Under the pieces are notes generated by a model, which was not told where the DNA came from, did no database searches, and was given only the letters and a program-made list of their open reading frames with translations. Of a stretch of DNA of 64,000 nt, positions 1-64,000 are shown piece after piece. The stretch is from positions 62,001-126,000 of the forward strand of contig NZ_JNIE01000002.1 in the NCBI RefSeq assembly GCF_000702425.1, written 5' to 3'. A program made the position numbers and the translations under genes. This DNA comes from Thermocrinis jamiesonii. GTDB lineage: Bacteria; Aquificota; Aquificia; Aquificales; Aquificaceae. The stretch's first letter is position 1; every line of letters begins with the position of its first letter.

Positions 1-266
1 CTAAAGTAAAGTAGCTTGCTGTATTTGTATGATAGGAGAATAAAGGCTAAGACTAAAAGGTTGCCAAGCAGGGAAAAAAAGCCATAGATATCACCAAAGG
101 GAAAGGTATTTTGATCTAAGTATCTAAGGGCAAAGTATATGAAATAACAAATTAGGGCTAAGCCCATAAAGCCATTGGCTAAAAATCTATGAAACTTTGA
201 GGTTATAAGATTGTAAATACCAAAAAAAGAGGAAACAAGGTAAAGGAATAAAGCTAAAAAGAGCAT
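1..266 (-). CDS. Cytochrome c assembly protein, CcsA/ResC-like (partial, N-terminal 88 residues)
   Basis: The frame starts at ATG (264-266) and stays open to the left edge. About 88 residues are visible: a hydrophobic helix at 1-20, a second near 33-48, the loop NTFPFGDIYGFF, then a third helix. An aromatic- and proline-rich loop after two helices is typical of the start of CcsA-type cytochrome c assembly proteins, which handle haem at the membrane. The gene lies 10 bases after dxs on the same strand, so it is probably co-transcribed. The signature WxWD haem motif would lie outside the window, so the family call is tentative; another polytopic membrane protein is possible. Confidence 0.5.
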   Translation of the reverse strand, partial: MLFLALFLYLVSSFFGIYNLITSKFHRFLANGFMGLALICYFIYFALRYLDQNTFPFGDIYGFFSLLGNLLVLAFILLSYKYSKLLYF

Positions 267-276
267 AATTAAAAGT

Positions 277-2139
277 TTAAGACACCTTCTTCAAAGCTTG
301 CCTTATACTTCTTGCTATACCTTCCGCATCTATTCCTACTAAATTCCGCAGAAGATTCTGATTTCCGTGCTCTACAAACCTATCTGGAACTCCGAGCATG
401 ATTACCCTTTTAAGTATTCTCTTTTGTGAAAGAAATTCCAGAACGCCAGAACCAAACCCCCCGACTATGGTGTTGTCCTCTACGGTTATAAACAAATCAT
501 ACCTTAAGCAAAGGTCCAAAAGCATAGACTCATCCATGGGCTTTACAAACCTTGCATTCACCACTCCCATTTTTATGCCTTCCTTTCTGAGTTCTTCTGC
601 CGCTCTTAGTGCCTGATACACTGGATAGCCCACCGCAAGGATAACACCATCTTCTCCGTCTAAGAGCTCCTCCCAAGAGCCTATGGGTATGTTTTTCGGT
701 TCTTCCACCTGCACGCCGTAAGCTGGACCTCTCGGATATCTAAGGGCAAAGGGAAGGGTTTGGTTTAGTCCAGTGTATAGCAAATCAACCAGCTCTTGCT
801 CATCCTTTGGTGCGCAGACTATCATGTTTGGCACAATTCTCAAGTAAGAGAGGTCAAAAACTCCGTGATGGGTTGGCCCATCCTCTCCCACAAGTCCTCC
901 TCTATCTATGGCAAAAACCACATGAAGCTTTTGAAGGGCTATATCATGTATGACTTGGTCGTATGCTCTCTGCAAAAAGGTAGAGTAGTAGCAAGCTACG
1001 GGTTTTAGTCCCTCTGCTGCCAAACCACCTGCAAAGGTGCATGCATGCTGTTCTGCAATGCCCACGTCAAAGAACCTTTCTGGAAACCTCTTGGCAAACT
1101 CCACAAGGCCTGAGCCTTCCTTCATGGCAGGCGTTATTACCACTATCTTCTCATCCCTTTCTGCAAGTTCTACTATAGCTTTACCAAAAACCGAAGTCCA
1201 AGTGGGAGGAGAAGGCTTTTTTATAAACTCTCCAGATTCTCTTTTGTAAGGTGCTACACCGTGCCAAGTAACTGGGTCGTTTTCCGCTGGTTTATACCCT
1301 TTACCCTTCTTTGTGTATACATGAAGAAGAACTGGACCCTCTATATCTTTTACGTTCTTCAGGGTTGTTTCCAATGCTGGCAGGTCGTGTCCGTTTACAG
1401 GACCTATGTAGTTAAAGCCTAGTTCTTCAAATATTATCCCAGGGGAGATTATACCCTTTAAGAACTCTTCTGTGAGCTTTACCAATCTTTTTGCGGGACT
1501 GCCAAGATGCTCGGCTATTTTTTTCACTTTCTGACGGGTTTCTTGCACAAAGTGTCCACTTATGATCTTGCTAAGATAGGTTGATATAGCTCCCACATTG
1601 GGAGAAATGGACATTTCGTTATCGTTGAGTATAACTATAAACTTGTTTGGTCTTATGTGTCCTGCGTTGTTTAGAGCCTCAAAAGCCATACCGGCGGTCA
1701 TAGCGCCGTCACCTATAACTACCACCACATACCCATCCCTTTTGAGCAGATCCTTACCTACCCTAAAGCCCAAACCTGCAGATATGGATGTAGAGCTATG
1801 ACCTGCACCAAAGGCATCGTATGGGCTTTCCTCCCTTCTTAGAAAGCCGGAGATTCCACCATATTGTCTTAAAGTGGGAAATTGGTCCTTTCTGTCTGTG
1901 AGGATCTTCCAGGGATAGGCCTGATGCCCGATATCCCAAACTATAACATCCTTTGGAGGGTCAAAAACCCTAAGTAAGGCTATGGTTAGCTCCACTACTC
2001 CAAGCCCTGGGGCTACGTGCCCACCGTTTTTAGCAGTTACCTCTATTATGTAGTCTCTGACTTCTTCTGCGAGTTTTTCCAATTCCTCATACGTCATATA
2101 CTTGAGGTCTATTGGTCCTTTGTAGTTTTCTAAAAGCAT
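277..2139 (-). CDS. dxs: 1-deoxy-D-xylulose-5-phosphate synthase
   Basis: Makes 1-deoxyxylulose 5-phosphate from pyruvate and glyceraldehyde 3-phosphate, the first step of the MEP isoprenoid pathway, with thiamine diphosphate. The 620-residue length is normal. Visible motifs are the early GHQAYPWK (about 71-78), the thiamine-binding GDGAMTAG (about 143-150) followed by NDNEMSISPN, the catalytic-glutamate segment GIAEQHA (about 365) and DRGGLVGEDGPTHHG. A TATATT hexamer at 2148-2153 lies 8 bases before the ATG and there is no Shine-Dalgarno sequence, so the mRNA may be leaderless. The 167 bases upstream (2140-2306) hold no gene that I can support. The cytochrome c assembly gene follows 10 bases downstream. 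Confidence 0.97.
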   Translation of the reverse strand: MLLENYKGPIDLKYMTYEELEKLAEEVRDYIIEVTAKNGGHVAPGLGVVELTIALLRVFDPPKDVIVWDIGHQAYPWKILTDRKDQFPTLRQYGGISGFLRREESPYDAFGAGHSSTSISAGLGFRVGKDLLKRDGYVVVVIGDGAMTAGMAFEALNNAGHIRPNKFIVILNDNEMSISPNVGAISTYLSKIISGHFVQETRQKVKKIAEHLGSPAKRLVKLTEEFLKGIISPGIIFEELGFNYIGPVNGHDLPALETTLKNVKDIEGPVLLHVYTKKGKGYKPAENDPVTWHGVAPYKRESGEFIKKPSPPTWTSVFGKAIVELAERDEKIVVITPAMKEGSGLVEFAKRFPERFFDVGIAEQHACTFAGGLAAEGLKPVACYYSTFLQRAYDQVIHDIALQKLHVVFAIDRGGLVGEDGPTHHGVFDLSYLRIVPNMIVCAPKDEQELVDLLYTGLNQTLPFALRYPRGPAYGVQVEEPKNIPIGSWEELLDGEDGVILAVGYPVYQALRAAEELRKEGIKMGVVNARFVKPMDESMLLDLCLRYDLFITVEDNTIVGGFGSGVLEFLSQKRILKRVIMLGVPDRFVEHGNQNLLRNLVGIDAEGIARSIRQALKKVS

Positions 2140-2306
2140 AAAATTTAAATATATTCCTAACGTACTTCTTTATAATGACTCATTAACCAAACACATAGCT
2201 TTTTCTGAAACCGCTATTGTCTAAACTTAGATGGTATAGGAAGGAGCAGTCCAGCGATTATATACAAGGACAGCGATGGATACAACTTGAAAAGCTTAGG
2301 AAGAAC

Positions 2307-2612
2307 CTAAAACACAAAAGCTAAAACTGTCATATCCCCTAAGGCATAAAACCCGTGAGGCTCTTCTCTTTCGTAAAGAACATAATCCCCTTCTTTTAGC
2401 TCTACTGCGTTCCTTTCCGAACCTAAGAAAAAAATACCCTTTCCAGAAAGGACTAAGGTTATAACTCTGTGAGGAGATGTGTGCAGAGGAACCTTCTGTC
2501 CTTCCCTTAGGCAAAACAGTATGGAGCGCAAACCGTCTTCATTTAGAAGCATCTTCTTCGTGGGCATAAGCTGGGAAAACTCCCTTTCAGAAGTAGAAAT
2601 AACCTTTGCCAT
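2307..2612 (-). CDS. Small single-domain cupin protein
   Basis: A 101-residue protein with a single cupin barrel. The first cupin motif is seen as the HTSPHR...LSGKGIFFLG segment (about 44-64), with a PxH-type histidine pair. The second is EGDYVLYEREEPHGFYAL (about 73-90). Such proteins usually bind one metal ion; the substrate cannot be read from the sequence. The start has a GGAGG at 6 bases spacing, and this site overlaps the stop region of the CopD-like gene upstream (3-base gap), so the two are coupled. A shorter overlapping frame is only a shadow. Confidence 0.8.
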   Translation of the reverse strand: MAKVISTSEREFSQLMPTKKMLLNEDGLRSILFCLREGQKVPLHTSPHRVITLVLSGKGIFFLGSERNAVELKEGDYVLYEREEPHGFYALGDMTVLAFVF

Positions 2613-2614
2613 GG

Positions 2615-3070
2615 CTAACCTCCAAACCTAAGTTTTATTGCAAAGAATACTATCAACAGAGACAAAATAAGGTTTAAAAATCCTAACAACCTTGCGATAT
2701 AGAGGTTTAACTTTTTTTCGTATGCCCTTTTGCCAAAATAAAGGTCGTGGCTTAAGGATAAGATGACTACTCCACCAAAGGCAAGTAGTTTGTGCAGAAG
2801 TGTACTAACGTAAGGATTTGAAAAGTCAATGAGTTGTGAGAAACCTATTGTGTAGTGTATATTTATCAAGCCTGTTATGAAGAGACCTGTCAAGGATAGG
2901 AATGTGCCATAAAAACTAAGCCTCTTCCCTAAGTTCAAGAATAGCTTTTCTCTGTCTTTTGAACTTCTCAGAGTTGGAGCTACTACAAGAACAAGGGCCA
3001 ACATCCCACCTACCCAGACGCAGGCAAAGAGCACATGCAAAAAAAGGGCAAGCTCTTTTAAAGTAATCAT
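2615..3070 (-). CDS. CopD-like four-helix membrane protein
   Basis: A 151-residue integral membrane protein with four predicted helices, near 5-30, 52-70, 92-112 and 122-147. The first helix carries HVLFACVWVGGM, a histidine-tryptophan-glycine signature common in CopD-type copper-resistance and related proteins. Another His lies in SHDLYFGKR. A role in copper or haem handling is plausible from family resemblance, but not proven. A TATAAT (3079-3084) lies 8 bases before the ATG, with no Shine-Dalgarno sequence. It forms a two-gene unit with the cupin. Confidence 0.7.
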   Translation of the reverse strand: MITLKELALFLHVLFACVWVGGMLALVLVVAPTLRSSKDREKLFLNLGKRLSFYGTFLSLTGLFITGLINIHYTIGFSQLIDFSNPYVSTLLHKLLAFGGVVILSLSHDLYFGKRAYEKKLNLYIARLLGFLNLILSLLIVFFAIKLRFGG

Positions 3071-3078
3071 TTACATAC

Positions 3079-3100
3079 ATTATAAGCCTACTTTATTATA
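3079..3100 (-). promoter_or_regulatory. Tandem TATAAT -10 elements upstream of the CopD-like gene
   Basis: Two perfect TATAAT hexamers read leftward at 3079-3084 and 3095-3100. They lie in the 43-base gap between mutS2 and the CopD-like gene. The nearer one is 8 bases before the start codon, which would give a nearly leaderless transcript. No clear -35 box was seen. Confidence 0.5.
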
Positions 3101-3113
3101 AAAGCAACCGCGT

Positions 3114-5372
3114 TTATTTCTCAAGAAACACTATAGAAACTCCCGATCCGCCTTCCCTTGGGTATCCTTCTCTGTAAAAAATCACATCTTCAGAATTCTC
3201 TAAGAATTCTTGCACAACCCTTTTTAATGTGCCGGTTCCATGAACCACCTTTACACTTTTAACTCCAATAGCCTTTGCTTCTTTTAAAAAGATCTCCAGC
3301 CTGTATAGAGCCTCTTCTGTGGTTAAACCCGTCAAATTTACTTCCGTAGGTAAAGCCTTTTTCAACTCTAATTTGTATTCTTTGCTTTCTTCTGGGGGAG
3401 CGTGAGTTTTCTTTACCTTCTGCACATCCACCCAAGCTTTTACACCGCCAAAGGATACATGCAGTTTATCATCCTTTACTTCTAACACCCTTCCCCTTGA
3501 ACCCATAAATTCAATCCAGTCGCCCACCTTTATCCTCTCACTATCTGTCTTTTTGGTTATATCCTGTTTTTTCTCTCTGAGGAATTGTCTTATCCTTTGT
3601 CTGTCTCTTGCAGTTTTTAGTATTTCCTGCGCTTCCCTTTCTATTTGCTTAAGATATTCCAGTGCCTGAGACATGCCTTCCTTGTATGCTTCTTCTTTTA
3701 TCCTGCTTGCTTCCGACAGGACTGCCATATACTCAGCCTTTATCTTTTCCAGCTCCATGCGTGAATGCTCAAGCTCTTTGAGTTTTTCCTGATATTCTCT
3801 TATTAACTCTTCTAAGCTCTCTTTGGCTTTGGAAAACCTTTCAAACTCTGCAGGTATTTTTTGGCTTGCATACTCCAAAATCTCCTCTGGCATGCCCAAC
3901 CTTCTGGCAATTTCAAAAGCCATACTGCTTCCTACGGAATCGTAGAGTATGGTATAGGTAGGTTTAAGAGTTTCTCTGTCAAAGGATACACTGGCAGGAG
4001 TGTAATAATCTGACCCAATGGCGTAGAGCTTGACAGGAGTGTGGTGTGTGGTAGCAAAGACAAAGGCTGACTTTCTTTTGAGATATTCAAGCACACCTAT
4101 GCTAAGAGCGGAACCTTCAATAGGGTCAGTTCCTGCGCCAAGCTCATCCAAAAGCACAAGCGTTTTTTGATTGACAAAAGGTAAAAACTCCACTAAGTTA
4201 GAAATGTGAGCAGAAAAGGTAGAAAGGTTTTGTTCTATGCTCTGCTCATCCCCTATGTCTGTGAATATGCCTTCAAAGACAGGTAATTCTCCATCCTCTA
4301 TGGGAATAGGTATGGCAAGCTGAAACAGAATGCAACACAGTCCAAGGGTCTTTAAGGCTACCGTTTTACCACCCGTATTGGGACCAGTTAGTATTAGCCC
4401 CTTTTTACCCTCTATCCTTATGTTTATGGGAACCACCTCTTCTTTTGTGAGAGCTAAGATAGGATGCTTTACATTTTTTAGAATTATTCTTTCTTCAGAA
4501 ATTCTTGGAAATTTGCCCTTTATTTCTCTGTTGAAGCTTGCAAGGGCTTTTAGATAGTCAATCTTAAGCAAAGTGTTAAAGGCTTCCAGAAGTTTGGAAC
4601 CAAACTCACCTATGTATGAGGTTATCCTTCTTAATATCCTTTTTATCTCCTCCTCTTCTTCTTCTTTTAGGACTACCAGCTTGTTGTTAAGCTCTATTAC
4701 ACTGTGAGGTTCTAAGTATGTTGTGTATCCAGAAGAAGAGGTGCCATGCACTATACCCACTATTTTGTTTATCTCCGTCGTCTTTACTGGCAGGACATAT
4801 CGGTTGTTCCTTATGGTTATTATTCTGTCTGAAAATAGTCTTTCTGCATCCGGACGGTTTAGGATGTTTTCCAGGCGTTTGGTAATCTCTCTTTCCACTT
4901 TCCTAATTTTGGACCTTATATTTGAAAGCTCCTCGCTGGCACTGTCTTTGACAAAGCCTCTTTGGTCTATAGAACTTTCTATTAGGCTTTCTATCTGCGG
5001 AAATTGATGTAAAGTTCTTAGTATGCTGCTGAGACTTTTGCGCACAGGCACATGGGAACCTAAGTTCCTTCTTACTTCCCTTATTAGCTTTATTACCCTG
5101 TATATGCTTAAGATCTCTTCCAAACTCAGCACCGCATCTTGCAAAGTGGCCTTTTTTATCTGAACCTCCACATCCTCAAAGGGGTAGATAGTGAGGTTTT
5201 CTTCTACGGCAAAAAAATCTTCAACTAACTGTATTTCTTGCCTTAAGACAGATGGATCAGTAATAGGCTTTAGATTTTCTAAAAGTCTTTCTGTAGCCTT
5301 TGAATTAAAGTAGGTTTTTATTCTCCCCAAAATTTTTGCTAACTCTAAGTGAGCAAAATCTTTTTCCCTCAC
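3114..5372 (-). CDS. mutS2: MutS2 family endonuclease/ATPase
   Basis: A MutS-family ATPase with a C-terminal Smr nuclease domain, linked to suppression of recombination and rescue of collided ribosomes. Visible: Walker A GPNTGGKT (about residue 330), Walker B TLVLLDELGAGTDPIEG, a long charged coiled coil, and a C-terminal Smr domain with HGTGTL. The longest frame begins at ATG 5423. I prefer GTG 5372 because the protein then opens a few residues before the LELAKIL segment, as other MutS2 proteins do, and because a symmetric -10 (5400-5407) would fall inside the longer version. Neither start has a Shine-Dalgarno sequence. Confidence 0.93.
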   Translation of the reverse strand: MREKDFAHLELAKILGRIKTYFNSKATERLLENLKPITDPSVLRQEIQLVEDFFAVEENLTIYPFEDVEVQIKKATLQDAVLSLEEILSIYRVIKLIREVRRNLGSHVPVRKSLSSILRTLHQFPQIESLIESSIDQRGFVKDSASEELSNIRSKIRKVEREITKRLENILNRPDAERLFSDRIITIRNNRYVLPVKTTEINKIVGIVHGTSSSGYTTYLEPHSVIELNNKLVVLKEEEEEEIKRILRRITSYIGEFGSKLLEAFNTLLKIDYLKALASFNREIKGKFPRISEERIILKNVKHPILALTKEEVVPINIRIEGKKGLILTGPNTGGKTVALKTLGLCCILFQLAIPIPIEDGELPVFEGIFTDIGDEQSIEQNLSTFSAHISNLVEFLPFVNQKTLVLLDELGAGTDPIEGSALSIGVLEYLKRKSAFVFATTHHTPVKLYAIGSDYYTPASVSFDRETLKPTYTILYDSVGSSMAFEIARRLGMPEEILEYASQKIPAEFERFSKAKESLEELIREYQEKLKELEHSRMELEKIKAEYMAVLSEASRIKEEAYKEGMSQALEYLKQIEREAQEILKTARDRQRIRQFLREKKQDITKKTDSERIKVGDWIEFMGSRGRVLEVKDDKLHVSFGGVKAWVDVQKVKKTHAPPEESKEYKLELKKALPTEVNLTGLTTEEALYRLEIFLKEAKAIGVKSVKVVHGTGTLKRVVQEFLENSEDVIFYREGYPREGGSGVSIVFLEK

Positions 5373-5399
5373 AAAGAAAATTTTAAAAGCTTTGCTTAA

Positions 5400-5407
5400 A
5401 TTATAAT
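5400..5407. promoter_or_regulatory. Symmetric ATTATAAT serving as -10 for mutS2 and grpE
   Basis: The 8-base palindrome ATTATAAT contains a TATAAT on each strand (plus 5402-5407, minus 5400-5405). Rightward transcription would start about 12 bases before the grpE ATG and include its AAGGAGGTG (5412-5420). Leftward transcription would start near 5393, upstream of the mutS2 GTG at 5372. It is inferred from position and sequence only. Confidence 0.5.
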
Positions 5408-5425
5408 TCTTAAGGAGGTGCATAC

Positions 5426-5962
5426 ATGGAAGAGGAAAAAAGCACTCAAGAGCAGATCATAGAAGAGCTTAGAGAAGAAGAAAAAAGAATAAAGGAGCTG
5501 GAAGAAAGAGTTGCCAAGCTTGAGCAGATTGCGAGGCTTTCCAACCAAAGATTGGTTGAGCTACAAAGGGACTACGAGCTTTTGAAAGAAAGGTATAGAA
5601 GGGACTTAGAAGAATTCAGAAAGTATGGTTACGAAAGCTTGGCTTTGGACATTTTGGAAGTTTTGGACAACTTTGAAAGGGCTTTGGAAACAAAAACTGA
5701 GGATATAAACGCCCTTAGGGCAGGGGTGGAAATGATCTACAGGCAAATTTTAGCCATCTTGGAAAAATACGGAATAAGGGCGATGGATCTGGACAACAAA
5801 GAGTTTGATCCTATGCTGGCAGAAGCGGTGGAGAAAGAGCTGTCTTTAGACCATCCACCAAATACCGTTATCAGGACTATAAGAAAGGGATATTACTTGC
5901 ACGACAGGGTCCTAAGGCCGGGTAGAGTGGTTGTATCTTACACGGAGGAAGAAGTAACGTAA
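5426..5962 (+). CDS. grpE: Nucleotide exchange factor GrpE
   Basis: A co-chaperone that releases ADP from DnaK. It has 178 residues. The N-terminal 70 are an acidic coiled coil used for dimerisation. The C-terminal beta domain has the conserved segments VLDNFERAL, FDPMLAEAV and VIRTIRKGYYLHDRVLRPGRVVVS. A strong AAGGAGGTG (5412-5420) lies 5 bases before the ATG. dnaK is about 36 kb away with hslO, so the classical hrcA-grpE-dnaK-dnaJ cluster is dispersed here. A hairpin terminator follows at 6013-6030. Confidence 0.96.
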   Translation: MEEEKSTQEQIIEELREEEKRIKELEERVAKLEQIARLSNQRLVELQRDYELLKERYRRDLEEFRKYGYESLALDILEVLDNFERALETKTEDINALRAGVEMIYRQILAILEKYGIRAMDLDNKEFDPMLAEAVEKELSLDHPPNTVIRTIRKGYYLHDRVLRPGRVVVSYTEEEVT

Positions 5963-6002
5963 TTGAAACTTTCCCCCACCTTCACCGATCAACGGTCAAA
6001 CT

Positions 6003-6030
6003 ATAAATAAAAAGCGGGCTTGCGCCCGCC
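6003..6030 (-). terminator. Rho-independent terminator of the osmC-cfiB-cfiA unit
   Basis: Stem GCGGGC (6014-6019) pairs with GCCCGC (6024-6029) around a four-base loop. On the minus strand it is followed by TTTTTATTTAT, a good U tract just after the cfiA stop. On the plus strand only a short CAGTTTT follows, so it may serve grpE weakly. Confidence 0.85.
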
Positions 6031-6035
6031 AGTTT

Positions 6036-7997
6036 TCAACCGTAGATGTCAGAGTCGCCCTTAACTGCCTCTATTCTTAGGATCGCATCCTCTGGAGTAA
6101 CGTTGTCTCCGGGTTTTGCAAAGATCTTTTTCACCACTCCCGTTATTGGAGCGTGGATTTCGTTTTCCATCTTCATAGCTTCCACGATAGCTACCGTTTG
6201 CCCTTCCTGGACGGGTTGACCTTCTTCTACTAAGATTCTAACCACCCTTCCGGGCATAGGTGCGGTTGCGTCCCCAGGTTGGGTTGCTTTGGGAATACCC
6301 TTTTCCTTTGCTTGGACTACCGCTTGAGAGATCCCCCCTGCTGGAATGGCTTCTACCAGTGGAGTGAGTTGAACTTCTTCTAACCTTCCGTCCACCCTTA
6401 TGTAATACTTCCTTGGCTTTCCGGGTTCCTGATGAGCACTTACTCCCTCTATCTTTACTTTGAACTTTTCACCATGGTAGACTATGTCAAACTCTATAGG
6501 TGCTGCTCCGGGCACAGTGCCAGGCTTTACCTCTGCAGTTTCTGGTAACTCTTCTATTGGTTCGGGTTGAAGCTCTCCTTTTTCCCTTGCTATGAAGAAG
6601 TCTTTTGCTTGCATAGGGAAGAGGGCATAAAGAAGTACCTCTTCATCGGTTGGCTCTCTTCCAAGCAAGGCTTTTGTTTCTTCGTAGGCCTTGTCCCAGT
6701 CCTCTGGATCTGCAAGGTCTGCAGCCCTTATAGAAAAGTCTGGCTCTTTGCCTGGACCAAGGATCTTTTCCACCAATTCTTTGGAAATAGGTCCAGGTGG
6801 TCTTCCGTATTTGCCCTCTACGTAATCTCTAACCTCTTTGGTGATCACTTTGTATCTCTCTCCGCTTATTACGTTTAAGACCGCCTGCACACCCACGATC
6901 TGAGAGGATGGAGTAAGCAAGGGTGGGTAACCTAAGTCCCTTTCTACGTTTGGCACCTCCTTTAAGGCTTCTTCTATCTTATCTAAAGCATTGGCTTCTA
7001 TAAGTTGAGCTACCATATTAGAAATCATACCACCAGGGATTTTGTGAATGAGCACTTTGGCATTTACTCCCGCATACTCAGTTTCGTATTTCTTATACTT
7101 CCTTTTTATTTGCCTTGCTATTTCCGCACATTCGTCTATGAGCTTTAGGTCCAAGCCCGTGTCAAAGGGTGTGCCTTCTAACATGGCAACCACAGACTCT
7201 GTAGCTGGATGGGAGGAGCCAAATGCTAAGGGAGATAGGACAGTATCTACCATATCCACACCCGCAAGTATTGCCATCATGTGATTCACTATTGCGGTTC
7301 CACTCATATCGTGATTGTGAAGGAGCACTGGCAATTTCCCTTGCGTAGCTTCCTTTATGCCTTTTATGATGGCGTAGGTTTCTAAGGGCATGATGATGCC
7401 AGTGGCGTCTTTGAAGGAAAGCCAGTCTGCCCCCATTTCTGCTATTTCAAGGGCGTACTCTATCCACTTTTGGTAAGTGTGAATGGGGCTTCTGGTGTAA
7501 GAAATTTCAGCATGCACTTCACCACCAAGTTCCTTTATAGCCTTCACTGCGGTAGCGATGTTTCTGTTGTCATTCAAAGCGTCAAAGACCCTAAACACGG
7601 TTATACCATTGGCTATAGCCCTCTCCACGAATTTATAAACAAGCTTATCAGACTTTGGTCTGTATCCTACTATGTTTTGCCCTCTAAAGAGCATCTGAAG
7701 TTTTGTATTTGGCATAACCTCCTTTATTCTTCTTAACCTCTCCCATGGATCTTCCTTTAAATACCTCAAACACACGTCGTAGGTAGCACCGCCCCATACT
7801 TCCACCGCATAAAAGCCTACCTTGTCCATTTTTTCGCACAGGGGCAAAAGGTCATCTGTCCTAACCCTTGTAGCAAGCTTGCACTGCTGACCATCCCTTG
7901 GAGTTAGGTCCGTGATGAGGATTTTTTTCCTAAAGCCTCCCTTTTCAAGCTTTTTGAGGTCTTCCTGTATTTGTTCTAAAATTTCCACTGCATGCAT
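6036..7997 (-). CDS. cfiA: 2-oxoglutarate carboxylase, large subunit (carboxyltransferase plus biotin carrier)
   Basis: Transfers the carboxyl group from biotin to 2-oxoglutarate, giving oxalosuccinate for the reductive TCA cycle; this role was established in Hydrogenobacter. It has 653 residues. The N-terminal DRE-TIM barrel opens with TDLTPRDGQQ and continues EVWGGATYDVCLRYL. A conserved carboxylase domain follows. The C-terminal biotinyl domain carries VEAMKMENE (about 619), where the second Lys is biotinylated. Its GGAGG overlaps the cfiB stop codon, so the subunits are translationally coupled. The early residues and overall length match CfiA better than pyruvate carboxylase B, whose likely representative is at 49604-51442. 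Confidence 0.93.
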   Translation of the reverse strand: MHAVEILEQIQEDLKKLEKGGFRKKILITDLTPRDGQQCKLATRVRTDDLLPLCEKMDKVGFYAVEVWGGATYDVCLRYLKEDPWERLRRIKEVMPNTKLQMLFRGQNIVGYRPKSDKLVYKFVERAIANGITVFRVFDALNDNRNIATAVKAIKELGGEVHAEISYTRSPIHTYQKWIEYALEIAEMGADWLSFKDATGIIMPLETYAIIKGIKEATQGKLPVLLHNHDMSGTAIVNHMMAILAGVDMVDTVLSPLAFGSSHPATESVVAMLEGTPFDTGLDLKLIDECAEIARQIKRKYKKYETEYAGVNAKVLIHKIPGGMISNMVAQLIEANALDKIEEALKEVPNVERDLGYPPLLTPSSQIVGVQAVLNVISGERYKVITKEVRDYVEGKYGRPPGPISKELVEKILGPGKEPDFSIRAADLADPEDWDKAYEETKALLGREPTDEEVLLYALFPMQAKDFFIAREKGELQPEPIEELPETAEVKPGTVPGAAPIEFDIVYHGEKFKVKIEGVSAHQEPGKPRKYYIRVDGRLEEVQLTPLVEAIPAGGISQAVVQAKEKGIPKATQPGDATAPMPGRVVRILVEEGQPVQEGQTVAIVEAMKMENEIHAPITGVVKKIFAKPGDNVTPEDAILRIEAVKGDSDIYG

Positions 7998-8007
7998 GCT
8001 AAACCTC

Positions 8008-9426
8008 CTATAATCCGTGATAGTTTGCTATGGCAGAAGCTATTATAGCGACAAAATCCTCTTTGTCCCTGTGTTCAGGGTATTCAAAGAGGTGTGGATG
8101 CTCCTCTAAATACTTTGTGGTAAATTTGCCAGCTCTAAAGTCTGGGTCTTTCATGATGTTTATCAAAAGTGGGATGGTTGTTTTTACGCCGGTGATTTCG
8201 TAGGTTTCAAGCGCTGCCCTCATTCTGTCCACCGCAACCTCCCATTGAGGTGCCCATACGATCAGTTTGGCAATCAGTGAATCGTAGTATGGAGTTACCT
8301 CAAAACCTCTGGATGCTGCATGCTCTACCCTTATACCAAAGCCTCCAGGTACGTAGTATCTTTCTATAACTCCAATGCTCGGAGCAAAGCCTTTTTTGGG
8401 ATCCTCTGCGTTTATCCTGCACTCTATGGAATAACCGTTGAACTTTATGTCTTCCTGCTTGTATCTTAGTGGTTCTCCTGCGGCAATACGGATCTGCCAT
8501 TTGACTATATCCACACCCGTTATCATCTCCGTCACAGGATGCTCCACCTGGATCCGTGTGTTCATCTCAATGAAGTATAGATTGCCCTTTTCGTCTCCCA
8601 CAAACTCCATTGTGCCTGCGCTGTAATATCCGATCTCCTTTGCAGCCTTTACCACCAAACTGCCATAATACTCTCTTTGTTCTGGGGTAAGTAACAAAGA
8701 TGGAGCAATCTCCACGAGCTTTTGATTTCTCCTTTGAATGGAGCAGTCCCTTTCTCCGAGGTGTATGACGTTTCCGTATTTGTCTCCCAAAACTTGAAAC
8801 TCTATGTGCTTTGGGTTTTCTATGTACTTTTCAAGAAGTAAATCTCCTCTTCCAAAGGCTTTTTGGGCTTCGTTGTAAGCAAGCTCGTAGTTTTTCAAAA
8901 GTTCTTCTTCATTCCTACATATCCTTATACCCCTTCCTCCACCTCCTGCAGAAGCCTTTAGAAGAACGGGATAGCCTATTTCCTTTGCTATCTGCTTTGC
9001 CTCTTGCTCATCTTTGAGTATGCCTTCGCTTCCGGGAACCGTAGGAAGTCCAACCTTCTTGGCGATTTCCTTGGACCTTGCCTTGTCTCCCATAAGCTCT
9101 ATAACCTTCCAGTGGGGACCTATGAAGGTTATTCCTTTCTCTTCACAAAGCTTTGCAAAGTGCTCGTTTTCTGCCAAAAAGCCATAGCCCGGATGGATAG
9201 CTTCTGCCCCTACCTCTAAAGCCAAATCCACGATCCTCTCTGCGTTCAGATAAGTATCCAGTGGATTGACCCCTATCATGTATGCTTCGTCTGCCATTTT
9301 CACGTGCCTTGCAGTAGATTCTATCTCGTTGTATATGGCAACTGTTTGAATACCAAGCTCTTTGCAAGCCCTTATGATCCTACAGGCTATTTCTCCCCTG
9401 TTTGCTATCAGCACTTTTTTGAACAT
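8008..9426 (-). CDS. cfiB: 2-oxoglutarate carboxylase, small subunit (biotin carboxylase)
   Basis: ATP-dependent carboxylation of biotin. The 472-residue protein has the biotin carboxylase layout: KVLIANRGEIACRI at the start, IHPGYGFLAEN (about 78), the ATP-grasp glycine loop KASAGGGGRGIR (about 157-168), the catalytic EMNTRIQVEHPVTE (about 290-303), and the C-terminal domain. A GGAGG lies 5 bases before the ATG. It sits between osmC and cfiA on the same strand, with 9-10 base gaps. It may also serve the unlinked pyruvate carboxylase subunit, since no second biotin carboxylase gene is in this window. Confidence 0.93.
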   Translation of the reverse strand: MFKKVLIANRGEIACRIIRACKELGIQTVAIYNEIESTARHVKMADEAYMIGVNPLDTYLNAERIVDLALEVGAEAIHPGYGFLAENEHFAKLCEEKGITFIGPHWKVIELMGDKARSKEIAKKVGLPTVPGSEGILKDEQEAKQIAKEIGYPVLLKASAGGGGRGIRICRNEEELLKNYELAYNEAQKAFGRGDLLLEKYIENPKHIEFQVLGDKYGNVIHLGERDCSIQRRNQKLVEIAPSLLLTPEQREYYGSLVVKAAKEIGYYSAGTMEFVGDEKGNLYFIEMNTRIQVEHPVTEMITGVDIVKWQIRIAAGEPLRYKQEDIKFNGYSIECRINAEDPKKGFAPSIGVIERYYVPGGFGIRVEHAASRGFEVTPYYDSLIAKLIVWAPQWEVAVDRMRAALETYEITGVKTTIPLLINIMKDPDFRAGKFTTKYLEEHPHLFEYPEHRDKEDFVAIIASAIANYHGL

Positions 9427-9435
9427 GCCTGCCTC

Positions 9436-9855
9436 CTACCTTATTAGCTCCACTTTATACTCTATGGGTGCGACTTTGTTTATCATGTATGCTATAGAGC
9501 AAGTGCCGGGATCGTATATGGTTTTGTCCAAAGCTTTTTTTACATCTTCCTCAGAGACGTCTCCCTTTACTTTAACAAAAAGGTAGATCTTGGTAAATAC
9601 CTTTGGATAGCCTTCCGTAATCCTTTCCGCATCCGTTTCTATTTCTATGTGCTCTGTATGTTTGCCCTCTTTGTGCAAGGCTTCATACAGGTGGATTCCC
9701 ACACATCCTGCTATAGAATGAAACAAAAGCTCAGGAGGTCTTATGCCTCTGCCCTTTCCGCCTACATAACCCGCCGCATCTATAGGCACTTCCCTGTTGG
9801 ACTCTCCTACGCCCAAAAAGTGAAAATCTTCCTTTTGAACAACCTTTACCTTCAT
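9436..9855 (-). CDS. OsmC/YhfA family peroxide-detoxifying protein
   Basis: A 139-residue OsmC-like protein. The family reduces organic and inorganic peroxides using two cysteines. Both are visible: AGCVGIHLY (about 53-61) and GTCSIAYMI (about 115-123). The start has AGGAGG 5 bases before the ATG and TATAAT at 9886-9891. It is the first gene of the unit with cfiB and cfiA, so a redox-protective gene is transcribed with a carboxylation enzyme. A specific substrate cannot be inferred. Confidence 0.85.
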   Translation of the reverse strand: MKVKVVQKEDFHFLGVGESNREVPIDAAGYVGGKGRGIRPPELLFHSIAGCVGIHLYEALHKEGKHTEHIEIETDAERITEGYPKVFTKIYLFVKVKGDVSEEDVKKALDKTIYDPGTCSIAYMINKVAPIEYKVELIR

Positions 9856-9885
9856 AAAAACCTCCTAAATCGTTTTGGGAGTTAT

Positions 9886-9891
9886 ATTATA
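9886..9891 (-). promoter_or_regulatory. -10 element of the osmC-cfiB-cfiA promoter
   Basis: A perfect TATAAT on the minus strand lies 30 bases before the osmC ATG and just upstream of its AGGAGG. No convincing -35 box was found at 16-18 bases spacing. Confidence 0.55.
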
Positions 9892-9929
9892 ATCCAAAAA
9901 TTGATGTTTAATATCATATAGTTTTAGAA

Positions 9930-9959
9930 AAAAAGGGGAAAGGGAGCACACGCCCCCTT
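9930..9959 (-). terminator. Probable terminator after the TonB receptor / Fe-S protein unit
   Basis: On the minus strand an 8-base-pair stem (AAGGGGGC with GCUCCCUU, one G-U pair) around a four-base loop is followed by a mixed C/T stretch and a run of seven Ts. The stem is complete only when transcribed leftward, which fits the gene ending at 9968. Confidence 0.6.
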
Positions 9960-9967
9960 CTTTGGCA

Positions 9968-10372
9968 TCAATGATGATGATGGGAAGGTGGGAAAAGGAT
10001 CATAGCAAGCAAAGTAAAGAGAGATAGAGCTAAATATATAATCGGAAGCATAGATACTAAAGCAAAAACATATCCTCTTTTTGGTGTATTAAGAATGCTT
10101 ACCCTCTTCCAAAGTATGTGCAGGCTCCAAAAGCCGGCTATGAAAGGAAAAACTCTAAAGATCAAGAGCCATTGCTCACCCCTCTTAGCCAGTGGTTCAA
10201 CGGAAACCCCCAAACGAAAGGCTTGAGAAAAGCCATTAACTATGTTGTGGTAATACTCAATAAAGAAAAATTCAAGCACGTGAGACAGCCCCCCTACTAT
10301 CATCAAGGGTGCAAAGGCGTATCCAAGGGTTAGGAGGATCTCCTTAAATGTTCTTCCCGTTATCTTTGACAC
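9968..10372 (-). CDS. Histidine-tailed membrane segment, in-frame continuation of the 4Fe-4S protein
   Basis: A 134-codon open frame in the same reading frame as the 4Fe-4S membrane protein upstream, from which it is separated by one TAG (10388-10390) and five codons (VSFSL). It has three predicted helices, near 12-36, 70-88 and 100-128, and ends in SHHHH. The only nearby start is GTG 10372, which has no Shine-Dalgarno sequence. I think it was the C-terminal part of one protein of about 469 residues. Alternatives are two separate subunits or readthrough. The His tail and membrane position suggest metal contact. Confidence 0.6.
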   Translation of the reverse strand: MSKITGRTFKEILLTLGYAFAPLMIVGGLSHVLEFFFIEYYHNIVNGFSQAFRLGVSVEPLAKRGEQWLLIFRVFPFIAGFWSLHILWKRVSILNTPKRGYVFALVSMLPIIYLALSLFTLLAMILFPPSHHHH

Positions 10373-10387
10373 AAGGCTAAAGCTGAC

Positions 10388-11377
10388 CTAAACGATAAAA
10401 CCAACCAGCACAAGAGCCATAAGCATGGCGGTAAGCCCCGTCATATCCACCCATTTAGGGAGTCCTAAAGATTCCTGAATGCTTTTTCCAACTATCACCC
10501 AAGGCATATACTCGCTTAAGCCACTTCTTGAAAGCCCATGATGAAACCGCATTGTAAAGGTTATTACCGCCACCAAAAGCAAATAGACCATAACTTCTAT
10601 CATCTTTGGTTGTTTTATTTTCTCGTAAAGGGAATATCCCCACTTTTTGAACTCAAGCTTTACCGCATCGCAAGCGTGGGCACATTCCATACACATAGTG
10701 CAGTGAAACATGGACTTTCTCTCTTCAAACTTTGAAGGGTTTAGTTTGTAAGGACACGCCAAAGCACAGTCTGGTCTTTTACAGGTTTTGCATTCCTCTT
10801 GGTAGGTGGATAACCAAACTGGAGATGTCCTTGAAAATGCTGTATTAACGGAACCTATGGGACATATGTATTTGCAGTAAGACATGTCCCTAAACAAAAA
10901 GAAAAAGACAAAGGAAAGCACGGTAAAGAAAAGAAAGAACAATGCTGTGTTTAAAGGCTGTCTAAGAAATCCGGGGAATGTATAGAGGACAAACCAGTAA
11001 GCTAAAATGTTAAAGCCTATAAGTCCTATGTAAGGGTTTGCAAGCCACCTGGGAGGTCTAAGTTTCAGCCCAAGTTTAGTTATGTGCTTTCCCAAGAAAC
11101 CATGGGGGCATACCATACAAAAAACATTTCCCAAAGTAGGTAGAGAAACCACCATAAAGAAAGGCCAAAAGATAGACCAAAAAACCGCAGTGGTGAATAT
11201 GTTTTCCTTTGTAGGGTTCATTATGCCGTAAGCTATGGCGTAGAAGAGCAAGAATGTGGTAAAGAGTCTGTAGAACAAAAGCATATGCTTATTTTTGAAA
11301 AGAAAGCCAAGCACGGGTATGCCAAAAATGTCAGTCTTATCTCTTTTAGGTATAAAATGCACTCTTTTTACGTCCAT
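10388..11377 (-). CDS. Polytopic 4Fe-4S membrane protein, NosR/NapH/CcoG-like (ends at an in-frame TAG)
   Basis: A 329-residue electron-transfer protein with about six helices. Two membrane-loop cysteine motifs, CMVCPHG (about 97-103) and CKYICPIG (about 168-175), are of the kind seen in NosR and NapH. A bis-[4Fe-4S] ferredoxin insert follows: CKTCKRPDCALACP, then CTMCMECAHAC (about 197-240). It lies 12 bases after a TonB-dependent receptor gene, so it probably delivers electrons for metal or cofactor reduction linked to uptake; this is inference. It lacks the periplasmic FMN domain of full NosR. The frame stops at TAG 10388-10390 inside a predicted helix and then reopens. Confidence 0.75.
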   Translation of the reverse strand: MDVKRVHFIPKRDKTDIFGIPVLGFLFKNKHMLLFYRLFTTFLLFYAIAYGIMNPTKENIFTTAVFWSIFWPFFMVVSLPTLGNVFCMVCPHGFLGKHITKLGLKLRPPRWLANPYIGLIGFNILAYWFVLYTFPGFLRQPLNTALFFLFFTVLSFVFFFLFRDMSYCKYICPIGSVNTAFSRTSPVWLSTYQEECKTCKRPDCALACPYKLNPSKFEERKSMFHCTMCMECAHACDAVKLEFKKWGYSLYEKIKQPKMIEVMVYLLLVAVITFTMRFHHGLSRSGLSEYMPWVIVGKSIQESLGLPKWVDMTGLTAMLMALVLVGFIV

Positions 11378-11389
11378 GGCAGACCCCCT

Positions 11390-13483
11390 TTAAAAGTTGT
11401 ACGTAAGCCTTACTAAGAAATTTCTGGGTGGAGCGGGAGTGTATCTTTTCACTCCCTGCGTGTCTTTTGTTACTTCTACTGCATACTTTTTGTTAAAAAG
11501 GTTATCCACCATCAAAGAAACATCAAAGTTTTTTCTCTGATAGCCAAGGGTAACGCTGGTTATAAACTCGTAGCCTTCATACTTCTCGCTGTTGGCGTTA
11601 TCCATGTAATACTCTCCCCAGCTGTCTGTTTGGACCCTTACCCTAAAACCGGAAGGATGGGAATAGCTCAAAAACAAAGAGTATTGATGTATGGGAATGT
11701 AAGGAAGTCTGTTGCCATCCCTTGCTACGTTCGTTGTACCCACGCGCTCGAAAAACTTCTTAAACTTATAGTCGCTGTAGGTGTAAGAGCCACCAAAGGT
11801 CAAACCTTCTAAAATTTGATAGGAGGTGGTCAGTTCAAAGCCTTTCTTTTCCGTCTTTCCTGCGTTTATAAAACGGGTTTGACCGGTTTCGATCACACGT
11901 ACCACTTCGTCCTTTACGTCCATCTTATAAACGGCGGTTTCCAAGCTAAACCTTCTGTAATTTGCCTTTATTCCAGTCTCGTAGTTTATTACCTTGGTCA
12001 ATTTTAGGTTTGGGTTGGAGGCAAGCTCTCCGGAAGTGGGCGTGTTAGCACCCGTTCCCACCGTTCCGTAAAGGCTAACCTCTGGAAGTAGCCTGTAGGA
12101 TACCCCTACCCTTGGGCTTACTATGTTATAAGTCCTTTCTTTTGAGTAATTAAAACAGTTTTCAATAGCTGGATTGGGACAGCTCCTGTAATTTCCAGTG
12201 CTAAAGTCATAGTCTCCCCACTTGTAACCGCTTATGTCAAACTTCACTTGGTCAACTCTTACTCCAAGGTCTATTATCCATTTGTTCCTTTGAAAAGATT
12301 GTTGAACGAAAACTCCAGCCAGCAGAGTTTTTTGGGTTTGTCTTTCAAGTAAGTCTCCAGCCCTGTCTGAAAGTGTGGAAACTATGCGAGATCCAGCTAT
12401 CTGCACATCTCTATACTTATAGTATTTGGTCCTTTGCTGGTCGTATCTTACCGTAAAACCAGCTGTCAGCACGCCCAAGCTGTGCTTGTAGTTTGCCTGC
12501 ACGTCCGTTCCAAAGATCCATGTATCCGCATCGTTTATACGGCCCGTTACTGGGTGGTAATGTTGCCAGTGGTTGGTGTAAAAAAGAGGTATGAGTTCTA
12601 AATTCCCAAAGCTTTTTGTTAGCTTGGAGCTAAAGAAGAATATCTCCGAATACCTACCCATGTGCTTCCATGGGTCACCCGTGCGGGGCACTTTACCCGT
12701 TCTTAGAAACTCTGACCATTGGTCCAAGGGAGGGAAAGGCCTAACTACCAAAGAACCAGGAAGTTTTAAGTCCGCCTTTGTGTAGCTTAGGTAGTTTTCC
12801 CAGGTGTCTCCGTTTTCAAACATGTAGGAGGGTTGTAAGACTATCTGATTGGTTTGAAAAGTATTCCACTCCCTCCAGGAGTTATCCGTCTGCCTTCTGC
12901 TTGCACTAAAACCTATGTAAAAGTTCTTTCCAAGGGGCGTAGAGTAGTAAAAATGGTGGTTTTGGGTCTCGTAATCCCCAAAACCAAGCTTTATAAGCCC
13001 TCCCTTCCTCTCAAAGGGACTTTTTGTGATCACATTTATAACTCCACCAGAAGCATTTACTCCCCACAGAGTAGAGTTTGGACCTTTAACTACCTCCACC
13101 CTTTCTATGAGGGAAGTATCCACAAAATCAAGCCTTGTTAGGCTATCCGGGTCCGTTATAGGCACACCGTTTAAAAGCACCATTATTTCCCTTACTCCGT
13201 AAGGTGCCTTTAGGCCACCGCCCCTTATGATGAGTCTGACGTCGTAACCCTGATTTCTTGAACCCACATTCACGCCAGCCGTTCCTTGCAGTGCATCGAA
13301 AAGGTTCAGCATAGGTCTTTGTTCAATTTTCTCTTTGCCTATGACGGTTACACTTGCTGGTGTATCTTGCAATTTTCTCTCCGTCCTCGTGGCGGTTACG
13401 CTTATTTGTTCAAGCTCCAACTCCTTTGAAAGGGCTACTCCGCATAGCGCCAAAAGGGCTAAAACACTGCCCTTTTTACCCAT
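11390..13483 (-). CDS. TonB-dependent outer-membrane receptor
   Basis: A 697-residue receptor. It has a signal peptide at 1-20, a TonB-box-like segment QISVTATR (about 26-33), a plug domain (QDTPASVTVI to GGVINVIT, about 39-150) and a 22-strand barrel ending in the aromatic residue F, as outer-membrane proteins do. The ligand is unknown; co-transcription with a 4Fe-4S membrane protein suggests a metal or metal complex. A GGAGG lies 6 bases before the ATG, directly beside the 14-base palindrome at 13496-13509. The divergent exbB-exbD-tonB genes supply its energy coupling. Confidence 0.93.
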   Translation of the reverse strand: MGKKGSVLALLALCGVALSKELELEQISVTATRTERKLQDTPASVTVIGKEKIEQRPMLNLFDALQGTAGVNVGSRNQGYDVRLIIRGGGLKAPYGVREIMVLLNGVPITDPDSLTRLDFVDTSLIERVEVVKGPNSTLWGVNASGGVINVITKSPFERKGGLIKLGFGDYETQNHHFYYSTPLGKNFYIGFSASRRQTDNSWREWNTFQTNQIVLQPSYMFENGDTWENYLSYTKADLKLPGSLVVRPFPPLDQWSEFLRTGKVPRTGDPWKHMGRYSEIFFFSSKLTKSFGNLELIPLFYTNHWQHYHPVTGRINDADTWIFGTDVQANYKHSLGVLTAGFTVRYDQQRTKYYKYRDVQIAGSRIVSTLSDRAGDLLERQTQKTLLAGVFVQQSFQRNKWIIDLGVRVDQVKFDISGYKWGDYDFSTGNYRSCPNPAIENCFNYSKERTYNIVSPRVGVSYRLLPEVSLYGTVGTGANTPTSGELASNPNLKLTKVINYETGIKANYRRFSLETAVYKMDVKDEVVRVIETGQTRFINAGKTEKKGFELTTSYQILEGLTFGGSYTYSDYKFKKFFERVGTTNVARDGNRLPYIPIHQYSLFLSYSHPSGFRVRVQTDSWGEYYMDNANSEKYEGYEFITSVTLGYQRKNFDVSLMVDNLFNKKYAVEVTKDTQGVKRYTPAPPRNFLVRLTYNF

Positions 13484-13495
13484 CCTGCTACCTCC

Positions 13496-13550
13496 AGTTA
13501 AATTTAACTCAATTTTATCATAATTTTAACTTTAAAACTGTGTTAAAATT
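13496..13550. promoter_or_regulatory. Divergent promoter region with two inverted repeats
   Basis: Between the receptor and exbB lie a perfect 14-base palindrome AGTTAAATTTAACT (13496-13509) and a 9-base inverted repeat AATTTTAAC/GTTAAAATT (13522-13530 and 13542-13550, 11-base spacer). An extended -10, TGTTAAAAT (13541-13549), ends 6 bases before the exbB ATG. These are plausible operators for a metal-responsive repressor such as Fur, although neither matches the Fur consensus well. Confidence 0.5.
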
Positions 13551-13555
13551 ACATT

Positions 13556-13990
13556 ATGGTTTTCATTAGAGAACTTGTAGATTACGGAGTTATAGGTCTT
13601 TTGCTTGTTCTTAGCTTTTTTGCATTAGCCATTGCCATAGAAAGGTGGAGTTTTTACAGAAAGGTCAGGCTTGAAGAATACAAAACTAAGCAGGAGTTAG
13701 AAGTAGAACTCAGCAAAGGTCTTACCTTTATAGCTTCTACTGCGTCCAACGCTCCATACATTGGACTTTTGGGCACTGTGCTTGGCATTATGCTAACCTT
13801 TTACACCATAGGAGAAGAGGGCTTTGTGGATACAAAAAAGGTGATGGTTGGTTTGGCTTTGGCTTTGAAGGCTACCGCTGTAGGACTTTTGGTTGCTATT
13901 CCATCATCGGTGCTTTACAACATACTTCTCAAAAAAGTAAAGAATCTTCTTCTTTTGTGGGAAGCAAAGAATGGAGGACAAAGAGTTTAG
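13556..13990 (+). CDS. exbB: ExbB/TolQ/MotA family proton-channel protein
   Basis: Pentameric inner-membrane subunit that, with ExbD, uses the proton gradient to energise TonB. It has 144 residues. The first helix is near 8-28. The signature APYIGLLGTVLGIMLTFYTIG (about 65-85) and GLALALKATAVGLLVAIPSSVLYN (about 98-121) form helices two and three. It is short for the family, close to the minimal ExbB found in several non-proteobacterial species. No Shine-Dalgarno sequence is present, and the ATG lies 6 bases after TAAAAT, so a leaderless transcript is likely. It overlaps exbD by 20 bases. Confidence 0.9.
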   Translation: MVFIRELVDYGVIGLLLVLSFFALAIAIERWSFYRKVRLEEYKTKQELEVELSKGLTFIASTASNAPYIGLLGTVLGIMLTFYTIGEEGFVDTKKVMVGLALALKATAVGLLVAIPSSVLYNILLKKVKNLLLLWEAKNGGQRV

Positions 13991-14351
13991 CTCCATAAAC
14001 GTGATCCCCTTGGTGGATATAATGCTGGTGCTTTTAACCATAGTTTTAATTACTGCTACCTTTGTGGTGCAAGGAAGCATACCCGTCCAGCTACCCCAAG
14101 CAAAAACAAGCTCTCAGGAAAACTTAAAAGGGCTGTCCATAACCATAACCAAGGAAGGCTTGGTCTTCTTTGAAGGTAGAGCGGTCTCTTTGTTGGAGCT
14201 TGAAAAAGAACTTGAAAAGTATAAAAAAGACCATCAGGTGCAAATACTAAGCGACAGGAGAACAATTGTTCAAAGCTTGGTGAATGTTTTGGATATTTTG
14301 AAAAGGCTTGGCTTTAAAAAGGTATCCATAAAGACGGAGGTTAGTAAATGA
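13971..14351 (+). CDS. exbD: ExbD/TolR family biopolymer transport protein
   Basis: A 126-residue partner of ExbB. It has a short cytoplasmic N-terminus, one helix near 13-33 with the essential aspartate in INVIPLVDIMLVLLTI, and a periplasmic domain ending in VSIKTEVSK. It overlaps exbB by 20 bases. Its TGA (14349-14351) overlaps an ATG (14348-14350) in an ATGA arrangement that should start tonB, though a T7 run breaks that frame. Confidence 0.92.
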   Translation: MEDKEFSSINVIPLVDIMLVLLTIVLITATFVVQGSIPVQLPQAKTSSQENLKGLSITITKEGLVFFEGRAVSLLELEKELEKYKKDHQVQILSDRRTIVQSLVNVLDILKRLGFKKVSIKTEVSK

Positions 14352-14375
14352 AGGTATTTTTTTAAGGCTTACAGT

Positions 14376-15101
14376 TTGTCCTTTTTGATCCATTCACTTT
14401 TACTTTTAGGCTTGTTTTTCTTAACTCAAAGGCTATCACCCGTGGAGAAAAAGATAATTGAAATAGACTTTTCCGTTGAAAATTTAAGAAATGAAGTGTC
14501 TGATGTTAAAGCATCAAAGCAAAAGGAAAGGACACTTACAAACCTACCTTCAACAAACAAAGAGCAAACTCTACAAAAACCTACAGAGGAAATCCAACCA
14601 CCCCCTCCGCCTGTAAAGGATGAACCAAAAGAACCAGCAGTGGAACGGTCCATTCAAAGGGAAGAGCTTTCGGACTCATCTTTTTCATTTCCAGTAAGCG
14701 AAAGGCAGGAAAGGGAAGAGGAAAGCTCTCCAGCTCAAGCCATGAAGGATACAAAAAACCCATCAGGGCTTTTATCTCCACAGCAGAACACGAACGAAGA
14801 AAAAAACACATCCTTAGAGGAAAGCTTCCTTAGGGAAAAACTCTCTGTAATATCAAACATAGTCCAAAAAAGAATAAACTATCCAACTATAGCCAAAAGG
14901 ATGGGGTGGGAAGGAAGAGTTTTGATTAGCTTTGTGTTGGAACCAAGTGGAGAAATAAAAGAGCTAAGAGTTCTAAAAAGCAGTGGTTACGATATATTAG
15001 ACAGAGAAGCGGTTGATACTATAAAGAGAAGCTATAGAGAGTTTCCAAAACCCCCTATAAGTGTGTTGATAAAACTACCAATAGCCTTTAGGCTTGAATA
15101 A
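14376..15101 (+). CDS. tonB: TonB energy-transducing protein
   Basis: Links ExbBD to outer-membrane receptors. The frame has 241 codons from TTG 14376: a hydrophobic anchor near 1-17, a long Pro/Glu/Lys-rich periplasmic linker with PPPPP (about 74), and a C-terminal TonB domain (about 160-241) with YPTIAKRMGWEGRVLISF and GYDILDREAVDTIKR. The anchor lacks positive residues before it. An ATG at 14348 overlapping the exbD stop would give MKVFF and then TAA. Removing one T from the T7 run (14357-14363) gives MKVFFKAYSLSFLIHS, a proper signal anchor joined to this frame. TTG 14376 with a weak AAGG is the alternative start. Confidence 0.85.
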   Translation: MSFLIHSLLLLGLFFLTQRLSPVEKKIIEIDFSVENLRNEVSDVKASKQKERTLTNLPSTNKEQTLQKPTEEIQPPPPPVKDEPKEPAVERSIQREELSDSSFSFPVSERQEREEESSPAQAMKDTKNPSGLLSPQQNTNEEKNTSLEESFLREKLSVISNIVQKRINYPTIAKRMGWEGRVLISFVLEPSGEIKELRVLKSSGYDILDREAVDTIKRSYREFPKPPISVLIKLPIAFRLE

Positions 15102-15102
15102 G

Positions 15103-15120
15103 GCTTATGTTATAATTTAA
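15103..15120 (+). promoter_or_regulatory. Extended -10 promoter of atpG
   Basis: GCTTATGTTATAATTTAA contains TGTTATAAT (15108-15116), an extended -10 that can work without a -35 box. The TATAAT ends 9 bases before the atpG ATG, predicting a leader of about 3 bases. The identical 18 bases occur at 25663-25680 upstream of rlmN. Confidence 0.6.
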
Positions 15121-15125
15121 TTGCT

Positions 15126-15995
15126 ATGCCAAAACTGTCTCCAAGGGATATAAGGAGAAAAATTCAAGGAATTAAAAACACTAGGAGAATCACCAACGCT
15201 ATGAAGGTTGTTTCTGCCGCTAAGCTCAGAAAGGCTCAAGAAGCCATCTACGCCTCAAGACCATACTCGGAAAGGTTGTATGATGTGCTTTCTCACCTTG
15301 CATCCCACGTAGATACAAGCGTTCATCCTCTTTTGGAAGTTAGAGAAGAGAAAAGGGTAGATATAATACTGATAACTGCAGACAGAGGATTGGCAGGTGC
15401 CTTTAATTCCACCGTTATAAAAAAGGCAGAAGAACTAATTCAAGAGAAAGCCAGCAAAAACATAGAAGTTAGCTTAGTACTTATAGGTCGCAAAGGTGTT
15501 CAGTATTTTTCAAAAAGAAACTACAGACTGCTAAGGGCTTATGAGGAGGTATTCAGAAAGGAAATAAACTTTGAGGTGGTAAAAGAGGTAGGACAACTCT
15601 TAAGGGACAGATACCAAAACAAAGAGACGGACAGAGTCTATTTAATAAACAACGAGATGGTTACAAGGGTAAATTACAAGCCAATTGTTAGACAGTTTTT
15701 GCCCTTTGAAAGGATTGAGCAAAAAGATCAAGATTACAGCACTTATGAGTTTGAAGTTGATGCTGAAACCTTCATAAACAAACTGATAGACCTTTATCTG
15801 AATTACCAACTCTATAGGGCAATGCTTGAATCAAACGCCGCAGAGCACTTTGCCAGGATGGTTGCCATGGACAACGCTACACGCAATGCAGACGACTTGA
15901 TAAGAACTTGGACGCTTATATTCAACAAAGCAAGGCAAGAGTCCATCACCTACGAGCTTGTAGATATAGTTAATGCAGTGGAAGCTATGAAGTAA
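15126..15995 (+). CDS. atpG: ATP synthase F1 gamma subunit
   Basis: Central rotor shaft of the F1 ATPase. The 289-residue length is normal. The N-terminal coiled coil carries RRKIQGIKNTRRITNAMKVV, with LRKAQE after it. The middle has ITADRGLAGAFNS. The C-terminal helix has EHFARMVAMDNATRNADDLI, a strong family signature. It stands alone: neither atpA nor atpD is adjacent, so the ATP synthase genes are split. tonB ends 24 bases upstream and ftsY starts one base after its stop. Confidence 0.97.
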   Translation: MPKLSPRDIRRKIQGIKNTRRITNAMKVVSAAKLRKAQEAIYASRPYSERLYDVLSHLASHVDTSVHPLLEVREEKRVDIILITADRGLAGAFNSTVIKKAEELIQEKASKNIEVSLVLIGRKGVQYFSKRNYRLLRAYEEVFRKEINFEVVKEVGQLLRDRYQNKETDRVYLINNEMVTRVNYKPIVRQFLPFERIEQKDQDYSTYEFEVDAETFINKLIDLYLNYQLYRAMLESNAAEHFARMVAMDNATRNADDLIRTWTLIFNKARQESITYELVDIVNAVEAMK

Positions 15996-15996
15996 A

Positions 15997-17358
15997 ATGT
16001 TTGGCTTTTTCAAAAAGTCAGAAGAAGAAAAGTTAGCGGAAAAGGGAGACAAGTCTGCCATACTAAGGTTAATAGAAAAAGGGAAAAAGAACAAAGCTAT
16101 AGCCATACTTGAAAACTTTAAAGAAAATCCAGAGCTAAGACCCATACTTTTTAAGCTTTATATGGAAGAGGGTAAGTATTATTACGCCTACCAATTGGTG
16201 GAGTATTACGATAAAAACTTGGCAACCGCCAAAGAAAGGGCGCTTCTTTATGAAAAGGTTGGGGAAAAACAAAAAGCTGTTGAGGAATATCTAAGGATCG
16301 GAGATTTTGAAAGTCTCTATAGGGCGGGGATTTTAATAAAGGAAGACGAGCCAAAAAAGAGCCTTCAGATCTTGGAAAGAGCTTTGGCACTAGCCAACCC
16401 CATAGAGAGAAAACAGTTAGAAGAACACATAAGGGAACTAAAAGAAAAACTTGGGTTGGTGGAGGTAAAAAAGGAAAGTTTTCTTGAAAAGCTAAAAAAT
16501 AGCCTAAGGAGAACAAAGGAAGTTCTTGAGTTTGGGGTCCTTTTTGCAGGCAGAAAAGTTGATGAAGATCTTTTGGAGGAGTTGGAAGAAAGGCTCATAA
16601 GGGCTGACTTAGGAGTCAAAAAGGCAACTGAGTTGGTGGAAGAGCTGAGAAAGGAGTCCATCAGAAGAAACATAAAAACGTGGGAAGAGCTTCTTCCTGT
16701 TCTGAAAGAAAGGCTTTTGGCATACTTAGGAAACTGTAAAGGAGAGCTAAGGGAAGGTAAAGTCTATCTTTTCTTAGGTGTAAATGGTTCTGGAAAGACT
16801 ACAACCATAGGTAAGTTGGCCTATAGGTTCAAAAAACAGGGTAAGAAGGTTTTACTCTGTGCTGGAGATACCTTTAGGTCCGCTGCCATAGAGCAGTTGC
16901 AGGTTTGGGCTCAAAGAAGCGGGGCAGACATAGTTTTTAAGGAAGAAGGATCTGACCCTGCATCGGTAGTGTATCAAGCTTTGGAAAAGGCGGACGCATA
17001 CGATGTGGTTCTGATAGATACCGCAGGAAGACTTCATACAAAGGAACCGCTTATAAGGGAGCTAAGAAAGATAAAGCAGGTAATTCAAAAGTTCTATCCT
17101 GAAGAACCTACAGAAACTCTTTTGGTTTTGGACGCAACCATAGGACAAAACTCCATATCTCAAGCCAAGGTTTTTAGGGAAGCCTTAGAGGTAAGCGGTA
17201 TAATTTTGACAAAGCTGGACGGCTCTTCTAAGGGTGGAGCCATAGTGCCTATATGCACAGAGCTAAGGATACCGGTCAAACTCTTGGGGGTGGGAGAAGG
17301 TTTGGAGGACTTGCAAGACTTTGATCCAAAAACCTTTGTGGAGGAGCTAATCTCTTGA
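15997..17358 (+). CDS. ftsY: Signal recognition particle receptor FtsY with a TPR-like N-terminal region
   Basis: GTPase that docks SRP-ribosome complexes at the membrane. It has 453 residues. The NG domain occupies about 160-453: G1 [10 protein letters not shown] (261-270), [18 protein letters not shown] (about 341) and TKLDG (about 405). Residues 1-150 are not the usual acidic A domain but helical pairs such as [38 protein letters not shown] and [16 protein letters not shown], which look like degenerate tetratricopeptide repeats. It starts one base after the atpG stop and overlaps lon by 4 bases. Confidence 0.95.
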
Positions 17359-19739
17359 TGATGGAAGAGCTTTTCAAGGTGCCGGAAGTTCCCTCTGCGG
17401 AGTTTGAGGTCCCTGCTATGCCCCTAAGGGACTTGGTAATATTTCCCGCAATGGTTGTTCCTCTTTTTGTGGGTAGAGATTTCTCCATAAAGTCTGTGGA
17501 AAGCGCACTGAAGAGGGACAGGCTAATATTTTTGGTTTTACAGAAGGATAAAAACATTGAAGAGCCAGATAGGGATGGTGTCTATGGGATTGGGGTAGTA
17601 GCACACATAATAAGAGCAACACCTTTGGAGGAAGGAAAGTTAAAGATCTTAGTTCAAGGTATAAAGAGGGCAAGACTTAAAGACTACTACAAAAAAGAGG
17701 ACCATTATTGGGCGTTGGTGGAACCCATAGAGGAAAAGGAGATAAACCTGTCTGAGCTGAGTAAAGAGGATAGGGCTTACGTATCTTCTGTGAAGGAGCT
17801 TTTGGAAAAGGCGGTATCCTTAGGAAAGCAGATCATTCCGGACTTGCTTTATGTTGTTAGAGAGTTTGAGGATCCGGGTAAGTTGGCAGACTTGGTCGCA
17901 TCCATATCGGACATCAAATCCCAGGATGCTCAAAAGATTTTAGAAACCTTAGACCCCATAGAGAGACTAAAGCTGGTTCATCTGCACCTTTCCAATGAGG
18001 TGGGCCTTCTGGAGGTTCAGACTAAGATAAGAAACGTAGCCCGAGAAAGAATAGAAAAGGAGCAGAGGGAATACTTCCTAAGACAACAGCTAAAAGCCAT
18101 ACAGGAAGAGTTGGGCGAATTGGACGAGAAGAAGGAGGAAATAGAAAATTACAGAAAAAAGCTTGCAAGCCTCAAGCTTTCTAAGGAAGCCCATGAGGAA
18201 ATACTAAAACAGATAAACAGATTGGAAAAGCTCCATTCTGAATCTGCAGAAGCCGGCGTCATAAGAACTTGGCTTGACTGGGTTTTAGAACTGCCTTGGA
18301 ACAAGAAAACCAGAGACAGGTATGACTTGGAGCGAGTCAAGACTATCTTAGACAGGGATCACTACAACTTAGAAAAGGTAAAAGAAAGAATTTTAGAATA
18401 CTTAGCGGTTAAAAAACTTACAAAAGGTAAAAGCTCTGCGGTGCAGATCCTGTGCTTTGTTGGACCTCCAGGGGTAGGGAAAACCTCCCTTGGAAAGTCC
18501 ATAGCGGAGGCCTTAGGCAAAAAATTTGTAAGAATATCCTTAGGCGGTATAAGGGATGAAGCGGAAATAAGAGGGCACAGAAGGACATACGTTGGTGCTA
18601 TGCCCGGAAGGATCATACAGGCTATAAAGCAGGCTGGAACAAAGAACCCTCTGATCATATTGGATGAGGTGGATAAAATATCCATCTCCTTCCAAGGAGA
18701 CCCCGCAGCAGCCCTTTTGGAAGTTTTGGATCCAGAACAAAACAAAAACTTTGTGGATCTTTACATAAGCCTTCCCTTTGACCTATCGGAGGTTTTCTTT
18801 ATTTGCACTGCCAACAGGATAGATACGATCCCAAGACCACTGCTGGACAGGATGGAGGTTATCCAGCTTTCTGGATACTCGGAGGAGGAAAAAGTCTTTA
18901 TTGCCAAAAACCACCTAATTCCCAAGCTTCTTCCTATGCATGGATTTAAAAAAGACGAAGTTATTTTCAGCGACGAATCTATACTTGAGATTATAAGGGG
19001 CTACACACGGGAGTCTGGTGTTAGAAATTTACAAAGACAAATCGGGGCAATTCTAAGAAAGCTCGCACTAAAAAAGTTGAGGGGAGAAAATCCACCCTTT
19101 GAAATAAAACCGCAAGATGTGAAGGCTTTTCTTGGAGTAGCCAAAAGATTTACCGATAGGGAAGACACACCTATGGTTGGATTGGCGGTGGGCTTGGCTT
19201 GGACGGAGGTAGGTGGAGAGATCATGCTCATAGAAGCTACCAAGTTTAGAGGAAAAGGCAACCTAATACTCACTGGCTCTTTAGGAGAGGTTATGAAAGA
19301 GTCCGCACAGGCTGCCCTGTCTTACATAAAGTCAAAGGCAGAAGATTACGGCATAAATCCAGAGGACTTTTCAAACTGGGACATACACATACACGTGCCA
19401 GAAGGAGCAGTTCCAAAGGACGGTCCTTCCGCCGGCATAACCATAGCTACCGCCATTCTTTCCCTTCTGACAAACACGCCGGTAAGGTCCGATATAGCCA
19501 TGACGGGAGAGGTTACTCTCAGAGGAAGGGTGTTACCTGTTGGAGGATTAAAAGAAAAAATACTTGCCGCCAAAAGGGTAGGCATATATGAGGTAATCCT
19601 ACCTGAGAAAAACAAAGAAGAAGTCCTTGAAGACCTACCTGCCTACGTAAGGGATAAAATGACCTTTCACTTTGTAAGGGACTTGGACCAGGTGTTTGAG
19701 TTAGCCATGCTAAAGCGGAAGGTGGAAAGCGATGGTTAA
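17355..19739 (+). CDS. lon: ATP-dependent protease Lon
   Basis: AAA+ serine protease for damaged and regulatory proteins. It has 794 residues: substrate-binding N domain ([19 protein letters not shown]), coiled coil, Walker [10 protein letters not shown] (from residue 370), Walker B IILDEVDK, and a protease domain with DGPSAG (catalytic Ser about 692) and GGLKEK (catalytic Lys about 733). The start overlaps the ftsY stop (two adjacent ATG codons, 17355 and 17358). The end overlaps nth by 8 bases. Confidence 0.97.
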
Positions 19740-20346
19740 ACAGATCGTTGAGAGGCTTGAAAAAGTCTTTCCAAATAAACTGGAGCTAAATTTTAGCACA
19801 CCCTTTGAGCTGGTGGTTGCGGTAGTTCTGTCTGCCCAAGAAAGGGACGCAAAGGTAAATGAGGTAACACAAGAACTTTTTAAAAGGTTTAAAACTCCAG
19901 AGGACTTTGCGCAGGCGGACTTAGAAGAGATAGAAAAGTACATCAATAAAGTTTCCTTTTACGGCAAAAAAGCAGAGTATATAAAGAAAATAAGCACGAT
20001 CCTGGTTGAGAAGTATAAGGGAGAAGTTCCAAAAAGTTTAAAGGAGCTTTCCGAACTGCCGGGTATAGGAAGAAAGTCTGCCAACATGATTTTGTATAAC
20101 GCCTTTGGCATAAACGAAGGTATAGCGGTTGATAGGCACGTTCTGAGGGTAAGTCAAAGGTTGGGGCTAACAAAACAACAAAAGCCCGAAAAGGCAGAAC
20201 AAGATCTTATGAAGGTTGTCCCAAAGGAAGACTGGGGAAAATTTTCAAACCTTTTAATACTTTTGGGAAGATACATCTGCACAGCCCAAAAACCAAAGCA
20301 TCATCAGTGCCCACTTTACGACCTCTGTCCATCTAAAGAGCTATAA
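19732..20346 (+). CDS. nth: Endonuclease III
   Basis: DNA glycosylase/AP lyase for oxidised pyrimidines in base excision repair. It has 204 residues. The helix-hairpin-helix [19 protein letters not shown] (about 109-127) carries the catalytic Lys, followed by [14 protein letters not shown] with the catalytic Asp. The C-terminal 4Fe-4S site is C-x9-C-x5-C ([15 protein letters not shown]) plus nearby residues. It overlaps lon by 8 bases and the convergent glcD by 14. Confidence 0.95.
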
Positions 20347-21727
20347 CCTTTCCTGGATTAAAAAGATTCTTAGGATCAAAAGTCCTTTTAATTTCCCTGA
20401 GTATTTCCATTCCCACGGGTCCGAACTGAAGTTCAAGGAACTTGCGCTTTGTTAATCCTACTCCGTGCTCTCCCGTAATTGAGCCGTTATACCTGAGTGT
20501 TATTTCAAACACCTCATCCACAGCCCTCTCTGCCCTCTCTTCTTCTTCCCTGTTTTTCTTATCGTATAGTAGATTCACGTGTAAATTCCCATCCCCTATA
20601 TGTCCAAAAATGACCATCAAAAGCCCATACTTTTCTGCAACCTTTCGGTAGTCTTTTATTGCTTCCGATAAATATATTCTGGGAACTACCACATCCTCGT
20701 TTATCTTTCCGGTTTTTAGATTTCCCAGGGCGGGTCCTAAGCTTTTTCTTGCGGTCCAGAGCTTTTCAGCCTTTTCTTCATCTTCTGCTATTTGAACCTC
20801 CAACCCCATGGATTTGGCAAGTTCTTTCACTTGGTTTATGTCCTCCTTCACACTCTGGGGCGAGCCATCCACTTCTATCAACAGCAGTGCCTGTGCATCC
20901 TTCGGAAGACCAACCGGTTTGAATTCCTCCACAGCCTTTATAGCATAGCTATCCATAAACTCCAAAGCGGACGGAAATATACCGGAAGTCATGATCCTTG
21001 TTACCACCTTGCCCACACTTTCAAGCTCTCTGAAGATTATCAAGGCGGTTGCCCTTGCCTTTGGCTTTGGTATAAGTTTAAGAACTGCAGAGGTTATGAG
21101 CCCTAAGGTGCCTTCCGAACCAACCAAAAGTTTGGTTAGATCGTATCCCGCCACATCCTTTATAACAGGATTTCCTGTTTTTAGAACATGCCCCTCCTTT
21201 ATAACTGCGGTAAGACCCAAAACGTATTCCCTTGTAACTCCATACTTCAAACACCTTGGACCACCCGCATTTTCCGCAATGTTTCCGCCTATGGTGGAGT
21301 ATTTAAAGGAGGAAGGGTCTGGTGGATAAAAGAGTCCAAGTTTTTCTACTTCTTGTTGAAAATTGTAAGTTATAACGCCCGGTTCAACCACTGCAGTAGC
21401 ATTATCCACATCTATGTAAAAGCGATTCATCCTTTCAAAGGAGACAACAACACCCTTTTCCAACGTAGGCACCGCACCGCCAGTTAAACCTGACCCTGCC
21501 CCCCTTGGAAAGATAGGAATCTCCTCTTCATAACAAACCTTTACGAGTTTTTGCACATCCTCTTGGCACGTAGGGAAAACTACAGCGGAAGGCAAAGCTC
21601 TCTCCACCGGAATTGGAGTAGCATCGTAAGAGTAAAGTTTTCTCTCTACCAAAGATAAAGAAACTTTTTCCCTTCCAAGAACCTCCACAAGTTTATCAAC
21701 CGGTTTTTTTCTCAACAGACCAAACAT
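20333..21727 (-). CDS. glcD: FAD-linked oxidase, GlcD/D-lactate dehydrogenase type
   Basis: A 464-residue flavoprotein of the vanillyl-alcohol oxidase fold. It has the FAD-binding domain with PRGAGSGLTGGAVP (about 74-87), YPPDPSSFKYSTIGGNIAENAGG (about 134-156) and KDVAGYDLTKLLVGSEGTLG (about 190). The C-terminal part has HIGDGNLHVN and ITGEHGVGLTKR, the metal and substrate segments of glycolate/D-lactate oxidases. No glcE or glcF is adjacent, so the electron acceptor is unclear. A TAAAAT (21735-21740) lies 7 bases before the ATG without a Shine-Dalgarno sequence. Confidence 0.88.
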   Translation of the reverse strand: MFGLLRKKPVDKLVEVLGREKVSLSLVERKLYSYDATPIPVERALPSAVVFPTCQEDVQKLVKVCYEEEIPIFPRGAGSGLTGGAVPTLEKGVVVSFERMNRFYIDVDNATAVVEPGVITYNFQQEVEKLGLFYPPDPSSFKYSTIGGNIAENAGGPRCLKYGVTREYVLGLTAVIKEGHVLKTGNPVIKDVAGYDLTKLLVGSEGTLGLITSAVLKLIPKPKARATALIIFRELESVGKVVTRIMTSGIFPSALEFMDSYAIKAVEEFKPVGLPKDAQALLLIEVDGSPQSVKEDINQVKELAKSMGLEVQIAEDEEKAEKLWTARKSLGPALGNLKTGKINEDVVVPRIYLSEAIKDYRKVAEKYGLLMVIFGHIGDGNLHVNLLYDKKNREEEERAERAVDEVFEITLRYNGSITGEHGVGLTKRKFLELQFGPVGMEILREIKRTFDPKNLFNPGKVIAL

Positions 21728-21747
21728 GAGTTAAATTTTACTTTCTA

Positions 21748-22260
21748 ATGATCCTTTTGTGTATGATGTGGGGCAGGCAAGAACCGGAGGGTTTCTATCC
21801 AGAAAAGATCCTATGGCTTGTGGATAGCCCCCATCCCCATTGGGTAGAAACTCAAAAGGACAATCTAAAGCTGGACTTTAAGGAAACAGGTTTTAGACAA
21901 TTCATCTCTCTAAGCTCAAGGTATGTTATAACCGACGCCATGCTCATGTTCGGACTAAATTACGCCAACTTAAAGAGTAAGCTAGTAGAAGCTTTAAATC
22001 CTATAAGGCTAAGCGTTAGGGTTAATCCAGGGAGCTATCTTGGCATAAGCCATCACTTTCTTGGGGCACCCTTTGAGTTGGAGCAGGACGAGGTGCTCAG
22101 AGAATTTCTCAATTCCGCAAGAAATATTTTAGAAGATGGAGGCTTTGCCTACGATGTGATCGTAATATCTTATAATCCCTACATAGAGGACATAGTGCTC
22201 TCTAACTTAGAAAGAATTAAGGGGCTAAACTACAGGTTCTACGGTGGAGAACTAAGATGA
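21748..22260 (+). CDS. Uncharacterised protein
   Basis: I do not recognise this family. The frame has 170 codons; the real start may be ATG 21763 or 21766, giving MWGRQEPEGF at the N-terminus. It looks soluble and globular, with mixed alpha/beta pattern (KILWLVDSPHPHW, YVITDAMLMFGLNY, YDVIVISYNPYIEDIVL) and no signal peptide. Histidines in SPHPHW and GISHHFLG could bind metal. It is divergent from glcD across 20 bases and overlaps a small TPR gene by 4 bases, so the two probably work together. Confidence 0.7.
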   Translation: MILLCMMWGRQEPEGFYPEKILWLVDSPHPHWVETQKDNLKLDFKETGFRQFISLSSRYVITDAMLMFGLNYANLKSKLVEALNPIRLSVRVNPGSYLGISHHFLGAPFELEQDEVLREFLNSARNILEDGGFAYDVIVISYNPYIEDIVLSNLERIKGLNYRFYGGELR

Positions 22261-22493
22261 AAGATTACAGGGGAATTTTCAGCAAAATGGGAGAACAGCT
22301 GTTGGAAAAATACATAGAAGACCTAAAGAGGGAGTTGGAAAACAAACCCGACGATCCCGATCTTCTTTTCAAACTCGGTGTTGGTTATGTCAGGCTTAAA
22401 AAAACATCTCGGGCAAGAGAGATTTACAACAAACTCAAGGAAATTGATGCTCAGAAAGCAAAAGAACTCTTGGACATGATCTATGAGGTATAA
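22257..22493 (+). CDS. Small TPR protein
   Basis: A 78-residue protein. Its second half fits one to two tetratricopeptide repeats (PDDPDLLFKLGVGYVRLKKT, SRAREIYNKLKEIDAQKAKE). It overlaps the unknown gene upstream through ATGA (22257-22260), so it is translationally coupled. It may act as a small scaffold. Its stop codon TAA (22491-22493) lies inside the TATAAT -10 of rpmB. Confidence 0.7.
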   Translation: MKDYRGIFSKMGEQLLEKYIEDLKRELENKPDDPDLLFKLGVGYVRLKKTSRAREIYNKLKEIDAQKAKELLDMIYEV

Positions 22494-22494
22494 T
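22489..22494 (+). promoter_or_regulatory. -10 element of rpmB overlapping the upstream stop codon
   Basis: A perfect TATAAT ends 10 bases before the rpmB ATG and shares bases with the stop codon of the TPR gene. The predicted leader is about 3-4 bases and no Shine-Dalgarno sequence is present. Confidence 0.5.
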
Positions 22495-22504
22495 ATTTTA
22501 CACT

Positions 22505-22705
22505 ATGGCGAAGTGTTATGTTTGTGGAAAAACTACAAAGATAGGAAGGAGCGTGACCTTTTCTGGAGAGAGAAATCCGAGGCGGTTTAAGGCAAACTTA
22601 CAAAAGGTTAAGGTGGTTTTAAGCGATGGGACGATCAAAAGGGTTTATGTTTGCACTAAGTGTTTGAAGGCTGGGAAGGTAACTAAAGCGGTAAAGGTTT
22701 CCTGA
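22505..22705 (+). CDS. rpmB: Ribosomal protein bL28
   Basis: A 66-residue 50S protein. It keeps the zinc-binding cysteines (CYVCGKTT near the start, CTKCLKAG near residue 51), the zinc-containing form. The core SGERNPRRFKANLQKV is diagnostic. It stands alone, without rpmG beside it, and is followed by aroC after 5 bases. Confidence 0.95.
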   Translation: MAKCYVCGKTTKIGRSVTFSGERNPRRFKANLQKVKVVLSDGTIKRVYVCTKCLKAGKVTKAVKVS

Positions 22706-22710
22706 TCTAA

Positions 22711-23874
22711 ATGCCTATTAGATTTTTAACCGCCGGTGAATCTCACGGAAAGGGTTTAGTTTGCATAGTTGAAGGCATACCTGCAAACCTTGAAATATCC
22801 GCAGAATACATAAACAGGGAGTTGGAAAGAAGACAAAGGGGATACGGCAGAGGTGGGAGGATGAAGATAGAAAAGGATACTGTTCAGATAATCTCTGGGG
22901 TTAGGTTTGGAAAAACCTTGGGAAGTCCTATAGCCCTTTTGATTGAAAATAAGGATTGGGAAAATTGGAAGGAGAAAATGGCGGTGGAGGGTGAAAGGCC
23001 CGATTTTGCAGTGCCTTTTACAAGACCAAGACCGGGACATGCGGACTTAGCAGGAGGCATAAAGTACAATCAAAGGGACCTAAGAAACATCCTTGAGAGG
23101 GCTTCCGCAAGGGAAACTGTGTGTAGGGTGGCAGTTGGTGCTATTTGTAAGAGGTTTTTGGAGGAGCTGGGAGTTTTTATAGGAAGCTATGTGGTTAGCA
23201 TAGGTTCCCTTGAGCCTCCCATAGAAGAGCAGGATTTAATTAAAAGGCACTATCTTGCGGAGCAGTCGGAGGTCAGATTTCCGGATCCCACAAAAGACGA
23301 GCTCTTTAAGGAGCTTATAGATAAAGCTAAGGAAATGGGTGAGAGCTTAGGTGGAATTTTTGAAGTTTTTGCGGTGGGCGTTCCTCCTGGGCTTGGAAGC
23401 CATGTGCATTGGGACAGAAAGTTGGATGGTATTATTGCACAGGCTATGATGAGCATTCAAGCTATAAAGGGGGTGGAGATAGGTTTGGGATTTATGGCGT
23501 CAAAGAAGTTTGGTTCTGAGGTGCACGATGAGATAGGCTATAAAGAGGGATATGGTTATTTTAGGTATTCCAATAACTTGGGCGGTTTGGAAGGTGGAAT
23601 TACCAACGGCATGCCTATAGTGGTTAGGTGTGCCATGAAGCCTATACCAACTTTAACCAAACCGCTCAGGAGCGTAGATGTGGAGACTAAGGAGGAAGTT
23701 AGGGCTGGTAAAGAGAGGACAGACGTGGTAGCAGTGCCTGCTGCCTCTGTTGTTGGAGAATCTGCTCTCGCTTATGTTCTTGCAAAGGCATTCTTGGAGA
23801 AACTGGGTGGAGACTTTATGGAAGAGATAAAAGAAAGATACAGGATCTACTTGGAACATGTTAAAAGTTTTTGA
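22711..23874 (+). CDS. aroC: Chorismate synthase
   Basis: Converts EPSP to chorismate, the last common step of aromatic amino acid synthesis, using reduced FMN. It has 387 residues with GESHGKGL (about 8-15), RRQRGYGRGGRM (about 40-51) with FMN contacts, RPGHADLAGGIKY (about 110), and RERASARET-like LERASARETVCRVA. The C-terminal RTDVVAVPAASVVGES is also conserved. It overlaps the permease gene that follows by 17 bases. Confidence 0.97.
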   Translation: MPIRFLTAGESHGKGLVCIVEGIPANLEISAEYINRELERRQRGYGRGGRMKIEKDTVQIISGVRFGKTLGSPIALLIENKDWENWKEKMAVEGERPDFAVPFTRPRPGHADLAGGIKYNQRDLRNILERASARETVCRVAVGAICKRFLEELGVFIGSYVVSIGSLEPPIEEQDLIKRHYLAEQSEVRFPDPTKDELFKELIDKAKEMGESLGGIFEVFAVGVPPGLGSHVHWDRKLDGIIAQAMMSIQAIKGVEIGLGFMASKKFGSEVHDEIGYKEGYGYFRYSNNLGGLEGGITNGMPIVVRCAMKPIPTLTKPLRSVDVETKEEVRAGKERTDVVAVPAASVVGESALAYVLAKAFLEKLGGDFMEEIKERYRIYLEHVKSF

Positions 23875-24595
23875 AGAGGTAGGTAGGGCAACTTTACTTA
23901 CTCTGTGGTCTGTATATTTGCTCTTTAAGTCTCCACCAAGAATAAGGCACTTCATAAAGCAAATTACTTATCTTGGAGCGGAAACTACACCGGTGGTGTT
24001 TATCACTTCTCTATTTACTGGTGGAGTTATAGCCCTTCAGACTTACGGCACCTTTAGCAGGTTTAACGCAGAGTTTTTAATAGGAGCGGTGGTAGCCCTT
24101 TCTATGGGTAGGGAATTGGCACCAGTGCTCACTGCCCTTATGGTAACTGCAAGGGTAGGTTCTGCAATGACCGCACAGATAGGAACTATGCGCATTACGG
24201 AGCAAATAGATGCCTTAGAGGTTATGGGTATAGATGCTCGGAGTTATTTAATCACGCCCCGCATAATAGCTGGCACACTTGGCGTTCCTATGCTCACGGT
24301 TTTATCCAACATAGCGGGCATAATAGGTGGATGGTTTGTTGCGGTAAAGCTCTTTGGTGTAAATGAGTATCTCTTTTGGGAAAAGATGAAGGATCTGACC
24401 GAGCTTTACGATTTTTTGGGAGGGCTATACAAGGCGATCTTTTTTGGATTTATTATATCCTCCGTTAGCTGTTATTTTGGATTTTACACAAAGGGTGGAA
24501 CAGAGGGTGTGGGCAGAGCTACTACAAACAGCGTGGTAACATCCTCTATGTTAGTGCTCATTTCTGACTACTTCTTGACAGCGGTTATATATTAA
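23858..24595 (+). CDS. mlaE: MlaE-type lipid ABC transporter permease
   Basis: A 245-residue MlaE/YrbE-family permease, part of the ABC importer that moves phospholipid between outer and inner membrane. It has five to six helices and the family signatures LSMGRELAPVLTALMVTARVG and GTMRITEQIDALEVMGID. The ATPase (MlaF) and MCE-domain (MlaD) genes are not adjacent, so the transporter is dispersed. tRNA-Ala follows 14 bases after its stop. Another lipid or toluene-tolerance substrate is possible. Confidence 0.9.
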   Translation: MLKVFEEVGRATLLTLWSVYLLFKSPPRIRHFIKQITYLGAETTPVVFITSLFTGGVIALQTYGTFSRFNAEFLIGAVVALSMGRELAPVLTALMVTARVGSAMTAQIGTMRITEQIDALEVMGIDARSYLITPRIIAGTLGVPMLTVLSNIAGIIGGWFVAVKLFGVNEYLFWEKMKDLTELYDFLGGLYKAIFFGFIISSVSCYFGFYTKGGTEGVGRATTNSVVTSSMLVLISDYFLTAVIY

Positions 24596-24609
24596 AATAA
24601 ATGTCAAAA

Positions 24610-24681
24610 GGGGCGGTAGCTCAGTGGGAGAGCGCCTACTTGGCGTGTAGGAGGTCGGGGGTTCAAATCCCCTCCGCTCCA
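24610..24681 (+). tRNA. tRNA-Ala (anticodon GGC)
   Basis: A full cloverleaf folds by eye: acceptor GGGGCGG/CCGCTCC with one G-U pair, D arm GCTC/GAGC, anticodon stem CCTAC/GTAGG around loop TTGGCGT (anticodon GGC), and T arm GGGGG-TTCAAAT-CCCCT. The discriminator is A and CCA is not encoded. A TTGACA (24575-24580) in the end of the permease gene could be its -35 box, with only a weak -10. The convergent infC gene begins to overlap its trailer within 9 bases. Confidence 0.95.
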
Positions 24682-24689
24682 CTTAAACC

Positions 24690-25202
24690 TTACTTTCTCT
24701 TTGGCAGAAGGGAAAAGATCAAGAAGTTTCCCTCTTTCTTTGGTTCTCCTTCCAACTGCCCACAGTCTGACAAGCTCTCCACAATCCTATTAACCAACCT
24801 ATCACCAAGTTCGGGATGAACGTTTTCCCTACCTCTAAATCTTATCCTTACCCTAACCTTATCCCCATCCTCCAAAAATTCCCTCATCTGTTTAAGCTTT
24901 ACCTTTAGGTCGTGTTCGTCTATCCTTAAAGAAAGGTTGATATCTTTGACATCCATAGAATGTTCTCTTTGCTTTTTCTTTGCTTCCTTTTCTTTTTTCT
25001 TCATCTCGTAAAGAAATTTTCCGTAATCTAAAAGCTTACAAACAGGTGGATTAGCATTAGGTGCTACTTCTACCAGATCTAATCCCATTTCTTCTGCTAT
25101 CCTCAACGCTTCTTGGATGGGCACAATCCCTATCTGCTTACCTTCCTGATCAACTAACCTGACTTCTTTTGCCTTAATTTGTCTGTTTACCCTATATTCC
25201 AT
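24690..25202 (-). CDS. infC: Translation initiation factor IF-3
   Basis: Binds the 30S subunit and checks start codon selection. It has 170 residues from ATG 25202, which has GGAGG at 5 bases spacing; a GTG four codons earlier lies next to that site and is unlikely. The N domain reads EYRVNRQIKAKEVRLVDQEG, followed by a Lys-rich linker (about 70-82) and the C domain KVRVRIRFRGRENVHPELG. The start is ATG, not the rare AUU used for self-regulation in enterobacteria. It overlaps the small membrane gene upstream by 11 bases. rpmI and rplT are not adjacent. Confidence 0.96.
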   Translation of the reverse strand: MEYRVNRQIKAKEVRLVDQEGKQIGIVPIQEALRIAEEMGLDLVEVAPNANPPVCKLLDYGKFLYEMKKKEKEAKKKQREHSMDVKDINLSLRIDEHDLKVKLKQMREFLEDGDKVRVRIRFRGRENVHPELGDRLVNRIVESLSDCGQLEGEPKKEGNFLIFSLLPKRK

Positions 25203-25614
25203 CGCCACCTCCACTGACTTTTATGTAAATAAAAATTGATGCAATAAGATTTAGAAACAGTATTAAAGTAGAAAGCATAGAAAGTCTCCTAAACTTTGTT
25301 CTTTTTTCATCATAATAGGGAACTTTATCTATATCACCCAAAGATCTTTTTAATTTTTTAAGATACAAAGACAGTGCAGTGTTCAGCGCCAAACCAACCA
25401 TAAGTGAGATAGAATAAATCTTATTATCATCGGATAATAAAAGATAAAACAAAAGCATTAAAAATGCAAGCTTGTAAAAGCGCCAAAGGATCCTTCCATA
25501 AAAGCGCCCTGCTATGTTTTTGTTCTCATCGGTCCGTAGTAAGATGGGAGCAACTATAAAGACTATACAAAAAAGTGTGCCTAAGTATATAGAAAGGATT
25601 AATTTATCCAGCAT
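25192..25614 (-). CDS. Small DUF4149-like membrane protein
   Basis: A 140-residue protein with four predicted helices, near 3-23, 45-60, 64-82 and 112-132. The opening MLDKLILSIYLGTLFCIVFIVAPILL resembles DUF4149/TMEM205-like proteins; function is unknown. The frame extends upstream to 25683, but MLDKLIL at 25614 begins at the first helix and avoids the rlmN promoter region, so I prefer it. Translation is coupled to infC by an 11-base overlap. Its layout is loosely like the CopD-like protein at 2615-3070. Confidence 0.65.
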   Translation of the reverse strand: MLDKLILSIYLGTLFCIVFIVAPILLRTDENKNIAGRFYGRILWRFYKLAFLMLLFYLLLSDDNKIYSISLMVGLALNTALSLYLKKLKRSLGDIDKVPYYDEKRTKFRRLSMLSTLILFLNLIASIFIYIKVSGGGDGI

Positions 25615-25662
25615 ACAATACCACTGGTCTAACCTTTTTCCAACTACCTTTTTTCCGCATAT

Positions 25663-25680
25663 GCTTATGTTATAATTTAA
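25663..25680 (+). promoter_or_regulatory. Extended -10 promoter of rlmN
   Basis: GCTTATGTTATAATTTAA, identical over 18 bases to the site before atpG (15103-15120). It contains TGTTATAAT (25668-25676). The TATAAT ends 20 bases before the rlmN ATG. Confidence 0.6.
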
Positions 25681-25696
25681 CACAAGATCGCATGGA

Positions 25697-26731
25697 ATGT
25701 ATGTAACATCTTTAACTTTAAAAGAACTGAGAGAAGAGGTTAAGAAAATAGGTTGGGAGCCTTACAGGGCAGACCAGATATTAAACTGGATATACAAAAG
25801 GTTTGTTTTTGACTTTCAGCAAATGACCAACCTTTCTAAAGAGCAAAGAGCTTTTTTGAAAGATAATTACCTAATTCATAGCTTGGAACTTTTGGATGTA
25901 TTAGAAGGAGGTGATTCAAAAAAATTTCTTTTCAAAACTAAGGACGCCCATATTATTGAAACTGTGCTAATATACGAGAGAGATCATCTAACGCTGTGCG
26001 TCTCGTCCCAGATAGGTTGTGCAATAGGTTGTAGCTTTTGTGCTACTGCAAGGGATGGGCTTATAAGAAACCTAAAGGTGGAGGAAATTATAGACCAATT
26101 CTTGCAGGTCCAAAAAATGACAAAAGAAAAAATAAGAAATGTGGTTTTTATGGGCATGGGAGAGCCTTTGGCAAACTACCAAAACGTAAGGAAAGCGGTA
26201 GAGATTATGGTAAGTCCTTGGGGGCTTGACCTTTCAAAAAGAAGAATAAGCATTTCTACAAGCGGGCTTATAAACCAATTGAAAGCTATGGCAGAAGATC
26301 CTCTTATGAGAGAGTTAAATTTAGCAGTTTCCATAAATGCACCATCTCAAAACCTGAGGGAAAGCCTGATGCCGATCTCAAAGACCAACACTCTGGAAGA
26401 GCTTATGGAAGTATTGCATGACTTTCCTTACCCCCCTGACAGAAGAATAATGATAGAGTACGTATTAATAAGGGGCATAAACGACAGTGTGGAACACGCA
26501 AGAGAGCTTGCAAAACTCCTAAGGAAAAACAGAAAAAAATTCAAAGTAAATCTTATTCCTTTTAATCCAGATCCTGAATTGCCATACAAAAGACCCTCTA
26601 TGGAAAGCGTATATGCCTTTCAGAAAGTCCTTTGGGAAGAGGGTATATCTACCTTTATCAGGATAAGTAAAGGAATAAAAGTCTTTGGTGCATGCGGTCA
26701 GCTAAGAAGCAAAAGATTTGCTTTGAGGTAA
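25697..26731 (+). CDS. rlmN: Dual-specificity rRNA/tRNA (adenine-C2)-methyltransferase RlmN
   Basis: Radical SAM enzyme that makes 2-methyladenosine in 23S rRNA and some tRNAs. It has 344 residues. The cluster motif is CAIGCSFC (about 113-120). Other conserved parts are the N-terminal YRADQILNWIYKR, FMGMGEPLANY, RRISISTSG, and the C-terminal FGACGQLR holding a catalytic cysteine. lepB follows after 7 bases. No Shine-Dalgarno sequence is visible. Confidence 0.96.
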   Translation: MYVTSLTLKELREEVKKIGWEPYRADQILNWIYKRFVFDFQQMTNLSKEQRAFLKDNYLIHSLELLDVLEGGDSKKFLFKTKDAHIIETVLIYERDHLTLCVSSQIGCAIGCSFCATARDGLIRNLKVEEIIDQFLQVQKMTKEKIRNVVFMGMGEPLANYQNVRKAVEIMVSPWGLDLSKRRISISTSGLINQLKAMAEDPLMRELNLAVSINAPSQNLRESLMPISKTNTLEELMEVLHDFPYPPDRRIMIEYVLIRGINDSVEHARELAKLLRKNRKKFKVNLIPFNPDPELPYKRPSMESVYAFQKVLWEEGISTFIRISKGIKVFGACGQLRSKRFALR

Positions 26732-26738
26732 TTAAACT

Positions 26739-27422
26739 ATGAGCAAAAGAGGAAAATGGGTTACGGAGTTGATCGTAGTGGTCATGGTGGTGCTTTTGAT
26801 AAGGACCTTTGTAGCTCAAGCTTACAACATTCCCTCAGGCTCTATGAAACCTACCCTGCTTGTTGGCGACTTCATACTGGTAAATAAACTGGTTTATAGG
26901 TTTTCCGAGCCTCAGAGGGGAGACATAGTTGTGTTCAAGTATCCCATAGATCCAAGGATAGACTTTATAAAAAGGATCATTGGGATACCAGGAGATGTTA
27001 TTGAAATTAGAGATAACCAAGTTTTCATAAACGGGGAGCCGGCAAAGTTGGTTAAAATAGAAAAATCCAAGGAAGACCACTTTACGAAGATTATTAGCGA
27101 AGAAACGCTACCTGGTGGAGTTAGATACAGAGTTCAGTTTTATGAGGAAGCGGTTTTTTCAAAGAGGGACTTTGGACCCATAAAGGTGCCACCAGGACAT
27201 TACTTTGTTATGGGTGATAACAGAGACAATAGCGAAGACAGTAGGTATTGGGGCTTTTTACCAAGGGAAAACATAGTGGGAAAAGCTTTTGTTATATACT
27301 TCTCGGGAGATGTGCCTCCCCTTCAGAGCACCGAAGTTAGCTTTATAACGGGAATAAAACAGCTTCTTATAGCATTGATAAACCCAAGGTTTGAAAGGAT
27401 AGGAAAACCTCTTATATGGTAA
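26739..27422 (+). CDS. lepB: Signal peptidase I
   Basis: Cleaves signal peptides of exported proteins at the membrane surface. It has 227 residues: one N-terminal helix (about 7-25), the catalytic serine in NIPSGSMKPTL (about 31-41), the catalytic lysine in DFIKRIIGIPGD, and the GDNRDNSEDSRYWGF box. The start is 7 bases after rlmN. The 3' end overlaps the convergent gene at 27412-29085 by 11 bases, with no terminator between. Confidence 0.96.
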   Translation: MSKRGKWVTELIVVVMVVLLIRTFVAQAYNIPSGSMKPTLLVGDFILVNKLVYRFSEPQRGDIVVFKYPIDPRIDFIKRIIGIPGDVIEIRDNQVFINGEPAKLVKIEKSKEDHFTKIISEETLPGGVRYRVQFYEEAVFSKRDFGPIKVPPGHYFVMGDNRDNSEDSRYWGFLPRENIVGKAFVIYFSGDVPPLQSTEVSFITGIKQLLIALINPRFERIGKPLIW

Positions 27423-29085
27423 ATACGGGAATTTCTGCCTTTACGAATTTATAGAGGGCAGACAGCAAAACCTTCGGTGGCGGCTTTATGGAGTAAAGGG
27501 CATAGAGGAAAAGCTCTGGAAAGCGCTTTATATCAACAAATACTTTAGAAATCACCCCTTCTTTAACATCCGCAAACTCACTAAGATTATCCAATAAACT
27601 CTCGTACTTTTCCTTAGATACCTCCTTCCTAACTTCAAACAGAATACTGCTAACCAAACCTAAAACTAATGTTTCATCTTCCAAATTGGCCTGATTGAAA
27701 GTTGTCCTATACTTTAGGATACTGTCTATTATCTCGCCCACGTTTTCCAAAATCGGATTTCCAAAGGCAGGGTATATAGCGGTGGGGTTAAAAAGCCTTA
27801 TAAGGCTTAACGCAACAGGATTTTCATAACCTAAGAAATTAACACTGTGGTAAAGCATGATCGCATTTGGGTTTGCATTTTTGGTAGGAGAGTATTCTTC
27901 TGGAAGGCAAAAAGAGCTAAAGAGCTTGCAGGAAAACAAAATTTTCTTTTCTTCTTCTGTTACAACAAAGCTACCCTTATCTGGCAAAAATGGCGCTTTT
28001 ATAAATTTAATTCCTAAGTTAAGTAGTCCTTCAGGCAAGCTTTCTATAAGCTTTATCCGCCTTTCTGGAACTCCCAAGGAAATCAAACTAAGCGCTATGG
28101 GGAAACTCGTGATAACGTAGAGCCTGGAAGATAAGCTAAGCAAATTGAAAATGCTTTGAACATCCTCCGCAAGTAGGTCCATCAATACCAAAGCTTTTAT
28201 TTGTTCCAAACCACCTAAAGTCTTTTCTAAAAGTTCCTTCAGTGTTGGAAAATTTTGATTAGGTGCAAGGTTAAAAAGTATGGGTATGCCCCCGTCTTTT
28301 TTTCTGTATATTCGGAGATATACGTTTCTCTGAAGTAGGCCGTCTTTGTCTACTAAAGCTATCAAAAAGAAATCATCCTCAATGGGATATAGAGAAGGCT
28401 TCTCTATACTTGGAATGGCTTCCTTCTGAACAACCTCTTGAATTGGTGTGGTAGGAGCAAAAATAGAGAAGAATTCCCGGTTGCTTTTAAAGTATGTGTT
28501 TAGCTTTACGTCTGCCTCATAGGGAATTAAAGATAGGTTAAGGTCCTCTGTTTTGAGTATTTCAAAAAACTCTTCTAAACTGCAGGAAAGCCCTTTTACA
28601 GAGTGACTTTTTATATAAATTTCACACGCTTTATCCTCAGAAACAAATAAAATACCTGCAGACACTCCTTTTGATAGAAGGGATATCAATACGTTCATTA
28701 ATCCAAAGCTACCGGAAATTTTGTGCTCAATATCTTTGTGCATATTGTAGAGCTTTGCAGATTTATTCAAAAATTCCAACGGGTTGAAAGGAATGGTAAT
28801 TATGTTAAGATCGCTAAACCCCATTTCTCTTATCTTGTCCGCATCTTCGTAGTTTTCAACCAAGAACAAAGGCAAACAAAATATGTCCTTTTGAAGGATA
28901 TCCCAAAAGAAGTTAATGTCTTTATAGCTTAGAATTAGCAAATCTGGTTTTACCGTATTTAATAAATCAACAGCCTTGGTTTCATCAAGCGCAACCATAA
29001 GTTTGTGACCGGTTATATCCAAAATATCTCCAAAAACGGGAAAAAGTTTTTTATCTTTATCAAGCAAAAGAAACTTTATAGCCAT
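27412..29085 (-). CDS. Pseudo-receiver / PATAN-like / ligand-less ODP-fold protein
   Basis: A 557-residue soluble protein of unknown function. Residues 3-110 look like a receiver domain, but the phospho-accepting Asp is replaced (PDLLILSYKD, where PDLILLD is usual). Residues 120-190 (ISGSFGLMNVLISLLSKGVSAG) resemble PATAN/DUF4388. Residues 236-450 resemble the ODP metallo-beta-lactamase fold of flavodiiron-type oxygen sensors (VYLRIYRK, APFLPDKGSF, ILFSCKLFSSF), yet the iron ligands expected in HxxxD, FLHSPGNF and LFSGDLF are absent. ATG 29085 has GGAGGTG and overlaps the upstream TGA. It lies at the tail of the ribosomal operon. Confidence 0.7.
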   Translation of the reverse strand: MAIKFLLLDKDKKLFPVFGDILDITGHKLMVALDETKAVDLLNTVKPDLLILSYKDINFFWDILQKDIFCLPLFLVENYEDADKIREMGFSDLNIITIPFNPLEFLNKSAKLYNMHKDIEHKISGSFGLMNVLISLLSKGVSAGILFVSEDKACEIYIKSHSVKGLSCSLEEFFEILKTEDLNLSLIPYEADVKLNTYFKSNREFFSIFAPTTPIQEVVQKEAIPSIEKPSLYPIEDDFFLIALVDKDGLLQRNVYLRIYRKKDGGIPILFNLAPNQNFPTLKELLEKTLGGLEQIKALVLMDLLAEDVQSIFNLLSLSSRLYVITSFPIALSLISLGVPERRIKLIESLPEGLLNLGIKFIKAPFLPDKGSFVVTEEEKKILFSCKLFSSFCLPEEYSPTKNANPNAIMLYHSVNFLGYENPVALSLIRLFNPTAIYPAFGNPILENVGEIIDSILKYRTTFNQANLEDETLVLGLVSSILFEVRKEVSKEKYESLLDNLSEFADVKEGVISKVFVDIKRFPELFLYALYSIKPPPKVLLSALYKFVKAEIPVFTI

Positions 29086-29333
29086 CAAAACACCTCCCCT
29101 TTCTTAGCGGCTACTTCCAAAAGACTTAACTGCTCTTTAAGGATATTGAAAGACTGAACTACCATGAAGAAGGCATGTTCCACATTTATAAGTGCGGATT
29201 GAAAAGAAAGGGAATCTTCCATAACCCTAATTTCTCTGATCTTTCTGTAGTATTCATCCAACTCTGTGCCACATTCCAAAAGCTTCTTTATAATCTCTTT
29301 GCTCAGTTTTAATGCTTCCTCCCTTCTATCCAT
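29085..29333 (-). CDS. Small helical protein of unknown function
   Basis: An 82-residue protein, predicted almost entirely alpha-helical, with two long amphipathic helices (about 3-40 and 43-75) and no membrane segment. I do not recognise the family. It overlaps the phosphohexomutase-like gene upstream by 25 bases, and its TGA overlaps the ATG of the pseudo-receiver gene by one base. The tight coupling suggests these three form one functional set. Confidence 0.6.
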   Translation of the reverse strand: MDRREEALKLSKEIIKKLLECGTELDEYYRKIREIRVMEDSLSFQSALINVEHAFFMVVQSFNILKEQLSLLEVAAKKGEVF

Positions 29334-29707
29334 ATTTTACCTACCTCTTCACCTTTCTTCCTTGGGATATTATACCTGCTAAAAAGTATAGATTCTACTT
29401 TCTTTAATTCAATGTCTGTTAAACCTTCAAAAACCAAGGTATGTTTTTCTTCTTTAAACTTGTAAGAAACTTTTAGGTCACCTTCACCGATAAAAACATC
29501 CCCACCACCTGCCATAAAGCCTACCGCCAAGGATGCGGTAGCAAAGTTAAGTGTGTCCAATCCTAAGGTAGGTTTTCCTTCCCCTTTTTCTATCACAAGA
29601 TAAACACAAAGGGCAAGCCCCACTCTGAAGAGGTTTTCTGCAGTTAGAGGATACTCGCCTAAGTTTCCAGAAAGTTCATTTCCATCAAACATGCTCCTTA
29701 ACAGCAT
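29309..29707 (-). CDS. Stand-alone phosphohexomutase domain I-like protein
   Basis: A 132-residue protein resembling only the first domain of alpha-D-phosphohexomutases: [21 protein letters not shown] matches the usual FGTSGIRG...LTPE opening, GLDTLNFATASLAVGFMAGGGDVF matches GRDTR...AL.AGL.SAGVDV. The catalytic Ser loop (TASHNP) and domains II-IV are absent. A C-terminal beta section (LKVSYKFKEEKHTLVFEGL) follows. ATG 29707 has GGAGG 6 bases upstream and overlaps tlyA by 23 bases. A non-catalytic binding role is plausible. The homology call is by eye. Confidence 0.6.
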   Translation of the reverse strand: MLLRSMFDGNELSGNLGEYPLTAENLFRVGLALCVYLVIEKGEGKPTLGLDTLNFATASLAVGFMAGGGDVFIGEGDLKVSYKFKEEKHTLVFEGLTDIELKKVESILFSRYNIPRKKGEEVGKIWIEGRKH

Positions 29708-30461
29708 TCCAAGCCTCCAATTTTAGGTCTTCCAAACCTAAGTCTCCCCTTTTAGCCAGGATGAAAAACTCTTCGTTTCCCTTACTACCCTTTGGCTTAG
29801 CTTTAATTATTCTTTTTATAGAATAGCCAAGACCTTTGATGAACTCCGCCACTTTTAAAATGGCTTCCACTTTTTTGGCATCGTCTCTTACCACCCCCTT
29901 TTTAACGTATTTTGCTGGCAGTTCAAACTGAGGTTTTACAAGAACCAAAAGCAATCCGTCTTCTTTTAAGAATCTAACTACATTGGGCAAAAGGGCTGTG
30001 GAAGATATGAAGGATACATCCATGGTTATTATATCTACCTTTTCTGGCACGTGCTTTTCCGTTAGCTCTCTGGCGTCCGTTTCTTCGTAAAGAACTACTC
30101 TGCTGTCTTTTCTTAGCTTTTGGTCCATCTGAGCCTTACCCACATCCACCGCATAAACCCTTTTTGCTCCCTTCTGTAGCAAGCAATCCGTAAAACCACC
30201 AGTAGATGAGCCCACATCAAGAGCAACAAAACCTTCCACGGACAAACCAAGTCTATCAAGGGCATTCTCTAACTTATATCCTCCCCTTGAGACATACTTA
30301 AAAGGTTCTTTTATCTCAACCTTAGAACCTTCCTTTACCTTACTACCCGGCTTATCTACCAATTTGCCATCCACGAGCACCATACCTGCCAATATGAGAG
30401 CTTGAGCTTTTTCTCTGGTGGGAGCTAAACCCTTCTCAACCAAATACTGGTCTAACCTCAA
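29685..30461 (-). CDS. tlyA: TlyA family rRNA (cytidine-2'-O)-methyltransferase
   Basis: A 258-residue protein with an N-terminal S4 RNA-binding domain ([20 protein letters not shown], about 1-60) and a Rossmann FtsJ-like methyltransferase: SAM motif [16 protein letters not shown] (about 79-94), the catalytic K-D-K-E pattern with MDVSFIS and LVKPQFEL. TlyA methylates ribosomal RNA cytidines and is sometimes called a haemolysin. It starts at TTG overlapping the yggT stop (TTGA), so it is translated by coupling. Confidence 0.93.
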
Positions 30462-30697
30462 AGTTTAAGAAGGGACTTTATCAAATATAAGATTAGCAAG
30501 AGCACAAGGGGAGAAAAATCCACATTGGCATAAGTAGGGAGGATCCTTCTTATTGGACGAAGGATTGGTTCAACGATATTGTCCAATCTTTTGTAAAATC
30601 CACTCTTCCTTATTTGAGGGATCCAAGAACCTATGGCATGAACCAGAACAAGCACAATAAGTATATTTATTATTAAAGACAGTATGGCTTTTATCAT
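30458..30697 (-). CDS. YggT family membrane protein
   Basis: A 79-residue protein with two helices (about 4-22 and 60-78) joined by [29 protein letters not shown], the YggT signature. The family is linked to osmotic tolerance and, in other species, to division or photosystem assembly. The ATG overlaps the rplQ TGA (ATGA), and tlyA follows with a TTGA overlap. Confidence 0.88.
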
Positions 30698-31050
30698 TCA
30701 ACAAACTCAAGTATGGCAAGTTCGCAGGAATCACCCACTCTCCTGAGTGGCAGTTTGATTATCCTGGTGTAACCGCCGTTCCTGCCTTCAAAGCGTGGAG
30801 CAATGTTTTCAAAAAGTTTTTTTATCGCCTTTTTGTCTGGCAAAAGCTCAAGGGCCCTTCTTCTTGCAGAAAGGTCTCCTTTTTTTCCTAAGGTGATCAG
30901 TTTTTCCACAAAGGGGCGCACTGCCTTTGCCTTTTGCAAAGATGTTTCTATTCTTTCCTCCAAAATTAACGCTCTGGCAAGAGAGCGGTAAAGAGCCAAT
31001 CTCTGTTCTTTTGTCCTGTCAAAGTGTTTTTTCTTAACTCTGTGCCTCAT
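30694..31050 (-). CDS. rplQ: Ribosomal protein bL17
   Basis: A 118-residue 50S protein at the exit tunnel, with the signature [29 protein letters not shown] and the C-terminal [25 protein letters not shown]. It follows rpoA by 3 bases, the usual end of the alpha operon, but here the unit continues into yggT without a terminator. Confidence 0.97.
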
Positions 31051-31053
31051 GGC

Positions 31054-32007
31054 TTACCTCCTGCCTGTGAGATCCATTCCAAAGTGCAAACCCAACTGTT
31101 TGAGGGCTTCCTTTAGCTCGTTTATAGCTTTCCTTCCTATGTTTTTAGTGCTCTTTAGCTCTTCCTCCGTAAGCTTAACTAAATCTCCTATGGTGTTTAT
31201 GCCCATTCTCTTTATTGAATTAAGTGCCCTTTGGGACACATCCAGCTCTTCCACAGGAAGGGACAACTTTTCTATAAACTCATCAGGTGGAATGGGTTCT
31301 TCTATTACCCTTGGTATTTCGTGGGATATATACTCCAATGTGGAGAAGTTCCTGATTATTATACCAACCGCTTCCTTTACAACTTCCTCTGGAGTTTTTG
31401 TACCATCTGTATAGACTTCCATTATCAATCTGTCGTAATCGCTTTTTTTCTCAACCCTTGTCTTTTCTACTCTGTAGGCTACGTGTTTAACTGGGTTAAA
31501 ATCTCCATCTACCATAATCCATCCAATTTCTCCAAAAGCCTCCATTTCCTCCGTAGGCACATATCCTATTCCTCTTTCTACTCTTACCTCCATGTTAACT
31601 TCCACATCCGGGCTTGTAATAGTAAGCACCTTTGCATCTGGATTTATCAGTTCTACATTGGGAGGCAAAGAAAAATCCTTTGCATAAACTGTACCTTCTC
31701 CTTTCTTCTTAAGATAGAGAATTTCCACATCCGAATCCTTCATCCTAAATTTCAACTTCTTCAAGTTTGCTATGATCTCCAAAACGTCTTCCTGCACACC
31801 TTCTAAAGCAGAGAACTCATGATAAACACCGTATATTTTTACACCAGTTATGGCACAGCCTTCTATGGATGAAAGAAGAACCCTACGCAGGGAGTTTCCT
31901 ATGGTTATGCCAAAACCCCTTTCTAAGGGCTCTACTACAAAACGACCATACGTTTTATTTACTTCTTCCCAAAAGATCTTCGTTGGATAAACAAACTGCC
32001 TTATCAT
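31054..32007 (-). CDS. rpoA: DNA-directed RNA polymerase alpha subunit
   Basis: A 317-residue subunit. The N-terminal domain (1-230) dimerises and nucleates polymerase assembly (RFVVEPLERGFGITIGNSLRRVLLSS, GVQEDV, VERGIGYVP). After a linker, the C-terminal domain (about 248-317, ELDVSQRALNSIKRMGINTI, NIGRKAINELKEAL) contacts UP elements and regulators. It is followed by rplQ after 3 bases and preceded by rpsD. Confidence 0.98.
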   Translation of the reverse strand: MIRQFVYPTKIFWEEVNKTYGRFVVEPLERGFGITIGNSLRRVLLSSIEGCAITGVKIYGVYHEFSALEGVQEDVLEIIANLKKLKFRMKDSDVEILYLKKKGEGTVYAKDFSLPPNVELINPDAKVLTITSPDVEVNMEVRVERGIGYVPTEEMEAFGEIGWIMVDGDFNPVKHVAYRVEKTRVEKKSDYDRLIMEVYTDGTKTPEEVVKEAVGIIIRNFSTLEYISHEIPRVIEEPIPPDEFIEKLSLPVEELDVSQRALNSIKRMGINTIGDLVKLTEEELKSTKNIGRKAINELKEALKQLGLHFGMDLTGRR

Positions 32008-32018
32008 TCTGTTCCTCC

Positions 32019-32648
32019 TTATACTCTTGAGTAAAACTCTATAACATACTGCAGGTTTATCGGTATTTCTAACTGTATGTCTTTGGGTAAATCAAGAACT
32101 TTACCCCTGAAGTTTTCTTTGTCAAGCTCTAACCATACTGGCACACTCCTTGGATCTATGTTTTCTAAGTTTTGAATGATTTGGGGGATATCCCTTGAGC
32201 TTGGTTTTACCTCTATGATGTCTCCTGGGGAAACTTGATAGGACGGAATGTCAACCACTTTACCATTTACCAGTATGTGTCCGTGAGCAACAAACTGTCT
32301 TGCCTGTCTTCTGGTGCAGGCGATCCCTAATCTATAAACTACGTTATCCAACCGTCTTTCCAACAGCTGGAGTAAAACTTGCCCTGTATTTCCTTTGGCT
32401 TTTGAAGCCATATCAAAGTATTTTTTGAATTGCTTTTCCCTTATTCCACCGTATAAAAACTTCAATTTTTGTTTTTCCATAAGTCGCAAACCGTATTCAG
32501 TTAGCTTTCTTTTTCTACCTTTTAGTCTTCCGTGTTGTCCTGGTGGATAATTTCTTTTGGCAAGAATTTTGGGAGCGCTCTTTTTACCAGATACAACCAC
32601 ACCAAATCTTCTATCTATTTTTACCCAGGGTCCTAAATACCTACCCAT
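32019..32648 (-). CDS. rpsD: Ribosomal protein uS4
   Basis: A 209-residue primary assembly protein of the 30S subunit. It has MGRYLGPWVKIDRRFG, the S4 RNA-binding fold (RRLDNVVYRLGIACTRRQAR, VNGKVVDIPSYQVSPGD), and no zinc cysteines at the N-terminus (the C-minus form). It is in the alpha operon between rpsK and rpoA. Confidence 0.98.
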   Translation of the reverse strand: MGRYLGPWVKIDRRFGVVVSGKKSAPKILAKRNYPPGQHGRLKGRKRKLTEYGLRLMEKQKLKFLYGGIREKQFKKYFDMASKAKGNTGQVLLQLLERRLDNVVYRLGIACTRRQARQFVAHGHILVNGKVVDIPSYQVSPGDIIEVKPSSRDIPQIIQNLENIDPRSVPVWLELDKENFRGKVLDLPKDIQLEIPINLQYVIEFYSRV

Positions 32649-32651
32649 TCT

Positions 32652-33041
32652 TTACACCCTCCTTTTTGCAGGTGGTCTACAGCCGTTATGGGGTATAGGA
32701 GTAGCATCCCTGATCTTTGTTATTTTTATTCCAGTAGCATGCACTGCCTTTAGTGCAGACTCTCTACCTGCACCCGCACCCTTGATCACCACTTCAACTT
32801 CTTGAAGTCCATACTCCTGCATTGCCCTTTTTACTGCCCTTTGGGCTGCAAGTTGAGCAGCATAAGGTGTGCTCTTTCTTGTACCTTTAAAACCAACAGT
32901 TCCACCGCTTTCCCAAACAAGGGTATTACCCTGCATATCAGTTACATTAACTATGGTATTGTTAAACGTGCTAAGAATATGAACTATGCCTTGGGTTACA
33001 ACTCTCTTTTGTTTTTTTGTGGTTTGTCTTCTCTTTGCCAT
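32652..33041 (-). CDS. rpsK: Ribosomal protein uS11
   Basis: A 129-residue 30S platform protein, from ATG 33041 with AAGGAGG upstream; a GTG one codon earlier is less likely. The core [34 protein letters not shown] and [12 protein letters not shown] is diagnostic, and the C-terminus [16 protein letters not shown] is standard. It lies between rpsM and rpsD. Confidence 0.98.
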
Positions 33042-33052
33042 CACCTTCCTCC

Positions 33053-33433
33053 TTACTTAGCTATTCTCTTTCTAGTTCCGGCTACCGTTTTTCTTTTTCC
33101 TTTTCTCGTTCTTGCGTTAGTTCTCGTCTGCTGTCCTCTTACAGGTAATCCTTTTGCGTGTCTTATTCCTCTATAGCATCCTATATCAATTAGCTTCTTT
33201 ATGTTCAGCTGGACTTCCCTCCTTAGGTCTCCTTCTACTTTATAGTTTTGTTCAATAAACTTTCTTATGGTATTTAGCTCTTCTGGACTCAATTCACCTA
33301 AGCGCTTTGTGCACGGTATGCCAGTCTTTTCGCATATTTCCTTAGCCCTTTTCCATCCTATACCATACAAGTAAGTTAGGGCTACCTCCAATTTTTTGTG
33401 GTCTGGCAGATCTACTCCCGCTATTCTTGCCAT
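33053..33433 (-). CDS. rpsM: Ribosomal protein uS13
   Basis: A 126-residue 30S head protein. It has [26 protein letters not shown] at the start and the basic C-terminal tail [21 protein letters not shown], which reaches the P-site tRNA. It starts the alpha-operon block after rpmJ, 12 bases upstream. Confidence 0.98.
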
Positions 33434-33445
33434 TGCCTTTCCTCC

Positions 33446-33562
33446 TTAGGATCCTTGCCTTTGCTTGTGCTTAGGATTTTCGCATATTACCATAACTCTA
33501 CCCTTTCTCCTTATTATCTTACACTTGGCACATATGGGCTTAACAGAGGGTCTTACTTTCAT
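33446..33562 (-). CDS. rpmJ: Ribosomal protein bL36
   Basis: A 38-residue zinc protein of the 50S subunit, easily missed because of its size. The frame reads [20 protein letters not shown] and ends GSstop, with the zinc ligands CAKC, Cys27 and His32 ([10 protein letters not shown]). A GGAGG lies 6 bases before the ATG. It sits at its usual place between infA and rpsM. Confidence 0.97.
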
Positions 33563-33596
33563 CTCAAACCTCCTGGAAATGGAATATTATACCACA

Positions 33597-33828
33597 TTAT
33601 TCTCTGTATATTATCCTTCCACGGGTAAGGTCATAAGGAGATAGCTCCACCTTCACCCTATCTCCTGGTAGTATCCTAATAAAGTGCACGCGCATTTTTC
33701 CAGAAACATGGGCTAATACCTGATGTCCTGTGTCCAACCTTACCCTAAACATAGCGTTGGGTAAAGCTTCTTCTACAGTGCCTTCAAGCACAATTCCTTT
33801 TTCTTTTTGTTTTTCCTGATCTTTTTTC

Positions 33829-33836
<8 letters not shown>
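33597..33836 (-). CDS. infA: Translation initiation factor IF-1
   Basis: A 79-residue OB-fold factor that occupies the ribosomal A site. The core is [43 protein letters not shown] and [12 protein letters not shown] Lys-rich N-terminal tail of about 14 residues ([12 protein letters not shown]) is longer than in most bacteria. ATG 33836 is the better start; a TTG one codon earlier also exists. It overlaps map by about 8 bases. Confidence 0.96.
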
Positions 33837-36560
<2,724 letters not shown>

Positions 36561-36564
<4 letters not shown>

Positions 36565-37007
36565 CTTATGACCTCGCAAACACCACCAGCTTTTTCAATT
36601 TTCTCCTTTGCAGATTTAGAAAAGGCATGAGCTTTAACGATTAGTCTTTTTGAAAGCTCCCCATCTCCGAGTATTTTTACTGGCATGCGAGGTTTTACGA
36701 GCCCCTTTTCCAAAAGCTTTTGTGGATCTACTTCTTCCCCTTCGGAAAATAACTTATCCAGCACCTTTACATTAACCACCGAATACTCAATCCTGTTGGG
36801 ACTTCTAAAGCCTCTTTTGGGAATTCTCTTGTGCAGAGGCGTTTGACCACCCTCAAACCAAGAGGGAAGTTTTCTGTCTCCAGACCTTGACTTTTGGCCC
36901 TTGTGTCCCCTTCCACAAGTTTTGCCGTGCCCAGAACCTATACCCCTACCAACCCTCTTTCTCTTTTTGGTCGCTCCTGGGTTGGGTGCCAATTCGTGGA
37001 GCTTCAT
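36561..37007 (-). CDS. rplO: Ribosomal protein uL15
   Basis: A 148-residue 50S protein with [22 protein letters not shown], the Gly/Arg/Lys-rich [20 protein letters not shown] and [17 protein letters not shown]. Its ATG overlaps the rpmD stop by 4 bases, and its stop overlaps the secY GTG. The order rpmD-rplO-secY is standard for the spc operon. Confidence 0.97.
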
Positions 37008-37195
37008 TCTTCCACCTCCTGAACTTGCAAAAGATAATGGGCAATTTTTATGTTTCCTCTAACCATTGGATTGTCCGGCAATATTCTAACATCTCCTACT
37101 TTTCTTAAACCTAAGCTTTTTACAGCCTTTATGTGTTTTTCAGGCTTTCCAGCCAAACCTCTAATTAGGCGCACCTTTATCTTTTTCATCTTCAT
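37004..37195 (-). CDS. rpmD: Ribosomal protein uL30
   Basis: A 63-residue 50S protein with [30 protein letters not shown] and [18 protein letters not shown]. Its first two methionines (37195 and 37189) are both possible starts. It overlaps rpsE and rplO by 4 bases each. Confidence 0.95.
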
Positions 37196-37767
37196 ACCCT
37201 CGCATAAAGTTTATACCTTTTCCTTAGCTCTTCTTCGCTAATACCCCTAAGTCTTGCTTCCTCTTCGAGGGTAGTAAGCTGTAAAAGCGCATCAAAAACT
37301 GCTCTTACTACATTGTTAGGGTTCGTGCTTCCTATTATTTTGGTAAGAACATCTGTATAACCTGCCAGTTCAAAAATTGGTTTTGCAGCACCACCTGCAA
37401 CTATACCTGTCCCCCTTCTGGCAGGAATGACCTTCACCATAGTTGGTCCATAGTGACCTACCACATCGTGGGGCACAGTTCCCTCCACTATGGGAACTTT
37501 TATGATGTGTTTTTTGCCGTCCTCTATAGCTTTTGCTATGGCTATGGGCACTTCCTTTGCCTTTCCAAGACCAAAGCCCACAAAGCCTCTTTTGTCTCCC
37601 ACAATCACCAATGCACTAAAGGAAAACCTCTTTCCACCTTTCGTGACTCTCGTGGTTCTTTTTGCGTATATGAGGCGTTCCTCCAGCTGTAATTGATCTT
37701 GAATTTCCAATATGTTCTGTTCTTTCCTTCTTTGATCAATCAATGCCTCAATTGATACGCCACCCAT
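37192..37767 (-). CDS. rpsE: Ribosomal protein uS5
   Basis: A 191-residue 30S protein important for decoding accuracy. The dsRNA-binding part has TRVTKGGKRFSFSALVIVGD, followed by GKAKEVPIAIAKAIEDGKKH, PARRGTGIVAGGAAKPIFELAG and GSTNPNNVVRAVFDAL. An AAGGAGG lies before the ATG. It is 15 bases after rplR. Confidence 0.98.
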   Translation of the reverse strand: MGGVSIEALIDQRRKEQNILEIQDQLQLEERLIYAKRTTRVTKGGKRFSFSALVIVGDKRGFVGFGLGKAKEVPIAIAKAIEDGKKHIIKVPIVEGTVPHDVVGHYGPTMVKVIPARRGTGIVAGGAAKPIFELAGYTDVLTKIIGSTNPNNVVRAVFDALLQLTTLEEEARLRGISEEELRKRYKLYARV

Positions 37768-37782
37768 CTTAGCCTCCTTTTT

Positions 37783-38154
37783 TTAAAACTCTAAACCAAG
37801 CTCTCTGCATTTATCTGCAAAGGCTTTAATTTTGCCATGATAGAGAAAACCTCCTCTGTCAAAAACCACCTTCTTTATACCCTTTTCTAAAGCCTTTTTG
37901 ACCAAAAGCTCAGCAACCTTTTGAACGTCCTGTATGGATTTTCCGCCCCTTTTGCCTGTCAATTGGACAAAGTCCCTGTCTATGGAAGAAGCTGACACCA
38001 AAGTTCTCCCCACAGTGTCGTCTATAATCTGTGCATAAAATGCGTTCAGGCTCTTATAGACACACAACCTAGGTCTTTCCGGAGTGCCAAAGATCTTCTT
38101 TCTTATCCTTTTGTGTCTTCTTTCTCTCCTTTCATGCCTGCTAAGCTTAGCCAT
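37783..38154 (-). CDS. rplR: Ribosomal protein uL18
   Basis: A 123-residue 50S protein that binds 5S rRNA with L5. It has RHERRERRHKRIRKKIFGTPERPRL, KSLNAFYAQIIDD and the C-terminal FDRGGFLYHGKIKAFADKCRELGLEF. It lies between rplF and rpsE. Confidence 0.98.
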   Translation of the reverse strand: MAKLSRHERRERRHKRIRKKIFGTPERPRLCVYKSLNAFYAQIIDDTVGRTLVSASSIDRDFVQLTGKRGGKSIQDVQKVAELLVKKALEKGIKKVVFDRGGFLYHGKIKAFADKCRELGLEF

Positions 38155-38172
38155 AGCTAACCTCCTTACTTT

Positions 38173-38727
38173 TTACCTTTTTCCACCCTTACCCTTTCCT
38201 GCAGTCTTTCCTGCCTTCAGCCTTAGCTGCTCTCCCTCATACCTTATACCCTTACCTTTGTATGGATCCGGCTTTTTGAATGCCCTGATCTCAGCTGCAA
38301 CTTGACCAACCCTTTGCTTGTCTATACCACTTATGTATATTTTGTTTTCTTTAACTTCTATCTTTACGTCAGGAGGTATAGGATAAATCACAGGATGGGA
38401 ATAGCCAAGATTTAGCTCCAAGTTTCCACCTTTGACAGCTGCTCTGTATCCCAAACCAACCACCTCCAACACGGTTGTATATCCTTCCGTTACGCCCTTT
38501 ATCATGTTTCTGATCAATGCTCCCATCGTCCCATGTATGGCTTTGTGAAAGGGTGCATCCGAAGGCCTTTCCAACTTTATAGTGCTGTCCTCCAAGGTTA
38601 GCTTTATGTCCGGGTGGATTTTCATAGAAAGTTTGCCCTTTGGTCCTTCTACCGACAGCACGCCATCCTTAAAAGCTACCTTTACGTTGCTGGGTATTTG
38701 TATAGGCTTTTTACCTACCCTTGACAT
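38173..38727 (-). CDS. rplF: Ribosomal protein uL6
   Basis: A 184-residue 50S protein with two repeated domains. It begins [19 protein letters not shown] and has the C-terminal signature [19 protein letters not shown] followed by a basic tail. It lies between rpsH and rplR. Confidence 0.98.
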
Positions 38728-38736
38728 GCTTGCACC

Positions 38737-39147
38737 TCACCATACGTATGCTATAACTTCTCCGCCTTTACCAAGCTTTCGTGCTTCGTGGTCCGTAACC
38801 ACGCCTGCGTCTGTAGAAAGAATAGCTATACCCAAGCCCTTCCTAACGTGAGGAACCAGATGTTTTGGAACATATATGCGCCTACCCGGTTTGGACACCT
38901 TTACCAATCCACGTATAACGCTTTTGTTTTTCTTAGGATCCGCATACTTTAGATGTATTCTCAGCTTATACTGGGTTCCTTTCCTGTGCTCTTCTGAGTC
39001 TAACCTTTCCCATCCAAGAATATATCCTTCCCTTTTCAGCACTTCAAGAATAGCTTCCTTTAACTTAGAAGAAGGAACATCTACATAATCTTTCTTTCTC
39101 ATTATGGCATTCTTAATGGCTGAAAACATGTCTGCTATTGGGTCCAT
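38737..39147 (-). CDS. rpsH: Ribosomal protein uS8
   Basis: A 136-residue primary 16S rRNA-binding protein; in enterobacteria it also represses the spc operon. It begins MDPIADMFSAIKNAIMRKKD and ends GLGIAILSTDAGVVTDHEAR...GGEVIAYVW. It lies between rpsN and rplF. Confidence 0.98.
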   Translation of the reverse strand: MDPIADMFSAIKNAIMRKKDYVDVPSSKLKEAILEVLKREGYILGWERLDSEEHRKGTQYKLRIHLKYADPKKNKSVIRGLVKVSKPGRRIYVPKHLVPHVRKGLGIAILSTDAGVVTDHEARKLGKGGEVIAYVW

Positions 39148-39159
39148 GCTCTAACCTCC

Positions 39160-39348
39160 TTACCAGCTTGCTTTACGAACGCCGGGCAATTCACCCTTAA
39201 GGGCAAGTTCCCTAAAGCATAACCTACACATACCAAAGTATCTTATAAAACCTCTTGGTCTTCCACACAGTGGGCATCTGTTTTTCTTCCTAACTTCGTA
39301 CTTAGGAAAGTGCTTAATATCCTTTGCTATCTTAGCCTTTCTTGCCAT
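39160..39348 (-). CDS. rpsN: Ribosomal protein uS14, zinc-binding form
   Basis: A 62-residue short S14 with the two zinc pairs CPLC and CRLC. It has [20 protein letters not shown] and ends [11 protein letters not shown]. The zinc form is usual for thermophiles. It lies between rplE and rpsH, 9 bases after rplE. Confidence 0.98.
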
Positions 39349-39357
39349 GTTGTCCTC

Positions 39358-39921
39358 CTAAAAGCTTCTTATTGGTAACCCAAGCAAAGCTAAAAGCCAT
39401 AGGGCTTCCTCATCTGTCTCTGCAGTGGTATGAATTATCACATCCATACCCCTTATGGCATCCACTTTTTCGTAGTCTATTTCCGGAAAGACTATCTGCT
39501 CTGCTATACCAAAGGCGTAGTTTCCTCTGCCATCAAAGGACCTTGGATTCAAACCCTTAAAGTCCTTAACTCGCGGTAAAGCAACAGAGATGAGTTTGTC
39601 CAAAAAGTCCCACATCCTCTCCTTTCTGAGGGTAACCTTTAGACCAATTGGCATTCCCTTCCTAAGTTTAAAACCAGCCTCGGATTTTTTAGCCCTTCTG
39701 ATTGCAGGCTGTTGCCCTGTGATAGCCCTCAGGTCTTCCATAGCTCTTTCCAAAAATTTTATGTCTTTAACCGCCTCACCCACACCCATGTTAACCACGA
39801 TCTTTACCAATCTTGGCACTTCCATGGGATTTTTGTAGCCAAACTTAGCAATAAGCTTAGGAACAACCTCGTTTTTATACTTTTCGTACAATCTTGGGAC
39901 ATACTTAGTTTCTACGCTCAT
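39358..39921 (-). CDS. rplE: Ribosomal protein uL5
   Basis: A 187-residue 50S protein that binds 5S rRNA and contacts the P-site tRNA. It has [60 protein letters not shown] and [16 protein letters not shown]. rplX ends 3 bases upstream. Confidence 0.98.
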
Positions 39922-39924
39922 CTC

Positions 39925-40284
39925 TTAACCCTCTCTTTTTTTAACTTTCTCTGTAACCAAATCTATATTTTCGTTACATTTTTTGCAGTACCTGTATTTT
40001 CTAAAGACATCACCTTCTTGTACGATCCTAAAACCTACTCTTGTTGGTTTTCCACACTTTGGACACACAAGCATGACGTTGCTTATGTGTATAGGCGCTT
40101 CAACCTCGTATATTCCACCCTTTCTAACATTTGGTATTTCCTTTACGTGCTTCTTAACAAAATTTACACCTTTCACAACCACCCTATTTTTTTCCCTCAA
40201 AACTTTTATAACTTCTCCAGTTTTACCCTTTTCTTTACCTCTTAACACTACCACTGTATCACCTTTCTTTATCTTAGACGCCAT
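39925..40284 (-). CDS. rplX: Ribosomal protein uL24
   Basis: A 119-residue assembly initiator of the 50S subunit. It has the KOW segment [20 protein letters not shown] and a C-terminal CPKC...CKKC zinc-ribbon pattern (about 75-107). Its length is slightly above average because of a basic tail. The ATG overlaps the rplN stop by one base (TGATG). Confidence 0.97.
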
Positions 40285-40649
40285 CAGACTACCTCCGGTG
40301 CGAGGGATGCGAGCTTAGTAAATCCGCGATTTCTTACCTCACGGGCAATGGGACCAAGGATTCTTGTGCCCAAAGGTTCTCCATATTGATTGAGAAGAAC
40401 CACCGCGTTGTCGTCAAACTTGATATAACTGCCATCCGGTCTTCTTACCTCTTTCTTGGTCCTAACCACCACCGCCCTGTATATGTTCCCCTTTTTGGCA
40501 GGGCTGTTTGGTGCGGCGTCCTTTACCGTAACGGTAACCACATCCCCAAGGGTTGCATACTTCCTCGGAGCATAGGGTATACCTATAACCTGAACTTTTT
40601 TTGCTCCCGAGTTATCAGCTACATTGCAATAAGTTTGCCTCTGTATCAT
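40284..40649 (-). CDS. rplN: Ribosomal protein uL14
   Basis: A 121-residue 50S protein with [40 protein letters not shown] and [13 protein letters not shown]. It is the first gene of the ribosomal unit. The expected upstream neighbours rplP, rpmC and rpsQ are not next to it. An AAGGAG lies before the ATG. Confidence 0.98.
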
Positions 40650-40679
40650 GGCACCTCTCCTTGGTAAGTCAGACTATAA

Positions 40680-40688
40680 ATTATACCA
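40680..40688 (-). promoter_or_regulatory. Extended -10 promoter of the rplN-rplQ operon
   Basis: Leftward TGGTATAAT is an extended -10 (TG, one base, TATAAT). It lies about 30 bases before the rplN ATG, in the 53-base gap after hslO. The predicted leader carries AAGGAG. It could drive the whole 13-kb ribosomal unit. Confidence 0.6.
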
Positions 40689-40702
40689 CAAAAGGGCTTT
40701 TT

Positions 40703-41572
40703 TTATGAAAAGATTGAGTTTTTATCGAATCTATAAACTCTTCCGCAAAAGTTACAAACCACTTCCGCAGGACCTTCCGACAGAATTTCCTCCACCTCTT
40801 CCTTACTCAAAAGGTGCAAAGCAGTCTTCGCTATCTCTTCATTGCAAGGGCAGTAGTATTCAACCTCCTTTAAGCCCACTATCCTAGGCTCCATGTCAAA
40901 AAGAATGTCTTCCACCACGTCTTCTGGTCTTTTTTCCAAGGAGAGAATGTGAGAATGCGGAGGGAGACTCTTTATTCTCTCTTGGAGAAGTTTTTCTACT
41001 TTTGGAGATGTACCGCCCATGGTCTGAACCATGTAAGCTCCCGCATGCTTTACAGAACCATCTTCGTTTAACAACACCGCCATATCCACAGCGGTCCTGA
41101 TCTGCTCAGACTGCTGAAAATAATAAAGCAAGTTTTCCTTAATGTCCTTGCCAACAGCGGGAACTATACTAGTGTAAGGCGTGCCCATTCTTAGCTCTTT
41201 TACAACTGTAATAACCGCCTGCTCCACCTTTTGGGGAACAAAACTTATAAAACCTCTAACCCTTCCTTTTCCATCAGCTTCAGCGACAATGCTTTCTTCT
41301 TTGTCAACAAACTTCAGAAGAACCTTCTGAGGACTGGCGTGCTTTAGCAAAGAAGTAAGTATTAGGGCAGACAGGAGCCATTCTCCCAAACGGACAGTAG
41401 AATAAGGATCAAGTCTGTGTATTCTTCTGGCAGTTTCTACGGTCCTGTCTGCCTTTATTACATAAACCCTTACCGGGTCTTCTTTAGGCACTGCAATAAT
41501 TGCATAATCTCTATCTTCAAAGTAATTCTTCAGATCGTCCTTCGTTTCTGAGTTAAGCTCTTTAAAGAACAT
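40703..41572 (-). CDS. hslO: Hsp33 redox-regulated chaperone
   Basis: A holdase that is switched on when its zinc centre is oxidised. It has 289 residues. The N-terminal chaperone core includes GKGRVRGFISF and GTPYTSIVPAVGKDI. The C-terminal redox switch is CPC (YYCPCNEE, about 242) plus CNFCGRVYRF (about 274). It starts 14 bases after dnaK, so the two chaperones are co-transcribed. Confidence 0.96.
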   Translation of the reverse strand: MFFKELNSETKDDLKNYFEDRDYAIIAVPKEDPVRVYVIKADRTVETARRIHRLDPYSTVRLGEWLLSALILTSLLKHASPQKVLLKFVDKEESIVAEADGKGRVRGFISFVPQKVEQAVITVVKELRMGTPYTSIVPAVGKDIKENLLYYFQQSEQIRTAVDMAVLLNEDGSVKHAGAYMVQTMGGTSPKVEKLLQERIKSLPPHSHILSLEKRPEDVVEDILFDMEPRIVGLKEVEYYCPCNEEIAKTALHLLSKEEVEEILSEGPAEVVCNFCGRVYRFDKNSIFS

Positions 41573-41586
41573 AGTAGATAATCATT

Positions 41587-43455
41587 TTACAGCGTCTTGC
41601 CCTCTATTACATCTCCACCTTCTCCACCACTTTTCTTTTCAGCAGATTGATAAATATAGCTTCCGAGCTTTCCAGAAACCTCCAAGATCTTCTCTGTTGT
41701 CCTACGTACCTCCTGAATGTCCTGAGAAGAAGCAAAGACATTCTTACCTTCTTGGATAGCACGTTCAACTTCTGAAACTAAATCAGCAGGTATTTTGTCT
41801 CTATTTTCTTTGAGCACTTTCTCCAAGTTGTATATGTACATGTCTAACTGATTTTTGGCATCTATAAGCTCCTTTTTCTTTCTGTCTTCTTCTTCGTGCA
41901 TTTGAGCTTCTTTTATTATCCTCTCTATGTCCTCCTGGGTGAGTCCAGAAGAGGGTTGAATCCTTATGGACTGTTCCTTACCGGTTCCTAAGTCTTTGGC
42001 GGTTACGTGCAGTATGCCATCCACGTCTATGTCAAAGCAAACCTCTATCTTTGGCACTCCTCTGGGTGCAGGCGGTATGCCCGTAAGATAAAATTTACCT
42101 AAGGATTTGTTGTCTTTGGCAAGGGGTCTTTCTCCCTGTAGAACGTGAATCTCTACCTCCGTTTGATAGTCGCTGGCGGTGGTAAAGATCTCGCACTTTC
42201 TGTAAGGTATTGGAGTGTTGCGGGGGATTAGAACAGTCATAACACCACCGTAGGTTTCCACACCTAAGGAAAGAGGAGTGACATCCACCAGAAGGATTTC
42301 TTTTACCTGTCCAGAGAGGATACCTGCTTGTATAGCCGCACCTACTGCGACTACCTCGTCCGGATGGACTCCTTTGTGGGGTTCCTTACCAAAGAATTCC
42401 CTTATTCTCTGCTGAACTAAAGGAATTCTGGTAGAACCACCTACCAAGACTACGTCATCTATATCTTGAGGTCTGAGCTTGGCATCTTCCAAAGCCTTTT
42501 TGACGATCTCTATAGTTCTATCTACTAAGTCTTTTATCATCTCTTCCAGCCTTGCCCTGGTAAGCTTTTTCTGTAGGTGCAGTGGTTGATTGGTGGATGG
42601 GTCTATGGTTATAAAGGGTAGGTTTATTTCTGTTTCAAGCTTGAAGGATAGTTCCTTTTTGGCTTGCTCGGAAGCGTCCTTTAGCCTCTGCAGGGCTGTC
42701 TTATCCTTCCTCAGGTCTATACCTGTTTCTTTTTTGAACTCCTCTATGAGCCAGTCCATTATCCTCTCGTCTATGTTGGCACCTCCAAGGTGGGTGTCTC
42801 CTGCAGTAGCCTTTACCTCTATCACCCCTTCTCCACCTTCTAAGATGGACACGTCAAAGGTTCCACCTCCAAAGTCATAGACGAGGATCCTCACATCGCT
42901 TTTTTTGTCTAGTCCATAGGCTAAGGCTGCTGCTGTAGGTTCGTTTAAGATCCTTAAAACTTCAAGCCCCGCTATCTTTCCCGCATCCTTCGTTGCTTGC
43001 CTTTGTCTTTCGTTAAAATACGCCGGCACAGTTATTACTGCCTTTGTTATCTTTTCTCCCAAGTAGGCTTCGGCTGCTTCTTTTAGCTTTTTTAGAATTT
43101 GGGCTCCTACTTCTTCTGGCCTTACCGTTCTTCCTAAGTTGGGGATTTCAAAACTTGCGTCCCCTTTTTCATCGGGTACTACTTTGTAAGACACCCTTTT
43201 AGCTTCATCCTTTACCTCTTCGAACTTTCTACCTATGAACCTTTTAGACTCGTAAATTGTATTCTCTGGGTCCAGTATGGCACGCCTTTTGGCAGGCTCA
43301 CCTACCAAAATTTCCTTTTCCTTTGTCCAAGATACCACAGAGGGTGTCAGCCTAGAACCCTCTTGATTTTGTATTACCACCGGCTCATCACCTATCATAA
43401 CTGCAACTACCGAGTTTGTAGTTCCTAAATCAATTCCTATTACCTTCTCTGCCAT
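41587..43455 (-). CDS. dnaK: Molecular chaperone DnaK (Hsp70)
   Basis: ATP-driven chaperone. From ATG 43455 it has 622 residues; GGAGG lies 7 bases upstream, whereas a GTG two codons earlier is too close to it. Conserved parts are [37 protein letters not shown] and [11 protein letters not shown] at the linker, then the peptide-binding domain. The N-terminal ATPase is of the long (Gram-negative) form. It is followed by hslO and preceded by a TTGACA/TAAATT promoter. No CIRCE element was seen. Confidence 0.98.
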
Positions 43456-43491
43456 ATTCACACCTCCTTAATTGCTTAATTGGTAGTATTT

Positions 43492-43520
43492 AATTTAAAA
43501 ATTTAGTGTGTTTTTGTCAA
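43492..43520 (-). promoter_or_regulatory. Sigma-70-type promoter of dnaK-hslO
   Basis: On the minus strand a perfect TTGACA (43515-43520) is followed after 17 bases by TAAATT (43492-43497). The site lies just after the hisH stop and 37 bases before the dnaK ATG. This is the best -35/-10 pair in the window. No heat-shock-type or CIRCE sequence was seen, so control of this chaperone unit is unclear. Confidence 0.7.
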
Positions 43521-43525
43521 GTTTT

Positions 43526-44137
43526 TTATAAAGACAGGTTATATATAGCCCAGTTTTTTAACAGCTTTAATCCTACCTTCTGGCTTTTTTCTGGGTGAAA
43601 CTGAACCGCAAAGATGTTTTCATACTCTACGGAGGATACAAAGTATTCCCCGTAATCTGTTAGGGTAAGGACCACATCATCCTTCTTTGGGATCACCCTG
43701 TAAGAATGGACAAAATAGACAAATTCGCCATCCTCTATTCCTTCCAAGACTTTTGATTCCCTCCTTTTCCAAAGTTGATTCCAGCCTATGTGGGGTATTT
43801 TTACGGTAGGTGGAAGAAGGACAACCTCCCCTTCTAAAACACCAAAACCTTTTTCTTCGCCAAACTCGTAACTTCTCTCAAACAAGAGCTGAAGTCCTAG
43901 GCATATGCCTAAGAAGGGTTTTCCACTTTCTATGTGCAAAAGGATTGCGTCGTAAAGCCCTAATCTTTTCAAGTTGTATACTGCGTCTTTGAAAGCCCCC
44001 ACTCCAGGCAGAACCACTGCCCTTGATTTTTTTACAACCTCCGGATCGCTCGTTCTCAAAACTTTAAGACCTACATACTCCAAAGCCTTCTCTACGCTTC
44101 TTAAATTTCCCATTCCGTAATCTACGAGTGCAATCAT
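43526..44137 (-). CDS. hisH: Imidazole glycerol phosphate synthase, glutamine amidotransferase subunit
   Basis: Supplies ammonia to HisF in histidine synthesis. It has 203 residues: VDYGMGNLRSV, PGVGAFKDA, the nucleophile Cys in GICLGLQLLFE (about 80) and the His-Glu pair in QFHPEKS (about 184). HisF is encoded at 55564-56328, so the two subunits of one enzyme are 11 kb apart. It is divergent from the SulP gene across only 20 bases. Confidence 0.96.
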   Translation of the reverse strand: MIALVDYGMGNLRSVEKALEYVGLKVLRTSDPEVVKKSRAVVLPGVGAFKDAVYNLKRLGLYDAILLHIESGKPFLGICLGLQLLFERSYEFGEEKGFGVLEGEVVLLPPTVKIPHIGWNQLWKRRESKVLEGIEDGEFVYFVHSYRVIPKKDDVVLTLTDYGEYFVSSVEYENIFAVQFHPEKSQKVGLKLLKNWAIYNLSL

Positions 44138-44157
44138 AAAATAAAATACTAAATCGT
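44138..44157. promoter_or_regulatory. Divergent AT-rich promoter between hisH and the SulP gene
   Basis: Only 20 bases separate the two start codons. TAAAAT (44142-44147) ends 10 bases before the SulP ATG. TATTTT (44143-44148 on the minus strand) ends 5 bases before the hisH ATG. Neither gene has a Shine-Dalgarno sequence, so both mRNAs may be leaderless. Confidence 0.4.
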
Positions 44158-45945
44158 ATGACCCCCAAAAGTATAGTCCAATCTTTTAGTTTAAACTTAG
44201 GCTATCTTAAAGGATACAACAGAGAAAAGTTCACAAAAGACCTAATAGCTGGTCTTACGGTTGCAGCGGTTTTGATTCCTCAGGCAAAGGCTTATGCTCT
44301 TTTAGCCGGAATGCCACCCATAAATGGTCTGTATGCATCACTGCTTGCTCCCTTAGTTGCGGTTCTCTTTGGAAGCTCAAAGTTTTTGGGGACGGGCCCA
44401 GTGGCTATGGTATCAATATTGGTCACATCCACCCTTTTGCCTTTTGCCAAGCCAAGGACACCCGAATGGATAGGGCTGGCTAGTCTCTTAGCCCTTATGG
44501 TTGGCATAACTATTCTTTTGATGGGAATTTTTAGGTTTGCATTCATCCTTGATCTTATATCCCACAGCGTGATAGTTGGTTTTATCTCCGCCGGTGCGCT
44601 CGTGATTTCAGCCAATCAGTTGGGTGGTGTTCTTGGTTTTAGCACCACAAAGAGCACTCAGATATTCTCTTTATTAGCTGACATAGCCCAAAAGCTCTAT
44701 CTAACAAATCCATACACAGTAATGGTAAGCATTTTGGCGTTTGTAATCATATACGTGTCAAGTAAAATACATCCTCTTGCCCCCGGTGCCCTGATTGCGG
44801 TCGTAATAACCACGCTGATTTCCTACCTTTTGGACCTAAATAGAAAGTATGGCGTTCCTATTGTAGGAGATGTGCCAGCTGGCCTTCCGCCTATAGGCTT
44901 ACCTCCCATAGACCTGCAAGTTCTATCTGCCTTGTGGGGCGGTGCAATAGTGGTGTCTGCCATAGGCCTTTTGGAGGCTTTGGCTATAGCCAAAAAGTTT
45001 TCGGTAGAAAAAGGGGACAGATGGGATCCAAACAAGGAATTAATTGGTCAAGGGCTTGCAAACTTGACAGCAGGTCTTATGCAGGGATTTCCGATAAGCG
45101 GTTCTTTTTCACGTTCAGCTCTATACTATAGGCTTGAAACTGCCTCTCCCATAGCCCATGCTGTGGTAAGCTTGGTCATACTTAAAACTCTTCTTATCTT
45201 TGCACCCCTGTTTTATTACCTGCCGAAGGCTACCCTTTCGGTGATAATACTAACCGCAGTTGTTCCACTTGTTAAACCTCAAGAGATATGGCGCCTATAC
45301 AGAATAAATCCCATAGACGGTGTGGTGGCAGGGCTTACCTTCCTAAGCGTCTTTATTATGGATCTCTGGCAAGCAATACTTATGGGTGCCATCTTAGCTT
45401 TTGGATCTTTTGTCTATAAAACTATGTATCCTCGTATAGTGGTAATTACAAGAAATCCCAAAACACAAACCTTTGAAAATGCAGAGGCGGAAGGTCTTGC
45501 GGAGTGCCCTCAGATCCTATACATAAGACCCCAAATGCCTATATATTTTGGGAATGCAGAGTATGTTTCTAACTATATAGTGGAAAAAGCCCAAGAAAGA
45601 AAGGACAAGGGGCTAAAATTTGTTTTCATAGACTTGGAGGCTTCCAATTATATGGATGCGGTAGGTGCGGAAAATTTTATAAGAATGCTAAAAAGACTTC
45701 AGGCTATGGGTTTATCTACTGCTATTGGAAATGTAAACCGGGTGGTTATGCCAGTTTTAGAAAGGGCAGGTTTAAAAGAGGTTGTTCCAGAGGGCATGAT
45801 ATTTGGTTCAAAGGGGCAGTCTTTGAGCGTATTGCTTGAAAAAATAGATCACCTATTCTGTGCAAAAAAATGTCCCCATGTGGTATTCAGAGAATGTTTG
45901 GAATTCAAGAGTGGAGAAAAGGTCGTATCCCCCCAAGAAGATTAG
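44158..45945 (+). CDS. SulP family anion transporter (sulfate permease) with STAS domain
   Basis: A 595-residue inner-membrane transporter. The SulP signature KDLIAGLTVAAVLIPQAKAYALLAGMPPINGLYAS opens it (about 27-62), with about 12-14 helices to residue 420. The C-terminal STAS domain (about 455-560) has VFIDLEASNYMDAVGAENF. The usual regulatory aspartate/serine is replaced here by SNYMDA. A final tail of 30 residues has three cysteines (CAKKCPHVVFREC). Family substrates are sulfate, bicarbonate or chloride; the substrate cannot be assigned. For an autotroph bicarbonate is worth considering. It converges with nadD, 5 bases away. Confidence 0.92.
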   Translation: MTPKSIVQSFSLNLGYLKGYNREKFTKDLIAGLTVAAVLIPQAKAYALLAGMPPINGLYASLLAPLVAVLFGSSKFLGTGPVAMVSILVTSTLLPFAKPRTPEWIGLASLLALMVGITILLMGIFRFAFILDLISHSVIVGFISAGALVISANQLGGVLGFSTTKSTQIFSLLADIAQKLYLTNPYTVMVSILAFVIIYVSSKIHPLAPGALIAVVITTLISYLLDLNRKYGVPIVGDVPAGLPPIGLPPIDLQVLSALWGGAIVVSAIGLLEALAIAKKFSVEKGDRWDPNKELIGQGLANLTAGLMQGFPISGSFSRSALYYRLETASPIAHAVVSLVILKTLLIFAPLFYYLPKATLSVIILTAVVPLVKPQEIWRLYRINPIDGVVAGLTFLSVFIMDLWQAILMGAILAFGSFVYKTMYPRIVVITRNPKTQTFENAEAEGLAECPQILYIRPQMPIYFGNAEYVSNYIVEKAQERKDKGLKFVFIDLEASNYMDAVGAENFIRMLKRLQAMGLSTAIGNVNRVVMPVLERAGLKEVVPEGMIFGSKGQSLSVLLEKIDHLFCAKKCPHVVFRECLEFKSGEKVVSPQED

Positions 45946-45950
45946 CCTTT

Positions 45951-46544
45951 CTATCGGTAAAGGTTCTTGCTGATGATGTATTCCTCCACACTTGGAGGCA
46001 CAAGCCACCTTATACTTTTACCCTCTTTTACCCTACGCCTTATTTCTGTGGAAGAAATATCAACCCTTCTTACGCTTAGGATTATATAGTCTTCATCCTC
46101 TTTTAGTTCTGGAAATCTTTCCCTTAGGTAGGCTTTTACCTCCTTTCCCTTAGAGCTTCTGTCTATGATTACAAACCTTGCCAACTTTACAAGTCTTAAT
46201 GGATCTTTCCAAAGATGCAAGTTAAGGGCACTGTCTGCGCCTATTAAAAAGGTGGGCTTTTTCTTGATCTCTTGGAAAAGTTGTTGGGCTGTATCCACTG
46301 TGTAAGAGATTCCCTTCCTTTCTATTTCCATCAAACTTACAGAAAACCCTTCAACTCCTTCTATGGCAAGCTTTAGCATGTAAAGTCTGTCCATTGGGCT
46401 TGCTTTATGGTTTTCTTTAAGCGGTGCTTGGTAGGCAGGAACAAAGACAACCTCTTCAACTTTTAACTCTTCCAGAACATCCCTTGCTACCAAAAGATGT
46501 CCAAGATGAACGGGGTCAAAACTTCCACCAAAAAAAATCTTCAT
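45951..46544 (-). CDS. nadD: Nicotinate-nucleotide adenylyltransferase
   Basis: Makes deamido-NAD from nicotinate mononucleotide and ATP. It has 197 residues: GGSFDPVHLGHLLVARD (about 6-22), FVPAYQAPLK, GADSALNLHLW and the SSTEIRRRV box (about 163-171). It overlaps der by 4 bases and ends the rimM-pycB-der unit. The convergent SulP gene ends 5 bases away. Confidence 0.95.
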   Translation of the reverse strand: MKIFFGGSFDPVHLGHLLVARDVLEELKVEEVVFVPAYQAPLKENHKASPMDRLYMLKLAIEGVEGFSVSLMEIERKGISYTVDTAQQLFQEIKKKPTFLIGADSALNLHLWKDPLRLVKLARFVIIDRSSKGKEVKAYLRERFPELKEDEDYIILSVRRVDISSTEIRRRVKEGKSIRWLVPPSVEEYIISKNLYR

Positions 46545-47839
46545 TTTCCCTCTTCCTTAGACTTAAGCACAAGCTTTATTGGAGAATGTTTTACATTGAG
46601 GTATTCCCTAAGTTTTCTTTCAAAAAACTTTCTGTAATTGCTCTTCCAACCTTCTGGATAGTTTGTGTATAAGACTACGGTAGGAGGTTTTGTGGTTTCT
46701 TGATAAGCAAAGTAAACCTTTACCTCTTTCCCTCGGTAGCTTGGAGGAGCCTTCTCAGAGATGATCTTTTCAACTGCCCTGTTTATGAACGATGTTTTGT
46801 GCTGTTTGCAATAGTCCCTATAAACCACTAAAGCGCTTTCCAAAAGCTCCTCTATTCCTTTGCCTTCCGTTGCTATTGTAAGCACCACCGGTGCATAGTC
46901 TAAAAAGTAAAGCCTTTGCCTTATGTAAGCCTCTGCCTCTTCCTTTTTTAGATCGACAAGGTCAAACTTGTTACCTACTATTACGCATCCCTTGTATCTT
47001 CTTTCTATCAAACTGGCTATCTTTTGATCTTGATGGGTTACTCCCTCCGAAAGGTCCACCACCAAGCAAACCACATCGGACATCTCAATAGCCTTTATGG
47101 CTCTTCCTACTGAGAAGAATTCTACACCATATTCAACCCTTGAAGGCCTTCTAATTCCAGCGGTATCAACGAGTATCAAATACTCCCCTTTGTATTCAAA
47201 AAAGATCTCCACCGCGTCTCTTGTGGTCCCGGCTATGGGAGAAACTATAACCCTGTCACTACCAAGTATGGCATTTACCAAAGAAGACTTTCCCACGTTA
47301 GGCCTACCAACAAAGGACAGCCTTATACCTTCTTGCTGTATAACTTCTTCCCCTTCCGCTACGCAAGAGAAAACACCATCCAAAAGCTCCCCTACGCCTT
47401 TGCCATGCTGTGCAGAGATTGGATAAACCCTTTCAAAACCTAAGCTGTAAAAGTCATAAAGGTTTGACTGTGCAGATTTTGTATCTATCTTATTTACAAC
47501 CAAAAAAACCTTTTTTTTGTGAGGATAAAGCAGTTTTGCTATAGACTGGTCTGCTGATGTAATACCTTCTTTACCGTCAACCACAAAAAGAACCGCATCC
47601 GCTTCCTCCAAAAGTCTCTCTACCCGTTTCCTTATTTCTTTGATTATCTGCTCCTCACTTTCGATGAGCCCACCTGTATCTACCACCTTAAACCTTCTTC
47701 CTTTCCACTCTGCTATTGATTCGATCGCGTCTCGCGTAACGCCTGGCATGCCATGAACTATACTTATCCTTTTGCCCACAATACGATTAAAAAGCGTTGA
47801 CTTTCCTACGTTTGGCCTTCCTACTATAACTATCTTCAC
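46541..47839 (-). CDS. der: Ribosome-associated GTPase Der (EngA)
   Basis: Tandem-GTPase protein needed for 50S assembly. It has 432 residues: first G domain GRPNVGKSTLFNRI (about 7-20), DTGGLIE, NKID; second G domain GRPNVGKSSLVNAI (about 177-190), DTAGIRR, GNKFDL; then a KH-like C-terminal domain (about 350-430). It overlaps nadD and the phosphoesterase gene by 4 bases each. Confidence 0.97.
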   Translation of the reverse strand: MKIVIVGRPNVGKSTLFNRIVGKRISIVHGMPGVTRDAIESIAEWKGRRFKVVDTGGLIESEEQIIKEIRKRVERLLEEADAVLFVVDGKEGITSADQSIAKLLYPHKKKVFLVVNKIDTKSAQSNLYDFYSLGFERVYPISAQHGKGVGELLDGVFSCVAEGEEVIQQEGIRLSFVGRPNVGKSSLVNAILGSDRVIVSPIAGTTRDAVEIFFEYKGEYLILVDTAGIRRPSRVEYGVEFFSVGRAIKAIEMSDVVCLVVDLSEGVTHQDQKIASLIERRYKGCVIVGNKFDLVDLKKEEAEAYIRQRLYFLDYAPVVLTIATEGKGIEELLESALVVYRDYCKQHKTSFINRAVEKIISEKAPPSYRGKEVKVYFAYQETTKPPTVVLYTNYPEGWKSNYRKFFERKLREYLNVKHSPIKLVLKSKEEGK

Positions 47840-48942
47840 TTTTTAACTATATCTATTATAGCTACATCTGGTGGTGCAAGCAGTCTCATAGGTGGTCCTC
47901 CGGTGCCTACCCCTCTGCTTACAAAAAGATAGCTTCCCTTTCCCAAATCCACCCATCCTGCGTTTGCTTCAAAAAGCTTTGGGATTATAAACTTTCCTAC
48001 AGGATAATAAACTCCGCCGTGGGTGTGTCCAGAGAGCATAAGATCAAACATCCCCACAGCCCTTTTATCCAACCTTGGTTTGTGTTTTAACAAAAGTACA
48101 AACTTATCTCTATTTGGAGCATCTTTTAACAGCTCGTATTCGTCTATTGGGCCGATGCATGCGTTAAAGAGTCTGCAGTCGTCATCATCCACACCTGCCA
48201 CCAGCATAAAACCTAAGTCTATTACTTCTCCCCTCAAAAGCTTAAATCCTGCAGATTTGGTAAATTCTACCGCTTGATCCACACCTCTGTAGTATTCATG
48301 ATTGCCAAGAACTGCAAACTTTCCCATAGGTGGGTCCATCTCTGCCAAAGCAACCGCTAAACCGTCTTTCCTCTTCATGTTCCCATCCACCAGATCTCCG
48401 GTGGATACAAGAATGTCAGGCTTGTATGCATTATAGACTTTCCTTATCAGCTCTATTTTATCCATACCCATAACCGGTCCAAGGTGAACGTCCGATATGT
48501 GCATTATCCTTATTCTCTCTAAGGGTAATTTCTCCGTCTCAAGCCTAAAGTGATAGACCCTTAAGTTCAAGGTTTCGTAATAGCTATAGGCGGACAAGCT
48601 AAGGGATAGGATAAACACAAGAATAAGAGTAGCTTTTTTAGAGGGTCTTGGCAAAGGATTTACGCCAAAAACTCGGTGAAGAAATTTAACAAACAATGTA
48701 TAGATGTCAAAAAGAAGGAAAAGCAAAATAAAATACACCAAAAAGCCCATGTATAGTAGGGCAAACAAGCCTACAAAATAGCTAATTGTAGGAGATAGGT
48801 TAGTGTCCGCATACCTCATCAGTAAGGGAGAAAAGTAACCCATTAGGATCACCGGAATAAAAGCAGGATGCCTTAGCTTTAAAAACACGTATAAGTTCAT
48901 AAGAAAGTAGATTCCTAAGAAGGCAAAGATGAACCACCTCAT
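47836..48942 (-). CDS. Membrane-anchored metallophosphoesterase (YaeI/YkuE type)
   Basis: A 368-residue protein. Four helices cover about 1-125. The C-terminal calcineurin-like domain has the metal ligands in ISDVHLGPVMG (about 149), STGDLVDG, LGNHEYYRG, and LSGHTHGGVYYP. Homologues act as UDP-diacylglucosamine or other lipid/nucleotide phosphoesterases; the substrate here is unknown. It overlaps the response regulator and der by 4 bases each. Confidence 0.88.
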   Translation of the reverse strand: MRWFIFAFLGIYFLMNLYVFLKLRHPAFIPVILMGYFSPLLMRYADTNLSPTISYFVGLFALLYMGFLVYFILLFLLFDIYTLFVKFLHRVFGVNPLPRPSKKATLILVFILSLSLSAYSYYETLNLRVYHFRLETEKLPLERIRIMHISDVHLGPVMGMDKIELIRKVYNAYKPDILVSTGDLVDGNMKRKDGLAVALAEMDPPMGKFAVLGNHEYYRGVDQAVEFTKSAGFKLLRGEVIDLGFMLVAGVDDDDCRLFNACIGPIDEYELLKDAPNRDKFVLLLKHKPRLDKRAVGMFDLMLSGHTHGGVYYPVGKFIIPKLFEANAGWVDLGKGSYLFVSRGVGTGGPPMRLLAPPDVAIIDIVKK

Positions 48943-49607
48943 GGTGCTTCTAATTTATAACCCACACCCCTTATGGTTTTTATCCATTCACCTTCCTTAC
49001 CTAACTTTTCCCTTAGGTTTTTTATATGCACATCTATGGTTCTGTCGTAAACTTCTTTTTTTAGCACATACTCAACAAGGTAGTCCCTGCTGATTGGTTT
49101 TTGATAGTTTTCCAAAAGCGCTTTTAAAATTAGGAATTCCGTTTTTGTTAGATTGATTTTCTCATCCCCTCTTTTTACTTCCATCTTTTCTAAATCTACG
49201 CTAAGACTTCCCAAATTGATAACCCCCCCAGTTTTTAAAGTTCCGTATCTTTTTAAAACCGCCTTAACACGAGCCAAGAACTCTTTCACAGAAAATGGTT
49301 TTGTTATGTAATCATCCGCACCAAGCTCAAAACCCTTTAACTTGTCTTCTTCCATACCCTTTGCAGTAAGAAAGATTATGGGTATATCCCTTGTATGAGG
49401 TGAAGATTTTAGAAAGCTTGCTACTCTAAAACCATCCAAAGAGGGAACCATTATGTCTAAAATAAACAGGCTTGGTCTTTCGTCCTTTACCTTTTCCAGA
49501 AGGTCAATTCCTTTATTGAAGCAGATGACAGAAAAACCTTCCTTTTGAAGATGATAGGCCAAGAGCTCAGAAAGATCCTCGTCATCCTCAAGCAGGAAAA
49601 TCTTCAT
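48939..49607 (-). CDS. OmpR/PhoB-type response regulator (orphan)
   Basis: A 222-residue regulator. The receiver domain has the acidic pair EDDED (about 7-11), the phosphorylated Asp in LFILDIMVPSLDGF (about 51), Thr in IIFLTAK and Lys in DYITKPF. The C-terminal winged helix (about 128-220) has NLTKTEFLILKALLEN and the recognition helix YDRTIDVHIKNLREKLG. No histidine kinase is encoded nearby. It overlaps pycB by 4 bases and the phosphoesterase by 4, an unusual place for a regulator. Confidence 0.93.
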   Translation of the reverse strand: MKIFLLEDDEDLSELLAYHLQKEGFSVICFNKGIDLLEKVKDERPSLFILDIMVPSLDGFRVASFLKSSPHTRDIPIIFLTAKGMEEDKLKGFELGADDYITKPFSVKEFLARVKAVLKRYGTLKTGGVINLGSLSVDLEKMEVKRGDEKINLTKTEFLILKALLENYQKPISRDYLVEYVLKKEVYDRTIDVHIKNLREKLGKEGEWIKTIRGVGYKLEAP

Positions 49608-51442
49608 GCTTTGGGCCTAATTTTTACCACCACCTCGTCTGGATTTATGGTCTCTCCTACTCGGGCAAACACTTCTTCCACAATACCTTCTATGGGTGAA
49701 TAGACTTCGTTTTCCATCTTCATTGCCTCCACCACAAACAGCACATCCCCTTCTTTTACCTCATTGCCAGGCTTAACCTTTATGCTCACTATCTTACCCG
49801 ATATTGGTGAGGCTACATCTCCAAGTCCCACAGGTTTAGGTCTTTTGGGTTTTACTTCTGTGCCAAGTGTGTAAATGTCTCCGCTTACCATAGTGTCAGG
49901 CGCCAATTCTCTTATGGGCTTTAGTAAAACTTCCTCCAACCTTCCATCTAATCTTATAAAGAATGGTCTTCCTTCTTGGGTAGGCTCTCCCCTTCCTGCT
50001 ATCTGCACGTGATACTGCTCTCCATGAACTGTGATCATAAACTCAATGGGTATGTTTTCTCTTTTTTCTTCTACCATGTTCAGCTCAGGTATGTATGGCT
50101 CACCTTTTTCTCTCCACTCAAAGAACTCCTTTGCGACCAAGGGGAAAAGGGCGTAAGAAAGTATGTCTTCCTCACTTTTTGCTCCAGCTTCTATTGCCTC
50201 CTGCCTTATTTTGTCCAACTCTGGTTCTAAAAGATCGGCCGGTCTTATGTGATAAACTGGTTCTTCATCTCCAAGGATCTTTTTAAGCACATCTTCCTTT
50301 ATTGGTGCAGGTGGTCTGCCGTATAAACCTTTTACGTAATCTTTAACCTCTTTGGTAACTACCTTATACCTTTCGCCGTGAAGCACGTTTAAAAAGGCTT
50401 GAGATCCTACTATTTGACTGGTGGGTGTTACCAAAGGTGGATAGCCAAGGTCCTCCCTGACCCTTATTACCTCTTCTAAAACTTCCTGTAGCTTTTCTTC
50501 CATACCCTGCTCTTTAAGTTGGCTTATAAAGTTGCTTATCATCCCCCCTGGTATCTGATGCAAAAGCACACCCACATCAGGATAAGGTGGTAGCACATCG
50601 TATTTTTTGTATTTTGTTCTGATCTTTGCAAAAAGGTCTCCCGCTTTTTTGTAAAGTTTTTCATTCACATCCACCTTATAGCCAAACTCCCTCAGAACGT
50701 ATATCATTGTCTCCCCTGCGGGATGGGAAGTTTGGGAGGCCAAAGAGTAAAAAGCGGTATCTATCATGTCTGCACCCGCTTCCACACCCTTTAGCTGAGC
50801 CATCTCCGCCAAGCTTGCAGTAGTCTGAGTATGAAGATGGACTGGATATTTTGGAAACTCGGACTTTAAAGCACTTACCAACTCATAACACACCTTTGGA
50901 GACAATAAACCCGCTTGATCTTTTATAGAAATTATATCTATTCCCATATCCACAAGTTCTCTTGCAATATTTACGTAATACTCCACACTATGAACTGGGC
51001 TTATTGTATAAGACAGTACACCCTTCACTATAGCTCCCACCTTTTTGGCAGTTTCTATAGCTTTTCTTAGGTTTCTGGTATCGTTGAGGGCGTCAAATAT
51101 TCTAAAGACCTCTATGCCGTTGTCGTAAGCCTTCTTAACAAAAGACTCTACCACATCGTCTGGATAGTGCCTATACCCAACTATATTTTGGCCTCTTAAA
51201 AGCATCTCAAGCTTTGTGTTAGGTGCGCGCTCTTTGAATTTTCTTAAACGCTCCCAAGGGTCCTCTTTGAGATACCTAAGGCACACATCAAAGGTAGCCC
51301 CTCCCCAAACTTCCAAGGAATAAAAGCCGCATTTATCAAGTATTTCCACGATTTCGAGCATATCTTCTGTTCTTACCCTTGTAGCAAGCAAAGACTGAAT
51401 GCCATCCCTCAAAGATACGTCCGTTATTTCTATTTTCCTCAT
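49604..51442 (-). CDS. pycB: Pyruvate carboxylase subunit B / oxaloacetate decarboxylase alpha-like
   Basis: A 612-residue biotin-dependent carboxyltransferase. The TIM barrel opens with TDVSLRDGIQSLLATRVRTEDM and EVWGGATFDVCLRYL. The C-terminal biotinyl domain carries VEAMKMENE (about 577). It is a paralogue of CfiA but shorter, with a different start and VSLRDGIQS in place of LTPRDGQQC, so pyruvate carboxylation to oxaloacetate is more likely. Decarboxylase beta/gamma pump genes are not adjacent. A biotin carboxylase partner must be encoded elsewhere. It follows rimM by 9 bases. Confidence 0.88.
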   Translation of the reverse strand: MRKIEITDVSLRDGIQSLLATRVRTEDMLEIVEILDKCGFYSLEVWGGATFDVCLRYLKEDPWERLRKFKERAPNTKLEMLLRGQNIVGYRHYPDDVVESFVKKAYDNGIEVFRIFDALNDTRNLRKAIETAKKVGAIVKGVLSYTISPVHSVEYYVNIARELVDMGIDIISIKDQAGLLSPKVCYELVSALKSEFPKYPVHLHTQTTASLAEMAQLKGVEAGADMIDTAFYSLASQTSHPAGETMIYVLREFGYKVDVNEKLYKKAGDLFAKIRTKYKKYDVLPPYPDVGVLLHQIPGGMISNFISQLKEQGMEEKLQEVLEEVIRVREDLGYPPLVTPTSQIVGSQAFLNVLHGERYKVVTKEVKDYVKGLYGRPPAPIKEDVLKKILGDEEPVYHIRPADLLEPELDKIRQEAIEAGAKSEEDILSYALFPLVAKEFFEWREKGEPYIPELNMVEEKRENIPIEFMITVHGEQYHVQIAGRGEPTQEGRPFFIRLDGRLEEVLLKPIRELAPDTMVSGDIYTLGTEVKPKRPKPVGLGDVASPISGKIVSIKVKPGNEVKEGDVLFVVEAMKMENEVYSPIEGIVEEVFARVGETINPDEVVVKIRPKA

Positions 51443-51451
51443 CGGGAAAAA

Positions 51452-51961
51452 TTATAAATCAAACAGTTCCTTTAGCATATCTGCAACAACCAAATACCCC
51501 TCATCAGGTTTAACTTCTAAAACAAACACTTTTGTAAAGGGAATAAGCACCTTTCCGCCATTTACTTCAAGATATACATTATCCTTAACCTCCACAACAC
51601 CGCTAACCCTTCCCAAATATTCACCACTATTACTCCTAACTTCTAAACCTTCCAATTCAAAAAAGTAATACTCTCCCTCCTTTCTCTTAGGGAGATCTTC
51701 TTGCGGAAGAAAAATCTTGGCACCTATAAACTTTTTTGCCCCTTCCTGGCTATCAACCCCCTTTAGCTTTAAAACAACCCATTTTTTCCCATGTGCTTTC
51801 AGCTTTTCAACTTCAAAAGGGACATAATCGCCACCTTTTTTCTTGAAAAAGATCCTTTTTATACCTTTCCACTCTTTTGGAGGCAGATAGGTTTCCACCT
51901 TAAGCTCTTGGTTCAAACCAAAGGTACTTGTCACTCTACCCACAACTATGAAATTTTCCAT
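51452..51961 (-). CDS. rimM: Ribosome maturation factor RimM
   Basis: A 169-residue factor for 30S maturation. The RimM N domain begins VVGRVTSTFGLNQELKVETY, and the PRC-barrel C domain has YYFFELEGLEV, GRVSGVVEVKDNVYLEV and LIPFTKVFVLEV. It opens the six-gene unit to nadD. A TATAAT (51995-52000, minus strand) lies 33 bases before the ATG. The usual neighbours rpsP and trmD are absent. Confidence 0.92.
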   Translation of the reverse strand: MENFIVVGRVTSTFGLNQELKVETYLPPKEWKGIKRIFFKKKGGDYVPFEVEKLKAHGKKWVVLKLKGVDSQEGAKKFIGAKIFLPQEDLPKRKEGEYYFFELEGLEVRSNSGEYLGRVSGVVEVKDNVYLEVNGGKVLIPFTKVFVLEVKPDEGYLVVADMLKELFDL

Positions 51962-52015
51962 ACCGAGCTTGCAACACCTAAGTACATTGTTTAAATTATA
52001 GAACGAGGTGCTTTT

Positions 52016-53122
52016 ATGTTAAAGCGGTTGAAAATAGGAAAGATAGAACTGGAAGTTCCCATAATACAGGGTGGTATGGGGGTTGGTTTGTCGTGGGAAA
52101 GGTTAGCGGGTGCTGTTGCAAGGGAAGGTGCAATGGGTGTTATATCCGCAGTTGGCACTGGATATAGGTTTCCTGAGATGGTTAAAAGGGATAAATTCGG
52201 AAGACCGATAGGTTCAATATACACTCACAGCAAAGAAGCCCTAACACTGATGATAAAAAAGGCAAAGGAAATCTCTCAAGGCAAGGGTGCCATCGGGGTT
52301 AATATCCTTTACGCAATAACCGACTATGGCAGAGTGTTACAAGACGCAATAGAAGCAGGAGCTGATGCGATCATAACCGGTGCGGGATTGCCCCTTAGAA
52401 TGCCCGAGTATGCTCAGGGTGCAGATGTGGCGCTTATACCCATAGTTTCCTCTGCAAGGGCTTTAAACTTGATATGCAGAACTTGGGAGAAAAAATACAA
52501 AAGATTACCCGATGCAGTTATTTTAGAAGGTCCAAAATCTGGGGGGCATCAAGGTTTTAAATATGAAGAGTGTTTTATGCAGGAGTATCAGCTGGAAAAC
52601 CTTTTTCCTTCGGTGTTGGAAGAGAGTAAAAAATGGGGCAACATTCCTGTAATAGTAGCAGGTGGTATTTGGAGCTATAAGGATATAGTGTGGTATATGG
52701 AGAGAGGAGCAAGTGGGGTGCAAATTGCGACGCGTTTTATTGCTACGGTGGAGTGTGATGCACCTGACATTTACAAAGATGTCATTCTGAAGGCTGAAGA
52801 AGAAGATATAATACTCTTTAAATCTCCCGTAGGGTATCCCCTTAGGGTGGTAAAAACGCCTTTTATAGAAAGACTCTTGCTTGGATACAACGGTTGGAAT
52901 GGATGTATATCCCATTGTGTGATGCCTTGCAACAAAGGTGAAGAGGCAAAAAAAGTTGGCTTTTGTATAGCAGACAGGTTGGGTGCAGCATGGCTTGGCA
53001 ACTATGAAGAGGGGATATTCATAAGTGGGGCAAACGGACATCTACTGAAAAAACAGGGTATAATAACAGTAAAAGAGTTAATAGAAATCCTAACTGGAAA
53101 AAGGGAAGACCCTACGTTATGA
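52016..53122 (+). CDS. Nitronate monooxygenase-like flavin oxidoreductase with a cysteine cluster
   Basis: A 368-residue TIM-barrel FMN protein of the nitronate monooxygenase/FabK group. It has PIIQGGMGVGLSWERLAGAVA (about 15-35), IITGAGLPLRMPEYA, ILEGPKSGGHQG (about 171-182) and IPVIVAGGIWSYKDI. FabK-type enoyl reductases are similar, so the substrate is uncertain. Cys297, 301, 305 and 317 (C-x3-C-x3-C-x11-C) could hold an iron-sulfur cluster. GAGGTG lies 5 bases before the ATG. trxB follows after 121 bases. Confidence 0.85.
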   Translation: MLKRLKIGKIELEVPIIQGGMGVGLSWERLAGAVAREGAMGVISAVGTGYRFPEMVKRDKFGRPIGSIYTHSKEALTLMIKKAKEISQGKGAIGVNILYAITDYGRVLQDAIEAGADAIITGAGLPLRMPEYAQGADVALIPIVSSARALNLICRTWEKKYKRLPDAVILEGPKSGGHQGFKYEECFMQEYQLENLFPSVLEESKKWGNIPVIVAGGIWSYKDIVWYMERGASGVQIATRFIATVECDAPDIYKDVILKAEEEDIILFKSPVGYPLRVVKTPFIERLLLGYNGWNGCISHCVMPCNKGEEAKKVGFCIADRLGAAWLGNYEEGIFISGANGHLLKKQGIITVKELIEILTGKREDPTL

Positions 53123-53243
53123 TGAAGCCTGCCCTGCCAAGTGGGAGGAGGGCGAAAAAACCTTAAAGCCTTCTCCAGAATTGGTAGGAAGGGTATATGA
53201 AGCACTCAAAGTCTGATTATATTTATAACTTTGGAGGAAAAAA

Positions 53244-54215
53244 ATGGAGCTCACGCTTAACTTCAACACAGATGAAATATACGATGTTATTATCATAGGT
53301 GCCGGTCCTGCCGGCTCCTCCGCAGCAATATACACCGCAAGGGCTGGACTTTCTACACTTGTGCTTTACAGAGCGGAAGCGGACGGTGCTCTTGGAGTAA
53401 CACAGCAAATAGAAAACTATCCAGGCATAAGGGGACCTTTGTCAGGCTATGAACTTTTAAAGTTAATGAGAGATCACGCAAAGGACTTTGGTGCTAAGTT
53501 TGTAAGAGGTAAGGTGATCGCTACGGACCTTCTGGGTGATATCAAGAAGGTATACACCATAGACGGAAGGGAGTTTAAGGGTAGGGCAGTGATAATTGCT
53601 TCCGGTGCTATGGAGAGAACGAACAAATACAAAGGCGAAGAGGAGTTCTTAGGAAAGGGTGTGTCTTACTGTGGCGTGTGTGATGCAGCCTTTTTCAAAG
53701 GAAAGCCGGTGGCGGTCGTTGGAGAGGATGACTATGCTTTGGAGGAAACGGAGTTTATAAGCAGGTTTGCCAGTAAAATATACTTGGTGGTTCCTTCTTC
53801 AAGGATAAAGGCACCGCCAGAGATTGTGGAAGAGATAAAGTCCAATCCGAAGGTGGAGGTGCTGATACACCACAGGGTCCTTGAGATAGTTGGCACATCC
53901 TTTGTAGAAGGTTTGGATGTGCAAAATATAGAAACAAAAGAAAAGAAACGTCTTGAAGTGGATGGTGTATTTATATTCTTGGGTGGAAACAAGCCCTCTG
54001 TGGACTTTTTGATGAACCAAGTAGAGATGACCGATGGAGACTGTATAGTGGTAAATGAGGAGATGATGACCTCTGTGCCCGGCGTGTTTGCAGCAGGGGA
54101 CGTGCTTTGCACAAACATAAAACAGGCAGTTATAGCCGCTGCAGATGGGGTTAAGGCTGCATTGGCGGTTGATAAATACTTAAACAAAAAGTCCAAGATA
54201 ACAGCCCAATGGTAA
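53244..54215 (+). CDS. trxB: Thioredoxin reductase-like FAD/NAD(P) oxidoreductase
   Basis: A 323-residue flavoprotein. It has the FAD motif IIIGAGPAGSSAAIYTARAG (about 16-35), the redox-active CGVC (YCGVCDAAFF, about 140-149), the second nucleotide motif AVVGEDDYALEE (about 156) and the FAD segment GVFAAGDVLC. The NAD(P) motif is altered, GxDxxA where GGGDSA is usual. The partner thioredoxin is not in the window. GGAGG lies 7 bases before the ATG. Confidence 0.9.
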   Translation: MELTLNFNTDEIYDVIIIGAGPAGSSAAIYTARAGLSTLVLYRAEADGALGVTQQIENYPGIRGPLSGYELLKLMRDHAKDFGAKFVRGKVIATDLLGDIKKVYTIDGREFKGRAVIIASGAMERTNKYKGEEEFLGKGVSYCGVCDAAFFKGKPVAVVGEDDYALEETEFISRFASKIYLVVPSSRIKAPPEIVEEIKSNPKVEVLIHHRVLEIVGTSFVEGLDVQNIETKEKKRLEVDGVFIFLGGNKPSVDFLMNQVEMTDGDCIVVNEEMMTSVPGVFAAGDVLCTNIKQAVIAAADGVKAALAVDKYLNKKSKITAQW

Positions 54216-54286
54216 AGAGTTTGGAATTAGTGCGTAAGCAATCATTCGCAATAAACGAGCCAAGCAATCCCAAGCCTCAATGGTAA

Positions 54287-55564
54287 ATGTTTGTTAAAAT
54301 TCTTCCGGAGGATGTAAGAGCCAAGATTTCCGCTGGAGAAGTTATAGAAAGCCCCCTGGATTGTGTAAAAGAGCTTGTAGAGAACGCACTTGATGCGCAG
54401 GCAAATAGGATAGAAGTAGAAATAATAAAAGGAGGTAAAAGATACATATCTGTAAAAGATGACGGCGTCGGCATACACCCAGAGGACTTGCCAAAGGTTA
54501 TTCTCCCCTTTTCCACAAGCAAAATTGAAAGCTTTGAGGACATTATGTCCCTTAAGACCTACGGCTTTAGGGGAGAAGCTCTTTATGCCATAGCTCAGGT
54601 CAGCAAACTTAACATAAGCTCCAGGTTCTACAAAGAAGAAAAAGGCTATGAGATGAAAGTAGAGGGTGGTAAAGTTCTTTCTGTTAGGGAAAAGGGTATG
54701 CCCGTAGGAACAAAGGTTGAGATCTATGATCTTTTTTACAATTTGCCCGTGCGACAGAGATTCTTAAAGAAAGAAGACACAGAAAGAGCAAGAATACTGC
54801 GCCTTTTGAAAGACTATGCAATAGCAAAACCACAGATAGCCCTTAGAGTCATCAGCGATGGAAAAGAGATTCTAAACCTCCCACCTGCTAAGGATACTAA
54901 GGAGCGCTTGGAAGATTTGTACAATACAAAGTTTGAAGAGCGGGAGTTGAAAGGGTACGGGATAGAGGTGCGCCTGTTTGTGTCTTTGTCCCAAAAGAGG
55001 GGAGATTTAAAGCTCTTTATCAACTCAAGGCCCGTCCAAAACAGGGGTCTTTTGGAATATCTGAGAAGAGCAGTAGGGCACAGAAGGATAGCTTTCTGTT
55101 TTTTGGATGTGCCCCCCTTTATGCTGGACATAAACGTCCATCCAAAAAAAGCGGAAGTGCGCCTAATTCAGGAAGGAAAGGTAAAAGAACTTTTGGGTGA
55201 GCTTTTAAAAAAGCAAAAAGTTTATGTGCCTTCCCTTGCCCAAGAGGAGTGTAAATACCTTGCTGAACCTGAACTGGTGGGAATAATAGATGATACAATA
55301 TTGGTGGTAAAATGGATAGAAAGTCTTTACTTTATAGACCAACATCTTTTGGCTGAGAGGATAAACTACGAGATGGGTTTTTCTTCGGATAAAGCTTGCA
55401 AAACTGCAGTAAAAGGTGGAGAAAAGCTCTCTTTTGTCCAAATCAACGGTTTATTGAAAAAGTGGGTGGAGCTAAACAATCCTCACACCTGCCCGCACGG
55501 AAGACCTCTATACTACAGAATACCGCTTAAAGAGATCTACCAGCAGATAGGAAGGAAGCTGTGA
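54287..55564 (+). CDS. mutL: DNA mismatch repair protein MutL (short form with endonuclease motif)
   Basis: A 425-residue MutL, well below the 600 or so of many bacteria. The GHKL ATPase has [16 protein letters not shown] (about 29-44), DDGVGI and YGFRGEAL. The C-terminal part keeps the nicking motif [12 protein letters not shown], close to DQHA(X)2E(X)4E, plus [10 protein letters not shown] and CPHGRP. So it should nick DNA itself, as in species lacking MutH. The linker is very short. The start lacks a Shine-Dalgarno sequence. It overlaps hisF by one base. Confidence 0.96.
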
Positions 55565-56328
55565 TGCTTGCAAAGAGGATCATTCCGTGCTTAGACGTGG
55601 ATAGGGGAAGGGTGGTAAAAGGTGTAAAGTTTCAAAATTTAAGGGATGCGGGGGATCCGGTGGAAGCAGCAAAGAGTTATGAAGATCAGGGGGCTGACGA
55701 GTTGGTCTTTTTGGATATAAGTGCGTCCGCAGAAGGAAGGAAGATCTTAATAGACGTAGTAAAAAACGTTGCGGAAACTGTCTTTATGCCTTTTACTGTT
55801 GGAGGAGGAATAGCGTCCTTGGAGGACATAAGAAAGCTTTTGGAGGCTGGCGCGGACAAAGTTTCTATCAACACTTCTGCGGTTAAAAACCCTCAGCTTA
55901 TTTACGAATCTGCCAAAAGGTTTGGCTCCCAGTGTATAGTTATAGCAATAGATGCCAAAAGGTCTGGTAAAGGATGGGAGGTTTACATTCATGGAGGAAG
56001 GACGCCCACGGGTTTGGATGTGGTAGAGTGGGCAAAAAGGGTAGAAAGCTTGGGTGCAGGTGAGATCCTTCTAACCTCTATGGATGCGGACGGAACGAAG
56101 AGGGGTTATGATATAGAGCTCAACAGGGCGGTGTCTGAGGCTGTAAGAATACCAGTAATAGCTTCCGGTGGTGCGGGTAATATGGAGCACTTTTATGAGG
56201 TGTTTTCCCAATCTAAGGTAGATGCAGCCCTTGCTGCCTCTTTGTTCCACTTCAAAGAGGTAAGCATTCCAGAGCTGAAAAAGTATCTCAAAAGCAGAGG
56301 AATAAACGTGAGGTTAGCTCATGTTTGA
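55564..56328 (+). CDS. hisF: Imidazole glycerol phosphate synthase, cyclase subunit
   Basis: TIM-barrel synthase that uses ammonia from HisH to form imidazole glycerol phosphate and AICAR. It has 254 residues from ATG 55564 ([20 protein letters not shown]), with the catalytic Asp residues in LDVDRGR and [11 protein letters not shown], and the phosphate loop IASGGAGN. Its ATG overlaps the mutL TGA (TGATG). A GTG one codon earlier is less likely. It overlaps the Nudix gene by 8 bases. Confidence 0.97.
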
Positions 56329-56734
56329 GCCAAAAACTCCTTTTCTTGCGGTGGACGGTATTGTTAGGGTTTGGAGTGGTAAGAGGTTCAAAGGGATAGT
56401 CCTTATAGAAAGGCATTATGAGCCTTATGGTTTTGCCCTTCCTGGTGGTTTTGTGGAGGTTGGGGAAAGGGTAGAGGAGGCAGTGCTAAGAGAAGTAAAG
56501 GAAGAAACGGGTTTGGATGCTAAGATCGTAAAGCTTTTGGGGGTTTACTCTGAGCCAAATAGGGACCCTCGCTTTCATGTGGTTTCTGTGGTTTTCGTTT
56601 TGGATGCGGAAGGAGAGCCAAAGGCTGGTGATGACGCAAAGAAGGTTATGGTTTTCCCTTTAGAACAAATACCTTTTGATAAAATAGTTTTTGATCACGC
56701 AAAAATACTTGAGGATTACCTTAGATGTTTGTAG
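56321..56734 (+). CDS. Nudix hydrolase
   Basis: A 137-residue Nudix protein. The box is G-x5-E-x7-REVKEETG ([24 protein letters not shown], about 46-69), with the metal-binding glutamates intact. Related small enzymes remove diphosphate from ADP-ribose or nucleotides; the substrate is unknown. It overlaps hisF by 8 bases and the next small gene by 10. Confidence 0.9.
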
Positions 56735-56955
56735 AGGAGCCTGTTCCGGAGGAAATAAAACAAAAGGTTTTGGAGAAGGTTTCAAACAGAAAGTTGGCAG
56801 AAGAAGCATTTAAATACATAAAACTGGTAAAAAAGGAAGACGGTAGCCTTTGGGTAAAAGAAGAGCTTCCGAACACCCAAAATCATGCCCTCATGTTTAT
56901 GGTGCTGGCGTGCGTGAATTACACCCAAAGGATACTTAGGGGTGAGGATATATGA
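56725..56955 (+). CDS. Small conserved protein of unknown function
   Basis: A 76-residue soluble protein, mostly helical, with VPEEIKQKVLEKVSNRKLAEEAFKYI and a C-terminal helix NHALMFMVLACVNYTQRILRGED. I do not recognise the family. It overlaps the Nudix gene by 10 bases and ends one base before the convergent mutS stop. Confidence 0.6.
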   Translation: MFVEEPVPEEIKQKVLEKVSNRKLAEEAFKYIKLVKKEDGSLWVKEELPNTQNHALMFMVLACVNYTQRILRGEDI

Positions 56956-56956
56956 A

Positions 56957-59503
56957 CTAAGGATTGATCTTTGATGTTAATTTTTCTTTGAGCTCTGCAA
57001 GTATAAGAAGTGCTTTAAGGGGTGTAAGATTAGCTATGTCCAACCTTTCTAAGCTTTCCAAAACTTCCTTATAGATCATCTCCTCCTCTAATCTTTTTGA
57101 GTCTTCATAGACCTTTTCTAAAATAGGTAAAGTTCTGTCAAAGCTTGCTAAAATTTCCTGGCTTCTGAGGATGATCTCATCCGGAAGACCTGCCTTCTTT
57201 GCGACGTATATTCCAAAACTGCCCTTTGCACTTCCCTTCCTTAGGGTGTATAAAAAGTTTATCTCCTGCTTTCCTTCGGAGACCGCCATATGGTAGTTTT
57301 TGATCTGCGGAAAATCTTCCTCCAGGCTTGTAAGTTCCAAGTAGTGTGTCGCTACTAAGGTGCGCGCCTTTACTTTCTTTGCTATATACTCAACGATAGC
57401 CTTTGATATGGCTATGCCATCGTAGGTGGATGTGCCCCTTCCTACTTCGTCTAAAATGATAAGGCTTCTCTCATTTGCAGAGTTCAAGATGGCAGAAACC
57501 TCCATCATCTCGTTCATAAAGGTGGATACTCCCAAAGCTAATATATCCCCTGAACCAATCCTTGCGTGGATAGAAGACACCAAACCTATGCGTGCGCTTT
57601 TGCATGGAAGAAAAGAACCCATGTGAGTCAGAAGAACCAAAATGGCAACCTGCCTTATGTAACTTGACTTTCCCGCCATGTTCGGTCCTGTGATTATGTG
57701 TATAAGGCTTTGTTCGTCCATGTATGTGTCGTTTGGCACATAGTCTTTAACAAAGTGTTCTATCACCGGATGCCTTCCTTCTTCTATTTGTATGATCTTG
57801 TCTTTGGAAAGTTCAGGCTTTTTCCATCCTTTCTCTAAGGCTATCTGTGCCAAACTTTGAATGTAATCTAATTCTGCGATGTGCTGAGCGTTTCTGTGGA
57901 CCCTGTGTATGTTTTCTAAAACCCTTTCCCTTAGGTCTAAAAACAGCTGATACTCTATCTCGTTTGCCCTGCTTGCGGCAGAGATGATTTTTTCTTCCAA
58001 CCTCTGGAGCTCTTCTGTAGTAAATCTCTCTGAGTTAGATAGGGTTTGTCTGCGCCTAAAGTAGCTTGGCACGTATCTTAGGTTCGGCTTTGTTACCTCT
58101 ATGTAGTATCCCATAACTTTGTTGTAGCCTATCTTTAGACTTTGTATGCCTGTTTCTTTTCTCAATCTTTCTTCGTATTCCCTTAAGATTGTTTCTGTTT
58201 TGTCCCTTAGGTTTCTTAGCTCATCCAACTGCTGATGGACACCTTCCTTTATAAGCCCACCTTCTTTTAGGTGTATGGGCGGATCATCCACCAAAGTTTT
58301 TTCTATGTCCTGATAGATGTCATCTAAGTCTTCTAAACTGTGAAATAGATCTTTTAGAAGTTCTGACTGGCAGTGTTCCAAAATATTTTTTGTTTCCTGC
58401 AAAAGTTTTAGCGCCTTTTTGAGCAATGCAAATTCCCTTGGAGTGGCTACATTGCCACTAATACGTGAGGCAAGTCTTTCTAAATCTGGCATGTTTTCAA
58501 GCTTGGATCTTATACTCTTTAAAAGCTCTCTGTTTTCCAACAGCTCTTCAACCGCTTGTTGAACCTTTTTTATGTCTTCTTCCCTGAGAAAGGGATGGGT
58601 GATCCTAAACTTCAGGCGTCTTCTTCCCATACCGGTAAGGGTCCTGTTTATAACGCCAAAAAGGGAGAGGTCTTCCCTTCCTTCGTAGCTTTCCAAAAGT
58701 TCAAGCCCCCTTCTGGTGCGATAGTCTATAGCAACATAACCCTCTCCTGCATAGGGTTTAGGCTTTTGCACATAGGGGGTAAAGCCCTTCTGTGTTCTCT
58801 TCAGGTAAAGATAGGCTACACCACAAGGTATTAAAAACTCTTCCTCTTCAAATCCTAAACCTGACCAGTGGAAGATGTTAAAGTCTTTTTTTATAAGTTC
58901 AAGACCCGCTTGGATGTCTTCTTCGGTGTATAGAGTGAAAAAACTTTTTAGAATCTTCTGCGTACTGTCGTCTACCTTTTCATGGGTCAAAATCTCCTTT
59001 GGCTGAAACTTCAAAAGGAACTCCAGATAGTTGTCCTTGTTGAACCTTCCTACCAAAAATTCACCGGTGGATGGACTAAGGTAAGAGCAATAAACCTTCT
59101 GTCCTTTTCGGTATACACAAGCTAAACCTGTAAGATCTTTCTCAAAGTAAGTGCCGGGCGTTAGAACCCTTACGACGTCCCTTTTTACCACCCCTTTGGC
59201 TTGGGATGCATCTTCTAACTGCTCGCATATGGCAACCTTATACCCACGACTTACAAGCTTTGATATGTAAGACTGGGATGCGTGGTAGGGGACTCCGCAC
59301 ATGGGAATCCTTTCCTTACCCTTCCCAGCAGGTCTTGAAGTTAGTACAAGCCCAAGCTCTTTTGAACCGATTATCGCATCCTCGTAAAACAGCTCGTAAA
59401 AATCTCCAAGACGGAAAAAAAGCAAACAATCCGCATACTGTCTTTTTAGGGCATGATACTGAGAAAGCATCGGAGTTAGGTCTTCACTTTGCATATTCCA
59501 CAT
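56957..59503 (-). CDS. mutS: DNA mismatch repair protein MutS
   Basis: Recognises mismatches. It has 848 residues: the mismatch-reading motif [11 protein letters not shown] (about 28-38, Phe-x-Glu nearby), connector, lever and clamp domains, then the ATPase with Walker [14 protein letters not shown] (about 606-618), [13 protein letters not shown] and TLVATHY. The start may be ATG 59503 or 59494. It overlaps rny by 20 bases. Together with MutL and MutS2 the window holds three mismatch-repair family members. Confidence 0.97.
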
Positions 59504-61151
59504 GCCTTGTCTCCCTAATAACCACCACCTTTATCTGACCTGGAAACTCAAGCTCCTCTTCTATCTTCTTTGCAATGTCCTTTGATAGTTGATAGGCTTC
59601 TTCGTCGCTTATCTCCTCCGGATTTACTATAACCCTTACCTCTCTTCCCGCTTGGATTGCGTAAGCGTTTGCCACACCTTTGAAGGACTTTACAATTTGC
59701 TCAAGCTTTTCCAATCTCTTCAAATAGGCTTCTAAGGTTTCTCTCCTTGCACCAGGTCTTGCAGCAGATAAAGCATCTGCAGCACACACCAGGGCTACCT
59801 CTGGATATCTGACAGGTTCCTCGTTGTGGTGCGCCTTTATGGCATTAAGCACTGGATCAGGTTCTCCATAGCGTTTGCAAAGTTCTATGCCTATGTCTGT
59901 GTGAGAACCACCAAGTTCGTGAGATACAGCCTTACCAATATCATGAAGAAGCCCTGCCCTCCTTGCCATCTTAGCATCCAATCCAAGCTCTTCCGCCAAC
60001 AACCCTGCAATGTATGCGACTTCCTTTGAGTGCAAAAGCACGTTCTGAGAGTAACTGGTCCTATAGTAGAGCTTTCCGATGTAGTAGTAAAGTCCTGGGT
60101 TTATGTCGTATAGCCCAAGCTCTATGCACGCTTCCTCTCCAGCCTTTTTTATCTTCTCGTCTATCTCCTTCTTAACTTCATTCACCACCTCTTCTATCCT
60201 GGCAGGGTGTATTCTACCATCCTCTATTAGCCTTTCTAAAGCTTCCTTTGCTATTTCTCTTCTGAGAGGGTCAAAGCAGGATATGGTAACTATGTCTGGT
60301 GTGTCGTCAATGATGAGGTCTACACCTGTTAATTGTTCAAAGGTCCTTATGTTTCTACCTTCCCTTCCTATTATCCTTCCTTTAAAGTCGTTGGAAGGAA
60401 GTTCTACAGTGACAGTGGTGTAATTTACAGCTATCTCCGGTGCCAGTCTTTGGATAGCGGTAGTTATGATCCTCTTTGCACGCAAATCTGCCATTTCCTT
60501 TGCTTCTTCCTCTATCCTCTTGGCTATTTTTATAGCTTCTATCCTTGCAGACTCCTCCGTCCTTCTTAAGATCTCTGCTCTGGCTTCTTCCATCGTCATA
60601 TTCGCTATTCTTTGAAGCTCAAGCAATTCCTTTTCCTTCAGTCCTTGAACTTCCCTTTCTAATTCTTGAATCTCTTTGATTTTGTTTTCTAAATCCTTCT
60701 GAGCCTTTTCTACTTGCCTTTCCAAATCCCTTAGCTCCTTTTCTCTTTTGTAAAGCTCTTCTTCTCTTCTTTCAAGGACCTCAAACCTTCTTTCTATGGT
60801 CTGTTCCTTTTGGATCAAGGATTGCTCCCTTTGATTTAAGGCTTGCTCTGCAGTTCTTATTTTCTGTTCAAGCTCCTGTTCCTTTTTTTCAAGCTCTGAT
60901 CGCTTTTGGGCCAACTGTTGTTCTATTTCCCTTCTTCTCTCTTCCGCTTCCTGTCTAATCCTGTGGGCTTCTTCCCTTGCAAGGTTTATGATCTTTTCGT
61001 ATTCCCTTTGGGCACTTTCCAAAAGCCTTCGCACCTCTTCCGATTGTGTGGGCACCTGCGTAGGTTTTTTTCTAAAAAGGAAAAGACCTATAACAATTCC
61101 AACAGCTAAGAATAATAAAGCTAATAAAAAAATCAGCACGTTTTCACCCAT
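59484..61151 (-). CDS. rny: Ribonuclease Y
   Basis: Membrane-anchored endoribonuclease that initiates mRNA decay. It has 555 residues: one N-terminal helix (about 5-26), a long coiled coil (about 35-205, rich in Glu/Arg/Gln), a KH domain ([19 protein letters not shown], about 256), and an HD domain with [12 protein letters not shown] and GLLHDIGKA. It overlaps mutS by 20 bases and follows ygfA by 4 bases. Confidence 0.97.
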
Positions 61152-61155
61152 CTTC

Positions 61156-61716
61156 CTACCTCCTGTAAAAGATTCCTTCTTCGGTCAAAACCGCATCTAC
61201 CCTTTGATCCCAAGGGTCGCAGGGGATCTTTTCAAGGACCTGAAAGCTAAAGGCTACTCCCACCTTCAAACCCTTTACCCTCCCCAGTATCCTATCGTAA
61301 TAGCCCTTTCCCATACCCAGCCTACAGCCTCTTTTGTCAAAGGCAACTCCGGGAATAAAGGCCAGTTCTATCTTTTCTGGATCTACCTCTTCGCACTCTG
61401 CGGGCTCAAGAATACAAAAACTACCGGCGCTGAGCGTTTCAGTGGAATGAACTCTGCAGAGCTTTAAGCTGTTGCCCACAACTTTGGGTAAAACGAGATC
61501 CTTTCCAGACTTGAGTATTTCGTCAAACATCGGAGAAATGTCTGGCTCTCCATCAAAGGGACAGAACGCTAAGATCACTTTAGCGTCGCCTAAAATACCG
61601 AAAGTTTTTATGTTTTCCAAAATCCTTTGGGAAAGTATGCGGTGCTCGTCAGTTGGTAATCCCCTTCTTAAACTTCTGATTGTATTTCTAAGTTCTTTTT
61701 TGCTTAGAGTTTTCAT
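61156..61716 (-). CDS. ygfA: 5-formyltetrahydrofolate cyclo-ligase
   Basis: ATP-dependent ring closure of 5-formyl-THF to 5,10-methenyl-THF. It has 186 residues with [55 protein letters not shown] (about 132-155) and ending with [17 protein letters not shown]. It lies directly after the 6S RNA element, the arrangement known from enterobacteria (ssrS-ygfA). AGGAGG lies 6 bases before the ATG but inside a hairpin (61723-61738). Confidence 0.95.
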
Positions 61717-61722
61717 CTTCCA

Positions 61723-61738
61723 CCTCCTGTTAAGGAGG
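61723..61738 (-). promoter_or_regulatory. Hairpin enclosing the ygfA ribosome-binding site
   Basis: Leftward, CCTCCT (61733-61738) pairs with AGGAGG (61723-61728) around the loop TAAC. The AGGAGG is the Shine-Dalgarno sequence of ygfA, 6 bases before its ATG. The stem would hide it at low temperature or in the free RNA. It lies just after the 3' end of the 6S RNA element. Confidence 0.6.
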
Positions 61739-61743
61739 GGAAG

Positions 61744-61915
61744 GCAAGAAAACCCACCCGGCCGTAGTGGAAGAGGCTTTGGTGGGCCCCGACATCAATA
61801 GGTGGGTGTCCTCCCAGGATGTCCTCGCTGGGACTATCCTGGAGCCCGGACTCCCTATAGCCTCACCTTGTGGACCCCAATTGTATCCTCTCCACTACAA
61901 GCGGGGCAGGCTTGC
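61744..61915 (-). ncRNA. ssrS: 6S RNA
   Basis: About 172 bases with a rod-like fold as in 6S RNA, which binds RNA polymerase holoenzyme. The closing arm pairs GCAAG with CTTGC and GUAGUGGA-GAGG with CCUC-UUCCACUAC (one bulge). A largely open middle follows. The far arm is a strong hairpin (61811-61844): CUCC-AGGAU-GUCC with GGAC-AUCCU-GGGAG, small bulges, loop near 61825-61830. The strand is chosen because ygfA lies downstream, as in many bacteria. No terminator was seen between it and ygfA. SRP RNA was considered, but its conserved apical loop is absent. Confidence 0.78.
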
Positions 61916-61916
61916 T

Positions 61917-64000
61917 TTACCTTAGGCTCACGTTAAACTCTTTCTTTAAGTCTTCCACCAACTTAAACACTATGCTGTTGGCTTCTTCGTCAGACATACT
62001 ACCTTTTGTGCTTCTCAAAAAGAGCCTAATACTGACACTTTTCTTGCCTTCCCCAAGCACTTCTTCGTTAGTCCATACGCTAAAAACGCTCAAATCTTCC
62101 ACCTCTTCCAGGTCTCTAATATATAAAATTAATTTATCCACCGATTGCCCTTTGTCCATAACCAGAGAAATGTCCCTAACCACAGGAGGATAATTGGAAA
62201 TGCTTTTATACTTAACCTTATTAGGTTGAAGCTTTTCAACTTCAAGTTCAGAGATCAGAACGCTACCTTTTATATCCAGCTCTTTCTGTATGAGTGGATG
62301 AAGAACCCCTAAAAATCCTACCCTTTGTCCTCCAACGATAAACTCTACCTGAAGGTTAGGATGCAGGAATGGATAGTTGGACCTTTGGGAAAAGTGCTCC
62401 ACGCTTATATAAGTTAGAAGGTCTGAAACCAAAGTCCTAAAGTCTTCCAAAGAGTGACTATCGCAGGACAAAAGCCCTAATCTTTTTTCTTCCCCGTTTT
62501 CAAAGAAAACTTTGCCTAACTCAAAGATGGCTACCTGTTGAACAAAGTTCTTCTTATTGTAAAGGCAAGATTTAATCAGAGAGGGAATTAAGGATGTGCG
62601 CAAAAACCTTTCGTTTTTTAGCAGAGGATTTGTTATTTCAATTTTTGGCGGTTCCAAGCCCAGGATCGTATAAAGCTCTAAGCTTTCGTAAGAAAAGTTA
62701 AGCACTTCAAAAAAACCTCTGGAAGACAAAAAGTTTCTTATTGTGCTTTCAAGTCTGTCAATTCTTTTTGCCTTAGAGGGGATAAATAAGGGCTCCTGCC
62801 TTAGGCTGTCATAGCCTTTAACCCTTATTAGCTCTTCCACCACATCTGCCTCTCCCTTTACGTCAAAGCTTCTAAAGGCGGGCACAAAAACATTCAAACC
62901 GCAGGTAGATTCAGAGCATTCAAAACCGAGCCTTTGTAAAACCCTAAGGGCAAACTCCTTGTCTAAGTCCTCTCCCGTATATCTTTTGTATTTTCCAAAA
63001 GATAGAAAGACCTTTAAAGCTTTGTATGGCTCAGGATATACGTCCCTTACCGCATTCACTTTGCCTCCAGCCAATCTTAGAATTAGTTCTGTAGCAATGT
63101 TTTGATAGCGCTTTAAGGCGTCAATGTCTACGTTCCTTTCAAACCTGTAGGAGCTTTCAGTTTGTATTCCCAAGCTTTTGGCAGATTTTCTGATTCTGTA
63201 TGGGTCAAAGTAAGCAGCTTCCAACAAAACGTTTGTGGTGTTTTTATCCACTGCACTGTCCAAACCACCAACCACACCCGCTATGGCTAAAGGCTTTTTG
63301 CTGTCTGCTATGATCAGGTTTTGTTCGGTTAGTTGTTTGTATGCACCCGTTAGCGTGTTTATACCTTCTCCCACCCTTGCACTTCTTACTACTATGTATC
63401 CTTCTATTTTGTCCCAATCAAAAGCATGAAGAGGTTGTCCCCTTTCCAGCATTATGTAGTTGGTTACATCCACCACGTTGTTTATACTCTTTATTCCACA
63501 CTGCCAGAGCCTTCTTTTTAGCCAAAGGGGCGCATCCTTTACCTTCACTCCCTTTATGAGAACCCCTCTGTATCTTTTACAATGCGGATCCTCTATCCTT
63601 ATGTCTAAGCTTCCAAAGTCCTCCAGCTGATATTCTTTTGTCTGCTTCATAGGGCGGTCAAAGAGTGCGGAAAGCTCTCTGGCAACGCCAATGACACTGA
63701 GAAGGTCACCTCTGTTTGGTGTGATCTCTATCTCCAATATTGGCTCTCCAAATCCAAGAACTTCCTTACCGGAGGTGCCCAAAGGATAGTCCTCATCAAC
63801 CTTTATAACTCCTTCTGAGCGGTCCTCCAAACCAAGCTCGGAAGCAGACAAAAGCATACCCTCTGAAACCACACCAAAAAATTCCTTCTCTTTGATAATT
63901 TTTCCTCCCACCTTTGCCCCCGGAAGGGCAACCAAAACACCCTCACCTTCTCTTAAACTTGTGTCTTTGGTTATTACCTGAAGCGCCCTATCTTCCCCTA
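61917..64000 (-). CDS. pheT: Phenylalanine-tRNA ligase beta subunit (partial, 5' end beyond the window)
   Basis: Beta subunit of the alpha2-beta2 synthetase. About 694 residues are visible and the frame is still open at 64000, so the N-terminus is missing; the full protein is usually 780-800 residues. The visible part starts in the tRNA-binding (EMAP-like) domain, GVLVALPGAKVGG. Then come the B3/B4 editing domain (VDVTNYIMLERGQPLHAFD), B5 and the catalytic-like core (EVLNFSYES), and the C-terminal ferredoxin-fold anticodon-binding domain (PPVVRDISLVMD). It ends just upstream of the 6S RNA. Confidence 0.96.
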   Translation of the reverse strand, partial: GEDRALQVITKDTSLREGEGVLVALPGAKVGGKIIKEKEFFGVVSEGMLLSASELGLEDRSEGVIKVDEDYPLGTSGKEVLGFGEPILEIEITPNRGDLLSVIGVARELSALFDRPMKQTKEYQLEDFGSLDIRIEDPHCKRYRGVLIKGVKVKDAPLWLKRRLWQCGIKSINNVVDVTNYIMLERGQPLHAFDWDKIEGYIVVRSARVGEGINTLTGAYKQLTEQNLIIADSKKPLAIAGVVGGLDSAVDKNTTNVLLEAAYFDPYRIRKSAKSLGIQTESSYRFERNVDIDALKRYQNIATELILRLAGGKVNAVRDVYPEPYKALKVFLSFGKYKRYTGEDLDKEFALRVLQRLGFECSESTCGLNVFVPAFRSFDVKGEADVVEELIRVKGYDSLRQEPLFIPSKAKRIDRLESTIRNFLSSRGFFEVLNFSYESLELYTILGLEPPKIEITNPLLKNERFLRTSLIPSLIKSCLYNKKNFVQQVAIFELGKVFFENGEEKRLGLLSCDSHSLEDFRTLVSDLLTYISVEHFSQRSNYPFLHPNLQVEFIVGGQRVGFLGVLHPLIQKELDIKGSVLISELEVEKLQPNKVKYKSISNYPPVVRDISLVMDKGQSVDKLILYIRDLEEVEDLSVFSVWTNEEVLGEGKKSVSIRLFLRSTKGSMSDEEANSIVFKLVEDLKKEFNVSLR

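Follow-up and report, generated by a model that had tools for sequence, protein, structure and literature searches.

Among the closest described counterparts of the protein considered here are the membrane polyferredoxins of the NapH/MauN (TIGR02163) and CcoG types, which likewise combine membrane helices with 4Fe-4S cysteine clusters. CcoG has been reported to be a cupric reductase (PMC8267372), which serves as an analogy only. The window, a stretch of 64,000 nucleotides from Thermocrinis jamiesonii (contig 2, 62001-126000; assembly of 1,315,625 bases in 10 contigs), holds a polyferredoxin gene that differs from both types in the long extra C-terminal membrane part of its protein, which carries a histidine tail, and in its pairing with the gene of a TonB-dependent receptor. 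Two stretches of the protein match the Pfam profile PF12801 (Fer4_5) over the gathering cut-off (35.7 bits against 22). The NapH/MauN profile matches weakly across residues 148-244, with 32.8 bits against a cut-off of 213.05, which leaves the protein outside that family. A sequence search with the protein against solved structures returned none.

The gene occupies a 470-codon frame on the minus strand of the window (11377..9968), which on translation is broken only by a TAG at codon 330: from an ATG with a GGGGGT-type ribosome site, 329 residues are read up to the TAG, followed by 139 residues ending in HHHH and a TGA (Table 1). The Cys clusters and both Fer4_5 stretches lie in the N-terminal part, while the C-terminal part consists of the remainder of the interrupted helix, more hydrophobic helices and the HHHH tail. 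A sequence-only reading of this DNA had placed the TAG inside a hydrophobic run, with the frame open for 139 further codons to 9968; translation bears out both statements, the hydrophobic stretch spanning codons 318-336. A structure model of the joined protein, built from two sequences only and of low overall confidence (mean pLDDT 46.9), predicts one local helix, 312-340, that runs across the stop, so that the stop would cut a transmembrane helix; the model was used just for this locally better helix and not for a fold search.

Table 1. Features of the interrupted polyferredoxin locus and its neighbours (positions in the window)
Feature	Position	Strand	Remarks
Polyferredoxin, C-terminal part	9968..10387	-	same frame, 139 codons, TGA 9968-9970
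In-frame TAG, codon 330	10388..10390	-	TGG in closest relative, by codon alignment
Polyferredoxin, N-terminal part	10388..11377	-	329 codons, ATG, ends at TAG 10390-10388
TonB-dependent receptor gene	11390..13483	-	intact, 697 aa; directly upstream, same direction, 12 bases from polyferredoxin ATG
exbB	13556-13990	+	intact, divergent from receptor
exbD	13971-14351	+	intact, divergent from receptor
tonB	14376-15101	+	intact, divergent from receptor

Two open reading frames in a row in the same frame are not rare in themselves, as the window has 11 further such pairs, of which those inspected are ordinary neighbouring genes. The pair split by the TAG stands out because its homologues are single-frame. 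When the family and the phylum were searched, the gene turned up in 30 genomes: as an uninterrupted frame in 26, as a decayed relic in 3, and as the copy in the window. All 26 intact relatives, members of the same order, continue through the TAG point without an internal stop, which establishes the ancestry of the gene as one frame. The 13 distinct full-length homologues that were aligned (L002 and L007 being one locus) are single proteins of 454-471 residues, in line with the earlier proposal of one protein of about 469 residues broken by a nonsense change; the opposite case, in which a homologue would end at this point with a small second gene behind it, does not occur among the relatives. 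Two genuine adjacent genes are ruled out by the absence of this layout from all relatives, among which partial copies occur only as decayed relics, broken at other points than the copy in the window. The disabling change is therefore private to the window's lineage while its orthologues are intact, as is typical of a nonsense pseudogene.

Every aligned homologue that covers the TAG column has a sense codon there. The closest relative (L003 of genome G052; 78% identical) has TGG, whereas the others have Tyr, Phe, Leu or Ile codons, which implies that a bulky hydrophobic or aromatic residue of any sort is tolerated. As judged from this alignment, the ancestral codon is likely to have been TGG, and not TTG as the sequence-only reading had offered by way of example. 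With TGG in the closest relative, a single G-to-A transition accounts for the stop, and the change is a one-step one. An exact-pattern search of viral contigs for a sister allele with TRG at the site gave no match. The homologues of G052 and of the MAG QZM4_1.bins.16.Tibet (L002) represent the same protein with a histidine-containing tail and a TonB-dependent receptor as neighbour, but differ from the window in having an uninterrupted single frame of 469-470 codons.

The receptor gene directly precedes the polyferredoxin gene in 25 of the 26 intact loci, with too little flank to tell in the remaining one (L091). The best match of the receptor is to a siderophore-receptor subfamily, with a score below the cut-off (192.8 against 223.5 bits). 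The polyferredoxin is probably co-transcribed with the receptor and probably tied to metal uptake; by analogy, its partners and Cys clusters suggest that it could pass electrons to the metal or metal chelate which the receptor imports. The literature searched on FtrD/FtrABCD, and on polyferredoxins together with TonB and copper, yielded nothing on the receptor-polyferredoxin pair. The receptor-then-polyferredoxin pair, conserved in two families of the order, may represent a reductive metal-uptake module. The arrangement of the energising genes varies: in G052, as in the window, exbB-exbD-tonB and the receptor gene are divergent, whereas genus g7 (L002, L006, L009, L010) has the three genes downstream of the polyferredoxin gene and in the same direction. 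At L012 (G023) and L013 (G063), the polyferredoxin gene is followed directly, on the same strand, by another TonB-receptor-like gene, which shares 23-24% identity with the receptor gene of the window.

The age of the stop can be approached through the selection acting on either side of it. Consensus-breaking changes in the window lineage compared with its sister number 16 versus 14 in the N-terminal part and 2 versus 11 in the C-terminal part. In a codon model (our own small implementation, all other parameters fixed at their null-fit values) that lets the window branch be partly neutral, the log likelihood has dropped by 1.9 units once the neutral share of the branch reaches about 2.5% for the whole gene, or about 8% for the C-terminal part alone; any neutral phase thus covers at most these shares. 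Both halves remain under purifying selection, unrelaxed until very near the present. Apart from the TAG, the gene shows neither a stop nor a frameshift. Neutral divergence should bring about 50 nonsense hits per unit, so that this absence argues against a neutral divergence above about 0.05 per site, a bound that is similar to that of the codon model, but weaker. An old pseudogene is ruled out by this analysis. Since neither relaxed selection nor further lesions are seen, the data fit only a very young pseudogene, and the stop must either be very young or atypical of the species. In other words, the gene was functional up to the very recent past or is so today, as the unrelaxed C-terminal part is expected equally for a very young stop and for a protein that is still made.

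How far the TAG can be trusted as a feature of the species must be considered first of all in terms of the sequencing. For Thermocrinis jamiesonii GBS1T, Illumina HiSeq sequencing gave 2.7 Gbp of reads after filtering (PMC5073254), which over 1.32 Mb amounts to about 2000-fold coverage. This depth, and the absence of a homopolymer at the TAG, make a simple miscalled base unlikely, although the argument does not extend to a mutation borne by the culture. The analysis covered a single genome of the species, which counts against taking the stop as fixed. A consensus error or a mutation limited to the sequenced culture and untypical of the species would suit a stop that looks almost brand new, free of relaxation and of a second lesion, and the reference-strain stop of Campylobacter jejuni Cj0455c is a sense codon in another isolate (PMC11955535). 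Taken together, such an origin of the TAG is unlikely.

There is a similarly small chance that continued production of the protein explains why the TAG is tolerated, be it by readthrough or as two co-assembling pieces, in which case the stop would act as a dimmer on metal uptake and not as a loss. Genome-wide recoding of TAG is ruled out by the presence of RF1, by the lack of a tRNA with a CUA anticodon (suppressor or tRNA-Pyl) among the 43 tRNA genes of the genome, a count identical to the published one for this strain (PMC5073254), and by everyday use: TAG ends 13 of the 63 called genes in the window and is thus an ordinary stop here. Low-level synthesis across the TAG through leaky readthrough by a near-cognate tRNA has the conserved downstream sequence as its sole support at this locus, where the frame is unbroken and fully constrained. 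The residues commonly inserted at UAG would fit a column that accepts Trp, Tyr, Phe, Leu and Ile, and pseudogenes of Salmonella have been described as being expressed at full length at a low level (Feng et al. 2022, cited in PMC11955535). Against this stand the same RF1 and missing suppressor tRNA as well as the stop itself, which is conserved in no relative although conservation among orthologues is what marks readthrough or recoding. No stimulatory RNA structure was found at the stop either, the fold being weaker than that of shuffled sequences (z +2.0; pseudoknots lie outside the model). Leaky readthrough is therefore rather improbable. Separate translation of the two parts into a working split protein, with the second part reached by termination-reinitiation at GTG 10372, is more improbable still. 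This GTG (codon 336) lies only 15 bases past the TAG and the C-terminal part is unbroken, but, as the sequence-only reading had noted for the second part, it lacks a Shine-Dalgarno sequence. Nothing more than AGGT, 13 bases upstream, is present, so that none lies at a usable spacing. The same reading had taken the GTG for the only start; it is the first of several, as TTG 358, ATG 359 and GTG 367 are also in frame, but these would drop a conserved helix. Moreover, only one further homologue has GTG in the start column, where the rest mostly have a non-start codon, the split falls in a transmembrane helix, and no relative is split likewise.

A very recent nonsense allele of the polyferredoxin gene, that is an incipient pseudogene, is the probable explanation. 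Of the options raised by the sequence-only reading, this is the one that fits best, whereas for readthrough there is no suppressor tRNA, no conserved stop and no RNA signal. The ancestral gene encoded a single iron-sulfur protein of the inner membrane, about 469 residues long, and had the same orientation as the TonB-dependent receptor gene. A single G-to-A transition would then have converted the Trp codon, which the nearest relative retains, to TAG within a transmembrane helix. Translation most likely ends after residue 329, so that the product would keep its cluster-binding part but have a shortened last helix and lack the C-terminal membrane bundle and the His tail. From this we infer that such a product is most likely degraded or without function. 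For annotation, the two open reading frames should be treated as one interrupted gene and not as two proteins.

This recent nonsense allele adds to the repeated loss of the receptor-polyferredoxin pair in the Aquificaceae. Within the same genus (g1), an intact copy is present only in G052; in G053 a deletion and a frameshift have left a relic, and four of the seven genomes have no polyferredoxin match, including the complete or near-complete G051 and G056. Outside this genus, G040 has kept exbB-exbD-tonB beside a frameshifted polyferredoxin fragment. The locus in G057 (L064:6969-7763), likewise outside it, is a deletion relic of the same operon: remnants of the TonB-dependent receptor, matching query residues 524-598 and 663-697, pass directly into the polyferredoxin C-terminal part, which keeps an open frame with HHHHH at its end. 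These three independently decayed relics indicate that loss of the gene recurs, and the frequent loss of the pair in the family raises the prior for a plain loss of function. The pair is patchy even between close relatives (G000, genus g1).

The event thus looks like one of the ordinary loss-of-function kind. It resembles single-nonsense pseudogenes and strain-variable stops such as that of C. jejuni Cj0455c (PMC11955535), in which a stop likewise arose by one point mutation in a frame that is otherwise intact, with the difference that the gene in the window is known from the sequence of one strain alone.
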